Source: Cryptosporangium arvum DSM 44712
GTDB lineage: Bacteria > Actinomycetota > Actinomycetes > Mycobacteriales > Cryptosporangiaceae
DNA length: 64,000 nucleotides
NCBI RefSeq assembly: GCF_000585375.1
Contig: NZ_KK073874.1
Location: 6,974,894 to 7,038,893, forward strand
Direction of reading: 5' to 3'
Shown: in pieces, positions 1 through 64,000 of the stretch
How positions within the stretch are numbered: position 1 is the stretch's first letter
How the letters are laid out: each line of letters opens with the position of its first letter
Program-made: the position numbers and the translations under genes
Notes under the pieces: generated by a model
Told to the model about the DNA's origin: nothing
The model's database searches: none
Seen by the model: only the letters and a program-made list of their open reading frames with translations

Positions 1-175
1 ACGCTTCCAGCGTGGGGGCCGGCCCGCCGTGGAGCGCCACGAGACCGCGGTCGCTCGTCGGCGAGGCGGGCAGCCGCGTGGCCAGGTCACAGTAGAGCCT
101 GATCGAGTTGTCGTCTCCAGGCCCGATTCTTGGCTCAAGCCGGGCCGAAGGACGCTCGCCATCGCTCCGAGCCAC
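1..175 (-). CDS. possible 5' part of a divergent gene, cut by the window edge
   Basis: Read on the minus strand from a GTG at 175, an open frame of about 58 codons runs to the window edge. It has coding-like composition (…GDDNSIRLYCDLATRLP…) and no stop. I do not recognise the product. It would be divergent from the methyltransferase gene at 224, leaving a short A+T-richer gap (176-223) as a shared promoter region. No clear ribosome binding site precedes the GTG, so this could equally be non-coding sequence. Confidence 0.3.
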   Translation of the reverse strand, partial: MARSDGERPSARLEPRIGPGDDNSIRLYCDLATRLPASPTSDRGLVALHGGPAPTLEA

Positions 176-223
176 CCCAGACGGTAGCGTCATTGAAAGC
201 AGTGTCAACAAACATTCTCGGCC

Positions 224-2125
224 ATGACTATGTACACTGCCTTGGTGCAGCGATCAGCGAGGGTCACGGCGGCCGACATCGCGCGGCTCGCGGGCGTGGG
301 GCGCGCGGCGGTCAGCAACTGGCGGAAGCGCTACCGGTCTTTCCCGGCCCCGGTGGGCGGCACCGCAGGCAGCCCGCAGTTCGACCTCGAACAGGTCGAG
401 CAGTGGCTCGTGGAGCAGGGCAAACTTCCCGCGGTGACGGCCGAGGACCGGCTCTGGCGCAACCTACTGGCCGCCGAGGGCGAGCCCGCCCAGGCCTTGG
501 CCGCCGCCGGTGACCACCTCCGCGGCGCCCGGCTCATGCCGGCCGCGGAGCTGCGGCCGGACCTGGATGCTCTGTCCGCGGAACGGGGCGTGCCGGACAC
601 GTTCGCCCAGCTGTGGTCGCGCTTCGCCGAGCTGCCGGCCCAACGCTCGGTGACCACCCCGGACGCCCTGGCCGAACTGATGGTCACGCTCGCCGGGGTC
701 GGTGGCCGCACCGTGCTCGACCCGGCCTGCGGCACCGGTCGACTGCTGCGCGCCGCCGTCGACGCCGGCGCCACCGCCGTCTACGGCCAGGACAACGATC
801 CGGACGCCACCCGCCTGGCCGACCTCTGGCTCGGGTTCGGGGGGCTGTCCGGTGAGATCCGGACCGGCGACTCGCTCCGCCACGACGCTTTCGCCGAGCT
901 CACCGTCGACGCGGTAGTGGCCAACCTTCCGTTCGGCCTGACCGACTGGGGCCACGAGGAGCTCGGCTACGACCGCCGCTGGGAGTTCGGTGTCCCTCCG
1001 CGCACCGAACCGGAACTGGCGTGGGCGCAGCACGCGTTCGCCCATCTACGCCCGGGCGGCACCTCCGTGCTGCTGATGCCGCCCTCCGCGGCCAGCCGTC
1101 GCGCCGGGCGGCGCATCCGCGCCGAGTTCCTCCGCCGCGGAGCCCTCCGCGCCGTCGTCGCGCTCCCGCCGGGCGCCGCGGCGCCGCACGGCATCGGGCT
1201 CCACTTGTGGATCCTGCAACGGAGGCCGACGCCGACGCCGGCGGTACTGCTCCTCGACACGTCCGAACTCGACCTGGCCGCCGCCGTTCAACGGGCGGGC
1301 ACCGCCGTCGGGCGATTCCTCGACGGCGTCGAACCGGCCGAGCCGCTCGCGTATCCGGTGCCGGTGATCGACCTGTTGGACGACGAGGTCGACCTCCGGC
1401 CGAGCCGCCGGGCACCCGTCGATTCGCCGCATCGGAGTGTGACCGATGAACTGCGCACCGCCGGTGGCCGACTGTCCGCGCTCGTCGAGCGCCTCCCCGC
1501 GCTCCTACCCGGCCGCACGATCGAGGCACCCGCGGACACTCCGTCGCCGAGCATCTCGATCGCCGAACTCGCCCGCAGTGGCGCCGTCGAGATCATCGGA
1601 CCGCTGCGGGGCGGTGACGACGGTGAAGCGGTGGATGCGCCCCTCCTGAGCGCGTCGGACATCATCCGGCGCGGACCGGCCACCGCCGGCACCGACCGGG
1701 TGAGTCAACGGATACCGCTGCGCGCCGGGGACGTGGTCGTCCCGATGATCGCCCGGCCGGTGACCGCCGGAGTCGTCACCGAAGACGGCGCGCTCCTGGG
1801 TCGCAGCATCTATCTGATCCGCCCGGACCTCGACACGATCGACCCGTGGTTCCTCGCCGGGCACCTCCCGACCGCCGGGAACGAGAGACGAACGAGCAGC
1901 CTCTCCGGCACGCTGCGCCTGGATGTCCGGCGGGCGCAGGTGCCGCGGATCCCGATCGCGGAGCAGCGCCACCACGGTGAGGTCTTTCGACGCCTCGATG
2001 CGTTGAACGACGCATTGCGACAGGCCACGGCGCTGAGCGCGGAGATGACCCGGTTGACGGCCGACGGCCTGGCGTCCGGCAAGCTGCGTCCCACTGAGAA
2101 CGGCCCGAAGGAAGGACCCCGGTGA
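224..2125 (+). CDS. N-6 adenine DNA methyltransferase-like protein with N-terminal HTH and C-terminal half-HsdS domain
   Basis: This 633-residue protein heads the restriction-modification operon. Residues about 14-62 look like a helix-turn-helix (ADIARLAGVGRAAVSNWRK). Residues 166-172 are the SAM-binding motif DPACGTG. The catalytic motif IV, normally NPPF/Y, reads NLPF at 234-237, so activity may be reduced or lost. The last ~180 residues resemble one target-recognition half of an HsdS subunit (…IPLRAGDVVVPM…, then IPIAEQRHHGEVFRRLDALN and a closing helix). It is therefore an M plus half-S fusion beside a complete hsdMSR set. The stop overlaps the hsdM start by four bases (GTGA), implying translational coupling. 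A role as an accessory methyltransferase, specificity modifier or autoregulator is inferred. Start: ATG 224, with a second in-frame ATG at 230. Confidence 0.82.
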   Translation: MTMYTALVQRSARVTAADIARLAGVGRAAVSNWRKRYRSFPAPVGGTAGSPQFDLEQVEQWLVEQGKLPAVTAEDRLWRNLLAAEGEPAQALAAAGDHLRGARLMPAAELRPDLDALSAERGVPDTFAQLWSRFAELPAQRSVTTPDALAELMVTLAGVGGRTVLDPACGTGRLLRAAVDAGATAVYGQDNDPDATRLADLWLGFGGLSGEIRTGDSLRHDAFAELTVDAVVANLPFGLTDWGHEELGYDRRWEFGVPPRTEPELAWAQHAFAHLRPGGTSVLLMPPSAASRRAGRRIRAEFLRRGALRAVVALPPGAAAPHGIGLHLWILQRRPTPTPAVLLLDTSELDLAAAVQRAGTAVGRFLDGVEPAEPLAYPVPVIDLLDDEVDLRPSRRAPVDSPHRSVTDELRTAGGRLSALVERLPALLPGRTIEAPADTPSPSISIAELARSGAVEIIGPLRGGDDGEAVDAPLLSASDIIRRGPATAGTDRVSQRIPLRAGDVVVPMIARPVTAGVVTEDGALLGRSIYLIRPDLDTIDPWFLAGHLPTAGNERRTSSLSGTLRLDVRRAQVPRIPIAEQRHHGEVFRRLDALNDALRQATALSAEMTRLTADGLASGKLRPTENGPKEGPR

Positions 2126-4083
2126 GCACGGATCACCAGAAACTGGCCAACTTCATCTGGTCGGTCGCAGACCTGCTGCGCGGCGACTACAAGCAGTCCG
2201 AGTACGGCCGGGTGATCCTTCCGCTGACGGTGCTGCGCCGCCTCGACTGGGTCCTCGAACCGACCAAAGACGCCGTGCTGGCTCGGTATCAGCAGCTCAA
2301 GGCGGCCGGGGTGCAGAACATGGACCCGGCGCTGCGCAAAACGGCCGGGTTGACGTTCTACAACACGAGCAAGTTGAACTTCCGAGGGCTGAAGGCCGAC
2401 CAGGACAACGTCGCAACCTACTTGCGCTCGTACATCGGCGGCTTCTCGCCGGGCGCCGTCGATGTCCTCGAGAAATACGGCTTCGACGCCCAGATCAGCC
2501 GTCTGGACGAGGCGGGTCTGCTCTACCAGGTGGTCAGCAAATTCGTCGAGATCGACCTGCGGCCCGCGCTGGTCAGCAATCACCAGATGGGCTACCTGTT
2601 CGAGGAGCTCGTCCGGAAGTTCTCCGAGATCAGCAACGAGACCGCGGGTGAGCACTTCACTCCGCGCGAGGTCATCAACCTCATGGTCAACCTGTTGCTC
2701 GCCCCGGACGAGGACGACCTCGTCGTACCCGGAATCGTCCGCAAGATCTACGACCCGGCGTGCGGAACCGGTGGCATGCTCAGCGAGGCCCAGACGCACA
2801 TCGAGGCGCACAACGCGAACGCCACGGTCGAGGTCTACGGCCAGGAACTGAACGGTGAGACGTATGCGATCTGCCGCTCCGACATGATGATGAAGGGCGG
2901 CGACCCGAACAAGATCGCGTTCGGGAACTCGTTCAGCCAGGACGGTCACGAGGGCGAAAAATTCGACTACCTGCTCGCCAATCCACCCTTCGGTGTGGAG
3001 TGGAAGAAGGTCGAGAAGGTCATCAAGGACGAAGCGACGCGTGGCTACGCGGGGCGCTTCGGAGCCGGCCTGCCCCGCATCAACGACGGGTCGCTGCTGT
3101 TCCTGCAGCACATGATCTCGAAAATGAAGCGGCCCGAGGAGGGCGGCAGCCGCCTGGCCATCGTCTTCAACGGCTCCCCGCTGTTCACCGGCGCGGCCGG
3201 CTCGGGTGAATCGGAGATCCGCCGCTGGATCCTGGAGAACGATCTGCTCGAGGGCATCGTCGCCCTGCCCGACCAGCTCTTCTACAACACCGGCATCTCC
3301 ACCTACTTCTGGATTCTGACCAATCGCAAAACCCCGGAGCGTCGCAGGAAAGTGGTGTTGCTCGACGGGCGCGACTACTGGGTCAAGATGCGCAAGAGCC
3401 TCGGCGACAAGCGCAAGATGCTCAACGACGACCACATCGTCGCGTTGACGCAGGCGTACGTCAGCGCGCTGGCCATCGCCGACGACCCCACGCACGAGCA
3501 ACACGGCCGGGTGAAGAGCTTCCGCACCACCGACTTCGGCTACCAGCGCATCACCGTCGAGCGTCCGCTGCGCCTGCGCTTCGCGGTCACCGACGAGACG
3601 CTGGCGCTGCTCGCCGACGCCAAGGCCGTCCTCAAGTACGCCGAGCGGGAGTCCCTGCTGTCCGCAGCGCGGTCGCTCGTCGGAACGACGGCGAGCAGCC
3701 GCGCAGACTTCGCGATGACGCTGGCCGTACTGGGCAAGCTCCCGGCGGCCGTGGACAAGGCGGTATGGGAGGCGTTCTCGGTCAACGACCCGGAGGGTGA
3801 GGTGCAGACCGACCGCAAGGGCAACGCGCTCCCGGACGCCGACCGGCGCGACAACGAAAACGTGCCGTTGAACGAGGAGATCGACGACTACCTCAAGCGC
3901 GAGGTGCTCCCCCACGTCCCCGACGCCTGGATCGACGAGACGAAGACCAAGGTCGGGTACGAGATCCCCTTCACCCGCCACTTCTACGTCTCTCAGCGGC
4001 CTCGCCCACTGGCCGAGATCGACGCCGAGATCAAGACCCTCGAAGTGGAGATCCAGGAGTTGCTCGGCGAGGTGACCAAGTGA
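2122..4083 (+). CDS. hsdM: type I restriction-modification system, modification subunit HsdM
   Basis: N6-adenine methyltransferase subunit (653 aa) of a type I system. With HsdS it forms the methylase that protects host DNA, and it is also needed for restriction by HsdR. The N-terminal HsdM helical domain (residues 1-150) precedes the methylase core. SAM-binding DPACGTGG lies at 211-218 and the catalytic NPPF at 287-290, both intact. The C-terminal part (about 480-653) ends in a helical region likely to contact HsdS. Translation probably starts at the GTG at 2122, overlapping the preceding stop by four bases. The end overlaps hsdS in the same way, so the three genes are one coupled transcript. 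Confidence 0.96.
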   Translation: MSTDHQKLANFIWSVADLLRGDYKQSEYGRVILPLTVLRRLDWVLEPTKDAVLARYQQLKAAGVQNMDPALRKTAGLTFYNTSKLNFRGLKADQDNVATYLRSYIGGFSPGAVDVLEKYGFDAQISRLDEAGLLYQVVSKFVEIDLRPALVSNHQMGYLFEELVRKFSEISNETAGEHFTPREVINLMVNLLLAPDEDDLVVPGIVRKIYDPACGTGGMLSEAQTHIEAHNANATVEVYGQELNGETYAICRSDMMMKGGDPNKIAFGNSFSQDGHEGEKFDYLLANPPFGVEWKKVEKVIKDEATRGYAGRFGAGLPRINDGSLLFLQHMISKMKRPEEGGSRLAIVFNGSPLFTGAAGSGESEIRRWILENDLLEGIVALPDQLFYNTGISTYFWILTNRKTPERRRKVVLLDGRDYWVKMRKSLGDKRKMLNDDHIVALTQAYVSALAIADDPTHEQHGRVKSFRTTDFGYQRITVERPLRLRFAVTDETLALLADAKAVLKYAERESLLSAARSLVGTTASSRADFAMTLAVLGKLPAAVDKAVWEAFSVNDPEGEVQTDRKGNALPDADRRDNENVPLNEEIDDYLKREVLPHVPDAWIDETKTKVGYEIPFTRHFYVSQRPRPLAEIDAEIKTLEVEIQELLGEVTK

Positions 4084-5345
4084 CGACGGGACTCGCCGGC
4101 CTGGACCTACCCGCCGGCTGGCAATGGTGGCCGCTGAAGCACGCCGCCCTCGCCGTCAATCGCGGATCCGCGCCCGACTACGTCGACGACGGCCCGGTCT
4201 GGGCGGTCAGTCAAGCGGTGAACCAGCCCCATCGGCTCGACTGGGATCGAGCCCGATTTCACGGGGGGTCGCGGGCCGCCGGCCTCAAGGGACTGTTGGC
4301 GCCCGAGGACATCCTCATCAATTCCACCGGGCGCGGCACCCTGGGGCGCGTCGGCTACTTCTCGAAGAGCCCCGACGACCGCCCGGCCATGGCGGACGGA
4401 CACGTCACCCGGGTCAGGACCGACAAGCGAGTCCTCCATCCACGGTTCGCGTTCCACTACTTCTCGTCCGAGCCTTTCCAGCACTACATCTACTCAGCCT
4501 TGATCGTCGGCGCCACGAACCAGATCGAACTGGTCGGGGAACGGCTCGACAGTGCGCCGGTCATGATTCCGCCGATCGAGGAGCAGCGGCGCATCGCCGA
4601 CTTCCTCGATGCCGAAACACGGCTCATCGACGCGACCCGATCCGCGCGCTCGCGGATGATCAAGCTCCTCGAGCTCAAACGGGACCGCCTCGTCGACGAA
4701 CACGTCACCGGCGGCCAGGACGTCGGCGGCTTCGTTCCCCTGAAATACCTGGTCTCTTCGGTGAGCGTCGGCATCGTCATCACGCCCGCCGCGTGGTACG
4801 TCGAATCGGGCGGAGTTCCGGCACTTCGCGGCCTCAACGTCAAGCCCGGGAAGATCACCACCAGCGATCTGGTGCAGATCAGCCACGAGGGCCATTCCCT
4901 GCATCGCAAATCTCGTCTGGCCGCGGGGGACCTCGTCGTGGTGCGGACCGGACAGGCCGGCGCGGCGGCGGTCGTGCCTCCTGAGCTGGACGGCATCAAT
5001 TGCATCGACCTTGTCATCGTCCGGCCCGGCAGCGCGTTCGTCCCTCGATTCGCCGAGTACCTGCTCAACTCGAGCTACGCCAAGCGCCGGGTGTCGGAGT
5101 TCTCGGTCGGCAGCATCCAGGCGCATTTCAACGTCGCCGCGATGAAGGCCATGCCGGTCCCCCGGTACTCGATCGCCGAGCAGAAACGGCGGGTGGACGC
5201 CATCGAGGAAGCCACGCGGCGGATCGAGTGGGCCGTGGCCCGGATGCGCGAACAGGACCGGCTCCTGGCGGAGCGACGCCAAGCTTTGATCACGGCGGCG
5301 GTCACCGGACAGATCGATGTGACGACAGGGCGGGGAGTGGACTGA
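4080..5345 (+). CDS. hsdS: type I restriction-modification system, specificity subunit HsdS
   Basis: DNA-recognition subunit (421 aa) that sets the bipartite target sequence for the HsdM/HsdR complex. Two target-recognition domains are visible, about residues 10-165 and 215-360. Each is followed by a conserved helical spacer: IPPIEEQRRIADFLDAETR near 163-181, and the matching YSIAEQKRRVDAIEE near 363-377. The C-terminus QALITAAVTGQIDV is typical of the family. It starts at GTG 4080 inside the hsdM stop, and hsdR begins one base after its stop. The two TRDs differ clearly in sequence, predicting an asymmetric recognition site. Confidence 0.94.
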   Translation: MTTGLAGLDLPAGWQWWPLKHAALAVNRGSAPDYVDDGPVWAVSQAVNQPHRLDWDRARFHGGSRAAGLKGLLAPEDILINSTGRGTLGRVGYFSKSPDDRPAMADGHVTRVRTDKRVLHPRFAFHYFSSEPFQHYIYSALIVGATNQIELVGERLDSAPVMIPPIEEQRRIADFLDAETRLIDATRSARSRMIKLLELKRDRLVDEHVTGGQDVGGFVPLKYLVSSVSVGIVITPAAWYVESGGVPALRGLNVKPGKITTSDLVQISHEGHSLHRKSRLAAGDLVVVRTGQAGAAAVVPPELDGINCIDLVIVRPGSAFVPRFAEYLLNSSYAKRRVSEFSVGSIQAHFNVAAMKAMPVPRYSIAEQKRRVDAIEEATRRIEWAVARMREQDRLLAERRQALITAAVTGQIDVTTGRGVD

Positions 5346-5346
5346 C

Positions 5347-8300
5347 GTGAAGGTGCACGGCGAAGGCGCGTTCGAGAGCGCTATCGAACAGTCGCTGCTC
5401 GACTCCGGCTGGCGACCTGGAATCCCGGCGCGCTACGACCGGCAGTTGGGGCTGGACACCTCTGAGCTGTTCGCCTTCCTCGGGGATACCCAGAACGACG
5501 CCTGGCTGAAGCTCGTCGCCTACCACTCCAAGGACGTCGTCGAGACGCAGCGGCACTTCGCGGAGTACCTCGCCAAGCAGATCGACGAGCGGGGGCCGCT
5601 CGACGTGCTCCGGCGTGGGATCAAGGACAAGGGCATCCCGTTCCGGCTGGCCTACTTCAAGCCGGCGCACTCGATCACCGACGACGCGCTGACGCTCTAC
5701 CGCGCCAACCGGCTCACCGTCACCCGGCAGTTGCGCTACTCGGCGCGGGACGACAAGAGCCTCGACCTCGCGCTCTTCGTGAACGGGATCCCGCTCGCCA
5801 CCGCGGAGCTCAAGAACCCGCTGACCAACCAGACCGTCGAAGACGCCAAGAAGCAGTACCGCACCGACCGGGACCCGAAGGAACTCCTGTTCGCGCGCCG
5901 AGCCCTGGCGCACTTCGCCGTCGATCCCGATCTGGTCTTCGTCACCACGAGGCTGGCCGGGGACGACACCCGGTTCCTCCCGTTCAACACCGGATCCGCT
6001 GGACCCGGGAAGTCCGGCGGTGCCGGTAACCCGGCGGTCGACGGTTACCGGACCGCATACCTGTGGGAGCAGATCTGGCACCCGGACACGTGGATGGACC
6101 TGGTCCGCCGGTTCATGCACACGGACAAGGAGTCGCGGGCGCTGATCTTCCCGCGCTATCACCAGTGGCACGCGGTCACCGCGCTCACCGACCACGCGGC
6201 CGCGCACGGGTCCGGCGACAACTACCTGGTCATGCATTCGGCCGGGTCGGGCAAGTCGAACACGATCGCCTGGCTGGCCCACCGGCTCTCCAGCCTGCAC
6301 ACCGCCCGGGCGATCCCGGAGAAGAACATCGCGGCGAACGAGCCGGTGTTCGACAAGGTCATCATCATCACCGACCGGGTGGTCCTGGATCGGCAGCTGC
6401 AGGACACGGTGTTCCAGTTCGAGCACGTGCCGGGGGTCGTGCAGCGCATCGACAAGGACTCCAACCAGCTCGCCGCCGCACTGAGCGGCGAGACCGCCAA
6501 GGTCGTCATCAGCACGATGCAGAAGTTCGGCTTCATCCTGGAGAAGGTCGACGGGCTGCGCGGCAAACGGTTCGCCGTGATCGTGGACGAGGCACACTCC
6601 TCCCAGTCCGGTGACAACGCGACCGCGTTGAAGAAAGTGCTGCTACGCAAAGGCAGTGACGACATCGACGACGACGGCGACCCGCTCACCGCGTCGGCGC
6701 TGGCCCGGGGGCGTCACGAGACGCTGTCGTACTTCGCGTTCACCGCGACGCCGAAGTCGAAGACGCTGGAGCTGTTCGGCACCCGGGAAGCGGACGGCAA
6801 CGTACGCCCGTTCCACACCTACTCGATGCGGCAGGCCATCGAGGAGGGGTTCATCCTCGATGTACTGCGCCAGTACGTGACCTATCAGTCGTACTGGAAG
6901 CTGGCCAACCAGAACCCGGACGACCCGGAAGTCGACCCGAAGAAGGCGGCGTCGCAGCTGGCCCGGTTCGCGGTGCTGCACCCGACGATGATGGCGCAGA
7001 AGGCGGAGATCATCGTCGAGCACTACCGCAGGCACACCGCGTCCCGACTCGGTGGACGGGCCAAGGCGATGGTGGTGACCGGCTCTCGGGAGGCCGCCGC
7101 CAAGCTCTACACCGCGATCAAGAAGTACGTCGAGACCAACGGTTACTCCGGATGCGCGCCTCTGGTCGCGTTCTCCGGTGACCTGAGCCTCGACGGCGTC
7201 GAGGTGACCGAGGCCCGGCTGAACGGCTTCGGCGAGAGCGAACTGCCGGAGCGGTTCGCCTACACCGCGGCCGATGACAAACACGCCGGCACGCCGAAGG
7301 CGAAGCAGCCGGTGGAGTACCCGATCCTGGTGGTGGCGGAGAAGTATCAGACCGGGTTCGACCAGCCCTTGCTCACCACGATGTACGTCGACAAGCCGCT
7401 CAAGGGCGTGGCCGCGGTGCAGACGTTGTCGCGCCTCAACCGCACCCACCCGCTGAAGGCGCAGGGCGACGTGTTCGTGCTGGACTTCGTGAACGAGTCC
7501 GCCGACATCACCGAGCAGTTCAAGCCGTACTTCGAAACCGCCGCGACCGTCCCGACCGATCCCAACCTGCTGTACACCGCGGAGAACGCGGTGACGTCGT
7601 ACGCGTTGCTGGTGCAGACGGAGATGCAGGCGTACGTCGAGGCTCTGCTCGACGCCGAAGGCAAGGCCACGACCGACGCCGCGCTCCACAAGGCGCACGC
7701 GGCGCTGTACCGCTTCACCGACCCGGCCCGCGATCGCTACGTCGCGCTCGCCGCCGACGATCCGGAGAGCGCCGACGGCTTCCGGGCGGCGCTGCGTGAC
7801 TACACCCGGATGTACGCGTTTCTCGCTCAGGTGGTGCCCTACCAGGACCGCGAGCTGGAGCGGCTCTACCTGTACGGACGGGCGCTGCTCAACCGGCTTC
7901 CCCGCCGGCAGGACCCGGCGGTGGACATCGGCGAGGTGCAGCTCACCCATCTGCGGGTCAGTAAGACGGGTACGCACGACGCGTCGTTGGACGCCGAGGG
8001 TGAGCAGATGCTGCCCGGCTTCACCGGTGGCGGCGCCGGGCCGCAGAACGACCTGGCCACGATGGCGCTGTCCGAGCTGATCGACGAGCTGAACGACCGG
8101 TTCGGGATGGGCCTCGGCGAGGCCGACAAGGTGTGGTTCGAGCAGCAGGTCGCCGCGCTGGCCGAGGACGGGGCGGTCGAGGCCGCCGCGCTCGTCAACG
8201 ACGAAGGCAACTTCGGGGTCGTGTGCGAGAAGCGGATCGAGGACGTGATCTTGTCCCGGCACGACGACAACGGAAAGCTGATGCAGCGTTACCTCGACGA

Positions 8301-8382
8301 CGACACACTGCGCAATCACATGAACCAGTTCGCGCGTAGCCAGGCCTACCGGCTGATCCGCCGTAAGCACGGCCTCGCGTGA
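5347..8382 (+). CDS. hsdR: type I restriction endonuclease subunit HsdR
   Basis: Restriction and translocation subunit (1011 aa). An N-terminal PD-(D/E)XK nuclease is indicated by D140 followed by ELK at 154-156. Two RecA-like motor domains follow: Walker A around AGSGKS (299-304), DEAH at 414-417, and motif III in FAFTATPK. The downstream …EKYQTGFDQP… and QTLSRLNRT segments match motifs V and VI. The C-terminal ~250 residues are the helical region that docks on the methylase. All motor and nuclease motifs look intact, so the system should be able to restrict. It starts with GTG one base after hsdS, and a kinase gene follows 22 bases downstream. Confidence 0.96.
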   Translation: MKVHGEGAFESAIEQSLLDSGWRPGIPARYDRQLGLDTSELFAFLGDTQNDAWLKLVAYHSKDVVETQRHFAEYLAKQIDERGPLDVLRRGIKDKGIPFRLAYFKPAHSITDDALTLYRANRLTVTRQLRYSARDDKSLDLALFVNGIPLATAELKNPLTNQTVEDAKKQYRTDRDPKELLFARRALAHFAVDPDLVFVTTRLAGDDTRFLPFNTGSAGPGKSGGAGNPAVDGYRTAYLWEQIWHPDTWMDLVRRFMHTDKESRALIFPRYHQWHAVTALTDHAAAHGSGDNYLVMHSAGSGKSNTIAWLAHRLSSLHTARAIPEKNIAANEPVFDKVIIITDRVVLDRQLQDTVFQFEHVPGVVQRIDKDSNQLAAALSGETAKVVISTMQKFGFILEKVDGLRGKRFAVIVDEAHSSQSGDNATALKKVLLRKGSDDIDDDGDPLTASALARGRHETLSYFAFTATPKSKTLELFGTREADGNVRPFHTYSMRQAIEEGFILDVLRQYVTYQSYWKLANQNPDDPEVDPKKAASQLARFAVLHPTMMAQKAEIIVEHYRRHTASRLGGRAKAMVVTGSREAAAKLYTAIKKYVETNGYSGCAPLVAFSGDLSLDGVEVTEARLNGFGESELPERFAYTAADDKHAGTPKAKQPVEYPILVVAEKYQTGFDQPLLTTMYVDKPLKGVAAVQTLSRLNRTHPLKAQGDVFVLDFVNESADITEQFKPYFETAATVPTDPNLLYTAENAVTSYALLVQTEMQAYVEALLDAEGKATTDAALHKAHAALYRFTDPARDRYVALAADDPESADGFRAALRDYTRMYAFLAQVVPYQDRELERLYLYGRALLNRLPRRQDPAVDIGEVQLTHLRVSKTGTHDASLDAEGEQMLPGFTGGGAGPQNDLATMALSELIDELNDRFGMGLGEADKVWFEQQVAALAEDGAVEAAALVNDEGNFGVVCEKRIEDVILSRHDDNGKLMQRYLDDDTLRNHMNQFARSQAYRLIRRKHGLA

Positions 8383-8404
8383 GCACTCACCGCGGGAGTG
8401 ATCA

Positions 8405-17759: not shown

Positions 17760-18565
17760 TCTCCGACGCGCACCGCCACCTCGGGGTCCTGCCCGCGTAC
17801 CCGTTCTACGGCGGGCCGCCGGTGCACCCCGACGTCACCGCCAGGGCGACGCTCGACGAGCTGGTCGCCGATCTCGACGCCGAGGGCACCGAGCGCGCCC
17901 TGGTCATCCCGAACTACGGCGTTCCCGACCCCGCCATCGCGTTCGGCTTCAACGAGCTCTGCGTCGAGGCCTCCCAGAAGGACGACCGGATCCGCGCCGG
18001 GCTGTGGGTCTCGGCCAAGGCCGCGGATGCCGAGCGCACCGCGCAGGCGCTGGAGCTGGCCGGTGAGCCCGGGGTCCGCGCGCTCAAGCTGAGCTTCCTG
18101 CTCGGCGGCACCGTCCACGACTCGCGTCCCGGCCTCGACCTGATCTTCTCCGCGGCCCGCGAGCACGACCTCACCGTGCACGTGCACACCTCCCCCGGCG
18201 CGGCGTCCGACGTCGACGAGATCACGAACCTCGTCGAGTGGTACGGCGACACCACCCGCCTGCACCTCGTGCACTTCGGCGGCGGGATGAGCGGCCACAT
18301 CAAGTTGCTCTCCGGCCGGTTCTTCGACTGGGTCACGGCCGGCAAGCAGGTCTACACCGACCTGTCCTGGGCGATCGGGTTCGCGCCGCGATGGCTCGCG
18401 GCCGAGATCGAGCGCCGCGGCGTCGGCCACGACCGGATCCTGTTCGCCAGCGACGAGCCCTGGGGCGACTTCGCCGGCGAGTACGCCCGCCTGAGAGCCG
18501 TCACCGGCGACGGCGAGCTCGGCACGCACGTCTTCACCAGCACCTTCGACACCCTCTACGGATAG
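17756..18565 (+). CDS. amidohydrolase family protein
   Basis: 269 aa, TIM-barrel metal-dependent hydrolase of the amidohydrolase-2 type. Metal-site residues are visible: DAHRH at 4-8, HVHT mid-chain, a following VHFGG, and the late Asp in [11 protein letters not shown] 17756 overlaps the oxidoreductase stop (ATGA), which decides the start; the frame remains open upstream but only as shadow sequence. The partner proteins suggest that it hydrolyses a C-N bond in a nitrogen-containing intermediate; the substrate cannot be named. This family is not part of the core set I know from cyanobacterial Nit1 clusters, so it may be a lineage-specific addition. Confidence 0.85.
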
Positions 18566-18573
18566 GACGAACG

Positions 18574-19101
18574 ATGACCACCGAGACGACCACCGCACTC
18601 ACCGAGGCCGAGCAGAAGTCGCTCACCGAGATCCCGCACCCGTCGCTGCCCGAGGGCAGCAGCATCTACGGCGGGACGAAGGTGTTCCCGGACTACCAGG
18701 CCGAGCCGGGCCAGTCGTACTTCACGCTCGTGCACGGCATCGCCCACGAGTCGTCGGTGAGCTTCGTGGCGATCCTGCAGGCGACGCGGGCCCAACGGAA
18801 GGGCTTCGAGTCGGCGATCTACTTCTACGGGCCGGGTTCGCTGAACTGCCTGGCCACCCGCGGTTTCCCGACGACGGGCAACTCGGCGTTCCCCGGCGAG
18901 CACAACATCAACGACTCGCTGAAGACGTTCATCGCCGAGGGCGGCAAGGTGTACTGCTGCCGGTTCGGGCTGTCGCTGCACGGGGCCCGCGAGGAGGACC
19001 TGATCGAGGGCGTCATCCCGACGCACCCGCTCGACGTCCAGGACGCGCTGATCCACTACGCACGCAAGGGCGCGATCATCAACTCCACCTACATGTTCTG
19101 A
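18574..19101 (+). CDS. MSMEG_0572/Sll0783 family nitrogen starvation response protein
   Basis: 175 aa. The sequence matches the Sll0783 pattern: GGTKVFPDYQ, VHGIAHESSVSF, the FYGPGSLNC segment, GFPTTGNSAFPGEHN, and the closing AIINSTYMF. It looks like a DsrE-type alpha/beta fold without a clear catalytic centre. It is one of the most conserved members of Nit1-type clusters. Sll0783 is induced by nitrogen starvation in cyanobacteria (family knowledge). ATG 18574 lies eight bases after the amidohydrolase stop, with GGACGA as a ribosome-binding site. The radical SAM gene follows after one base. Confidence 0.93.
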   Translation: MTTETTTALTEAEQKSLTEIPHPSLPEGSSIYGGTKVFPDYQAEPGQSYFTLVHGIAHESSVSFVAILQATRAQRKGFESAIYFYGPGSLNCLATRGFPTTGNSAFPGEHNINDSLKTFIAEGGKVYCCRFGLSLHGAREEDLIEGVIPTHPLDVQDALIHYARKGAIINSTYMF

Positions 19102-19102
19102 C

Positions 19103-20155
19103 ATGACCCTCGGCACGAGAGTCGACGTCGCCATCCGGGGTGTCCGCCTGGACGCCCCGGTGCGACGGGGAGACGGCGCGGGCCCCAGCGACGACGGACA
19201 CGTCGTGCTGGACGGAGCCGGCGCGGCGATCCCCCTGGTCCTGGACAGTCCCTACACCGCGCGCGACGGGCGCCTGCTCTACCTCGGCGAGGACACCGGT
19301 CTCTCGCTCGAACCGGTCCGCCGCCCGCGCTTCTACGACCTGGAGACCGCCGACGGCGTCCCCTACGAGAAGATCGCCCGGCTGCACGGCCGGGACGTGC
19401 TGGCGACCACCGTCGTCCAGACGTGCATCCGGTACGTCGAGGACCAGCGGTGCCGGTTCTGCACGATCGAGGAGTCGCTGCGGTCGGGCGCGACGATCGC
19501 GGCGAAGACCCCGGCGCAGCTGGCCGAGGTGGCGCAGGCCGCGGTGCGGCTGGACGGCGTCACCCAGCTGGTGCTGACCACCGGCACGACGACCGGCCCC
19601 GACCGGGGCGCGCGTAACCTCGTGCGCTGCGTGCGTGCCGTGCTCGACGCGGTGCCGGGGCTGCCGATCCAGGTCCAGATCGAACCGCCCGCCGACCTCG
19701 CGGTGCTCGGCGAGCTGAAGGACGCCGGGGCGACCGCGATCGGCATCCACGTCGAATCGCTCGACGACGACGTCCGCCGGGCGTGGATGCCCGGCAAGGG
19801 CAGCGTGCCGCTCGCCGAGTACGACGCCGCCTGGGACGAGGCCGTGCGTGTGTTCGGGCCGAACCGCGTGTCCACGTACCTGCTGGTCGGGTTGGGCGAG
19901 GATCCCGACGAGCTGGTCGCGGGGGCAGCGCGGCTGATCGAGCGGGGCGTCTACCCGTTCGTGGTGCCGTTCCGCCCGATGGCCGGGACGCTCGCCCGCC
20001 GGGACGGCGCGACCGCTCCGCCACCCTCGCTGGTGCGCGACGTCACCGCGCGCGTCGGCGCGCTCCTGCGGACGGCCGGGATGGCCGGCGCCGACCAGGG
20101 CGCCGGGTGCGCGGCCTGCGGTGCCTGCAGTGCCCTGCCCGCCGCCGGAGGCTGA
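19103..20155 (+). CDS. MSMEG_0568 family radical SAM protein
   Basis: 350 aa. The cluster-binding cysteines are C108, C117 and C120 in TCIRYVEDQRCRFC, giving CX8CX2C instead of the usual CX3CX2C. A biotin-synthase-like barrel follows (LVLTTGTTTGPDRG, IQVQIEPP, IGIHVESLDD, YLLVGLGEDPDE). Three cysteines at the extreme C-terminus (CAACGAC) could hold a second iron-sulphur cluster. It probably performs the key radical step on the intermediate processed by the nitrilase; the reaction is not established from sequence. The start is one base after the Sll0783-like stop. Confidence 0.92.
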   Translation: MTLGTRVDVAIRGVRLDAPVRRGDGAGPSDDGHVVLDGAGAAIPLVLDSPYTARDGRLLYLGEDTGLSLEPVRRPRFYDLETADGVPYEKIARLHGRDVLATTVVQTCIRYVEDQRCRFCTIEESLRSGATIAAKTPAQLAEVAQAAVRLDGVTQLVLTTGTTTGPDRGARNLVRCVRAVLDAVPGLPIQVQIEPPADLAVLGELKDAGATAIGIHVESLDDDVRRAWMPGKGSVPLAEYDAAWDEAVRVFGPNRVSTYLLVGLGEDPDELVAGAARLIERGVYPFVVPFRPMAGTLARRDGATAPPPSLVRDVTARVGALLRTAGMAGADQGAGCAACGACSALPAAGG

Positions 20156-20156
20156 G

Positions 20157-21551
20157 ATGAGACTGCTGGATGTCCCCACGCTCACCGGTGGACGCCGCCC
20201 GACGTTCACGATCGAGCGGGCCGAGGACCTCGACGGGTACCGCCGGCTGCGGCGGGCGGTGTTCGTCGAGGAGCAGGGGCTGTTCGCCGGGTCGGACCTC
20301 GACGACCGGGACGCCGACCCGCGCACCGTGGTGCTGCTCGCCCGGGACCGCGCGGGCACCGTCGTCGGCGGTGTCCGCCTAGGTCCGGCGACCGACGGCC
20401 CCGACCTGGGCTGGTGGACCGGGGGGCGGCTGGCCGTCGCCCCGCCCTGGCGCGCCACCACCGGCGTGGGGCCGGCGCTGGTGCGTGCCGCGTGTGCCTA
20501 CGCGGAGAACGCCGGCGTGCTGCGGTTCGACGCCACCGTGCAGCACCGGGCGGCCGGGATGTTCCGCCGGCTCGGGTGGGACACGGTGCGGCCGGTGACG
20601 GTCGCCGGGCGTCCGCACACGGTGATGCGGTGGCCGATCGGGCGGATCGCCGCGCTGGTGTCGGCCACCAAACGCGACCTGGGTGCGCTGTTGACCGGGC
20701 TCGCGCCGGGAGGCGCGGGCTGGGTCGGCGACGACGGCGCGCCGGTGCCCGGGTCGGACCTGGTCGCCGCCTGCGACGCGATCCTGCCCTCGATGGTGGA
20801 GCGCGACCCGGAGTGGGCCGGGTGGTGCGGCGTGCTCGTCAACGTCAACGACCTGTCCGCGATGGGCGCGACCCCGGTCGGTCTGCTCGACGCGCTCGGG
20901 GCCCGCGACCGGGCCTCCGCGGCCCGGGTGCTCGCCGGTGTCCGCGCCGCCGCGAACGCGTACGGCGCCCCGGTCCTCGGCGGCCACACCCAGCTGGGCG
21001 TCCCGGCCTCGTTGGCGATCACCGCACTGGGCACAGTCGACGGCTCACCCGTTCCGGGCGGCGGTGGAGCCCCGGGACACGAGGTGCGCCTCACCGTCGA
21101 CCTCGGCGGCGGTTGGCGCCCCGGCTACACCGGGCGGCAGTGGGACTCGAGTTCGACGCGGACGACCGCGGACCTGCGCGCGATGGGCGCCTTCGTCGGC
21201 GCGTACCGTCCGGCCGCCGCGAAGGACGTGTCGATGGCGGGTGTCGTCGGCACGCTCGGCATGCTCGCCGAGGCCGGCGGTTGCCGCGCGGTCCTCGACG
21301 TCGCGGCCGTGCCGCGTCCGGACGGCGTTCCGACCGGCGACTGGCTCACCTGCTTCCCGGGCTTCGGCATGCTCACCGCCGCGGCCCCGGACACCGGGCC
21401 GCCCACCGCCGGTCCCGCCACCACGGCGATCTGCGGCGCGCTGGAGACCGGATCCGGCGTCGCCCTCCGCTGGCCCGACGGCGAACTCACCGAGGCGATC
21501 GCCGCGGGTGTCACGAACCTCGGCGCCGCACACCCTCAGGAGGATCGATGA
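20157..21551 (+). CDS. MSMEG_0567-type GNAT plus Sll0787-type AIR synthase-like fusion protein
   Basis: 464 aa with two parts. Residues ~12-165 are a GNAT acyltransferase fold (YRRLRRAVFVEEQGLF, LARDRAGTVVGGVRLG, GVGPALVRAACAYAENAG). Residues ~170-460 resemble PurM/AIR synthase, an ATP-dependent amidine-forming fold (VNVNDLSAMGATPVGLLDAL, LGGHTQLGVPASL, KDVSMAGVVGTLGML). In cyanobacteria the two halves are separate genes of the same cluster (sll0786/sll0787, family knowledge), so the fusion supports joint action. ATG 20157 follows the radical SAM stop by one base. The end overlaps the nitrilase start (ATGA). Confidence 0.9.
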   Translation: MRLLDVPTLTGGRRPTFTIERAEDLDGYRRLRRAVFVEEQGLFAGSDLDDRDADPRTVVLLARDRAGTVVGGVRLGPATDGPDLGWWTGGRLAVAPPWRATTGVGPALVRAACAYAENAGVLRFDATVQHRAAGMFRRLGWDTVRPVTVAGRPHTVMRWPIGRIAALVSATKRDLGALLTGLAPGGAGWVGDDGAPVPGSDLVAACDAILPSMVERDPEWAGWCGVLVNVNDLSAMGATPVGLLDALGARDRASAARVLAGVRAAANAYGAPVLGGHTQLGVPASLAITALGTVDGSPVPGGGGAPGHEVRLTVDLGGGWRPGYTGRQWDSSSTRTTADLRAMGAFVGAYRPAAAKDVSMAGVVGTLGMLAEAGGCRAVLDVAAVPRPDGVPTGDWLTCFPGFGMLTAAAPDTGPPTAGPATTAICGALETGSGVALRWPDGELTEAIAAGVTNLGAAHPQEDR

Positions 21552-22384
21552 CCACCCTGACCATGGCCGCCGTCGCGGCGCCCTTCGATCGCGACCTGGA
21601 GTCGGACTTCGCGCGGATCGAGCAGCTCACCGAGAAGGCGCGCGCGGACGGCGTCGGGCTGCTGGCGTTGCCGGAGGCCGCGCTCGGCGGGTACCTCGCG
21701 AACCTGGACGGCGGGGCCGACGGACCGCCGGCGCTGGCGTTGGACGGCCCGGAGATCGCCCGGCTGGCCGCGATCGCCGGTGACCTGGTCGTGGTGGCCG
21801 GCTACTGCGAGATCACCGCCGACGGCACGAAGTACAACAGCGCGGTGTGCGTCACCGGCGACGGCGTCCTCGGCAACCACCGCAAGGTGCACCAGCCCCT
21901 CGCCGAGGACGCCTCGTACGGCGCGGGCGACCGGTTCACCGCGTTCGACACCCCGGTCGGCCGCCTCGGCACGATGATCTGTTACGACAAGGCGTTCCCG
22001 GAGTCCGCGCGGGCGCTGGCGCTGGACGGCGCGGAGATCATCGTCTGCGTCTCGGCCTGGCCGGGGAGCCGCACCAACCCGTCGAGCGACCTGACGCGCG
22101 ACCGTTGGAAACGGCGGTTCGACCTGTTCGACCAGGCGCGCGCCCTGGAGAACCAGGTGGTCTGGCTGTCGGCGAACCAGACCGGCACGTTCGGCTCGCT
22201 GCGTTTCGTCGGCAGCGCGAAGATCGTCGACCCGGGTGGGGACGTGGTGTCCGACACCGGCGTGGCCGGCGGCATGGCGGTCGCGTCGCTGGACGTCGGG
22301 CGGACGCTGGAGACCGCGCGCCGCGCGATGGGGCACCTCCGGGACCGCCGACCGGAGGCCTACCCTCCGGTGGTGACCGGTTAG
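21548..22384 (+). CDS. Nit1-type carbon-nitrogen hydrolase (nitrilase), catalytic triad intact
   Basis: 278-residue nitrilase-superfamily enzyme. The Glu-Lys-Cys triad is complete: E43 in LPEAALGGY, K113 in HRKVHQP and C145 in MICYDKAFPE. It should hydrolyse a nitrile or amide through a thioester intermediate. In the well-studied Nit1C clusters the equivalent nitrilase is needed for growth on cyanide-derived nitriles (family knowledge). ATG 21548 overlaps the upstream stop (ATGA). A paralogue that lacks two of the three catalytic residues follows ten bases downstream. Confidence 0.94.
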   Translation: MTTLTMAAVAAPFDRDLESDFARIEQLTEKARADGVGLLALPEAALGGYLANLDGGADGPPALALDGPEIARLAAIAGDLVVVAGYCEITADGTKYNSAVCVTGDGVLGNHRKVHQPLAEDASYGAGDRFTAFDTPVGRLGTMICYDKAFPESARALALDGAEIIVCVSAWPGSRTNPSSDLTRDRWKRRFDLFDQARALENQVVWLSANQTGTFGSLRFVGSAKIVDPGGDVVSDTGVAGGMAVASLDVGRTLETARRAMGHLRDRRPEAYPPVVTG

Positions 22385-22394
22385 CCTCGCACGC

Positions 22395-23219
22395 ATGGGC
22401 CTGATCCGGATCGCCGCGGTCTCCGCCCACTTCGGGCGCGACCTCGACCACGACCTCGACCGGATCGCCGGGCTGATCGGGACGGCCCGCGCGCAGGGCG
22501 TCCACCTGCTGGTGCTGCCCGACGCCGCGCTCGGCGGGTACCTCGCCGACCTGCGCGACCCCGACCCGGAGTCGCTGCCGCCGGCGATCGAGCTCGACGG
22601 ACCCCGGCTGACGCGGGTCGCCACGCTCGCCGCGGAGATGGTCGTCTGCCTCGGCGTCCGCGAGGCCGCCGGCGACCTGCGCTACAACACCGCGGTGTGC
22701 CTGTCCGGCGACGGTGTCCTCGGCACGCACCGCAAGGTGCACCAGCCGGCCGGCGAATCGATCGCGTACACCGCCGGCGACCGGTTCTCCGCCTTCGACA
22801 CCCCGGTCGGCCGGATCGGCATGCTCGTCGACTACGACAAGACGTTCCCGGAGTCCGCCCGCACGCTGGCCCTCGACGGGGCCGAGATCCTCGCCTGCCT
22901 CTCGGCCTGGCCCACGTCGATCACGAACCGGGCGCCGCGAATGGCCGACGACCGCCAGTCGCGGCTGTTCGACCTCTACGACTGCGCGCGGGCGGCGGAG
23001 AACCAGGTCGTGCTCGCCTCGTCGAACCAGACCGGCTCGCTGGGCGGGATGCGGTTCCTCGGCCAGGCCAAAGTGGTCGGTCCTGGCGGAGACGTCCTGG
23101 CGCGGACCTGGTCGAAGGCCGGCCTGGCGGTGGCCGAGCTCGACGTCGGCGCGGAGATCGCGCGGGCGCGCCGGGTGCTCGCGCACCTGTCCGAGCGGCG
23201 ACCGGGGGCCTACGCGTGA
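22395..23219 (+). CDS. nitrilase-superfamily pseudoenzyme paralogue
   Basis: 274 aa, aligned end to end with the preceding nitrilase (same LP-AALGGYLA, VLG-HRKVHQP, DKTFPESARTLALDGAEI and ENQVV segments). The catalytic Glu is Asp (D43 in LPDAALGGY), the Lys is kept (K114) and the nucleophilic Cys is Asp (D146 in MLVDYDK). Without the Cys it cannot form the usual thioester. The surface motifs of the fold are well preserved and there are no frameshifts, so the protein appears to be under selection. A structural or regulatory partner of the active nitrilase is the simplest inference. The end overlaps the glycosyltransferase start (GTGA). Confidence 0.9.
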   Translation: MGLIRIAAVSAHFGRDLDHDLDRIAGLIGTARAQGVHLLVLPDAALGGYLADLRDPDPESLPPAIELDGPRLTRVATLAAEMVVCLGVREAAGDLRYNTAVCLSGDGVLGTHRKVHQPAGESIAYTAGDRFSAFDTPVGRIGMLVDYDKTFPESARTLALDGAEILACLSAWPTSITNRAPRMADDRQSRLFDLYDCARAAENQVVLASSNQTGSLGGMRFLGQAKVVGPGGDVLARTWSKAGLAVAELDVGAEIARARRVLAHLSERRPGAYA

Positions 23220-24307
23220 GGGTCGCGCTCCTGACCTACTCGACGAAGCCGCGTGGCGGTGTGGTGCACACGCTCGCGCTGGCCGAGGCGCTCGCCGCGC
23301 TCGACGTCGACGTGACCGTCTGGACGCTCGGGCGCGGTGGGGACGGCGGGTTCTTCCGGGCCGTCGACCCGGCGGTGACGGTCCGGGTCGTGCCGTTCGA
23401 GGCGTCGGACCAGGAGTCGGTCGGGGAACGGATCCTGCGGTCGATCTCGACGCTCCGGGCGGCCTTCGACGCGTCGCGGTACGACGTCGTGCACGCCCAG
23501 GACTGCATCAGCGCGAACGCGGTCCGCGGGACCCCCTACGTCCGCACCGTGCACCACCTGGACACGTTCACGACGCCGGAACTCGCCGCCTGCCACGAAC
23601 GCGCGATCGTCGAGCCGGCCGCGCACGTCTGCGTGTCCGCGGCCGTCGCGGCCGAGGTACACGCCGGGTGGGGGTACTCGCCCACGGTCATCCCCAACGG
23701 GGTCGACGCCGCGCGGTTCGCCTCCGCCGACGCCGGCGACCCGGCCGGGCTGGGGCGCTACGTGCTGGCGGTGGGCGGCATCGAGCCGCGGAAGGGGTCG
23801 ATCGCGCTGCTCGAGGCGTACGCGCAGCTCGCGCGGCCGGACGTGGGGCTGGTGTTCGCGGGCGGCGAGACGCTGTTCGACTACCGGGCGTACCGGGAGA
23901 CCTGGGAGGCGCGGGCCGCGGCGCTGGGGGTCGCGCCGATCGTGCTCGGGCCGGTCGGCCACGAGGCGCTGCCGTCGCTGATGGCCTCGGCCGCGGTGTT
24001 CGCGTTCCCCTCCACCAAGGAGGGCTTCGGCCTGGCCGCGATGGAGGCGCTGGCAGCCGGGGTCCCGGTGGTCACCAGCGACCTCCCGGTGCTGCGCGAG
24101 GTCTTCGGGGCGGCCGTCCGCTACGCCGCCGACGTCGACGCGCTCGCCGCCGCCCTCGCCGACGCGCTGGACCACGGCACGGACCCCGACGCCGGCCGCG
24201 CGCTCGCCGCCCGTTACACGTGGGCGGCGGCCGCCTCCGCGCATCTCGACTTCTACCGTCGTTTCCGGGGTGTCCGGCGCGCGCTCAGCCCGGCCCGCTT
24301 CGCCTAG
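23216..24307 (+). CDS. MSMEG_0565 family glycosyltransferase
   Basis: 363 aa, GT-B fold of the GT4 family. It opens with LLTYSTKPRGGVVHTLALAEAL, a pattern characteristic of this cluster-specific family, and has the acceptor/donor elements VIPNGVD, VGGIEPRKG and the nucleotide-sugar motif EGFGLAAMEALAAG near the C-terminus. It starts at GTG 23216 inside the preceding stop, last gene of the operon. It ends three bases short of the convergent PPK2 gene. It presumably glycosylates the product made by the rest of the operon; sugar and acceptor are unknown. Confidence 0.92.
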   Translation: MRVALLTYSTKPRGGVVHTLALAEALAALDVDVTVWTLGRGGDGGFFRAVDPAVTVRVVPFEASDQESVGERILRSISTLRAAFDASRYDVVHAQDCISANAVRGTPYVRTVHHLDTFTTPELAACHERAIVEPAAHVCVSAAVAAEVHAGWGYSPTVIPNGVDAARFASADAGDPAGLGRYVLAVGGIEPRKGSIALLEAYAQLARPDVGLVFAGGETLFDYRAYRETWEARAAALGVAPIVLGPVGHEALPSLMASAAVFAFPSTKEGFGLAAMEALAAGVPVVTSDLPVLREVFGAAVRYAADVDALAAALADALDHGTDPDAGRALAARYTWAAAASAHLDFYRRFRGVRRALSPARFA

Positions 24308-24310
24308 CCG

Positions 24311-25219
24311 TCAGTCCGGCAGGACGTGGGCGGCGCTGCCGACGATCGCCGGGTCGGGTTTGCGGGCGATCTCGGGGTCCTTGTCCGCGTAGTCGAACCG
24401 GGAGAGCACGTAGCGCATCGCCTCGACCCGGGCCCGCTTCTTGTCGTTGCTGCGCACGACCGTCCAGGGTGCCTCGGCCAGGTCGGTGCTGACGAACATC
24501 ATCTCCTTCGCCTCGGTGTAGGCCCCCCACTTGTCGAGCGAGGCGATGTCGGTCGGCGAGAGCTTCCACTGGCGCACCGGGTCGATCTCGCGGATCGCGA
24601 ACCGGGTGCGCTGCTCGGACCGGGTCACCGAGAACCACAGCTTGATCAGGTGCATGCCGTTCTCGACGAGCATCTCCTCGAACTTCGGCACGTCCTTGAA
24701 GAACTGCTCGTACTGCTCGTCGGTGCAGAAGCCCATCACCCGCTCGACGCCGGCGCGGTTGTACCAGGACCGGTCGAACATCGTGATCTCCCCGGCGGCC
24801 GGCAGGTGCGCGACGTAGCGCTGGAAGTACCACTGGGACTGCTCGCGGTCGGTGGGTTTCTCCAACGCGATGACCGACGCCCCGCGCGGGTTGAGGTGCT
24901 CCATGAAGCGCTTGATCGTGCCGCCCTTGCCGGCGGCGTCGCGCCCCTCGAACAGGATGACCAGCCGGTCCCCGGTCTCCTTGATGTGGTTCTGCAGCTT
25001 GAGCAGCTCGATCTGCAGCAGCCGCTTGACGCGGTTGTACTCGTCGCGCGTCATCCGCTCGGCGTACGGGTAGCCCTCGCGCCAGGTGTCGACGGGCGTT
25101 CCGTCGGCGTGGAGCAGGACCGGGTCGTCCTCCGGGTTGTCCTGGACCTTGTAGCCGTTGGCGCGGGCCAACACGAAACGACCGGTCTCGTCGTAGAGTT
25201 CGGCGCCGTCGTCGATCAT
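24311..25219 (-). CDS. ppk2: polyphosphate kinase 2 family protein
   Basis: 302 aa. Walker A is GRDAAGKGG at 92-100 and Walker B is TMFDRSWYNRAG (D149, R150), both diagnostic for PPK2. The single-domain length and the YFQRYVAHLPAAGEITMFDRS stretch fit class I PPK2, which phosphorylates ADP or GDP with polyphosphate or runs the reverse reaction. The lid region contains RSEQRTRFAIRE. It is transcribed alone, convergent with the Nit1-type operon with a three-base gap. There is no room for a classical terminator between the two genes. Confidence 0.93.
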   Translation of the reverse strand: MIDDGAELYDETGRFVLARANGYKVQDNPEDDPVLLHADGTPVDTWREGYPYAERMTRDEYNRVKRLLQIELLKLQNHIKETGDRLVILFEGRDAAGKGGTIKRFMEHLNPRGASVIALEKPTDREQSQWYFQRYVAHLPAAGEITMFDRSWYNRAGVERVMGFCTDEQYEQFFKDVPKFEEMLVENGMHLIKLWFSVTRSEQRTRFAIREIDPVRQWKLSPTDIASLDKWGAYTEAKEMMFVSTDLAEAPWTVVRSNDKKRARVEAMRYVLSRFDYADKDPEIARKPDPAIVGSAAHVLPD

Positions 25220-25294
25220 CTCGGTCCCTCCATCGTCCTACGCACTGGATAACCGTTTCCCAGCTGCGTGAACGTCCGGTGAACGAGATCGGGC

Positions 25295-26488
25295 TCAGGC
25301 GAAATGAGCACCGAGAGCGGCGTCGACGGCCGCGCGGAGCTGGGTCCGGCGCACCGGGCTGTGCAGCACCGCGGCGATGCCGGTCGCGCCGGGGTCGGCC
25401 GCGCGGCGCGCGGTGAGCGGGGCCACGACCACCCGCGGGACGCCCCGCGCGACGTGTGTGTCGGCGTCGACCACCGCGAACGCCGGTTCGGCCGGCCCCG
25501 GGTCGGTACGCACGTCGGCGCCCCAGCTGAGCAGGTGGGCCCGCAGGGCACGGGCGGTGATCGGCTCGGCGTGGGCGAGCAGGACGGTCCGGCCGCCGAG
25601 CGGGCGGTCCTCGGGGTCGCTGAGGCTCCCCGGCTCGACGTCCATGCTCACCGTGCTGGTGAACGTCGACCCGACCCCGAGCTCGGACGTGACCGCCAGA
25701 TCGCCGCTCATCCGCTGGCTCAGTTCACGCGCGATCGAGAGCCCGAGCCCGGTGCCGCCGAACCGGCGGGTGGTGGACGCGTCCGCCTGACCGAACGGCA
25801 CGAAGATGCGCTCCAGCGCGTCCGGGGCGATGCCGATGCCGGTGTCGTGCACGCCGAACGCGAGGCACGCCCGGTCCGCGCCGGTCCGACGCGTCTCCAG
25901 CTCCACCCAGACGTGCCCCTCCGCGGTGAACTTCACCGCGTTGACCAGCAGGTTGACCAGGATCTGGCGCAACCTCGTCGGGTCGCCGCGGACGGTGCGC
26001 GGCGCGTCCGGCGTGAACACCGCGGCCAGATCCAGCTCTTTCGACGCCGCCTGGGGCGCCACGATCGCCAGCGCGTCCTCCACGCAGCCGACCAGGTCGA
26101 ACGGGATGCACTCGAACGTGAAGTGCCCGGCCTCGAGCTTCGAGAAGTCGAGCAGGTCGTCCATCAGGCAGCGCAGGTGGTCGCCGGCGGCCCGGATCGG
26201 CGTGAGGTAGTCGACCTGCTCCGGCGTCAGCTCGGTCTCGCCGAGCAACTCGGCGAACCCGATCACCGAGTTCAGCGGGTTGCGGATCTCGTGCCCCATG
26301 TCGGCGAGGAACGCGGCTTTCGCGCGCGTCGCCTCCTCCGCGGCCACCCGGGCCCGCTCGAGCTCCTCGGTCTGCGCCGAGAGCTCGGCGTAGAGCGCCA
26401 TCAGCCCGCGGCTGGTCTCGTCCAGCTCAGCCCGGAGGAGCTCGACCTCCTGACGCAGCGCCGCCTCGTCGGTCGTGCCCTCGGTCAT
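25295..26488 (-). CDS. cytoplasmic histidine kinase with C-terminal pseudo-receiver
   Basis: 397 aa. An N-terminal coiled coil (residues 8-60) precedes HisKA with the phospho-acceptor His in FLADMGHEIRNPLNSV. The ATPase domain is complete: VNLLVNAVKFT (N box), DTGIGI (G1), FGGTGLGLSIA (G2). The last ~100 residues look like a receiver (TVLLAHAEPITARALRAHL) but the conserved phospho-acceptor block is degraded. ATG 26488 overlaps the upstream stop (ATGA), making it the last gene of the stressosome operon. It may turn the RsbT-type output into a phosphorelay signal. The longer open frame to 26827 lies inside the neighbouring gene. Confidence 0.88.
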   Translation of the reverse strand: MTEGTTDEAALRQEVELLRAELDETSRGLMALYAELSAQTEELERARVAAEEATRAKAAFLADMGHEIRNPLNSVIGFAELLGETELTPEQVDYLTPIRAAGDHLRCLMDDLLDFSKLEAGHFTFECIPFDLVGCVEDALAIVAPQAASKELDLAAVFTPDAPRTVRGDPTRLRQILVNLLVNAVKFTAEGHVWVELETRRTGADRACLAFGVHDTGIGIAPDALERIFVPFGQADASTTRRFGGTGLGLSIARELSQRMSGDLAVTSELGVGSTFTSTVSMDVEPGSLSDPEDRPLGGRTVLLAHAEPITARALRAHLLSWGADVRTDPGPAEPAFAVVDADTHVARGVPRVVVAPLTARRAADPGATGIAAVLHSPVRRTQLRAAVDAALGAHFA

Positions 26489-27513
26489 CGCCGGTCCCGG
26501 CGGCGGGCGACGACGACCGTCGCGTCGTCGGTGCCGCGCGCGTAGTCGCGGTGCAGGACCGCCGCCGCGACGGCCGGGTCGTGGTCGAACAGGCCGGGAT
26601 AGCGGTCGAACTCCAGCCGGCTGCGCAGCCCGTCGCTCCAGAGCACCAGCGTCGCGCCCCGGGGCCAGGGGTACTGCTGGACCCGCGCGGACGGCGGCCG
26701 GGCGCTCAGGCCGAGGCTGCCGCTGAACGTGACGACGCCCTTCTCGGCGCCGTCCACCAGCACCCGGCCGCTGACGTTGCCGATCGCCAGCGCCGAGAGC
26801 GTGTCGGCGCCCGGGTCGAGGACACACACGGTCGCCACCGCGCCCCGGGTTCCCCGTGCGAGTTCGTTGGCCCGCGCGGCGAGGGAGGTCAGCCCGGCGG
26901 GGTCATCGCCGAACACGTCGAGCACCACGTCGGCGGCGGCCGACGCGGCGGGGCCGTGGCCCACCCCGTCCACCACCGCGACCGCCTCGCGCCCCACGTC
27001 GGCGCCGCGCACCGACCACCCGTCACCGCTGACCTCGGAGAGCCCGACGCACACGCCGGCGCAGGTCCGCCGCTCCACCGGCGAACCACCGAGGTCGACG
27101 ACGCCCAGCGCGACCGTGCCGGCGCCGGCGCTGGTCCAGACGTCGAACAAGCCGGACGCGCGGGCAGCCGACCGCAGACCGCAGCCCAGCCCTTTGGGGG
27201 CCGGTGAGCGCCCGTCCAGGGCGGCCTCGAGGTCCCGGATGCCCGGGCCGCGGTCGACCGCGAGGATCTCGACCTGGCCCGGCGGGACCGGGCGCAGCAG
27301 GATCCAGCCGCCGGGCTCGGCGTGGCGCAGCAGGTTCGTGCCCAGCTCGGTGGCGACCAGCTCGGCGCGGGTGACCGCCTTCTCGTCGCCGCCGAGTGCG
27401 CCGACCAGCCGGTTCGCGGTGCGCCGGGCCTCCCCGACCGCCGCGTCGTCGGTGACGACGATCTGCCGGTGGGGCGCGAACCGGACCGCGGCCCGGTGGC
27501 TCACCGGCCCCAT
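26485..27513 (-). CDS. RsbT-like kinase fused to RsbX/PP2C-type phosphatase
   Basis: 342 aa. Residues ~12-135 are an HATPase_c anti-sigma-kinase-like domain (VATELGTNLLRHA, DRGPGIRD, KGLGCGLRSA). Residues ~140-342 are a PP2C/SpoIIE-type serine phosphatase with VVDGVGHGPAA, LVLWSDGL and GTDDATVVV as the metal-binding segments. In Bacillus, RsbT phosphorylates RsbS and RsbR, and RsbX removes those phosphates; here one chain could carry both activities. It overlaps the RsbT gene by 13 bases and the histidine kinase gene by four. Confidence 0.88.
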   Translation of the reverse strand: MGPVSHRAAVRFAPHRQIVVTDDAAVGEARRTANRLVGALGGDEKAVTRAELVATELGTNLLRHAEPGGWILLRPVPPGQVEILAVDRGPGIRDLEAALDGRSPAPKGLGCGLRSAARASGLFDVWTSAGAGTVALGVVDLGGSPVERRTCAGVCVGLSEVSGDGWSVRGADVGREAVAVVDGVGHGPAASAAADVVLDVFGDDPAGLTSLAARANELARGTRGAVATVCVLDPGADTLSALAIGNVSGRVLVDGAEKGVVTFSGSLGLSARPPSARVQQYPWPRGATLVLWSDGLRSRLEFDRYPGLFDHDPAVAAAVLHRDYARGTDDATVVVARRRDRR

Positions 27514-27923
27514 TGGGTGATCACCACCGTCGTGCCCCGGCCCGGGCCGGTGTCGATCGAGAACTCGTCGACGAGCCGCTTGCTGCCGGGCAGGCCCAGC
27601 CCGAGCCCGCCGCCGGTGGTGAAGTTGTCGGTCATCGCCGCGTCCAGGTCGGGGATGCCGGGGCCGGCGTCGCTGAACGTCGCACGCACGCCGCGGCGAC
27701 CGGCCTTGTCCAGGCCTTCGATCAGCACCTCGCCCTGGCCGTGCACCGCGTAGCGGACGATGTTGCGGGCCAGTTCGCTGCCGGCGGTGACGAACTTGGT
27801 CGCCGCGGTCAGCCCGAGGCCGGCCGCCTGCGACTCCGCGCGCAACGTCGTGCGGACGCGCAGCAGGTCGGACTCGGCGAGGATCGTCATCGAGTGCGTC
27901 TCGCCCTCAGTGGAGACGGTCAT
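27501..27923 (-). CDS. rsbT: stressosome switch kinase RsbT
   Basis: 140-residue serine kinase of the HATPase_c family. N box SELARNIVRYA, G1 FSDAGPGIPD and G2 GGGLGLGLPGSKRLVDEF are intact. On stress it phosphorylates RsbS/RsbR, leaves the stressosome and activates a downstream partner (family knowledge). It overlaps rsbS by 17 bases and the next gene by 13. An internal ATG at 27890 is an alternative start. No RsbU, RsbV, RsbW or sigma factor gene lies nearby, so its output partner is probably encoded elsewhere or is one of the two downstream genes. Confidence 0.93.
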   Translation of the reverse strand: MTVSTEGETHSMTILAESDLLRVRTTLRAESQAAGLGLTAATKFVTAGSELARNIVRYAVHGQGEVLIEGLDKAGRRGVRATFSDAGPGIPDLDAAMTDNFTTGGGLGLGLPGSKRLVDEFSIDTGPGRGTTVVITQWGR

Positions 27924-28278
27924 CGCGCAGCCCCGTCAGACGCGCCATGCCCTGTTCGGCGTTGAGCGCGGTGTGCACGTGTTTCATCGAGACGCCGAGT
28001 TCGACGAGCGTGATCGCGACCGCCGGCTGCATGCCGACGACCGTCGTCTCCGCGCCGAGCAGGCGGGTCATCCCGACCAGCCGGGCGATGACCCTGGCCA
28101 CGAACGAGTCGACGAGCGTGAGGCCACTGATGTCGATGAGCATGCCCCTGGCCTGCGTGCGGGCCACTTCCCGGGTGACGACGCGCTCGATCTGCTCGAC
28201 CGTGGCGTCCTCCAGGTCGCCCTGCAGGGTGACCAGGAGGTTCCGGCCGATCCGCATGATCGGGACCTCGTCAGGCAT
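27907..28278 (-). CDS. rsbS: stressosome scaffold protein RsbS (STAS domain)
   Basis: 123-residue single STAS domain. The regulatory phosphoserine is S58 in LTLVDSFVARV, matching Ser59 of the Bacillus protein, preceded by LIDIS. With RsbR it builds the icosahedral stressosome core that sequesters RsbT. ATG 28278 is preferred; it overlaps the rsbR end by eight bases. An ATG at 28257 would give a 116-residue protein. The frame continues upstream to 28311, but that part lies within rsbR. Confidence 0.93.
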   Translation of the reverse strand: MPDEVPIMRIGRNLLVTLQGDLEDATVEQIERVVTREVARTQARGMLIDISGLTLVDSFVARVIARLVGMTRLLGAETTVVGMQPAVAITLVELGVSMKHVHTALNAEQGMARLTGLRDDRLH

Positions 28279-29449
28279 CGACGGGGCGCAGGTCGGGGGA
28301 GAGCGGCGCACCGACCAGCCGGAGCGCCAGCTGCAGTGCGTCCTTGAGGTTGCTGCGGCAACGCAGGCTGCCCAGTTCGATGCCCAGGTGGACGATCGCC
28401 TGCGCGGTCTCGGGCCGGACGCCGGAGAGCACGCTGACGCTGCCCATCAGCCGGGCGGCCTCGACGGTCTTCATCAGGTGCTGCGCGACCTCGGTGTCCA
28501 CGGCCGGGACGCCGCTGACGTCGAGGATGACGACCTCGGCCTGGTCGCGGGCGATGCGTTCGAGCAGGTTCTCGGTGAGTCGGGCGGCGCGGGCGCTGTC
28601 GAGCGTCCCGATCACCGGCAGCACCAGGACGTCGTCCCAGACCTGGATGACCGGCGTGGAGAGCTCCAGGATCTCGTCGCGCTGGCGTGAGACCAGCTGT
28701 TCGGCCTCGCGCCGGTCGCTCTGGTCCCGTGCGACCTTGACGAACCCGATGACGCCGCCGTCGGAGCCGCGGATCGGGCTGAGCACGTCGTTGGCCCAGA
28801 AGCGGCTGCCGTCGCGTCGGAGGCGCCAGCCCTCGGCCTCGAAGCGCCCGTTGGTGACCGCGGCCGCCATCTCCCGCTCCGGGACGCCCCGCTTGGCCTC
28901 GTCCTCGGAGTAGAACATCGAGACCGGCTTGCCGAGCACCTCCTGCGCGCTGTACTGCCGCAGCCGTTCGGCGCCGGGGTTCCAGGACTGCACCAGACCG
29001 TCGGCGTCGAGGCGGATCACCTCGTAGTCGGTGATGCTGCTGAGCATGTCCTCGACGCCGCGCAACGCCAGTTCCTGGTCGCGTCGCTCGGTGAGGTCCC
29101 GGACGAGCAGGAGGTAGCCGCCGGTGACCGGCAGCGGGGTGATCGTGATCGTCGCCCAGAAGCGCTCGCCGCCGTTGCGCACCCGCCAACCGTCGGTGGC
29201 GCGCCGGCCGGCCGAGTCGACGGCGGCCAGGTCGGCACGGAGCGTCTGCGGGTCGGGGTAGAGCAGCTCCGCGGACCGGCCGACGACTTCGTCCGGCTGG
29301 TAGCCGGTGATGTCGCCGATCGCTCCGTGCCAACCTCGGATGACACCGTCGGGGTCGAGCCGGATCAGGCCGAAGTCGGTGATGGCCTCGACCATCTCCC
29401 GGTACTCGGTGTTGCTCCCGCTGCTCGCATCCTGTACCGCGTCACCCAC
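28271..29449 (-). CDS. rsbR: RsbR-type stressosome sensor with two PAS domains and a STAS domain
   Basis: 392 aa. Two PAS domains (about 15-130 and 135-255; second with FWANDVLSPIRGSDGG and VKVARDQSDRREAE) replace the globin-like sensor of Bacillus RsbR. The STAS domain (about 270-385) contains both elements of the RsbT phosphorylation sites: LELSTPVIQVWDD and SGVPAVDTEVAQHL. GTG 29449 is preferred because GGGAGG lies six bases before it; the frame stays open to 29536 with no good site. It heads the R-S-T-TX-HK operon. PAS sensing of redox, light or small ligands is possible; no cofactor residue stands out. Confidence 0.91.
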   Translation of the reverse strand: MGDAVQDASSGSNTEYREMVEAITDFGLIRLDPDGVIRGWHGAIGDITGYQPDEVVGRSAELLYPDPQTLRADLAAVDSAGRRATDGWRVRNGGERFWATITITPLPVTGGYLLLVRDLTERRDQELALRGVEDMLSSITDYEVIRLDADGLVQSWNPGAERLRQYSAQEVLGKPVSMFYSEDEAKRGVPEREMAAAVTNGRFEAEGWRLRRDGSRFWANDVLSPIRGSDGGVIGFVKVARDQSDRREAEQLVSRQRDEILELSTPVIQVWDDVLVLPVIGTLDSARAARLTENLLERIARDQAEVVILDVSGVPAVDTEVAQHLMKTVEAARLMGSVSVLSGVRPETAQAIVHLGIELGSLRCRSNLKDALQLALRLVGAPLSPDLRPVDA

Positions 29450-29498
29450 GCCAGCCTCCCGCAAAGCTTGCCGTTGGTGACACCATATGTACCAAAAG

Positions 29499-30920
29499 TT
29501 AGATCTGTGAATAAGACCCGTCTTTCCGTCGCACAACAGGCAGACGGAGGGAGAAGTAGACGAAGGCCGCGAGGAGTAATCCGACGATCGGGGTCACGTC
29601 GCCGATGGCCGGATTCGACCGGACGACCAGGCCGGTGTACTGCGCCTGGTTGGAGAACAAGCCGATCGAGACGACCAGCCCGGCGACCATCGCGATCGGT
29701 CCGGCCCAGTTGGCGTACCGCCGGTCGTAGAGGATCTCCCCGTAGTCCTGCGAGCGGCGCAACCAGAGGTCGACGAGCGTGACCCCGAGCCACGGCGCGA
29801 TCCAGTACCCGATCACCAGCAGGAAGTTCTCGTACTTGTGTCCGGCGTCCTCGAGCCCGAAGGACGCCACGACGAACCCGACGACGCCGAACGTCAGCGC
29901 GACGAGCGCCCGGCGCAGGTGCGCGGGCAGTTTCACGCCCATCGTCAGGAACGACATCGACCCCGAGTAGATGTTCAGCACGTTCGCCGAGACACCGCCG
30001 ATCGCGATCGCCAGCAGCGTGAGGTTGGCCAGCAGCGAGGGCATCTCGTCGACGAACGCGAGCGTCGGGTTGTCCGACGCCGGCGGGCCGATCGTCACCG
30101 ACGCCGCCCCGACGATCTGCAGCACCGTGCACGCCACGAAGATGCCGAGCCCGGCGAAGATGCCCACCTGACGCCGGTTGGTGTCCGGCGGCAGGTACCG
30201 CGTGTAGTCCGCCGCGTAGGGGTTCCACCCGGAGGCGTACCCGAACACGGCCGCGAGAGTGAGCAGGAAACCGCCCGCGGTGCCGACCCCGGGGATGCCC
30301 TCGCCGGCCGGAGCGCCCGGGTTCGACTTGCTCAGCACCACGACGGTGCCGACCAGGAAGATCACCGCCAGCACCGGGAACGCCCACTTCTCGAACGAGT
30401 GGACGAAGTTGTGCCCGAGGAACGCGATCACGACCTGGGCGAGCACCACGACCACCAGGCAGAGCCAGGTCGGCAGGTCGGTCAGCGCGTTGAGCGCGAA
30501 CGACGCGCTGACGCTGTTGACCGCGAACCAGCCGATGCCCGCGGTGACCGAGAGGAACCCGGCCGGGAGCAGGTTGCCCCAGAAGCCGAACGCACCGCGG
30601 GAGAGCACCATCTCCGGGACGCCGTGGACGGGGCCGCGCGCCGACAGCACGCCGTGCGCGATCGACGAGAGCGCGTTGCCCAGCACGATCGCGGCCACGG
30701 CCTGCCAGAACGTCAGGCCGAACACCAGCGTGGCCAGCACGCCCAGGTAGATCGTGGCGAATTCCAGGTTCGGCGAGGCCCAGGTCCAGAACAGGTTGAG
30801 CGGTGTGCCGTGCCGATCGGCGAGCGGGATCTTCTCGATGCCGCCGGGTTCGACGGCGACGACCTTCGTGCCGTACGCCCCCTCCCGGAGGGGTTCGACG
30901 CCTTCTTCGACCACTGCCAT
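29499..30920 (-). CDS. NCS1-family nucleobase permease
   Basis: 473 aa, about twelve membrane helices. NCS1 hallmarks: an N-terminal soluble tail ending GTPLNLFWTWASPN, the LSRGAFGFWGN segment, GYASGWNPYAADYTRYLP and NVLNIYSGSMSF. It should bring cytosine, uracil, a purine or a related base into the cell by proton or sodium symport. It is the third gene of an operon after the dioxygenase (11-base gap) with GAGGAGA as its ribosome-binding site. The specificity inference rests on the cytosine deaminase at the operon head. Confidence 0.92.
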   Translation of the reverse strand: MAVVEEGVEPLREGAYGTKVVAVEPGGIEKIPLADRHGTPLNLFWTWASPNLEFATIYLGVLATLVFGLTFWQAVAAIVLGNALSSIAHGVLSARGPVHGVPEMVLSRGAFGFWGNLLPAGFLSVTAGIGWFAVNSVSASFALNALTDLPTWLCLVVVVLAQVVIAFLGHNFVHSFEKWAFPVLAVIFLVGTVVVLSKSNPGAPAGEGIPGVGTAGGFLLTLAAVFGYASGWNPYAADYTRYLPPDTNRRQVGIFAGLGIFVACTVLQIVGAASVTIGPPASDNPTLAFVDEMPSLLANLTLLAIAIGGVSANVLNIYSGSMSFLTMGVKLPAHLRRALVALTFGVVGFVVASFGLEDAGHKYENFLLVIGYWIAPWLGVTLVDLWLRRSQDYGEILYDRRYANWAGPIAMVAGLVVSIGLFSNQAQYTGLVVRSNPAIGDVTPIVGLLLAAFVYFSLRLPVVRRKDGSYSQI

Positions 30921-30931
30921 GGGGGTTCTCC

Positions 30932-31873
30932 TCAGCCGATCGTGATGGCGTCTAAGCGTTCGCGGATGAAGTCCCCCGAAACGACCGGAGGGTGCGCTAC
31001 GCGCCCGATGGGAGGCTCCAGCGCCTCCACCACCGCGTCGTGGTTGGCCTCGTAGAAGTAGACGAGCGACACGAGGTCCTCGTCGGGGGCGTCGGCCTGC
31101 GGCGGCAGGACGCGGTGGCGGGCGGAGAGCCAGCGGTCCCCGGTCCAGCGCGCGAGCAGGTCACCGACGTTTATCGTGAACGCGTCCGGGTCGTAGGGCG
31201 CGTCGACCCACTCCCCGTCGGCGGTGTAGACCTGCAGCCCGCCGCTGCCGTACTCGCGGTCGAGCAGCGTCAGCGTGCCGAAGTCGGTGTGCGGGCCGAT
31301 CCGGTACTGCCCCTCCTCGGGTTCGCCGACGACACCCATCGGGGGGTACCAGTTGATGTTCAGCGTCCAGGTGGGGTGGTCGGTCGTCGGGGCGAAGAAC
31401 GCCGTCGGCAGGCCGAGCGCCTCCGCGCAGAGTTCCAGCAGCTGGTCGGCGAGCGTCCGCATCGCGGCCTGGTACTCGGTCAGGGTCCGCTTCAGGGCGG
31501 GCCCCTCGTCCGGCCAGACGTTCGGCTGGAACCACGCCTCGTCGACGTCCGGGTCGCCGACCGGGGTGTCGGCGCCGATCGCGAACGTCTCCTTCAGGTC
31601 CGGTGGGGTCTCGGTGCCCTCGGCGTAGCCGTTGGCCTCGACGCCGGTCGGCAGCCAGCCGCGGCCGCCGACGATGGCGGCGTACCGATGCTTGACGTCG
31701 GCCGGGAGCGCGAAGAACGCCCGGGCGGCGGCGCGGGTCGCCGCACGCAGCTCTGGCGCGACGCCGTGGCCGGTGACCAGCATGAACCCGGAGCGCTGCA
31801 GGGCCGCGTCGACCTGGGCGGCGACGGTTTTCCGGTCCCCGGTGAGGTCGATGGAAGGTACGGGCTCAGTCAA
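30932..31873 (-). CDS. isopenicillin N synthase-family Fe(II) dioxygenase
   Basis: 313 aa, DIOX_N domain then a jelly roll. The iron ligands are H195 and D197 in GPHTDFGTL, and H252 in SARHRVLP. The usual Arg of the RxS motif that anchors 2-oxoglutarate or substrate is absent: the segment reads EDLVSLVYFYEAN, giving L-V-S. Thymine-7-hydroxylase belongs to this superfamily, and the flanking cytosine deaminase and NCS1 permease make oxidation of a pyrimidine base a reasonable inference. The start overlaps the deaminase end by eight bases. Confidence 0.9.
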   Translation of the reverse strand: MTEPVPSIDLTGDRKTVAAQVDAALQRSGFMLVTGHGVAPELRAATRAAARAFFALPADVKHRYAAIVGGRGWLPTGVEANGYAEGTETPPDLKETFAIGADTPVGDPDVDEAWFQPNVWPDEGPALKRTLTEYQAAMRTLADQLLELCAEALGLPTAFFAPTTDHPTWTLNINWYPPMGVVGEPEEGQYRIGPHTDFGTLTLLDREYGSGGLQVYTADGEWVDAPYDPDAFTINVGDLLARWTGDRWLSARHRVLPPQADAPDEDLVSLVYFYEANHDAVVEALEPPIGRVAHPPVVSGDFIRERLDAITIG

Positions 31874-32324
31874 CTTCGGCTCCGATGTCCTCGGCCCACA
31901 GTTCCGGCCGGTTCTTGATGAAGTCGGTCATCAAACCGACGCACTCGGGGTCCTCGAGCAGCGTGACCGTGACGCCGTGCTCGGCGAGCCAGTCGTGGCC
32001 GCCGGAGAACGTCACCGCCTCCCCGATCACCACGTGCCCGATCCCGAACTGACGGACCAGGCCGGAGCAGTACCAGCAGGGCGAGAGCGTGGTGACCATG
32101 ATCGTGTCGAAGTAGGTGGGGCGCCGGCCGGCGTCGCGGAACGCGGCCGTCTCCGCGTGCAGCGACGGGTCACCGTCCTGCACCCGGCGGTTGTGGCCCC
32201 GCCCGAGCAGCGTGCCGTCGGTGGTGAACAGCGCCGCCCCGATCGGGACGCCGCCCTCGGCCAGCCCGGCGCGGGCTTCCTCGACCGCCGCGGCGAGGAG
32301 CGTGGAAGGATCCAGCGTCGTCAT
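31866..32324 (-). CDS. cytosine deaminase, fungal (zinc, small) type
   Basis: 152-residue deaminase of the CDA fold. Zinc site: H56-A-E58 in SLHAETAAF and C83/C86 in SPCWYC. The order TTLSPC…GIGHVVIGEAVTF… and the ending FIKNRPELWAEDIG closely follow yeast Fcy1, unlike the large TIM-barrel CodA of enteric bacteria. It should convert cytosine, and possibly 5-methylcytosine, to uracil or thymine. ATG 32324 is chosen over the longer frame because the Fcy1-like N-terminus begins there. It is the first gene of the nucleobase operon, divergent from the PucR regulator 77 bases away. Confidence 0.88.
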   Translation of the reverse strand: MTTLDPSTLLAAAVEEARAGLAEGGVPIGAALFTTDGTLLGRGHNRRVQDGDPSLHAETAAFRDAGRRPTYFDTIMVTTLSPCWYCSGLVRQFGIGHVVIGEAVTFSGGHDWLAEHGVTVTLLEDPECVGLMTDFIKNRPELWAEDIGAEVD

Positions 32325-32401
32325 GCCCACACTCTGCGCCGGGTCAGGTGCGGTATACAACTGACGCCGCGTCCACACCGATCGGGTGCTTGACTGACAG
32401 A

Positions 32402-33919
32402 ATGTCCTTGACGCTCGCCGAGTTGCTGCAGTTCGACGCGGTGCGCGACGCCCGTCCGGAGGTGCTGGCCGGCCACCGCGCGCTCGACCGGCCGGTGCGC
32501 TGGGTGCACTCGAGCGAGATCTACGAGATCGGCCCGCTGCTCTCCGGCGGCGAGCTACTGCTCACCACCGGCCTCGGGCTGGCCGGCAGCGATGCCGGCG
32601 CGCGCCGCCACTACGTCCGCGACCTGGCCGAACGAGGCGTGAGCGGGCTCGCGGTCGAGCTCGGCCGCAGCTTCCCCGACGTGCCGGCCGAGCTCATCGA
32701 CGAGGCGACGCGGCAGGGGCTGCCGCTGATCGTGCTGCGTGCGGTGGTGCCGTTCATCCGGATGTGCGAGGCCGCCAACACCGCGATCGTCGACGAGGCG
32801 GCTCGGCGGCTGCGGCTGGGCGACCGGGTCACGCGGGCGCTCAACGACGCCTTGATCTCCGGGGCGGGTATCGCCGGGCTGCTGCGCACCGCGGTCGACG
32901 TCACCGGAGCCCCGGTGGTGCTGACCACCGCGAGCGGTGCACTGGTGGCCTCGTACGGAGTTCCGGACGACCACGCGGCCTGGGCCACCGTCGACGCGGC
33001 CGCGGCCGACGCGGAAGTGATCGTGCACGGCCGGGCCTGGGGGCGGCTGGTCGCCGGAGCCGGGTCCGCGTTACCGGCCGAGGACCTCGCCGCGACGATC
33101 GAGCGCACCGCGACCGCGCTGGCGGTGGAGATCCTCCGCACCGGCGACCCGCCGACCGAACGGGAGCGGCACGCCGCCGCGCTCCTGGCCGACCTGGTCG
33201 CCGCCGGTGCGCTGGCCCCGGCCGAGGCGGCGGTCCGCACCGGGCTCGCCGGATTCCGCCCACCGCCGGGGCGGATGCTCGTCGGCGTCGCCGTGGACGC
33301 CCCGGAGACCCGGCCCGCGGTGACGCTGATCGACCAGGCCGCCCGGCTGCTGGGCACCTCCGCGCTGCGGGCCCGCGTCCGGGAGTCGGTGCTGGCCCTG
33401 GTGGTGGCCGACACCGTGGGCGCGGTGGAGAAAGCGTTCGTGGAGGCGGGCCACCGGTCCGGGGCCCCGCAGATCACGGTGGCGATCGGATATCCGGTTC
33501 CGGCGACGAGCACACCGGACTGGGCGGCCTCGCTGGAGAACTCGCGGGCCGCGCTGGCTCTGGCGCTGACCGGCGCCCGGCGCGGTGGAACCCGGCCGAC
33601 GGTGGTGCCGGCTCGCACGCTGGCCCTCGAACTGGAGCTGCGCCGGGGCGGCGGGACGGACGCCTTCGTCGAGCGGACCATCGGCCCGCTGGTGGCCTGG
33701 GACGCCCAGCACCACACCGAGCTGGTGCGGACCCTGGAGCTCTACCTCCGGCACGGCGCGAGCGTCACCCGTACCGCCGCCGTGCTCCACCTCCGGCGCC
33801 AGTCGCTCTACCAGCGGCTGGAGCGCATCGAGACGCTGCTGGGACACCCTCCGGCCGACCCCGCGCTCTACCCGGCGCTCCTCGCAGCCTGCCTGCTGGT
33901 CACGACGAGGTCGCGCTGA
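32402..33919 (+). CDS. PucR-family transcriptional regulator
   Basis: 505 aa. PucR N-terminal sensing domain (residues 1-150, starting LTLAELLQFDAVRDARPEVLAG), a GGDEF-like middle region, and a C-terminal PucR-type helix-turn-helix (ELVRTLELYLRHGASVTRTAAVLHLRRQSLYQRLERIE, in part). PucR proteins respond to nucleobase breakdown products such as allantoin. Divergent orientation to the cytosine deaminase-dioxygenase-permease operon makes that operon the likely target. ATG 32402 is preferred to the upstream open frame. The 3' end overlaps the convergent TerC gene by 20 bases. Confidence 0.93.
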   Translation: MSLTLAELLQFDAVRDARPEVLAGHRALDRPVRWVHSSEIYEIGPLLSGGELLLTTGLGLAGSDAGARRHYVRDLAERGVSGLAVELGRSFPDVPAELIDEATRQGLPLIVLRAVVPFIRMCEAANTAIVDEAARRLRLGDRVTRALNDALISGAGIAGLLRTAVDVTGAPVVLTTASGALVASYGVPDDHAAWATVDAAAADAEVIVHGRAWGRLVAGAGSALPAEDLAATIERTATALAVEILRTGDPPTERERHAAALLADLVAAGALAPAEAAVRTGLAGFRPPPGRMLVGVAVDAPETRPAVTLIDQAARLLGTSALRARVRESVLALVVADTVGAVEKAFVEAGHRSGAPQITVAIGYPVPATSTPDWAASLENSRAALALALTGARRGGTRPTVVPARTLALELELRRGGGTDAFVERTIGPLVAWDAQHHTELVRTLELYLRHGASVTRTAAVLHLRRQSLYQRLERIETLLGHPPADPALYPALLAACLLVTTRSR

Positions 33920-34898
33920 GCTCCTTCTCCGGGGCCGTGCGGCGCGACTTCCACAGGCTCGCGAGCGTCGTCACGGCCAACGTGCCGATGATGACGACGA
34001 GCGAGAGCCAGATCGGCACCTCCGGCACCCACTCGATCTCGTGGCCGCCGTTGATGAACGGCAGCGAGTTCTCGTGCAGCGCCTCGAGGATCAGCTTCAC
34101 GCCGATGAACGCGAGGATGAACGAGAGGCCGATCGAGAGGTAGACGAGCCGGTCGAGCAGGCCGCCGAGCAGGAAGTACAGCTGACGCAGACCCATCAGC
34201 GCGAACACGTTCGCGGTGAAGATCAGGAACGGCTCGCGGGTGAGGCCGAAGATGGCCGGGATCGAGTCGAACGCGAACAGCAGATCGGTGGTGCCGATCG
34301 CGATGAGCACCACGACCATCGGCGTCCAGATCCGCTTGCCGTTCTCGTGCGTGCGCAGCTTGCCGTCGCCGAAGTCCTTGGAGATCGGCAGCACCCGGCG
34401 CGACCACCGGATCAGCACGTTCTCCTTGAAGTCCTCTTCCTCCTCGTGGTGGAAGGCCAGGTTCCACGCCGTGTAGAGCAGGAAAGCGCCGAACAGGAAG
34501 AACACCCAGATGAAGCGCTCGATCGCGGCCGCGCCGGCCGCGATGAAGATGCCGCGCAGCACCAGCGCGAGCACGATGCCGATCAGCAGCACCTTCTGCT
34601 GGAAGACCCGGGGAACCTTGAACCGGCTCATGATCACCAGGAACACGAACAGGTTGTCGACCGACAGGCTGTACTCGGTCAGCCAGCCGGCGTAGAACTC
34701 ACCGGCGTAGCGTCCGCCGGCCAGCCAGAGGATGCCGAGACCGAAGATCAACGCCAACGCGACGTAGCCGATGACGCCCATCGTGCTCTCGCGCGTCGAG
34801 GGCTCGTGCGGCCGCCGGCCGATCACCCACACGTCGAACGCGAGCAGGACGACGAGCGCGCCCAGCACGCTCCACTCCACCCAGACAGGTATGTCCAC
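33900..34898 (-). CDS. TerC-family membrane protein (second of tandem pair)
   Basis: 332 aa, seven or more membrane helices. The two acidic metal-binding helices are present: EYSLSVDNLFVF and TTDLLFAFDSIPA. The family exports manganese or supports metal loading of exported proteins (family knowledge). It lies 82 bases after its paralogue on the same strand, with no riboswitch of its own visible, so it is probably co-transcribed. The cytoplasmic loop FHHEEEEDFKEN is acidic. The end overlaps the pucR end by 20 bases. Confidence 0.92.
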   Translation of the reverse strand: MDIPVWVEWSVLGALVVLLAFDVWVIGRRPHEPSTRESTMGVIGYVALALIFGLGILWLAGGRYAGEFYAGWLTEYSLSVDNLFVFLVIMSRFKVPRVFQQKVLLIGIVLALVLRGIFIAAGAAAIERFIWVFFLFGAFLLYTAWNLAFHHEEEEDFKENVLIRWSRRVLPISKDFGDGKLRTHENGKRIWTPMVVVLIAIGTTDLLFAFDSIPAIFGLTREPFLIFTANVFALMGLRQLYFLLGGLLDRLVYLSIGLSFILAFIGVKLILEALHENSLPFINGGHEIEWVPEVPIWLSLVVIIGTLAVTTLASLWKSRRTAPEKELSATSS

Positions 34899-34980
34899 CG
34901 GTCAGGCCTTCCTCGAGTCCGACCCGCGCCGAGTTACATGGTGCGACAACGGCATCGCCGTCCGTCGCTGAATGCCTGAT

Positions 34981-35946
34981 TTAGCCACGGTCCGCCGTCA
35001 CTTCGTTGTTGTTCGCTTTTCGCGTGGCCCGAAGGCTGGTGAACGTGGTGATGGCCAGCGTGACGATCACGACCGCCAGCGAGAGCGCGGTGGGGATGTC
35101 GGGCACCGCCGGCCAGACGGTGTGCGCGTAGTGGAGGATCAGCTTGACGCCGATGAAGGCCAGCACGAACGCCAGGCCGTAGTGCAGGTGCACCAGCCGG
35201 TCGAGCAGGCCGATCAGCAGGAAGTAGAGGGCGCGCAGGCCCAGCAGCGCGAACGCGTTCGCGGTGAAGACGATGTACGCGCTCTCGGTGACGCCGAAGA
35301 CCGCCGGGATCGAGTCGAGCGCGAAGACCAGGTCGACCGAGAGAATCGTGACCACGACGACGAGCAGCGGCGTCGCCAGGCGCTTGCCGTCCCGCTTGAC
35401 CGTGAGCGCGCTGCTGTCGGGGTAGTCCTCGGTGACCGGGATGAGGCGCCGGAGCAACTTCACGGCCCGGCTGTTCCCGACGTCCGGCTGCTCACCGTGC
35501 GAGCGCACCAGCTTGATCGCGGTGTAGATCAGGAACGCACCGAACACGACGAACGTGACCGCGAAGCGCTGGATGGCCGCGGCGCCGACCGCGATGAAGA
35601 TCGCCCGCATGATCAGCGCACCGATGATGCCGATCAGCAGCACCTTCTGCTGGTGCTTGTCGGGAACGCCGAACGTCCCGAGGATCACCGCGAAGACGAA
35701 GAGGTTGTCGACCGAGAGGCTCTTCTCGATCAGCCAGCCGGCGAAGAATTCCGTCCCGGGTTCGGCTCCGCCGAAGATCATCACGCCGATACCGAAGAGG
35801 ATCGCCAGCGCGATGTAGATGACCGACCAGGTGGTGGCTTCCTTGAAGCCCACGTGGTGCGGACGTCTGGCGTGCCAGATGTCGATGGCGACGATGATGG
35901 CCAGGCCAGCGATGGTCGCGGCCCACACCCACAAAGAAACGGACAT
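34981..35946 (-). CDS. TerC-family membrane protein, riboswitch-controlled
   Basis: 321 aa with the TerC signatures EKSLSVDNLFVF and SVDLVFALDSIPAVFG, and membrane helices throughout. It is preceded by a yybP-ykoY manganese riboswitch, which makes manganese export the most likely role. It is a paralogue of the following gene: helix order is the same but the loops differ. Translation starts with ATG 35946, about 36 bases after the riboswitch closing helix. Confidence 0.94.
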   Translation of the reverse strand: MSVSLWVWAATIAGLAIIVAIDIWHARRPHHVGFKEATTWSVIYIALAILFGIGVMIFGGAEPGTEFFAGWLIEKSLSVDNLFVFAVILGTFGVPDKHQQKVLLIGIIGALIMRAIFIAVGAAAIQRFAVTFVVFGAFLIYTAIKLVRSHGEQPDVGNSRAVKLLRRLIPVTEDYPDSSALTVKRDGKRLATPLLVVVVTILSVDLVFALDSIPAVFGVTESAYIVFTANAFALLGLRALYFLLIGLLDRLVHLHYGLAFVLAFIGVKLILHYAHTVWPAVPDIPTALSLAVVIVTLAITTFTSLRATRKANNNEVTADRG

Positions 35947-35982
35947 TACGCCCCCGGATCACGCGCAGCATTCATTACGTGT

Positions 35983-36083
35983 CCGAGGTCTCGCCACCCG
36001 CTACGCAGAGCGGGCCGGTGCCCGGGGTCCGTGCTTTCGCACTCGCCGTATTGACCGGGTTAACCGCGGGGCTACTCCCCTCG
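35983..36083 (-). ncRNA. yybP-ykoY manganese riboswitch
   Basis: Read on the minus strand, the conserved entry CGAGGGGAGTAGC (from 36083) and exit GGCGAGACCTCGG (to 35983) pair through CGAGG/CCTCG to close helix P1. Between them lie GGTCAATACGG, a GTGCGAAAGCAC hairpin and a CCCGCTCTGCGTAGCGGG hairpin, as expected for the two coaxial arms whose loops bind Mn2+. The leader sits directly upstream of a TerC gene, the commonest partner of this riboswitch. The gene should be switched on by high Mn2+. Confidence 0.86.
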
Positions 36084-36267
36084 TCGGTTCCCCATAGTAA
36101 GGGCCTTTCCCGTCTCCGGCCAAGCGAGGGCCGGTGAGTGATGTGACACCTCACCTAAGTGACGGGTTATTCACGTATGAGTCTTGCAGCCCGCGTGTTG
36201 CTTCCAGCGTACGTGCACGGAGCGTGATGCTTCTGTCGTGATTCCGACGCTGTGGGAGGCTCGGACC

Positions 36268-36564
36268 ATGGTGCTGGAAGTAGCTCTCATCGATGTCACC
36301 CCCGGCCGCGAGGGCGGGTTCGCCGACGCGTACCGCGAAGCCGTCACCGAACTGAGCGGCGCGGAGGGGTGCCGATCGGTCCGGATGACCCAGGGCGTCG
36401 AGACGCCGAGCCGGTTCGTGCTCCTGGTGGAGTGGGACTCGGTCGAGGCGCACGAGCAGAACTTCCGCGCCACCGACCGGTACGGCCGCTGGCGAGGCCT
36501 GATCGGCCCGTTCTTCGCCGCGCCACCCCGCGTGGAGCACTTCGTGGACGTACCGGCGTCGTAA
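36268..36564 (+). CDS. antibiotic biosynthesis monooxygenase (ABM) domain protein
   Basis: 98-residue ferredoxin-like ABM fold: VLEVALIDVTPGREGGFADAY, then a GCRSVRMTQGVETP strand and FVLLVEWDSVEAHEQNF. Such small dimeric proteins act on quinones or haem, or as signal-degrading enzymes; here the substrate is unknown. ATG 36268 is preferred over the longer frame from 36184 because GGGAGG lies just upstream and the fold begins there. It is a single gene running into the palindromic repeat array. Confidence 0.88.
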   Translation: MVLEVALIDVTPGREGGFADAYREAVTELSGAEGCRSVRMTQGVETPSRFVLLVEWDSVEAHEQNFRATDRYGRWRGLIGPFFAAPPRVEHFVDVPAS

Positions 36565-36734
36565 CACGACGCCGGTGTCGTGGCGAGTCACGACGCCGGT
36601 GTCGGCGTGACACGACGCCGGTGTCGTGGCGAGGCACGACGGCCGGTGTCGTGGCGAAGCACGACGGCCGGTGTCGTGGCGAAGCACGACGGCCGGTGTC
36701 GTGGCGAAGCACGACGGCCGGTGTCGTGGCGAAG
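36565..36734. repeat. seven tandem 22-25 base palindromic repeats
   Basis: Units start at 36565, 36589, 36611, 36635, 36660, 36685 and 36710. The last four are identical 25-mers (CACGACGGCCGGTGTCGTGG followed by CGAAG); the first three are 22-24 base variants. Inside each unit CACGAC pairs with GTCGTG, so RNA from either strand would form a row of small hairpins; the second unit is imperfect. The first unit begins at the ABM stop codon, and the array ends at a larger hairpin before the convergent glycosidase gene. Confidence 0.9.
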
Positions 36735-36775
36735 CACGACGGCCGGCCGCTGGGGGTCAGTGGCCGGCCGTCGTG
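36735..36775. terminator. bidirectional terminator hairpin at the end of the repeat array
   Basis: The 14-base arms at 36735-36748 and 36762-36775 are perfectly complementary around a 13-base loop. The left arm begins like one more array unit (CACGACGGCCGG), so the hairpin appears to have grown from, or seeded, the repeats. It lies between convergent genes, ten bases from the glycosidase stop. Confidence 0.75.
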
Positions 36776-36784
36776 GTGCCCTGG

Positions 36785-37990
36785 TCAGAGCTTCTGCAGG
36801 GAGCCGAACGCCTGGCGGATGCTCGAGAGGGCCGCGAGCTGCGGCTTCGCCGTGCCGTCGGGCTCCATGATGCGGAAGCCGTACTGGTGCCCGAGGCTGT
36901 CGGAGGGCGTTTTGTACCCGCAGTAGGTCACCGCGAGCTTCACCTGCGGCCACTGCTGCCAGGCGAGGTAGTAGGAGCGGGAGATGTAGGACGCGGCGGT
37001 CTGCTCGTCGGGCACCCCGTTGAGCCAGACCTGCCCGGCCGGCACCGCGTCGTTCGAGTGCACGCTGAAGCCGAACTCGGTCCACCAGATCGGCTTCGCG
37101 GCATCGCCGTTGGCCGCCATCAGGTTGATGATCGCGGGCATGTTCGTCATCCGGGCCTTGCCGGTGATGTCGGTCGACTCCGGCGCCTTCATCTGGTTGC
37201 CCTGGTAGGGGTGGACACCCATGATGTCGAAGTTGCCCTTGGCACCGTTGGTGTAGCAGTCCTTGATGAAGACGTCGTCGGTCTGGCTCGGCCCGGCGAA
37301 GATCACCGGCATCGAGGAGCGGCCGGCCTTGATCGCCGCGTACGACGCCTTGAGGATCGGCACGTACTTCACCGCGCGCTGGTAGGCGTCGGAGATGCCG
37401 CAGAACTCGGCCAGGTTCGGCTCGTTCCAGACCTCGATCGCCATGATCTTCGACCCGTAGGTGGAGGCGAAGAACGTCAGCCATGGCTTGATCGAGTTCG
37501 GGTCGGTCGGGTACTGCTTCACCTCGCTGCCGGTGTTCGGACGCGACCACGCCGGCGACTGGTGGATCGTCACGAACACCTGCATGCCGCGGGAGCGGGC
37601 CTGGTCGAGCACGGTGTTGACGCGCTGGTGGTACCACTGGCTCGCGGTCGGGGCCACGTTCGTGGGCTGCGCGGACGACCAGCCGACGTCGAGCCGGAGG
37701 ACCTGGACCCCGTTCGCGGCGAGCGTGTCGAGGTGCTTGAAGAACATCGCGTTCGGCGTCGTGCCGTTCCAGTACATGTCCCAGGTGCCGTGGAACTGGA
37801 CACCGACGACCGGCGGGGCCGGGTTCTGAGTCGTCGCGGCGTCACCCGAGACCTCCTCCGCCTGGCCGGCGAAGCTCTCGGCGCTCTCCGACCGCGGGTC
37901 GGGACCGAGGTCCAGGTCGCTGAGGAGTGCGGCTCCCGCGATGGCGGGGACGGCGATCGCAGCGGCACCGAGCAATTTACGACGATCCAT
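36785..37990 (-). CDS. secreted clan GH-A glycoside hydrolase (cellulase-like)
   Basis: 401 aa. MDRRKLLGAAAIAVPAIAG is a Tat-like signal peptide. The barrel carries the acid/base Glu in AIEVWNEPN and the nucleophile Glu in WWTEFGFS, the two-glutamate arrangement of clan GH-A (GH5/GH39-like). It should cleave a beta-linked polysaccharide or glycoside outside the membrane. An acidic linker (residues ~27-58) follows the signal. The family cannot be assigned more closely by eye. It is a single gene; a ribosome-binding GGAGGT precedes ATG 37990. Confidence 0.88.
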   Translation of the reverse strand: MDRRKLLGAAAIAVPAIAGAALLSDLDLGPDPRSESAESFAGQAEEVSGDAATTQNPAPPVVGVQFHGTWDMYWNGTTPNAMFFKHLDTLAANGVQVLRLDVGWSSAQPTNVAPTASQWYHQRVNTVLDQARSRGMQVFVTIHQSPAWSRPNTGSEVKQYPTDPNSIKPWLTFFASTYGSKIMAIEVWNEPNLAEFCGISDAYQRAVKYVPILKASYAAIKAGRSSMPVIFAGPSQTDDVFIKDCYTNGAKGNFDIMGVHPYQGNQMKAPESTDITGKARMTNMPAIINLMAANGDAAKPIWWTEFGFSVHSNDAVPAGQVWLNGVPDEQTAASYISRSYYLAWQQWPQVKLAVTYCGYKTPSDSLGHQYGFRIMEPDGTAKPQLAALSSIRQAFGSLQKL

Positions 37991-38801
37991 CGTCTTTACC
38001 TCCGGGAGAACAATCCGTGTTCTGACGGCTGTCTCATCGGAGGCGCACGGTCACGCGCTAAGTGTCGTGCAGGTGCCACTCGGTAGCGCCACCCGACCCG
38101 CCCACCCCCGCTCCCTCCCCACTCCCGCGACCCCCGTGTCGGGGGTGGGGTGAGCTGGCCCGCTTTGGAGCGTCAGCGCTCCGCGAGCTGGGTGTTCAGG
38201 GCCGGGAGGCCGAGCCGCACATCCCGAGGCACACCTCTCCGCGCAAGCAACGCATCAGCGCCCGAGCCACCCACCCCTGGGCGTCAGCGCTCCGCGAGCT
38301 GCGTGTTCAGCACCCCCAGCCCGAGCCGCCTCGTCCTGAAGCCCGCCGTCGCTCTGCGAGGGGCGCATCAGCGCCACCCGGCCGAGCCCCATCACTCCCG
38401 CGAGCTTCGTGTCGGCGACCGCCCACCTGAACCGCACACCCCGTGGCCCCGCCCTTCCGCGAGCCGCACGCCAGCGCCCACCCGCCGAGCCGCCCAGGGC
38501 CCCACCGGCCCCGCAAGCTTTCCCATCGCTTCGCAATCTGCTCGTCGAGCGCCGCCACCGCTCCACGAGGAGCGCCTCAGCGTCCACCGGCGTCCATCAC
38601 TCCCGCGAGTTGCACGTCGGCGCCCACCCGCCCGGGCCTCCCGAGCCGCCCGCCCAGGGCGCCACGGTGCCCGCGAGCGGCGAGTCGGCGCCGAGCCGCC
38701 CGACCCGGCATCCCCATCGCTCCACGGCGCGCCTGTCCTGCGTCTCGAATAGCCGTAGGGGCACGTCGAGCGCCGCCAGGCGCGAGCAGCTTGAACCTGG
38801 A
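37991..38801. repeat. gene-free, GC-rich tract of degenerate repeats
   Basis: I see no credible gene. Between about 38160 and 38710 a loose motif recurs: a CGCGAGCT(G/T)CGTGT-like core followed by GGCG-C-CCCACC and CCCGAGCCGCC, for example near 38188, 38296, 38398, 38457 and 38604. Copies are diverged and irregularly spaced. Open frames through it (one of 200 codons) are Arg/Pro/Ser-rich with no domain, as expected of C-rich repeats. The first ~100 bases hold the glycosidase promoter. Confidence 0.6.
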
Positions 38802-38899
38802 GCCCGTCCAGGGCGGCGCTGCCGATCCGGCGCGAGGTCGCCTCGTATAACTGATACTCAAGACCTCGCGCCGGCTCGGCAGCGTCGTCCTGGACGGGC
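38802..38899. terminator. 98-base perfect-size hairpin (38-base arms) downstream of uvrB
   Basis: Arms 38802-38839 and 38862-38899 match as inverted repeats over 38 bases with only three mismatches, around a 22-base A+T-richer loop. It begins six bases after the uvrB stop (minus strand), so it could end uvrB transcription. It is far longer than a normal terminator and could be a remnant of a small inverted-repeat mobile element. Confidence 0.75.
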
Positions 38900-38905
38900 C
38901 GCCCA

Positions 38906-41092
<2,187 letters not shown>

Positions 41093-41614
41093 GTTTCAAC
41101 GGTACGTCGGGGGTCCGACAGAACGCGGCCGCCGCTGGGCCGGTCACCGAGGCGGTCGGCACCGATTTCCCGCGATGATCGGACCGCGCACCGCGGATCA
41201 AGACGACGGCCACCAGTGGTGCGGCGACCGTGGCTCCTCCGAACAGAACCCGAGACGTCGCGACCGCCGCGGCTGGCCACTTCTCGCAGAATGCGAACCG
41301 AGCTCCTGTTTCGACTCGTTCCGCCAAGCGCCGGGGCAGAATGTGCACGGTACTTCCGAATCGGGCCGAGCCGATCCGTGAACAATTAATTCGCCCGTTA
41401 GAAAACATCCCCGTGGGTGAAACAAAGAAACGGGTGGTCGGCACGGATGCAATGCTACCTGGAGTGTTCGTCGGTAATCAGCCAGGTACCCACGCGGGTT
41501 AGTAATTCAGGTATGATCCCCGCGACGCGAGGCCGCGCGCGATCCGACCTTCATCGGATTGACGAATCCGAGCCTACCAACCCGTGCCTTTCGTAGAAAA
41601 TCTGGAGTGCTGGA
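41093..41614. other. divergent promoter region of uvrB and the acetyltransferase gene
   Basis: 522 bases without a supported gene. From about 41380 the sequence becomes clearly A+T-richer (…ACAATTAATTC…), marking the edge of the exopolysaccharide region. TATGAT at 41512-41517 is a possible -10 element for the gene at 41615, but no convincing -35 lies at the right distance. A LexA-type operator for uvrB was looked for and not seen. Confidence 0.4.
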
Positions 41615-42496
41615 ATGCAGGCCGGAAGAGCGCGTACGGGCGAGCACTTCGCCACTGCCGTATCCGCACTCGAAACTGACTACTGGGAACACCTGTGCTC
41701 CGCCCTCGGCCACGACTCGGAAAAATGGCCGCAGCTGGGAGCAGCCGCGAGTCGGGCCGATCGGAGCGGTTCCTTCTTCAACAACGCCACCGTCACCCGC
41801 CCGCTCGGCGATTCAGCACTCGGGCCGGCGCTGGATCAAATCGACAAGTATTTCACGATCGGCGACAACCGACGCCGCGAGTTCTCGATCAATAGTTACT
41901 GGCCGGATCTCGACCTGACCGGGCACGGCTACCGAATCAGAGATCGCCTTCCGGTCATGCTGCGACCTGCCGCCGGTCGGCCGCCGGAATCGCCAGAGGC
42001 CCTGATCATCCGGTGCGTCGACGATGCCGACGGAGTGGCCGCGTTCGAGAAAGTGTTCATCGAGAGCTTTTCGCTCGCCGAGTACCGGCCTCACCGACGA
42101 GGAATCCTCTTCGACCAGAGAATCGTTCGGGACCCGAAATGCAAGTTCTGGGTGGGCTGGGAGAACGGCCATCCGGTCGCCTGCGTGACCGCCTTCGTCG
42201 CGCACGGCTACGTAGGAGTTTTCAACACCGCGGTCCTTCCGAGCGCTCGACGAAAAGGCTACGGAGCGGCGATGACTTGGTGTGCGACTTTCGCTGATCC
42301 CGCGCTACCTGCAGTACTTCAAGCAACCGTGGAGGGCGAGAGCCTCTATCGCAGTATGGGGTACTCGACGGTCGGTACCTTCACGAGTTGGCATCGACGG
42401 CGGCGGAGCCCCGGAGCGCTGCTGTCGCGCGCGGCGCGGGTTCTCGGGCCCGTGCGCCGTGGGCTATTTCGTGACACCCGCGGTCCTTTCATCTGA
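41615..42496 (+). CDS. GNAT-type acetyltransferase-like protein
   Basis: 293 aa. The C-terminal half is a GNAT fold: a central strand KFWVGWENGHPVACVTAFVAHG, the acetyl-CoA loop VLPSARRKGYGAAMT, and a final ESLYRSMGYSTVGTFTSW. The N-terminal 110 residues (…DKYFTIGDNRRREFSINSYWPDL…) are not recognised. An AT-richer codon choice than the flanking housekeeping genes suggests it belongs to the exopolysaccharide island. CTGGAG precedes ATG 41615 as the ribosome-binding site. Substrate unknown. Confidence 0.8.
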   Translation: MQAGRARTGEHFATAVSALETDYWEHLCSALGHDSEKWPQLGAAASRADRSGSFFNNATVTRPLGDSALGPALDQIDKYFTIGDNRRREFSINSYWPDLDLTGHGYRIRDRLPVMLRPAAGRPPESPEALIIRCVDDADGVAAFEKVFIESFSLAEYRPHRRGILFDQRIVRDPKCKFWVGWENGHPVACVTAFVAHGYVGVFNTAVLPSARRKGYGAAMTWCATFADPALPAVLQATVEGESLYRSMGYSTVGTFTSWHRRRRSPGALLSRAARVLGPVRRGLFRDTRGPFI

Positions 42497-42498
42497 AA

Positions 42499-42523
42499 AA
42501 TTAGGCGCCCCGGCGCGCTAATT
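42499..42523 (+). terminator. stem-loop after the GNAT gene
   Basis: AATTAG (42499-42504) and CTAATT (42518-42523) pair around a GC-rich core that can extend the stem. It begins three bases after the GNAT stop. A second hairpin, GTTGCGC (42566-42572) with GCGCAAC (42580-42586), lies in the leader of the next gene. Confidence 0.5.
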
Positions 42524-42604
42524 CAGAAACCGGCGGCCGGTGGCGACCGAGCCGAAAATGTGAGAGTTGCGCTGAAGCGGCGCAACATGGGGGGCAATTC
42601 AGTC

Positions 42605-42646
42605 ATGCCTTGCTTTGGCACGTTCGTGGGGGGCGTCTGCGGATGA
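42605..42646 (+). CDS. possible 13-codon leader peptide before the glycosyltransferase gene
   Basis: ATG 42605 opens a 13-codon frame (MPCFGTFVGGVCG) whose TGA overlaps the ATG of the next gene (ATGA). A GGGGGG run at 42588-42593 could be its ribosome-binding site, and a small hairpin lies just upstream. Such overlap suggests translational coupling, but a frame this short could arise by chance. Confidence 0.25.
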   Translation: MPCFGTFVGGVCG

Positions 42647-44238
42647 CGACGAGCAGAAGTCAGGAACCCGCCTTGCGCACTCATGCGCCTAATGGGGAGC
42701 GCGCGGCGGTCATTCTGGGGCCGCCGCAGCAGTCGTCGGACATGCTTCCCGGTCGGCTAGAAGGCGTTCCGAGCGTCGAATTCGACCCGTTGGACTCCGG
42801 CCCGGCCGGGTCGGCCCGCGTCCAAGCCTCCCGATGGCAGCAACGGTACGTCTCGCGTCTGGTGGTGGTCGATGCGGCGGCCGCCCTGGTGGCCGGATCG
42901 GCCGCCTACTTCGTACACTTCCGGCACGTACCGACGGTCGACCGGCCCTACTTGGCCGCTGTCGTCGCGCTTCCGCTCGCCTGGGCCGTCTCATTGCTGA
43001 TGAGTCGGGCGTACGAGACCCGATTTCTCTTCGCCGGTAGCGAGGAATACCGCCGGGTCCTGAATGCCGCGGTGTTCCTCACCGCGACGATCGCACTCGT
43101 CGTGTACGGCACCCGAGACGCCGGCTCGCAGGGATTCGTGCTGATGTCCATGCCGCTGCTGCTCGGTTTGGGCCTCGCCGTTCGCTACGCGATGCGTGTC
43201 ACCCTCACCAGTCGGCGGAGCAACGGCGAATGCATGCACCGTGCCGTCGTCATCGGCAACAGTCGCCAGGTACAGGCATTCGCGCGGCAGCTCCGGCGGG
43301 AGCCGCTTCACGGAATGCACGTCGTCGGGTGTTGCCTCCCGGCTGACGAGATCATCGGCGCTTCCGTCCCCGTCGACGTCAACCTCGAAGTGCCCGTGCA
43401 CGGCTCGTTCGACGACGTGGTGTGGGCGATTCTCCAATCGGACGCGGACACGCTGATCGTCCTGCCCTCACCGGACATGGACCCGGCGGCGATGCGCTCG
43501 CTGTCCTGGAAGCTCGAGGGCACCGGAGTCGACCTGCTGCTGGCAAACGCCGTACTCGACATCACCGGGCCGCGAACGAGCATCAGGCCGGTGGACGGCC
43601 TGTCGTTGCTGCACGTCGAGCCGGCCGCGCTGACCGGGGCCCGGCGCGTGTTGAAGCGGGCGCTCGACGTGGTCCTCGCCTCGCTTCTGTTGCTGTTCCT
43701 CTCTCCTCTTCTGGCCGCGGTCGCCCTGGTGGTTCGGCTCAGCAGCAACGGACCCGCTCTGTTCGTGCAGACTCGAGTGGGAAAGGACGCCAAGGAGTTT
43801 CGGCTGTTCAAGTTCCGTTCGATGTACATCGACGCGGAGCAGCGACTCGCGGAACTCCAGGACCGGAACGAGCACAACGGCATCCTGTTCAAGATCAAGA
43901 ACGACCCTCGGGTCACGCCCGTGGGCAAGTACCTGCGGCGTTTCTCTATCGACGAACTCCCCCAGCTGTTCAACGTCGTCCGGGGCGACATGAGTCTGGT
44001 GGGCCCGCGGCCACCGCTGCCGCGCGAAGTGGCCCAGTACGCACACGACGTGCGTCGCCGACTGGCGGTGATCCCCGGACTGACCGGACTCTGGCAGGTC
44101 AGCGGACGCTCCAACCTGTCGTGGGACGACTCGGTCCGGTTGGATCTGCGCTATGTGGAGAACTGGTCGCTCGGCCTCGACCTCGTGATCCTGCTGCGCA
44201 CATTCATCGCTGTGATCCGATCGTCCGGAGCCTATTGA
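42643..44238 (+). CDS. polyprenyl glycosylphosphotransferase (exopolysaccharide priming), copy 1
   Basis: 531 aa. Four N-terminal membrane helices (about 65-185), a Rossmann-like CoA-binding-type domain (HRAVVIGNSRQVQAFARQL), a fifth helix, and the bacterial sugar transferase domain with KFRSMYIDAE, RRFSIDELPQL, GDMSLVGPRPPL and PGLTGLWQVSGRS. It transfers a sugar-1-phosphate to undecaprenyl phosphate at the inner membrane, the first step of polysaccharide assembly. A near-identical copy lies in opposite orientation at 45649-47214. ATG 42643 is chosen; a TTG at 42610 is possible. Confidence 0.94.
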   Translation: MTTSRSQEPALRTHAPNGERAAVILGPPQQSSDMLPGRLEGVPSVEFDPLDSGPAGSARVQASRWQQRYVSRLVVVDAAAALVAGSAAYFVHFRHVPTVDRPYLAAVVALPLAWAVSLLMSRAYETRFLFAGSEEYRRVLNAAVFLTATIALVVYGTRDAGSQGFVLMSMPLLLGLGLAVRYAMRVTLTSRRSNGECMHRAVVIGNSRQVQAFARQLRREPLHGMHVVGCCLPADEIIGASVPVDVNLEVPVHGSFDDVVWAILQSDADTLIVLPSPDMDPAAMRSLSWKLEGTGVDLLLANAVLDITGPRTSIRPVDGLSLLHVEPAALTGARRVLKRALDVVLASLLLLFLSPLLAAVALVVRLSSNGPALFVQTRVGKDAKEFRLFKFRSMYIDAEQRLAELQDRNEHNGILFKIKNDPRVTPVGKYLRRFSIDELPQLFNVVRGDMSLVGPRPPLPREVAQYAHDVRRRLAVIPGLTGLWQVSGRSNLSWDDSVRLDLRYVENWSLGLDLVILLRTFIAVIRSSGAY

Positions 44239-44250
44239 CCACCAGCAACG

Positions 44251-44298
44251 CCGATGCCCGGGATCGCCGTAGCGCTGTGACACGATCTCGGGCATCGG
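44251..44298. terminator. bidirectional terminator between copy 1 and the FemAB-like gene
   Basis: Arms 44251-44266 and 44283-44298 pair over 16 bases with one mismatch, around a 16-base loop. It sits between convergent genes, 13 bases after one stop and 22 bases before the other. Confidence 0.7.
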
Positions 44299-44319
44299 GA
44301 CGGATCTCCCGACGCGACG

Positions 44320-45309
44320 TCAGCGGCGAATCAGCGCGATGGCGCGACGCATACCGCTTCGGGCGATCGTGGGAACGAAGGACTGCACACCGAGGTAGTC
44401 GTAGCGCTGGCCACCGAATGCCAGTTTGTAGCTCCCGATCCCGTCGTCGACCCACCCGCTGAAGTCCACCGCGGTGTGGCCCCGCTCGACGGCGCCTTCG
44501 AGCATGCCGTCGCAGAGCAGCACGTCGGGCGCGGAGGCGCGGAACCGGCGCAGGCATCCGCCCACCCAGGCGATGGCCGTCGGGTGCCTGCCGAGCATCA
44601 CTTGCGTTCCGGCCAATTCGTCGCCCACCGTCACGACCCACGTCGTGACCCACTCGCGTCCGGCGGCCCACTGCTCGAACCGGGTTCCGACGTCCGCGGG
44701 ATAGGGCGACGGCTGTTCGCGGGCCCCGTAGGTTTCGTGCAGCAGATGGGGCACGAGTTCGGCGAACTCACCAGGGCGTGCCAGTCGGACCGTGACCCCT
44801 TCGCGAGCGGCCCGCCGGACCTTTGCGCGCCGTGACTTCGTGTAGGCCTCGCGAAGCTTCTGCACGGAGCCATGCGCCATGTCGACGATGACCGTCGCAT
44901 CTTCGCGCACCTCCAGGTGCGCGGCACGCAGCAAGTCCGCGGTATCGCTCCCGACATCGGCGGGTCCCAGGTCGAATCGCGCGACGAGCAGTCCCGATTT
45001 CAATTGCCAGTGACGGAACGCCGCGATCGTGGCGGACAACAGCTCCGGCGCGACGAGCGGACCGACGAACGGAAACGGCAGAACACCGGAGACGAGCGAC
45101 CGGGCCGATCGACGCGGCGCGGCGAACACCCCGACCGGCCGGCCGCCGGCTGCGATCACGAACCGCTCGATACGCACCCCGAGCAGATCAGCTTGGAAGT
45201 CGAGCCACTCCCAATCGGAGAAGGCCGTGCTTCCCGGGTGGTCGGCTACGAAGCGCCCCCAGAAGTCCCTGTCCTCGGTCGGATGGAGCCGGACGCCGGA
45301 CGACATCAT
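44320..45309 (-). CDS. FemAB-like / GNAT_6 family acyltransferase
   Basis: 329 aa with the double-GNAT pattern of FemAB-like proteins found in exopolysaccharide clusters: FSDWEWLDFQADLLGVRI near the N-terminus, SRRAKVRRAAREGVTVR in the middle, and DGMLEGAVERGHTAVDFSGW followed by GIGSYKLAFGGQRYDYLGV (shown separately). It probably adds an acyl or aminoacyl group to a polysaccharide or its lipid-linked precursor. It lies alone between two inverted copies of the priming transferase. ATG 45306 is an equally good start. Confidence 0.85.
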   Translation of the reverse strand: MMSSGVRLHPTEDRDFWGRFVADHPGSTAFSDWEWLDFQADLLGVRIERFVIAAGGRPVGVFAAPRRSARSLVSGVLPFPFVGPLVAPELLSATIAAFRHWQLKSGLLVARFDLGPADVGSDTADLLRAAHLEVREDATVIVDMAHGSVQKLREAYTKSRRAKVRRAAREGVTVRLARPGEFAELVPHLLHETYGAREQPSPYPADVGTRFEQWAAGREWVTTWVVTVGDELAGTQVMLGRHPTAIAWVGGCLRRFRASAPDVLLCDGMLEGAVERGHTAVDFSGWVDDGIGSYKLAFGGQRYDYLGVQSFVPTIARSGMRRAIALIRR

Positions 45310-45648
45310 TCCTCACTTCCGCTCGGGAGAACCCGTAGGCCGGAGCGGGTGCGCACGCTCCGAGGAGCGGCTGAGCTCGTGGGCCGCTGCTCCGGCATCA
45401 CCCGGAACCGAGCGATCCGCCGTTTTGTCGCAGCGCAAAGCCCACCCGAATCCCAATGATCAACTACTCGAATTGACCGCGAGAGCAACTCCCGACAATC
45501 TGAAGCACAAATCTTCCGCCAGAAAATACCGCATCTGCGGAGACGACGCCGCCCCCTTACCGCCGGCGGTAGTCACCCCGAATTCCACGGCTCGCAGCGC
45601 CGCTGGCCGGACGCTCCGCTAAATAGCCGACGCCGACGAAACACCGTC
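45310..45648. other. 339-base gene-free region upstream of the FemAB-like gene
   Basis: No gene is supported. It is A+T-richer than the flanks and should contain the FemAB-like gene's promoter and the 3' end signal of priming transferase copy 2. No clear hairpin or hexamer pair was found. Confidence 0.3.
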
Positions 45649-47214
45649 TCAGTACGCTCCGGACGATCGAACGACGGCCACAAACGTCCGCAGCAAAATG
45701 ACCAGATCGAAGCTGAGCGACCAGTTCTCCACGTACCGCAGATCCAGCCGAACCGAGTCCTCCCACGACAGGTTCGATCGACCGCTGACCTGCCAGAGTC
45801 CGGTCAGTCCGGGGATCACCGCCAGCCGTCGGCGCACGTCGTGTGCGTACTGGGCCACTTCGCGCGGCAGCGGCGGCCGCGGGCCCACCAGGCTCATGTC
45901 GCCCTTGAGGACGTTGATCAGCTGCGGCAATTCGTCGATTGAGAACCGACGGAGATGCTTGCCGAGTTTCGTCACACGGGGGTCGTCCCTGATCTTGAAC
46001 AGGATGCCGTTGTGCTCGTTCTGGTGCTGCAGCTCGGCTAGGCGCTCTTCCGCGTCGAGGTACATCGAGCGGAATTTGTAGAGCCGGAACTCCCGGCCGT
46101 CCTTCCCGACCCTCGTCTGCATGAAAAGCGCCGGCCCCTTACTGCTGAGCCGCACCGCCAGGGCCACCGCCAAAAGCATCGGCGATGCGCACACCAGCAG
46201 CAGACCCGAGACGACGACGTCGAAGATCCGCTTCACCACGCGCCGCGCTCCGGTCAGCGACGCCGGCTCGACATGGAGCAGCGGCAGGCCGTCCACCGGC
46301 CGGATACTCGTCCGCGGGCCGGTGACGTCGAGCAACGCATTGGCGAGGATGAGATCGACACCGGTGCCTTCCAGATCCCAGGACAACGCACGCATCGCCG
46401 CCGGGTCGATGTCGGGTGACGGCAGCACGATCAGTGTGTCCGCGTCCGCATCGATGATCGCCCGGAGCACATCGTCGAACGCACCGTAGACCGGAACGTC
46501 CACCACGTCCGAGTCGCCGACAGCCACCCCCACCGGCAAACAGCAGCCGACCACGCTCATGCCGTGGTATGGCTCCCGCCTGAGTTGCTGGGCGAAGACC
46601 TGCACCTGCCGACTGGTCCCGAGGACCACCGCGCGGTGCATGCAGAGCCCCCGCCGACGCTGCCGCGTGAGCGCCATGCGCAGCAAATGGCGGGCGCCGA
46701 GATCCAAGCTGAGCAGCAGTGGCATCGAAAGCAACACGTAGCCGCGAGCAAACGCGGTGTTCGTGCAGTAAGCCAGGATGGCGATGAACGCAGTGAGAAA
46801 GATGGCCGAATTGAGCACCCGACGGTACTCTTCACCACCCGCAAAAAGAAAGCGCGTCTCGTACGCCCGGCCCATCAGCAGGGCAACGCACCATCCAGCG
46901 GACAGGGCGATCGCGGCGACCAGATAAGGCCAGTTCACCGCCGGAACCTCTCCGAACCGGAGTAGATAGGCCGCGAGGCCGGCAGCCAATCCGACCTGAA
47001 GGTCGACAGCCACCACCCGATTGACGTATTGGCGCTGCCAGCGGGACGCCTGAACGCGTTCTTCGACGAACCCGTCCGACCGCAACTGCTGCAAATCGGC
47101 GATCGGCACCTCGGCCGCCACCGATCTAGGCGCTGGGAGCGAGGCGAGCGCCGCCTGAACATCGGCATTCGAACAGCCACTTTGCAGCACCGGCCGAATC
47201 TCACCTACCGACAT
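45649..47214 (-). CDS. polyprenyl glycosylphosphotransferase (exopolysaccharide priming), copy 2
   Basis: 521 aa, same architecture as copy 1: membrane helices at ~60-170, HRAVVLGTSRQVQVFAQQL domain, then the sugar transferase core with KFRSMYLDAE, RRFSIDELPQL and GDMSLVGPRPPL. The C-terminal third is almost residue-for-residue identical to copy 1, and DNA identity is long and uninterrupted there; the N-terminal ~50 residues differ. ATG 47214 is preferred (AGG just upstream); the open frame extends to 47340. Two primers may load different sugars, or one may be a recent duplicate. Confidence 0.93.
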   Translation of the reverse strand: MSVGEIRPVLQSGCSNADVQAALASLPAPRSVAAEVPIADLQQLRSDGFVEERVQASRWQRQYVNRVVAVDLQVGLAAGLAAYLLRFGEVPAVNWPYLVAAIALSAGWCVALLMGRAYETRFLFAGGEEYRRVLNSAIFLTAFIAILAYCTNTAFARGYVLLSMPLLLSLDLGARHLLRMALTRQRRRGLCMHRAVVLGTSRQVQVFAQQLRREPYHGMSVVGCCLPVGVAVGDSDVVDVPVYGAFDDVLRAIIDADADTLIVLPSPDIDPAAMRALSWDLEGTGVDLILANALLDVTGPRTSIRPVDGLPLLHVEPASLTGARRVVKRIFDVVVSGLLLVCASPMLLAVALAVRLSSKGPALFMQTRVGKDGREFRLYKFRSMYLDAEERLAELQHQNEHNGILFKIRDDPRVTKLGKHLRRFSIDELPQLINVLKGDMSLVGPRPPLPREVAQYAHDVRRRLAVIPGLTGLWQVSGRSNLSWEDSVRLDLRYVENWSLSFDLVILLRTFVAVVRSSGAY

Positions 47215-48162
47215 CAGCCTGCCACCGTACTTTACATACGCCCCACAGATGTGACACCTACATACCCCCACGACGCGTGGCAACCGTGACGCTCTACGCC
47301 ACTCATTGCCGAGCCAGATGCCCCCACCCGGATCCGGCACTCAGCCTAAGGCGCAGAAGCTTGATTTAAAGCCTCGTCGGTCATACCTTCGGCCGCATTG
47401 ACAACACCATAAGGACCAATACACATGAGCCGGAAAATGATTCCGGTCGAAACCAAATCAGACAGTCTCTCGAATCAGCTCGATCCGCCCTGCTGACCAG
47501 CAAAAACACCTCCACAGGAACAATTTGCGAGCACCCATAAGGAATGGGACGGCATTTCACCCATCTCCTAGCGTGACATGCTCGACCCCCATTTGGTGGC
47601 ACAGGTCACATTTCACAGAAAGAGAATCGGGCCGTTGAGAATCGGTTCACCCGGGCCGGAAGACCACGCGGGCTCGGAGCACTCGAGGGCTCCGAGCGGT
47701 GCTGCGTGACCGCGGCCCGGGCACAACCGGCCTCGGTGCCGCCCCACCGGATCGGCGATGTCGTGCTTCCTTCGGCGACAAGCGCGGGGCCCGACCGCGG
47801 CCGTTCTCCGCCAGCAGGAGCAAGCGCCCAATGCCCGGGCAGACCGGCGGGGACGTATCGACGAGTAGCTGGTTCGATTCGCGCAGTGTGGACGCCGACA
47901 CGTGCCCGCGGCCAGAGCTTGCGGTGGGCTCCTATCGCGGTCAACCCGAGCGCCCTACGGCGGATTGCCGTGCTGCCGATACTCGGGCGGCACCCGCCGG
48001 CAGAAGACACCGCGCCAGTTCTGAGCGGCCACCCACCACCCGCTCTCAGGCCGACGCCACCGCGAGCTCGGGAACCGTACCGGTCCCGAGCTAGGCGCCG
48101 TGAGGCCTCGCACTCGCGAACAGCGAAGTCAGAGATCGACGTGATGGCGCACGTCCGCCCGG
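47215..48162. other. long gene-free stretch upstream of priming transferase copy 2
   Basis: About 950 bases. The first ~380 are A+T-rich and should hold the promoter of copy 2. From ~47640 to ~48160 the sequence is GC-rich with overlapping open frames on both strands, including one of 248 codons on the minus strand. Their translations are Arg/Ala/Gly-rich and domainless. Next to an rmlA remnant this is probably decayed coding DNA, but I recognise no family in it. Confidence 0.4.
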
Positions 48163-48393
48163 TCAGTCGGCGGCCTTGCTGCCAAGCGACCTCCTCGACG
48201 CGGCGATCTTGAAGCCTTGCCGCTCCCCGATCACCCGCACGTGCTCCGCACCGTCGCCCAACGACCGTTCGAACCGGCTCGCGTCTCCGGGAGTAGTGAT
48301 CACCAGGACCTCGCGGATGCCCGCCGTCTTCGACGTCGCGAGCCGGTACCACCAGCCCGGAGAATGCCTTTCACATAATTGAATAGTCCTCAT
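48163..48393 (-). pseudogene. decayed fragment of glucose-1-phosphate thymidylyltransferase (rmlA)
   Basis: A 76-codon frame contains AGIREVLVITTPGDASRFER and SLGDGAEHVRV, which match the RmlA segment AGIREVLVITTPED…F..LLGDGS. The nucleotide-binding N-terminus and the remaining ~200 residues are missing. It therefore cannot make dTDP-glucose. It lies 124 bases from rmlB, in opposite orientation, and suggests that a dTDP-rhamnose gene set was once here or was brought by recombination. Confidence 0.65.
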
Positions 48394-48402
48394 ATCATGA
48401 GG
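48388..48402. promoter_or_regulatory. 15-base palindrome between rmlA remnant and rmlB
   Basis: CCTCAT and ATGAGG form a perfect inverted repeat around three bases, about 115 bases upstream of rmlB. It overlaps the remnant's start. It has operator-like geometry; no regulator can be assigned. Confidence 0.3.
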
Positions 48403-48503
48403 TCCGACTTATTCACCTGACGCCGTCGTGCGGTACGGTGTTGCACCACCCACCATTCAAGCGGCGGATTAATCGGCGTCACACGCCGGCCTCAAGACTT
48501 CCC

Positions 48504-48518
48504 TAGTATACGAAGATA
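48504..48518 (+). promoter_or_regulatory. possible -10 element of a leaderless rmlB transcript
   Basis: TAGTAT at 48504-48509 ends eight bases before the rmlB ATG, and no ribosome-binding site lies between. Transcription would then begin at or next to the A of the start codon, a common arrangement in actinobacteria. Confidence 0.4.
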
Positions 48519-49513
48519 TGAGGATCTTCGTCACCGGCGGCGCCGGCTTCATCGGGTCGCAGTATGTCCGATCATTGTTGTCCGGAAGCCATCCCGGCAT
48601 GGACAATTGGTCTATCACCGTATTGGATTCCCTTACCTACTCAGGCAACCTGGCCAATCTGGATCCGGTCGCCGAGAACCCCCGGTACACGTTCGTCAAG
48701 GGCGACATCACCGACATCGATCTGGTGAACGATCTCCTTCCAGGCCATGACGCGATCGTTCACTTCGCCGCGGAGTCGCACGTCGACCGTTCCATCACCG
48801 GCGCGATGGACTTCGTCACCACGAACGTGCTGGGCACCCAGACGCTGCTCGAGGCGGCGCACCGCCACGGCACCGGCCGGTTCCTGCACGTCTCCACCGA
48901 CGAGGTCTACGGCTCGATCGACGAAGGCTCCTGGCCCGAGACCCACCCGCTGCAGCCCAACAGCCCGTACTCGGCGTCGAAAGCCTCGAGCGACCTGCTG
49001 GCGCTGGCCTACCACCGCACGCACCACGTCGACGTCGTGGTGACCCGGTGCAGCAACAACTACGGGCCTTACCAGTTCCCGGAGAAGGTCATCCCGCTGT
49101 TCGTCACCAACCTGCTGGACGACGAGCCGGTCCCGCTCTACGGCGACGGCGGCAACGTGCGCGACTGGCTGCACGTCGACGACCACTGCCGCGGTATTCA
49201 GCTGGCCTTGACCAAGGGCCGGGCGGGCGAGGTCTACAACATCGGCGGCGGCACCGAACTGACCAACAAACAACTCACCCGACTCCTTCTGGACGCCACC
49301 GGCCGGGACTGGGAGACCCACGTCACCCCGGTGGCCGACCGCAAGGGTCACGACCGGCGCTACTCGGTCGACATCAGCAAGATCAGCACCGAACTCGGCT
49401 ACACCCCACAGCAGTCGTTCACCGCGGGGCTGGCCGATACCGTCGCCTGGTACCGCGACAACCGCGGTTGGTGGGAACCGCTCAAGGAACGAGCTTCTCT
49501 CGCTGTCCACTAG
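48518..49513 (+). CDS. rmlB: dTDP-glucose 4,6-dehydratase
   Basis: 331-residue extended short-chain dehydrogenase. The NAD-binding motif is TGGAGFIGS at the N-terminus; STDEVYGSI and the catalytic Tyr-Lys in SPYSASKASSD are intact. VVTRCSNNYGPYQFPEK is typical of RmlB. It converts dTDP-glucose to dTDP-4-keto-6-deoxyglucose, a precursor of dTDP-rhamnose for the exopolysaccharide. The rest of the pathway (rmlA, rmlC, rmlD) is not intact in this window. It stands alone, followed by an IS5 transposase remnant. Confidence 0.95.
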   Translation: MRIFVTGGAGFIGSQYVRSLLSGSHPGMDNWSITVLDSLTYSGNLANLDPVAENPRYTFVKGDITDIDLVNDLLPGHDAIVHFAAESHVDRSITGAMDFVTTNVLGTQTLLEAAHRHGTGRFLHVSTDEVYGSIDEGSWPETHPLQPNSPYSASKASSDLLALAYHRTHHVDVVVTRCSNNYGPYQFPEKVIPLFVTNLLDDEPVPLYGDGGNVRDWLHVDDHCRGIQLALTKGRAGEVYNIGGGTELTNKQLTRLLLDATGRDWETHVTPVADRKGHDRRYSVDISKISTELGYTPQQSFTAGLADTVAWYRDNRGWWEPLKERASLAVH

Positions 49514-49514
49514 G

Positions 49515-50300
49515 GCTTGTCTCGCGGATTCCGTCAGCCGGATCACGACCACGGCGACGGTGCGCGACGCGCGGTAGAGGACGACACATTCGGCGTCGTG
49601 AGTGGCCATCGCGCGAACTGTTCGAGCCGGTTGAGGCCGCCTTCGTCCAGGTTTCCCTGCCACTGGACGACCCGATCGGACGCCGGACGTACCCTTCGCA
49701 TCCACCCGGCCGGCCTGGTCCGAACGCCCCGGGATCGTGGCAACGATCTTGCGGCGGGTGTACCGAAGCCGTGACCGGGCCCGGTCGTTTCCGCCGTCGG
49801 CCGGGCCCTGGCCGGAGCACTGAAACCGTGGCAGCGGTGCGGGGTTGTCGTTGGCCTGATCTACGGACGGGCCAACGACGACATCGGCCTTCCCCGTTCG
49901 TCGACGACCACAGAGATCTTGCTGCTCGGAAACGCCTTGCCCGCGAGCGCAGGAGAGGCGATGCCCGCACGTGCGCTTCGAACCGGATCAGCGGAGCCCT
50001 TGTTTCGCGCCGGGTGCCCCGCTGATGCCTTCACGACAGCACGCGTCCGCGAGGCGTGCCCCTTCCCCGAGTTGGCGGGTGATGACCCTCGATCGGTGCT
50101 ATGGCCGCCTCCGACTCACTCCCGGCAGGCCTTCTCCACGTCAGCGGGCACGGGGCGCGCATACCGGCGATCATCTCCGCACGTCACCGGGGCGGGGAAA
50201 GGTTTCCCAACCCCCACCAGGATCGGCACGCTCCGCGACCGATGCGCCAGGGGTTCCTCCCGGCCCCGGTCCAGGTACTCCAGGGCCTTCCCCCAGATAT
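49515..50300 (-). pseudogene. decayed IS5-family DDE transposase
   Basis: On the minus strand, recognisable pieces of an IS5-type transposase occur in order but in changing frames: SSKISVVVDERGRPMS, VVVGPSVDQANDNPAPLP, KIVATIPGRSDQAG, LNRLEQFAR and VVLYRASRTVAVVVIRL. They correspond to the family's STKIHLVVD, VVxGPGQANDxP, TIPxxxDQ, FNRLKQ and VxYxAxVxLAAxVIWL segments. The DNA between the second and third pieces is too short, so part of the catalytic domain is deleted. The upstream limit is uncertain; remnant similarity fades beyond ~50060. No terminal inverted repeats were found. Confidence 0.7.
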
Positions 50301-50743
50301 CGGGCCTCGGCGTTCCTTCCGACCCGACCGATCCAACGGCCGAGGAGCTGGCCCGGACTCACCGGCGCGAGGCGGCAATCACGAATGCGCCTACACAAAC
50401 GAACACCGCGTCATCGGGGCACAAAAAAGATCGAGGCTAATGCTTCTCGCGTTGGATCACACCGGGGGAATAATGTTCACAAAAGAATTTACGTCTCTGG
50501 AAAGTAATATGCTGCATAACGCTCGGACGAGTGCGACCTACTCACGACAAAGAAGCTCGCAGCGTGTCACGCTCGTACCGAAGCTCCAACCAGTAGGGTG
50601 AGTTACATTCAGGCACCGCCCCGGAGCCGCCCGCAGCGTTTCCAATCTGCGAACACGAGCCCTGGTGCGCGAGTGCCGAATAGGTCTTTATGCCGGTTCA
50701 CCAGCAGGTACCGACCCGGACAAGTCTCGCCCGATAGGGAGCG
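50301..50743. other. gene-free upstream region of the beta-helix gene
   Basis: About 440 bases. From ~50400 the DNA is A+T-richer (for example CACAAAAAAGATCG, GAATTTACGTC), which suits a promoter region. No conserved RNA element was recognised. AGGGAGCG directly before ATG 50744 is the ribosome-binding site of the next gene. Confidence 0.35.
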
Positions 50744-52354
50744 ATGATGTCTCGCTTTTTGCTGACCAGAAGAGGCTGGCTGCGCACAGCGGCGAGTCTG
50801 ACCGTCATCCTCGGCTTGAGCAAGAGCGAGGCGGACAGTCCGAATCTGGCACGAAACGCCTCCTTCAATGTGACCGACTACGGCGCCAAAGGAGACGGGC
50901 GAACCGATGACACGGCCGCGATTCAATCGACCATCACTGCCGCAGCAGCGGCAAAGGGCATCGTCGTCTTTCCCGGTGGGGAGTTTCTCGTCACCGGCCT
51001 CAACGTTCCGGCCGGAAGCCGAGTCGTGCTCCGTGGCGCAGGAATCGGCTACGTCGGCGGCGACTACGGAACACGGATACGGCGGACCACCTCAACCGGC
51101 AACAAACCACTGCTGCGGGTCGAAGGAGCGCCCACGGTCGCGGATGTCAACGACACCACCAAACGCGCGCGAGTCGAGATCTACGACCTCGAGCTCCACG
51201 GAAACGGTGCTCCCGGCGAGGTCTTGAGAATCTACCGTGGGCAACAATTCCGGATCGAGCGAGTTCGAGTCGGGTTCAGTTCGTCAACCGGGGTGCGGTT
51301 TTCTCAAGCATTCAATTCATCGGCGAACCAGCTGTTTGTCGGATACTGCGGCAGGGGACTGGACGCGCCCGCCATGGTCATCGACGGCATCGCCGGCGAC
51401 GGCATCGCCGGCGGAAGCAATACCCTTCACTTCACGGACTGCGAACTGGAGTCGAACAACGGGGTCGACATCCGGGTTGACGGCCAGAAGGGCGCCCCCT
51501 CCGTCGCCGTCACCTTTGTGAGCTTGAAGGTGGAACGTCTGGCCGGGAACTACCCTATCCTCCAGCTGAACGAATGCTCAGCGGTCCAGGTGTTGGGCTC
51601 GTACCTCTATCTGGGTGGCACGGCCAATTCACATCTCATCGAACAGAACGGAATCTCCGCCGTTCCCAACAAGTTCATCGGTGGCCACCTCTCGCACGGC
51701 GCGAACCCGGATCATTACGTTCGAATCAACAATGGCGCGCTGCATCTCGTCGGCGTCGATTGCGAAGGAAATCCGAAGTCGAGCTATGTGCGGATAGAAT
51801 CGCCGGTCGGCAACGGTCAGGTTGCCCTGAAGGGGTTCACCGGTACCGATCTGAGCCGCATGGTGTCCGATGCGCGAGGTATGAACGGAATTGGGGCAGA
51901 CCAGGTCAATCTCCCCATCACCTTCGCGAACGCACCGACGGTCGCGACCGGCCCGAACGGGGCGGGCCATGTATTTACGCCGTCAGGAGGCTCGGGCGCC
52001 TACATTTCCGGCGTGCTCACGCTACCTCGCGACACTCTTCCGGGCGCGAAATTCGGAATCGTGGTTCGCTGGGCGTCGTCAACGGGCGGTGGCGGTGCGG
52101 TTCGCTGGATGTGCGCGCTGCAATGCGGGCCGGCATCGTCGATTGTCTCGACGACCGACTCGAACGTCGCGGCGGGGACATCGGTGCTCACGGCGGCGAA
52201 TCAGTTGATCGACACTGTCATCAGCGGACCGGCTGCACAACCCGGGAACATCGTCCGGTATCGAATCTGGCGTGACGGCTCGCACGCGGATGACACCTTC
52301 AACGGCGACGTCAATCTCCTCAATCCGCTGCTGCTGCTGCCGCGGGAATTTTGA
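50744..52354 (+). CDS. secreted right-handed beta-helix protein (pectate lyase-3 / GH28-like)
   Basis: 536 aa. Residues 1-30 form an export signal with a twin-arginine-like start (LLTRRGWLRTAASLTVILGL). Next comes the Pectate_lyase_3 entry motif NVTDYGAKGDGRTDDTAAIQ, then ~300 residues of short beta-strand repeats (…VEIYDLELHGNG…, …NTLHFTDCELESNNGVDI…) forming a parallel beta-helix, and a C-terminal beta domain (410-536). It should bind or cleave a polysaccharide; in exopolysaccharide loci such proteins often trim or modify the polymer. Catalytic residues are not certain. Confidence 0.88.
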   Translation: MMSRFLLTRRGWLRTAASLTVILGLSKSEADSPNLARNASFNVTDYGAKGDGRTDDTAAIQSTITAAAAAKGIVVFPGGEFLVTGLNVPAGSRVVLRGAGIGYVGGDYGTRIRRTTSTGNKPLLRVEGAPTVADVNDTTKRARVEIYDLELHGNGAPGEVLRIYRGQQFRIERVRVGFSSSTGVRFSQAFNSSANQLFVGYCGRGLDAPAMVIDGIAGDGIAGGSNTLHFTDCELESNNGVDIRVDGQKGAPSVAVTFVSLKVERLAGNYPILQLNECSAVQVLGSYLYLGGTANSHLIEQNGISAVPNKFIGGHLSHGANPDHYVRINNGALHLVGVDCEGNPKSSYVRIESPVGNGQVALKGFTGTDLSRMVSDARGMNGIGADQVNLPITFANAPTVATGPNGAGHVFTPSGGSGAYISGVLTLPRDTLPGAKFGIVVRWASSTGGGGAVRWMCALQCGPASSIVSTTDSNVAAGTSVLTAANQLIDTVISGPAAQPGNIVRYRIWRDGSHADDTFNGDVNLLNPLLLLPREF

Positions 52355-52396
52355 CGCCGGACGGGTATGCCGTCACGCACCTGAAGTCCCTCGTGC

Positions 52397-52426
52397 GCGG
52401 GGAATCCGCCGTGCCGGATTCCCCGC
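52397..52426 (+). terminator. terminator after the beta-helix gene
   Basis: Perfect 12-base arms (52397-52408 and 52415-52426) with a 6-base loop, 43 bases after the stop codon. There is no T-tract, as is usual in high-GC genomes. Confidence 0.7.
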
Positions 52427-53224
52427 CGAACGGATCGGTGTCGAGCCGTGACACCAAGGTCCGGCCACCGTCGCTCGCGGTGGAGTGCAGTAGCCACTTC
52501 GGCCGTCGAGGATGGCCGCGCGGTGTGGTCTGGTTGGAGCTCAGACCGGACCTCGCGGCTTCGTGCACTCGACCGCGCCGCAGCGCGTCGACCGCCATCC
52601 GCGCTGCGAGCGGAGGCCGATAGTGCCCATCGTGGGGTCTCCACGGCGCCGACGCTGCGGAACGGTGACCGCCGGTCCGAAGACCTTGGTGGCCAGTGTC
52701 GTCCGAGGCCTACTCCCCCGGCCGCCTTCAGCGAGGCGAGGATGCCTTCGCCGCAGGCCCCGCGCCGCCGCGTCCGGCACCGGAAGCGGCGGCGAGAACA
52801 GATCGCAGACGGGTTGCAGGGTAAGTCGGAGGGTGCGTGCTGTCCCGGCCGGCGGAGCGAGTCCCTTCCGTGACGGTAGACGATGGTCCAGGCGGGCGTT
52901 AGTTCGCCTTGCGCGGGTGAGCGCAACGAGCACGGACTGCCCTGCCGCCGTCGGACACTGCCAGCGGGCCCCCTGGCTACCGACAGCGGACCCGCTCCGC
53001 GTCGGCCGGCAGCCACAGCCCTCGGTAGACACGGCCACGCCGGACGGATAGGCAGGCGTTGGCCGCTCCGAGTGTGGCGTGGATCGCCTGCGGAACGCAG
53101 TCGCTCCGGAGTGGCCGCCGACATGCCGGTGCCCGAGGCCCGCATCAGCGGCGACGCCACTAGCCACCTCCACCGAGGGCTCCACCACACACCGCGAAGC
53201 GGACGATCGACCTTTGCTTCGTCC
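52427..53224. other. gene-free GC-rich stretch, probably decayed coding DNA
   Basis: About 800 bases with overlapping open frames on both strands (329 codons on the minus strand, 228 on the plus strand at most). Their translations show no motif, no domain and skewed Arg/Pro/Ser composition. GC content is higher than in the neighbouring exopolysaccharide genes. I could not recognise a transposase or sugar enzyme in any frame. Confidence 0.4.
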
Positions 53225-54085
53225 TCAGGAGGTCACCCGAACACGCGCGAGCCGCCAGCCGGTCATTCGCTGGAAGTGTCGCAGCCCGGACGGCAGATCC
53301 CACGGCGCATTGGAGTTGATCAGGTACCGCACTCCGCGCCTAGAGAGCTCATCCACCAATACCTTGGACATGAGGTATCTCGCCAGCGACTGGTGCTCAC
53401 CATTACCGATGGTCCGAAAATATCGAAGCAGACCACAGGTACCCGCAATCGGGATGACCGCGGCGAAGATCGGGTCACCGTCCCGGGATTCGGCCACCAG
53501 CCACAACCCATAGTCGACGAGATCCGCCAGCTCGGGAGCGTCGGACCTGTATCGGGCAATCGGGTGTGATCGCTCCGATTCGACGAAGGACTTCACCAGG
53601 TACGCGCGAGCCTCCGGCGAGGTCTCCACGCGCCAAGTGATCCCTGCCTTCTCCGCTGCGCGGAGCTTACGTCGCAATGTCTGCCGACTGGCGCCGACGA
53701 TGTATTCATCCGAGTCGACGGGTATCGGCAGGACATCCACGATGCTCCGCAGGAAGAACAGCCTGCCCAGCCGCGTGGTCCTTCGTAGCCGCCTACGAAT
53801 CGCGGGACCCTCACCCGATCGGCCGAGGTGGAGATCAAGTACGGCCAACCGGAAAAGCGAGGTCAGAGCCGGTATCCGGGACAACGCCGCAGCAGCAACG
53901 ACCAGATAGTCGGGCCTCAGTCCAATGTTTGCGACTTCGTGGTCCTGATACTCTTGAAAAACTCGCGAAAGCCGAGTCTCCCACGCCGGCGGCGCGCCGA
54001 CCAATCGCTCTTCCGCCGCCGCCCTCGGTAGCTGCGGCAGACGCGTATCTACACGCTCGATGGAATTTTGGTTAGCGAATCTCAC
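53225..54085 (-). CDS. GNAT/FemAB-like acyltransferase
   Basis: 286 aa. The second half has the GNAT_6-like pattern: RQTLRRKLRAAEKAGITWRV, FVESERSHPIARY, GDPIFAAVIPIAGTCGLLRY, and LMSKVLVDELSRRGVRYLI. The N-terminal part (…GLRPDYLVVAAAALSRIP…) is not assigned. It lies downstream of the seven-gene minus-strand operon, separated by ~320 bases, and is probably expressed separately. It is likely to decorate the polysaccharide; donor and acceptor are unknown. Confidence 0.8.
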   Translation of the reverse strand: MRFANQNSIERVDTRLPQLPRAAAEERLVGAPPAWETRLSRVFQEYQDHEVANIGLRPDYLVVAAAALSRIPALTSLFRLAVLDLHLGRSGEGPAIRRRLRRTTRLGRLFFLRSIVDVLPIPVDSDEYIVGASRQTLRRKLRAAEKAGITWRVETSPEARAYLVKSFVESERSHPIARYRSDAPELADLVDYGLWLVAESRDGDPIFAAVIPIAGTCGLLRYFRTIGNGEHQSLARYLMSKVLVDELSRRGVRYLINSNAPWDLPSGLRHFQRMTGWRLARVRVTS

Positions 54086-54405
54086 TTCTCAATACTTTCG
54101 ATATTCGAAGACCATTAGTCCTCTTCGCTCGGGGCCCGCACCGCTGGTCGACGGGCAGATCTGGACCGGTCCTCGTTCACCTCCACACAGAATTCTGGAA
54201 AGCATTGCCGCATAAGACCAGACCCAGCCGCGCCTCACCAGTAAAGGAGTACTGCGGCGAGAGGATAAAACAGATGTGGCAGATTCCGAACTCAACGGAA
54301 TCACACTACTGCATCGCGGCAGCTGAGGATGCCCGGACGCCGCCGATCAGCCATACAAAATGGCCCCGCCGCATCCCCGATACTGACCGTTGGTACCGAG
54401 CCGAT
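54086..54405. other. 320-base intergenic region
   Basis: No gene is supported. Near the acetyltransferase start an A+T-rich near-palindrome (CTTTCGATATTCGAAG, 54095-54110) could be part of its promoter or operator. No strong hairpin follows the glycosyltransferase stop at 54406. Confidence 0.3.
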
Positions 54406-55293
54406 TCAACTGATCTGCGAGTCGCTCCGCTCAACGGTGTGTTGGCCGGTGACGGTCGGCCGTGCTCGTTTCCCTCTGGTCGGCGCGAGACCATGTTTCG
54501 CAAAGAAGCGAACAGCCGACCGCACATGGACCCAAAACAGTCGGTTCCGAATCGCGCTCGCGAGGCCGCTCGCCTCACTCGCCTTAGCCAGGCCGTGCTC
54601 ACAAACCGCATCGGTGGAAATGCCGACCCGCCAGCCCTGTCGCCACATTCTCAGACACCAGTCCACATCCTCGAAATACAGGAAGTACCGGTGATCGAAG
54701 GGGCCGACGGAAGCGATTGCCTCGCGGCGGACCAAGAATGCCGCGCCAAGCACCCAGTCCGCCTCCACCATATCAGCGTCACCGGCTTCCACCAAGGCCA
54801 TCGGCCGGCGGAAGCGGGCCAGATCCAGGCGCCCCTGTGAGGTTCTGCCTAGCGGCGTGCGCCGGTTGAAAACCGTCACCGGCCGGTAGAAAGAAAAAGC
54901 GGAGTCCTGCTGGCGGCCATCCGGGAACCTTAGCCTAGGAGCAACCAACCCCACTTCCGGCGACCTGTCCAGAAGGGCAACCAAACTACTGAGAGCACTA
55001 GCGGTCAAGGTCGTGTCTGCGTTCATCACGAACACATACTCCGACTTCGTCGACTCGAATCCGGCATTGACCAGCGCCCCATAGCCCACATTCCTGGCGA
55101 AGCCTACGTACCGGGCACCTGGAAGGACCGCGTCAATCAACTCTTCCACTCCGGGCTCCGCCTCGGAGTCACAGACCACGACGTCCAGCCCCGCTATGCC
55201 TCGGAGAGCTCCGAGACAAACATTCAGGGCGGCCGGACTTTTGTAATGCGTGATCACCACGGAAACGCAATCGACACTCGAACCCGATGCCAT
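54406..55293 (-). CDS. GT2-family glycosyltransferase
   Basis: 295 aa, GT-A fold. It begins VSVVITHYKSPAALNVCLGAL; the nucleotide-sugar site is around VVCDSEAEPG and NVGYGALVNAGF; the metal-binding motif is MNADTTL (D-x-D-like) and the later EDVDWCLRMWRQGW is typical of rhamnosyl-type GT2 enzymes. ATG 55293 is chosen because GGAGAGAGG lies eight bases before it; the frame is open to 55521 but overlaps the upstream gene. It is the last gene of the exopolysaccharide operon. Confidence 0.9.
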   Translation of the reverse strand: MASGSSVDCVSVVITHYKSPAALNVCLGALRGIAGLDVVVCDSEAEPGVEELIDAVLPGARYVGFARNVGYGALVNAGFESTKSEYVFVMNADTTLTASALSSLVALLDRSPEVGLVAPRLRFPDGRQQDSAFSFYRPVTVFNRRTPLGRTSQGRLDLARFRRPMALVEAGDADMVEADWVLGAAFLVRREAIASVGPFDHRYFLYFEDVDWCLRMWRQGWRVGISTDAVCEHGLAKASEASGLASAIRNRLFWVHVRSAVRFFAKHGLAPTRGKRARPTVTGQHTVERSDSQIS

Positions 55294-55322
55294 CGCGAGC
55301 CTCTCTCCAGCAGTCAGCATAT

Positions 55323-56264
55323 TCAGTCCGCAAGTACCGTCGTAGCGACCGCACGAGCTCGAGGCCGCCCAACCGACCACACACCGACTCTCGACGAACG
55401 ATATGCAGTCGACCGATTCGCGGGAAAAGCCGCCAGACCGGCAGCCACGCCCCGAAGGTAAGCTATACCGACACGTCGCCGCCCCTTCGAAATTGCCAGG
55501 CATACCGTCAGCGCCAACCACACCGGAGACAGCAGAATCAGCGAAGTGGTCGAGTAATATCGAGCAGCGAGAATTACTCTGTTCCGGGCGAGGAGGAATA
55601 CCTTCCGTCCCGACAAGCGTCGGTCAGCACCGAGACTGTGCCCACCGAGATGCCTCAGTCGGAGGTCGACCACCTCGGTTCTGTGCCCGCCCGCGTGCAA
55701 ACGAATTGCAAGGTCCACGTCCTCACCCCAGGCAAACAAATCCGCATCGAGTCCGTCGGAGCGCTTGTAGAGATCCGTCGGGAACACTGCAGCGCCACCG
55801 GACGGACCGATGAGGGCCAATGACGAGTCGAGCTTGCGATCCACGAAATGGCCGGCACGGTTTATCCCGATCCCGCAGAGCACTGCATCCCCCACCTGCA
55901 GGCTAACCGCGAGCGGCGACGCCTCGCCTCTGTTCAGGCGCTCGAGTAGCCGCCTGAAGGTGTCGTTCTCCACCCAGACGTCAGGGTTGAGAAGAAAGAT
56001 GAAGTCGGAGTCCGTCAGACTCGCGCCGAAGTTGCATCCACCGGCGAACCCCAAATTCTCCGGGCAATGGCGATAGGTCACTCGTAGCCCGGAATCCGCG
56101 GCGTCGGCGGCCAGGTCGGCACACGTGGGTTCCAGCGAGTTGTCAATGATTACGAATTCCACGTCGCCGGTGCATTCCCGAGCACCCTCCACCCACGTGC
56201 GGAACGTCGACATGAATACGTCGCGGGAATTGTAGAGAACGGTGACCACGCACATCGTCTCCAT
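55323..56264 (-). CDS. GT2-family glycosyltransferase with C-terminal membrane segment
   Basis: 313 aa. CVVTVLYNSRDVFMSTFRTW starts the fold, followed by FVIIDNS, ENLGFAGGCNFGA, the catalytic-site LLNPDVWVEND and WGEDVDLAIRLHAGG. A hydrophobic stretch (LILLSPVWLALTVCLAI) near residue 265 should tether it to the membrane. ATG 56264 is chosen with GGGGAGAA upstream. It ends 29 bases before the next gene's start codon. It probably adds one sugar to the lipid-linked repeat unit. Confidence 0.9.
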   Translation of the reverse strand: METMCVVTVLYNSRDVFMSTFRTWVEGARECTGDVEFVIIDNSLEPTCADLAADAADSGLRVTYRHCPENLGFAGGCNFGASLTDSDFIFLLNPDVWVENDTFRRLLERLNRGEASPLAVSLQVGDAVLCGIGINRAGHFVDRKLDSSLALIGPSGGAAVFPTDLYKRSDGLDADLFAWGEDVDLAIRLHAGGHRTEVVDLRLRHLGGHSLGADRRLSGRKVFLLARNRVILAARYYSTTSLILLSPVWLALTVCLAISKGRRRVGIAYLRGVAAGLAAFPANRSTAYRSSRVGVWSVGRPRARAVATTVLAD

Positions 56265-56284
56265 ACCTGGTTTTCTCCCCCTGA

Positions 56285-57691
56285 CTATCCCTCGGAGCGG
56301 CGGGCCAGACTGTGTGTCCTGGGTTTGTGCTCGTAGTGCCACCGGCGCGAATACGCGCCGTACCTCGCGTTTTCGGCGGGGTCGACAGGTATGCGATTGG
56401 CGACCGTACCCAACAGCGACGCGCCCGCCGTTTGCAGCGCGTCCACCGACGCCAAGACATGCTCTTTATAGGTCGAACCGATATACGTCACGAGGAGCGC
56501 GCCGTCCGTGACCCGTGCCACGATCGCCGCGTCCGTGACCGGCAGGAGCGGCGGCGAGTCGAACACCACGGTCATTCCCCTCTTACCGAATTCGTCGAGC
56601 AGTTGCTGGAGCCGGGTCGACCCGAGCAGTTCGCTGGGATTAGGCGGAATAGGACCTGACGTCATGACGAACAGAGGAAGGTCTGCCTGCCATTGCTGCA
56701 AGGCTTCCAATGCCCCAACGTCGCCGAGCAAGACGTCCGTCAAACCCACGCCGGAGGAGAGGCCGAAGATTTCGCCGATCTTCGGGCAACGGAGATCCGC
56801 ATCGATGAGCGCAACCGGCCTACCCGTCTGGGCGATCGCCAACGCCAGATTCGCCGCGGTCGTACTCTTACCTTCCCTCGCGAGTGAGCCCGTCACCACG
56901 AAGCTGCTCACCTTGTGGTTCGCGAAGATGAACCTGATATTGGTGCGCAGGCCTCGATAGGCTTCGCCATCGTGGGACGTCATGTCGGCCACCACCAGGC
57001 TGCCGCTAGCCATGACCGGTAGGTTCGGGATGGCCCCCAACACCGGAGCGTCCGTAACCTGCGCGAGAACTTCGCGGCTCCGAATCGTCCGGTCGAGTGC
57101 CTCCCGCAGCAGCGCGACACAGAACCCAACGACCAGACCGCCCACCAGTCCGATCGCGAGACTCAGCGCACGTCGTGGAGCAACCGGTGCCTCCGCCGCC
57201 ACCGCATACTTGGTCACCGAAACCTTCACTAGCGATAACGTCTGACCGGCGGGCGTCTCAATCTCTTGAACTACCCGCGGAAGTCGCTTTGCTATGGCGT
57301 TCGCGATATCTCGGGCGCGCGTCGGCGAGGTGTCGTTGACCGAGATGTTCAGAAGCACCGTATCGGTGGGTGTCGATGTCTCTATCTCACGAGCCAGAGT
57401 CTCCGCGGACACACTCAGCCCGAGTTCTTTGATCACCGGGGTGAGCACAACCGGGCTGGAGACGATGTCGGCGTACGACTTGACCCTCTGCTGGGTGAAC
57501 AGACCGCCCTGCGACAATTGCAACAAGTCTGCTTCTCGCGAACTCGTCGATACGAAGAGCTGCACGTCGGCGCTGTAAGTCGGGGCACGGAGCGCCACGA
57601 ACGCCATAGATGAGCAGGCACCCAGGACGACGCACGTCAGGACCCACAGCCATCGGGCGCGTGCGATCTGCAGATACTGCGCTAGTGACAC
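56285..57691 (-). CDS. Wzz-type chain-length regulator fused to BY-kinase
   Basis: 468 aa. The N-terminal Wzz domain has one membrane helix near residue 20, a periplasmic part and a second helix near 180 (LSLAIGLVGGLVVGFCVALL). The cytoplasmic kinase has Walker A SLAREGKSTT (K275), Walker A' ALIDADLRCP and Walker B VVFDSPPLLPVTD. Three tyrosines close to the C-terminus (ARYGAYSRRWHYEHK) are the likely autophosphorylation cluster. It controls polymer length and export. GTG 57691 is chosen because GGAGGG lies upstream; the frame is open to 57769. Confidence 0.92.
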   Translation of the reverse strand: MSLAQYLQIARARWLWVLTCVVLGACSSMAFVALRAPTYSADVQLFVSTSSREADLLQLSQGGLFTQQRVKSYADIVSSPVVLTPVIKELGLSVSAETLAREIETSTPTDTVLLNISVNDTSPTRARDIANAIAKRLPRVVQEIETPAGQTLSLVKVSVTKYAVAAEAPVAPRRALSLAIGLVGGLVVGFCVALLREALDRTIRSREVLAQVTDAPVLGAIPNLPVMASGSLVVADMTSHDGEAYRGLRTNIRFIFANHKVSSFVVTGSLAREGKSTTAANLALAIAQTGRPVALIDADLRCPKIGEIFGLSSGVGLTDVLLGDVGALEALQQWQADLPLFVMTSGPIPPNPSELLGSTRLQQLLDEFGKRGMTVVFDSPPLLPVTDAAIVARVTDGALLVTYIGSTYKEHVLASVDALQTAGASLLGTVANRIPVDPAENARYGAYSRRWHYEHKPRTHSLARRSEG

Positions 57692-57768
57692 CTCGCGGCC
57701 CTCCGAGTGAGCAGAATTGTTGGATCGAGGCCGGTCCGGGCTCGATCTCTGGAGCTGGCGGTGCCCCA

Positions 57769-59301
57769 CTAGGTTTGCGGAACCACGGCTCGGTGAGCCG
57801 GCCCTGGAGAGTGCGCATCGGCCCTCTCTTCGAGATCCTCATGGCCAGACCGGTCGGTCACTCCGAGTCCTTTGCTCGGGAGCGGCAAAGCTGCCCTGCA
57901 GCCGAATTTTCTCGACTGCAGCGCGAAACTCAGCGCGATCCAGAAGTACCCATTCCAGGGATTGATGTCGAACAGGTCCACGGAGAATGCACGCCACCCC
58001 ATGACGACTACCGAGATGATCGCGACTCGGGCGACCACGGATCTGAATATGCTCTCGTTCGACCGGGCGGACGAATAGGCTCGAGCCAAAGCAATGCCGA
58101 CCAGCGAGAGCAGAGCCATCAGGGCAAAAACGCCGGCTTCCAGGACGAGCTTGAGGTAGGAATTGTCCACCGTCTGCGAGACATTGAGATCCGCTGCGGG
58201 CACCGTACCCGCCCGGAACGGAAAGGAATACCCTCCGAAACCGGCGCCGGTAAGAACGCTGGTGCTGCCCGACACGGTTCGCAGCCAATTCCCCTGCCGT
58301 GCGTCCGCACTCACATCGGACCCATTGGTGAAGTCCACGATACTGCCCACCAACACCCTGCCCTGCTCGCTTCGCCCCAGAACCAACAGTGCGGCCGAAG
58401 CGAGCACCACAGCTGCAAGCAGTGGCTTGACCGGCCGCGTGGCCGCGAGGGAAGCGCAGAGCAGACCTATCGCGATCCCGAGGAGCGCTCCGCGCGAGCC
58501 GCTGAGCTGGATCCCGAACAGGAGCAAGGCGATGAACGCCGAGCAGATCACGGTGCGAATCGCTCGATGCGCGCGTTGCTGGAATGTTGCGGCGAGGACG
58601 ATGGCGAACACGAGAAGCGTAAGGCAGTAGATGAGACCCAAGTCATTGGGATTGGCCACAAATGCGGTGTACCGCTTCATCCAGTGCGAGGAACTGGGGT
58701 CGTAGCCTTCGCCGCTCACGACGATGCCACCCCACACACCGCCCAGGTGCCCAGACATTTGCAGCGCGACTCCGACGCTCTGCACGACCGCCGCGACCAG
58801 GAGCCCGGCCGCGGCATTCCTTGCATGCCGGTCTTGAAGGTGTAGCAGCAGGACCGGTAGGAAGAGCGCCCAATTCATCAGCCTCAAGAGGCCATAGCCG
58901 ACGCTGACCGGGCTCAGCAGGGCGGCGGCGACGAGAAACCCCAGAAGCGCTGCGGTCGGTATCCATGGTAGGTACTTCGGGCTCTGCCGGTGGAGATCCA
59001 AGGCAGCGAGAAAGTACGCCGCGCCGCCCAAAGCGATCCGCGCAAGAGAGCCAGCGGTACCCATCGCGGGAGCGATCGGGAGGAACACGATCGCCGTGAA
59101 GAGGAGCCACCCGGTCGCGTCGGCCGGAATCCACTCCCGCGTAGCCGGCCGAGCGACCGCGGCGATGACGCCCAGCAGGGCCATGATGCACCCCAGCGTG
59201 AGCCAGGGTGAATCCGGAAGGCAGAGCGCGACGACCACCAACGGTGTCGCCGCCAATCCGAACGCTGCGGGACGAAGGAGCGGTCCGGCGCCCCTAAGCA
59301 T
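57769..59301 (-). CDS. O-antigen ligase/polymerase (Wzy) family protein
   Basis: 510 aa, around eleven or twelve membrane helices. The Wzy_C periplasmic loop is long, with GSRGALLGIAIGL before it and GAGFGGYSFPFRAG and SYLKLVLEAGVFALMAL after it. It should polymerise repeat units or join the polymer to a lipid on the outer face. The C-terminal ~45 residues (…DRSGHEDLEERADAHSPGPA…) are soluble and not conserved in style. It overlaps the upstream GT4 gene by eight bases and is 77 bases ahead of the BY-kinase start. Confidence 0.88.
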   Translation of the reverse strand: MLRGAGPLLRPAAFGLAATPLVVVALCLPDSPWLTLGCIMALLGVIAAVARPATREWIPADATGWLLFTAIVFLPIAPAMGTAGSLARIALGGAAYFLAALDLHRQSPKYLPWIPTAALLGFLVAAALLSPVSVGYGLLRLMNWALFLPVLLLHLQDRHARNAAAGLLVAAVVQSVGVALQMSGHLGGVWGGIVVSGEGYDPSSSHWMKRYTAFVANPNDLGLIYCLTLLVFAIVLAATFQQRAHRAIRTVICSAFIALLLFGIQLSGSRGALLGIAIGLLCASLAATRPVKPLLAAVVLASAALLVLGRSEQGRVLVGSIVDFTNGSDVSADARQGNWLRTVSGSTSVLTGAGFGGYSFPFRAGTVPAADLNVSQTVDNSYLKLVLEAGVFALMALLSLVGIALARAYSSARSNESIFRSVVARVAIISVVVMGWRAFSVDLFDINPWNGYFWIALSFALQSRKFGCRAALPLPSKGLGVTDRSGHEDLEERADAHSPGPAHRAVVPQT

Positions 59302-60430
59302 TGGCTACACCCCGCAGTACCGACAGGATCGTTTCCGGAGCCCGGCGGTATTCCGCCAGACGCTGCTCATTGTTGGCGGTGGCGTCGGTCAGTTGCTCCA
59401 ACCGCGAAGGATCACTCGCCAACTGCCCGAGCGCTGATGCAAGCGCTCGTGGATCGGGATCGACGCAGATACCGCCGCCCGCACTGAGTAGCTCAGGCGT
59501 ACTCCCCCGATCGTATCCGACAACGGGGCATCCGTAGCTGAGTGCCTCGACAGTGACCAGGCCGAATGCCTCGTTTTTCGACAACATCAGCACTACGTCG
59601 GCCCACTGGTACAGGGCCTCTACGCCGTTCGTCCACGACTCGATCGTGACCAGGTGGCTCACGCCGAGCGAATCAGCCGATGATTGAATACGCTCGGTCA
59701 TTCTGTGGTGTCCACCACCCACCAGCCTTAATTCGACGTGATGATTTCGCGCGTAGCATTCGCCAACCGCACGGACCGCATCCATCTGCCCCTTCTCCGG
59801 AGAGAAGGATCCCGCTAGCAAGACACGGAGAGGACCCGGTTTCCGCATCGTTGGACGTGGGAGCGGGCCGAGGCGATCGGCGAGCGCTGGTGGGGGGATG
59901 ACGGACAGCTTCGACGAGATCGGCGGATACGCGGTAGCGAGCTGCGCTGCCACGAACCGCGAGACGGCAATCGTCCGCGCGGACAGATTCGACAGCCGAC
60001 TCGCTATTTGCCGTGGGTGCAACGCGGAGCGGAGAGTCGGGTTCGTTCCGAAGCTCTCACCGACGTACCAGACGTGCGGCACACCGCAACGGCGCGCCGC
60101 ATACGCCGGCGCAGGTATGACGGCGCTGTTCGTGAGAACTGCGTCAGGTTTGACGCGGTCGATGAGGCGCTGATAGCTCCGGATGGAGGCGGTCGCCTGC
60201 GCGATACGGATCGCACCGACCGGTAGGCTGTGCCGCCGCCCCATCCAGGGTGCCGTGGCGACCACAACGGTCTCGTCACACACCTGGTTCAGGCGCTCCA
60301 CCAGTGGGCCGGTCGTCGGCACCGACGCAGTCACCCGGTACCCGGCCTCTTTGGCGCACTGGGCCAGGCTGTACATCGAGAGCTCAGCACCGTAGAGCGC
60401 GCTCGAGTGTCCGGCAATGTAGACGTGCAT
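59294..60430 (-). CDS. GT4-family glycosyltransferase
   Basis: 378 aa, GT-B fold. It opens with HSSALYGAELSMYSLAQCAKEAG, the donor domain begins LRVLLAGSFSPEKGQMDAVR, and the nucleotide-sugar motif is NEAFGLVTVEALSYGCPVVG. The retaining mechanism is expected for GT4. It overlaps the ligase gene by eight bases and follows the GT2 gene by 15 bases, so it is in the same operon. The sugar is unknown. Confidence 0.92.
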   Translation of the reverse strand: MHVYIAGHSSALYGAELSMYSLAQCAKEAGYRVTASVPTTGPLVERLNQVCDETVVVATAPWMGRRHSLPVGAIRIAQATASIRSYQRLIDRVKPDAVLTNSAVIPAPAYAARRCGVPHVWYVGESFGTNPTLRSALHPRQIASRLSNLSARTIAVSRFVAAQLATAYPPISSKLSVIPPPALADRLGPLPRPTMRKPGPLRVLLAGSFSPEKGQMDAVRAVGECYARNHHVELRLVGGGHHRMTERIQSSADSLGVSHLVTIESWTNGVEALYQWADVVLMLSKNEAFGLVTVEALSYGCPVVGYDRGSTPELLSAGGGICVDPDPRALASALGQLASDPSRLEQLTDATANNEQRLAEYRRAPETILSVLRGVANA

Positions 60431-60445
60431 GTTCCCGACCCCTCT

Positions 60446-61336
60446 CTATCGCCAGGAGTGTTTTGCCTTGCCGGAAACACCGCGGAGGCCGTCTCGGTAA
60501 CCGGCGAGCGCAGCCAGGCTCCTATTTCGGCGGTGCGGCAGGACAAGGCCGGCCAGGCTCCGCAGTACGAGCCGGTAGTGAGTTTTCTGGCCGAGAACAT
60601 GCAGGAGCGGAGATTTGTGACTCTTCCTGATGTACAGCACCTCGTTGCGGTGCCAATAGTATTCTGCGATAGGTGATTTGTGGGACATACTCCGACCGCA
60701 CTGGTGCCATACACGCGCGTTGCACGCGAGAACGACACTTCCGCCGGTGGCCGCCATCCGGCGCACCAGGTCGAACTCTTCCTTGTAATGAAAGAAGCTC
60801 TCGTCGAAGTCACCCACTTTCCTCAGGCATTCGACGTCGAGCAGGAGAGATGCCCCGGTGACCACGTCCGCCTCATGACGGCCGACAGAGCAGCCCGCGC
60901 AGGTGAATTCGCGCACCCGCCCGCGGACGATTCTTGCCGCGGCCACGTAGGGCGACTCATCTGGGTGTTCCGGCGACTCGGAGGTGACCTGGCAGGTGCC
61001 GACCGCGACTGCGTCACGACTTTGCTCGAGCATCGCGCTCAACGCACCGCTACGCGGAACGGTGTCCGCGTTGAGCAGCCAGACCCACTGGTAGCCGACC
61101 TCCCGGGCGAGCCGGATGCCCGCATTCATCCCGCCGGCATACCCGAGATTCTCCGGGAGCAGAACCAGATCCACGCCGGCCAGGCCCCGCAGCCGGGCTA
61201 CCGAATCGTCTCCGGAGCCATTGTCCACGACGACGACTCTGAGTGCCGGCTCCTGCGCCTTCAGCGTCGCGACACAGCGACTGGTGTCCTCGAAACAATT
61301 CCAGTTCAGCACGATCGCGCATACGTTCTCAGACAC
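60446..61336 (-). CDS. GT2-family glycosyltransferase
   Basis: 296 aa, GT-A fold: AIVLNWNCFEDTSRCVATL, VVVVDNGSGDDSVARL, ENLGYAGGMNAGIRLA, the DxD-like LLNADTVPRSG, and FFHYKEEFDLVRRMAATGG. It resembles rhamnosyltransferases of the WbbL type. It overlaps the flippase gene by eight bases and leads into the GT4 gene. Its intact motifs suggest activity; donor sugar cannot be fixed, although rmlB in the same region makes a 6-deoxyhexose plausible. Confidence 0.92.
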   Translation of the reverse strand: MSENVCAIVLNWNCFEDTSRCVATLKAQEPALRVVVVDNGSGDDSVARLRGLAGVDLVLLPENLGYAGGMNAGIRLAREVGYQWVWLLNADTVPRSGALSAMLEQSRDAVAVGTCQVTSESPEHPDESPYVAAARIVRGRVREFTCAGCSVGRHEADVVTGASLLLDVECLRKVGDFDESFFHYKEEFDLVRRMAATGGSVVLACNARVWHQCGRSMSHKSPIAEYYWHRNEVLYIRKSHKSPLLHVLGQKTHYRLVLRSLAGLVLPHRRNRSLAALAGYRDGLRGVSGKAKHSWR

Positions 61337-62585
61337 CGGAAGTACTCCTTGTCGCTACCTCAGCCGGTTGGGCGAGGCGTCTTCTTTCGGTCCAGCGCAG
61401 CGTCGCGTAAGTGATTACCAGGTGAATTAGGTACAAGATCGAAGAAATTATTGCCGCGGCGGCGGCGCCGTATCGCGGCAACAGAATCAGATAGGACACG
61501 ACCGAGATCCCGCACACGACAAATGAGATCACCGCCGTGAATGACATCTTCCCGATCGCCACGAGGCGCGCACTGAATATTTGGCCGACCGCCAGGAAGA
61601 GCGATCCGGGCAAGAGCAGGGCAGCGATGGTCCACGCAGAGTGATACGGCTCGCGGAAGTGACCGAAGACCGCAAGTGCAGCGATGATCGCCAGCCCCGC
61701 CGGGGCCGCGAACAGCAGCGCTCTCACGATTCCGGCCCACATCCGTTCGACCGCACCATCGTCTCTATCGCCGATGACTCGCTGCGACGCGACCGCTGAT
61801 CCGGCTTGGGCGAACTCCACTGCGGACACACCGAGGCTGTAGATGGCCAGGGCGGTCGGGCCCTGGAAGCGGGACAGCACCAATTGGTCAAATCTGAGCA
61901 TGAAGATCGCCGCCACGACACCAGAATGTGTCCAACCCAGTTGAGCGATGTCATCCGACCGCATCTTGGAATTCATGGTTCTGCTTCTGAGCAGGTTCCC
62001 ATCGATCAGCCAGAGCACAGTCGCGGCTATGACCTGGCAGGTCAGCCAGACCGAGAGCCACGTCTTGGCGTGCTGCGACTGGAACGCGATGAGGACGATG
62101 AAGCTGACGAATATCGCGGTGGAAGTCGCCGCTCTCAGGCGATAGACAAAAGCGAAACGGCCGTTGGCGAAGGCCGCTGCGGCCGGCAGATTAGCGGCGG
62201 CCATCGCTCCTGCTCCGAGAACCGCGAACAGCACCTCGGAATGCGCCGAGTAAACTGCGAGGATCGCGGCGGCCAGCCCGGCCATCGGCACGGTCGATGC
62301 GAGGATCGTCATTTTCAAGGATCCATACACTCCGCGCAACCACTGCGCGCCGCGGGCCAGCAAGAATGTGTCCATCGACAGTCCACCGAGCGCCGCGCCA
62401 AGTGCGATGCTGCCGCTCGTCGCGACGTATATCCCCCGCTCCGCCGGCGCGAGAGCAGCGGTGGCGATAATTGAGAGGCCGTTGATGACCAACGTGAGGG
62501 CATATGTCGCGGTGTTCGACGCGGCTAGCTGCAGTGCCGGCCTCAGGCGTATGGGTGCTGCTTTCACAACGACGACGCACCCCAT
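61329..62585 (-). CDS. polysaccharide flippase (Wzx-type)
   Basis: 418 aa, about twelve membrane helices with few charged residues between them. N-terminal SNTATYALTLVINGLSIIATA and the inner repeat FDQLVLSRFQGPTALAIYSLG are typical of the polysaccharide-export branch of the MOP superfamily. It should move lipid-linked repeat units across the membrane. It is the first gene of the operon. ATG 62585 has only a weak ribosome-binding site; a GTG at 62567 preceded by GGGGTG is an alternative, and the open frame reaches 62747. Confidence 0.87.
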   Translation of the reverse strand: MGCVVVVKAAPIRLRPALQLAASNTATYALTLVINGLSIIATAALAPAERGIYVATSGSIALGAALGGLSMDTFLLARGAQWLRGVYGSLKMTILASTVPMAGLAAAILAVYSAHSEVLFAVLGAGAMAAANLPAAAAFANGRFAFVYRLRAATSTAIFVSFIVLIAFQSQHAKTWLSVWLTCQVIAATVLWLIDGNLLRSRTMNSKMRSDDIAQLGWTHSGVVAAIFMLRFDQLVLSRFQGPTALAIYSLGVSAVEFAQAGSAVASQRVIGDRDDGAVERMWAGIVRALLFAAPAGLAIIAALAVFGHFREPYHSAWTIAALLLPGSLFLAVGQIFSARLVAIGKMSFTAVISFVVCGISVVSYLILLPRYGAAAAAIISSILYLIHLVITYATLRWTERRRLAQPAEVATRSTSGV

Positions 62586-63849
62586 TTGAGTTGGATCGAG
62601 GAGTGGTTCGGCAGAGCGGTGTCGACCGGCGAGACATCCGCCGCTCGGGCGATGGAAGGCCCTTGCGCTCCGGCCGGGTGAGCACCGAGGAGAGGGGAAC
62701 CGGACGGCGACGGAGAACACCGGTGAGGATTCGGCGCGAGCGTGCAATGGCCACGGTGCCGGTTAGGCGTGTTTCCCCGTGCACCACGAATGCTTGTCGG
62801 TCGAGCTTTCACGTCGATCCTCGCGTCACACGATCGCTTCAGGAGGGAAGAATTTGTTCCGCCAGCAAGGCGCTGACCCGGAAACGCGCCTGGTCGGACA
62901 TGCCGCATTATCGTTCGCGCGCCTCGGCATCATGTGCCTTGGATGGGCGTACCACCATCCGGCGAATGGCACGAGTCATTCGAGATCTCTCCCCCGATGT
63001 CAACTACTACCAAAGAGATCCTCGAACCTTCCCCTCTTCCCGCGTGGTTACCGACAGGCCTGACAAATTCCCGATCGCGCCACTCGGAGGCGGAATTCGG
63101 ATCATTCGACCGGCGAACTGGCTATCTCTGCTTTGTTGCGACTGCCGTTATCTCGGCCGCAAACGGGAATTACTCCCCCTCACAGAGTTCAGGCCAGTGA
63201 ATAGACTCTACGATGTACCGACTAAGCACCCCACCCGTCGGGCCTACATTATTACGTTGCTGGCGCGCTGATTCGCAACCCGCTATTCGGTAACGCGTTC
63301 GCCCACCGAGTCGCCAGGGTGACTGTGGATGGTGGGCTCCGGCGGCCGTCAGGACCTGGTCTACAGAGAGCGGAACGCCGAACCCGGCGCCCCGTGCGGG
63401 TCGACAGGTCGAATCCCGCGGCGCCGTCGACGAAGACCACCGTGCTCATGCCGCTGGCCATCAGGAACGGCCTTCTGGTCACCCCCGGGCGCCGCCGGGG
63501 CCCGGTGCCGATCAACACGACGGCCGGTCGAACTCCGACGTCAGCGGCCTACGTCTGTGCCGCGGTCCGGCGGCGGGGGCGACCGTCACCTCCGCGCGTG
63601 TCAGGCGCGCACCGACGGACCAGCGTCAGGCCGCGCGCCCCCGGCGCCCGGCCCCGGCGACGTGCGCGTCTGCCGGGGCAGCACAATCGTTCGGACCTAG
63701 CCGCGTTCATTCGTTACTACGCCGGCTAGAGCTCCGGTGGTGTTCGCGACCCGTCAGCGGATTGCTTCTCGGCTCTTCGGCGACGCCTCGAGGCCACTCG
63801 GCGCCATCAATCGGAACTCCCCGTCAGATCTTGGTGACACGTCCGGCTA
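62586..63849. other. gene-free region upstream of the exopolysaccharide operon
   Basis: About 1,260 bases. The first ~150 should contain the promoter of the minus-strand operon. From 62800 to 63270 the DNA is comparatively A+T-rich and frames are short. From 63270 to 63730 it turns GC-rich again. A minus-strand frame (63252-63518) begins with a Tat-signal-like stretch (TRRPFLMASGMS) but soon loses coding character, suggesting a decayed secreted-protein gene. No RNA gene or repeat was recognised. Confidence 0.4.
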
Positions 63850-64000
63850 CTACGCGTCGGCCTCCCGGGTGGCGCGGCGGGCGTCGCGGGCCTTTTCCCA
63901 GTGGGTCAGGAGCTCTTCCATCTCCGACTGGATGAAGGCGTAGAACGCGCGCATCTCGTCGAGCCGATGGCCCGCGACACTGTCCTCGCCCACCGTGTCC
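63850..64000 (-). CDS. 3' end of an unrecognised gene, cut by the window edge
   Basis: On the minus strand a 49-codon frame runs from the window edge to tandem TAG stops (63850-63852 and 63847-63849). The translation (…HRLDEMRAFYAFIQSEMEEL… then THWEKARDARR) is strongly helical and charged, with coding-like codon use. It could be the C-terminal helix of a regulator or a small helical protein. The family cannot be named. Confidence 0.55.
   Translation of the reverse strand, partial: DTVGEDSVAGHRLDEMRAFYAFIQSEMEELLTHWEKARDARRATREADA

What the first reader, a model, noticed from the sequence alone, without database searches (positions are those of the whole stretch)
21548..23219. Nitrilase paired with a catalytically dead twin in a Nit1-type operon
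The first nitrilase has the full Glu43-Lys113-Cys145 triad. The second, ten bases later, keeps the fold motifs and the Lys, but Glu is Asp (D43) and Cys is Asp (D146). The reading frame is intact and its surface motifs are kept, so it looks selected rather than decaying. Nitrilases work as spirals or dimers, so the twin may form a mixed oligomer, tune the active subunit, or bind the substrate or product as a sensor. I do not know a described case in this cluster type.
Basis: partly seen in the sequence, partly recalled or inferred. Interest (0 to 1): 0.75.

Follow-up and report, generated by a model that had tools for sequence, protein, structure and literature searches.

The report
Conserved cysteine-to-aspartate nitrilase-like twin
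Beside a normal-looking nitrilase-type enzyme, this bacterium carries a sister protein whose catalytic cysteine has become aspartate, and the same change recurs in related clusters across many actinobacteria, so it is a selected protein with a job of its own and not a decaying copy.

Summary
The active protein (window 21548-22384) has E43-K113-C145; the twin (22395-23219) has D43, K114, D146. The twin belongs to a lineage with one origin inside Actinomycetota (tree support 100/95). In a similarity-based class sample, 33 of 394 genomes have a twin, and all 33 keep Asp at the cysteine position, Lys and the second catalytic Glu; only the first Glu is relaxed (D 25, G 7, Q 1). Across 74 loci the twin is slightly more constrained than its partner (dN/dS 0.20 against 0.23), though not within the window's own genus. 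Sequencing error and decay are excluded. The mixed-oligomer idea is untested and somewhat weakened: the gene directly after the twin is the MSMEG_0565 glycosyltransferase in 31 of 33, while the active gene directly adjoins it in 10 of 33, and one genome keeps a twin with neither. Neither protein is a true Nit1/Nit6803 nitrilase (0 of 12 genomes over the TIGR04048 cut-off). Best reading: a non-thioester paralogue whose rebuilt Lys-Glu-Asp pocket binds or transforms an intermediate of the MSMEG_0565-0572 pathway. Function is inferred, not shown.

The parts
21548..22384 (+). Active partner: CN_hydrolase with E43 (21674-21676), K113 (21884-21886), E120 and C145 (21980-21982)
   Evidence: E, K, E, C in 106 of 106 aligned members
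22395..23219 (+). Twin: Cys-less CN_hydrolase paralogue with D43, K114, E121, D146
22521..22523 (+). Twin codon 43 (GAC), the catalytic Glu of relatives
   Evidence: class sample D 25, G 7, Q 1 of 33; D 102, G 4, H 1 of 107 aligned rows
22734..22736 (+). Twin codon 114, retained catalytic Lys
   Evidence: 33 of 33 in the class sample; 107 of 107 aligned rows
22755..22757 (+). Twin codon 121, retained second catalytic Glu
   Evidence: 33 of 33 in the class sample; 106 Glu and 1 Asp of 107 aligned rows
22830..22832 (+). Twin codon 146 (GAC), the nucleophilic Cys of relatives
   Evidence: Asp in 33 of 33 in the class sample and 107 of 107 aligned rows
23216..24307 (+). MSMEG_0565 family glycosyltransferase; its GTG start overlaps the twin's stop
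   Evidence: TIGR04047 437.7 bits, cut-off 259.85; directly downstream of the twin in 31 of 33 class genomes
20157..21551 (+). MSMEG_0567 protein, GNAT fused to AIR-synthase-like domain; stop overlaps the active partner's start
   Evidence: TIGR04050 460.5 bits (cut-off 312.2) and TIGR04045 105 bits (cut-off 68.45)
19103..20155 (+). MSMEG_0568 family radical SAM protein
   Evidence: TIGR04043 488.6 bits, cut-off 303.7
18574..19101 (+). MSMEG_0572/Sll0783 family nitrogen starvation response protein
   Evidence: TIGR04044 252.1 bits, cut-off 109.85
17756..18565 (+). Amidohydrolase (Amidohydro_2)
   Evidence: PF04909 54.7 bits, cut-off 26.4
16431..17759 (+). MSMEG_0569 family flavin-dependent oxidoreductase
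   Evidence: TIGR04046 624.7 bits, cut-off 498.35

Best explanation
The twin is a paralogue of the active amidase/nitrilase-like enzyme, made by duplication and one Cys-to-Asp replacement early in Actinomycetota (single origin shown by tree and alignments; the date is inferred from a twin in another class). It cannot form the Cys thioester of the nitrilase superfamily (follows from the known mechanism, recalled). Its fold and most of its active-site segments are kept under purifying selection (shown; the fold by prediction). Its Lys and second Glu are kept and Asp146 is invariant in what was read, while the first Glu is free to be Asp, Gly, Gln or His (shown). The most likely meaning is a rebuilt Lys-Glu-Asp pocket in which the new carboxylate replaces both the nucleophile and the old general base (inferred). 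The pocket then binds, shields or non-hydrolytically transforms an intermediate of the MSMEG_0565-0572 pathway, at or just before the glycosyltransferase step, because the twin nearly always stays next to that gene (inferred). Dimers with itself or with the active partner are possible and untested.
For: Single origin: 37 twin rows, one from another class, are one clade at 100/95. Class sample found by similarity: Asp, Lys and second Glu in 33 of 33, first Glu position D 25, G 7, Q 1. Larger alignment: D146 107/107, K114 107/107, E121 106/107. Median dN/dS 0.202 twin, 0.234 active over 2562 non-independent pairs from 74 loci. In 51 thinned paired loci the twin is about as conserved as the active protein or more so in the E43, K/E and C/D segments (0.19/0.36, 0.54/0.53, 0.17/0.22 bits). 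Confident model with the nitrilase fold (pLDDT 89.6, pTM 0.90; nearest solved folds N-carbamoylputrescine amidohydrolase and Pyrococcus amidase/nitrilase). Glycosyltransferase directly downstream in 31 of 33 class genomes and 80 of 80 close relatives. Lone twin in G032 keeps D-K-E-D.
Against: No ligand, reaction or partner is shown. 16 of 48 class genomes with the active gene and the glycosyltransferase have no twin, so the pathway can run without it; in the genus 2 of 4 genomes have the pair. In G335 the twin is followed by the flavoprotein and the glycosyltransferase lies on another contig. Between the window and its genus relative G003, dN/dS is higher in the twin (0.093/0.379, about 0.24) than in the active gene (0.095/0.507, about 0.19). 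Distance correlations do not single out the glycosyltransferase: partial values for the twin are 0.26 with active, 0.26 with glycosyltransferase, 0.29 with Sll0783-like. 32 of 33 class genomes with a twin also hold the active gene, which fits a partner role too.
Confidence: 0.5

Rival explanations
1. Prozyme-type partner: the twin is a catalytically dead subunit that forms mixed dimers or spirals with the active protein and activates, stabilises or regulates it.
For: In the window and in all 80 close relatives the active gene directly precedes the twin in the list of cluster genes. The twin occurs with the active gene in 32 of 33 class genomes that have a twin. The stretch that carries DRQSRLFDLYD is very conserved in the twin (0.27 bits against 0.52).
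Against: The two genes directly adjoin in only 10 of 33 class genomes. 16 class genomes have the active gene without a twin. One lone twin exists. Catalytic Lys and second Glu are kept in the twin, which a subunit role alone does not need.
Confidence: 0.3
2. Active enzyme with new chemistry: Asp146 acts as nucleophile or general base in place of Cys, so the twin catalyses a different reaction on the same class of substrate.
For: Asp is invariant, not one of several replacements, and Lys114 and Glu121 are kept. The old general base position is relaxed, as expected if Asp146 took over.
Against: No nitrilase-superfamily enzyme with an Asp nucleophile is recalled; the geometry was not measured because no coordinates were available; no substrate is known.
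Confidence: 0.25
3. Decaying duplicate or sequencing error.
For: The loss of catalytic residues itself; absence of the pair from 2 of 4 genus genomes.
Against: Two-base codon difference; Asp in 33 of 33 class genomes with a twin; dN/dS about 0.2; twin at least as conserved as the active copy.
Confidence: 0.01

Closest known systems
MSMEG_0565-0572 (gpr) cluster of Mycobacterium smegmatis
   Same: Five window genes score over the cut-offs of NCBIfam families named after it: MSMEG_0565, 0567, 0568, 0569 and 0572. In the clusters of four same-order genomes (L036, L040, L041, L043) the twin lies between the MSMEG_0567-like and the MSMEG_0565-like gene, the place of MSMEG_0566, which is called aliphatic amidase in PMC4617892 and PMC6039565 (passages).
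   Different: The passages seen do not mention loss of the cysteine. MSMEG_0566 itself was not read here, so its identity as a twin is an inference from gene order.
Nit1C cluster with Nit6803/NitC nitrilase (Podar 2005, PMC1199592, passages; Pseudomonas nit1C, PMC11049912, passages)
   Same: Shares YchN-like (Sll0783), radical SAM, GNAT, AIR-synthase-like and flavoprotein genes.
   Different: No subfamily 1 nitrilase in the window's cluster; the active/twin pair of another superfamily branch stands instead. 0 of 12 genomes with this cluster type or the lone twin exceed the TIGR04048 cut-off, while 1 of 14 control genomes does.
Pyrococcus amidase PH0642 (1j31, 6ypa), hyperthermophilic nitrilase (3ivz) and N-carbamoylputrescine amidohydrolase (5h8i-5h8l)
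   Same: Closest solved relatives of the twin by sequence (E 2.8e-23 to 3.2e-22 for the first four entries, 6.4e-18 and 1.7e-17 for the amidohydrolase) and by fold.
   Different: 1j31 has the catalytic Cys (alignment); the Cys-less entries named are laboratory variants (C146A, C158S), not a natural Asp.
Pseudoenzyme partners (prozymes)
   Same: A paralogue that lost a catalytic residue and is kept beside the active form.
   Different: Known examples are recalled, not tested; here no interaction is shown, and the pocket residues are largely kept.

Membership tests
Nitrilase superfamily (Pfam CN_hydrolase fold) | Profile match and fold of the family | tested here: met
   PF00795 116.6 bits against 23.2; predicted model matches solved members
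Catalytically competent nitrilase superfamily member | Glu-Lys-Cys triad | tested here: not met
   Twin D43-K114-D146; Asp in 33 of 33 class genomes with a twin
Nit6803/Nit1 nitrilase (TIGR04048) | Score over the curated cut-off 502.6 | tested here: not met
   32.8 and 34.8 bits; 0 of 12 genomes over cut-off
MSMEG_0565-0572 type cluster | MSMEG_0565, 0567, 0568, 0569 and 0572 family genes together | tested here: met
   TIGR04047, 04050, 04043, 04046 over cut-off; TIGR04044 over cut-off
Nit1C cluster in the strict sense | Contains a subfamily 1 nitrilase | tested here: not met
   with TIGR04048 taken as the measure of subfamily 1; definition from passages of PMC1199592
Pseudoenzyme | Loss of a residue needed for the family's chemistry, kept under selection | tested here: met
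Pseudoenzyme | No catalytic activity | not testable with these tools
   Needs purified protein
Prozyme-type regulatory subunit | Physical complex with the active paralogue that changes its activity | not testable with these tools
   Structure jobs take one chain and both were used

The most novel reading that the evidence does not exclude
A widespread actinobacterial nitrilase-fold enzyme in which Asp has taken over from Cys, giving a Lys-Glu-Asp active site with a new, non-thioester reaction, tied to the glycosyltransferase step of the uncharacterised nitrogen-starvation pathway MSMEG_0565-0572.
Probability: 0.25. Interest if true: 0.8.

Novelty: new variant of a known kind. Interest (0 to 1): 0.6.

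Why it matters
Both members of the pair are annotated alike as carbon-nitrogen hydrolase family protein in the one annotated record examined (Rhodococcus), and gene order suggests that M. smegmatis MSMEG_0566, called an aliphatic amidase, is the Cys-less form. If so, an operon induced by nitrogen starvation that protects cells from peroxide (abstract and passages of PMC6039565) holds a protein that is misread. The twin also gives a natural, old and conserved Cys-to-Asp nitrilase-fold family in which to ask what the fold can do without its nucleophile, and a direct handle on a pathway whose product is, as far as the passages seen go, unknown.

Tried and rejected
Sequencing error and decay: rejected.

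Strain-specific event: rejected. Twin-clade proteins are in a second species of the genus at 85%, in 33 of 394 class genomes (32 with the active gene, 1 without) and in a genome of another class (L144). All 33 class twins were read: the window's, 29 loci L015-L043 and G150, G026, G335. All 16 genomes with the active type alone were fetched (13, 3) and keep E-K-C.

Deeper relatives with an intact triad (L145, L146, L148, L152) as the direct sister of the twin: not settled; they share Q at the DRQ position (4 of 4) but form their own clade, and twin plus these are one side of a branch in 18% of 200 bootstrap trees.

Distance (mirror-tree) correlation to find the twin's partner: inconclusive. GlnR box: a recalled consensus gave 0 matches in the window against 3.2 expected by chance; inconclusive. 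TIGR04048 as the identity of the pair: not met.

Literature: 'nitrilase' with 'pseudoenzyme' gave 2 papers, judged unrelated from titles and abstract starts; a five-term search gave 0; phrases for a missing or replaced catalytic cysteine gave 8, none on this by titles and abstract starts; a broader search gave 109, of which 15 were listed, none on this. Papers outside the open library could not be seen.

Biases and dropped rows. The 80 GTDB loci are the best 80 of 543 relatives, and one of the two search patterns itself contained the Asp and the other the Lys; their residue counts, which make up most of the 107 aligned rows, are therefore partly circular, and the class sample found by similarity is the fair count. 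One short active fragment (L108) was left out. Near-identical rows were thinned for the tree and for entropy (51 of 91 pairs kept), and rests mostly on close relatives.
Full report
Observation. Two CN_hydrolase genes stand ten bases apart, 21548-22384 (278 aa) and 22395-23219 (274 aa). The first has E43, K113, C145; the second has D43, K114, D146. Both match Pfam CN_hydrolase far above the cut-off. The codons at the nucleophile position are TGT and GAC, two bases apart.

Surroundings. The pair lies in an eight-gene run on the + strand: MSMEG_0569 flavoprotein, Amidohydro_2 protein, MSMEG_0572/Sll0783 protein, MSMEG_0568 radical SAM protein, MSMEG_0567 protein, active, twin, MSMEG_0565 glycosyltransferase. 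The active gene's start overlaps the MSMEG_0567 stop and the glycosyltransferase's start overlaps the twin's stop. Neither protein reaches the Nit6803/Nit1 cut-off, and none of 12 genomes tested does, while 1 of 14 control genomes does (the best of the 12 is a gene of genus relative G003 on another contig, 178 bits). So the cluster is of MSMEG_0565-0572 type but holds no true Nit1 nitrilase.

Distribution. In the genus 2 of 4 genomes have the pair: the window's and G003, whose twin is 85% identical with the same D43 and D146; the genome of a second genus of the family has no match at 1e-40. In 394 genomes of the class, 49 match at E up to 1e-50: 32 have both proteins, 16 the active type alone, 1 (G032) the twin alone. 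The glycosyltransferase is found in 48 of the 394, the same genomes less G032. A scan of GTDB genome contigs found 543 relatives; the best 80 were kept, and all 80 hold active, twin and glycosyltransferase in this order. In a phylum sample (396 genomes, 9 matched at 1e-60) one genome of another class has a twin next to the glycosyltransferase, with D in place of C (L144/L158). Matches also lie on 4 Rhodococcus plasmid records; in the one examined the cluster lies between IS3 family transposase genes and both proteins are annotated as carbon-nitrogen hydrolase family protein, with D in the twin and C in the partner.

Residues. The fair count is the class sample, found by whole-protein similarity. 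In 33 of 33 twins the nucleophile position is D, the Lys is K and the second Glu is E; the first Glu is D in 25, G in 7 and Q in 1. In a larger set of 107 aligned rows D is 107, K 107, second Glu 106 (D in 1), first Glu D 102, G 4, H 1; in 106 active rows E, K, E and C are invariant. Most of the 107 come from the pattern-based scan, one pattern of which contains the Asp and the other the Lys, so this larger count is partly circular. Other positions that separate the clades include Q188 (mostly W in active), L191 (R), A201 (mostly L) and W239 (mostly G).

Tree. With 86 rows the 37 twins form one clade at 100/95; without the members from other classes support was 94/87 and 93 by SH-aLRT in a quick tree. 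One origin of the Cys-to-Asp change is the simplest reading. Four deeper relatives keep E-K-C and no cluster gene was found in the stretches fetched round them, one of which starts at a contig end.

Selection. Over 2562 pairs from 74 loci, median dN/dS is 0.202 twin, 0.234 active, 0.224 radical SAM, 0.239 glycosyltransferase; the twin's dN is below the active's in 2401 of 2562 pairs. The pairs are not independent. Against this, between the window and G003 the ratio is about 0.24 for the twin and 0.19 for the active gene. In 51 thinned paired loci mean column entropy is 0.59 bits (twin) and 0.70 (active); of 119 columns nearly invariant in the active protein, 100 are nearly invariant in the twin. 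Segments round the three catalytic sites are about as conserved as in the enzyme or more so. The exception among the other segments compared is 55-80, where the twin varies more (1.10 against 0.86).

Gene order. Of the 33 class genomes with a twin, the glycosyltransferase is the gene directly downstream in 31: the window, 28 of 29 loci, and G150 and G026. In G335 the flavoprotein follows and the glycosyltransferase lies on another contig; in G032 no cluster gene is near. Upstream, the active gene directly adjoins in 10 (window, 8 of 29, G335), the flavoprotein in 17 (16 of 29, G150) and the MSMEG_0567-like gene in 4; in G026 about 1.5 kb separates active and twin; G032 has none. The steady neighbour is thus the glycosyltransferase. 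This speaks against reading the ten-base spacing in the window as a sign of a mixed oligomer, though it does not exclude one.

Structure. Single-chain models of twin and active are confident (pLDDT 89.6 and 91.1) with much the same order of elements; D146 opens the helix that C145 opens in the active model. The closest solved folds are N-carbamoylputrescine amidohydrolase and the Pyrococcus amidase/nitrilase group.

Mechanism. Without Cys the thioester route of the superfamily is closed (established mechanism, recalled). That Lys and the second Glu stay fixed, Asp is fixed and the first Glu is relaxed suggests that the new carboxylate makes a working pocket with Lys. I put the pocket reading at 0.5 overall and count new catalysis as a bolder form of it (0.25); a partner subunit is the main rival (0.3). 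These readings overlap, so the numbers need not add to one.

Literature. The cluster is known in M. smegmatis as a GlnR-induced operon needed for peroxide resistance under nitrogen starvation and linked to it in biofilms; the authors state that they could not identify the single genes responsible (PMC6039565, abstract and passages). MSMEG_0571 and MSMEG_0566 are both up under nitrogen limitation, 4.06 and 2.96 fold (PMC4617892, one passage). I found no report of a Cys-less member in the searches (5 of 1,418 listed; 15 of 109 listed; 15 of 18 listed; 10 of 137 listed) and 75, within an open-licence library only.

Noticed in passing
L003 1420-2262 (own genome, contig position about 8148460-8149179, minus strand); also L008, L009, L013: A second, unlinked paralogue of the active type in 4 of 4 genus genomes. 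All four copies lost the catalytic Lys and its loop, and the other triad positions differ (C 2, G 1, S 1; E 2, D 1, G 1), yet dN/dS over the six pairs is about 0.10-0.16. It lies divergent to a TetR regulator (found in 4 of 4 loci) with a 4HBT thioesterase beyond (3 of 4; the fourth locus ends before it).
   Followed up: partly
L044-L052, L054, L056 (unnamed class genomes): Eleven clusters without the twin in which no MSMEG_0569-type gene was detected in the fetched stretch. In the four looked at (L044, L046, L049, L054) another FAD-protein-like frame stands between the active gene and the glycosyltransferase; the one scanned matches FAD_binding_3.
   Followed up: partly
L145, L146, L148, L152: Relatives in other classes of the phylum with intact E-K-C but Q at the DRQ position as in the twin; no cluster genes in the stretches fetched round them (L155, L156, L157, L159).
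   Followed up: partly
L063 9342-10205 (G032): A lone twin with no active partner, glycosyltransferase or radical SAM match in that genome.
   Followed up: partly
L161 (Rhodococcus qingshengii plasmid pLP1): The cluster on a plasmid typed as mobilizable, between IS3 family transposase genes.
   Followed up: no
L164 and L165 (G335): The one class cluster read in which the twin is followed by the flavoprotein instead of the glycosyltransferase, and in which the first Glu position of the twin is Gln.
   Followed up: no
Active gene, window 21548-22384 and relatives: PMC6039565 (passage) proposes that MSMEG_0571 is read through a UGA into a selenoprotein with the flavoprotein. In the window and most of the 80 GTDB clusters the two genes are separate and the flavoprotein gene stands at the far end of the cluster, which makes a general role for such read-through unlikely (inference).
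   Followed up: no
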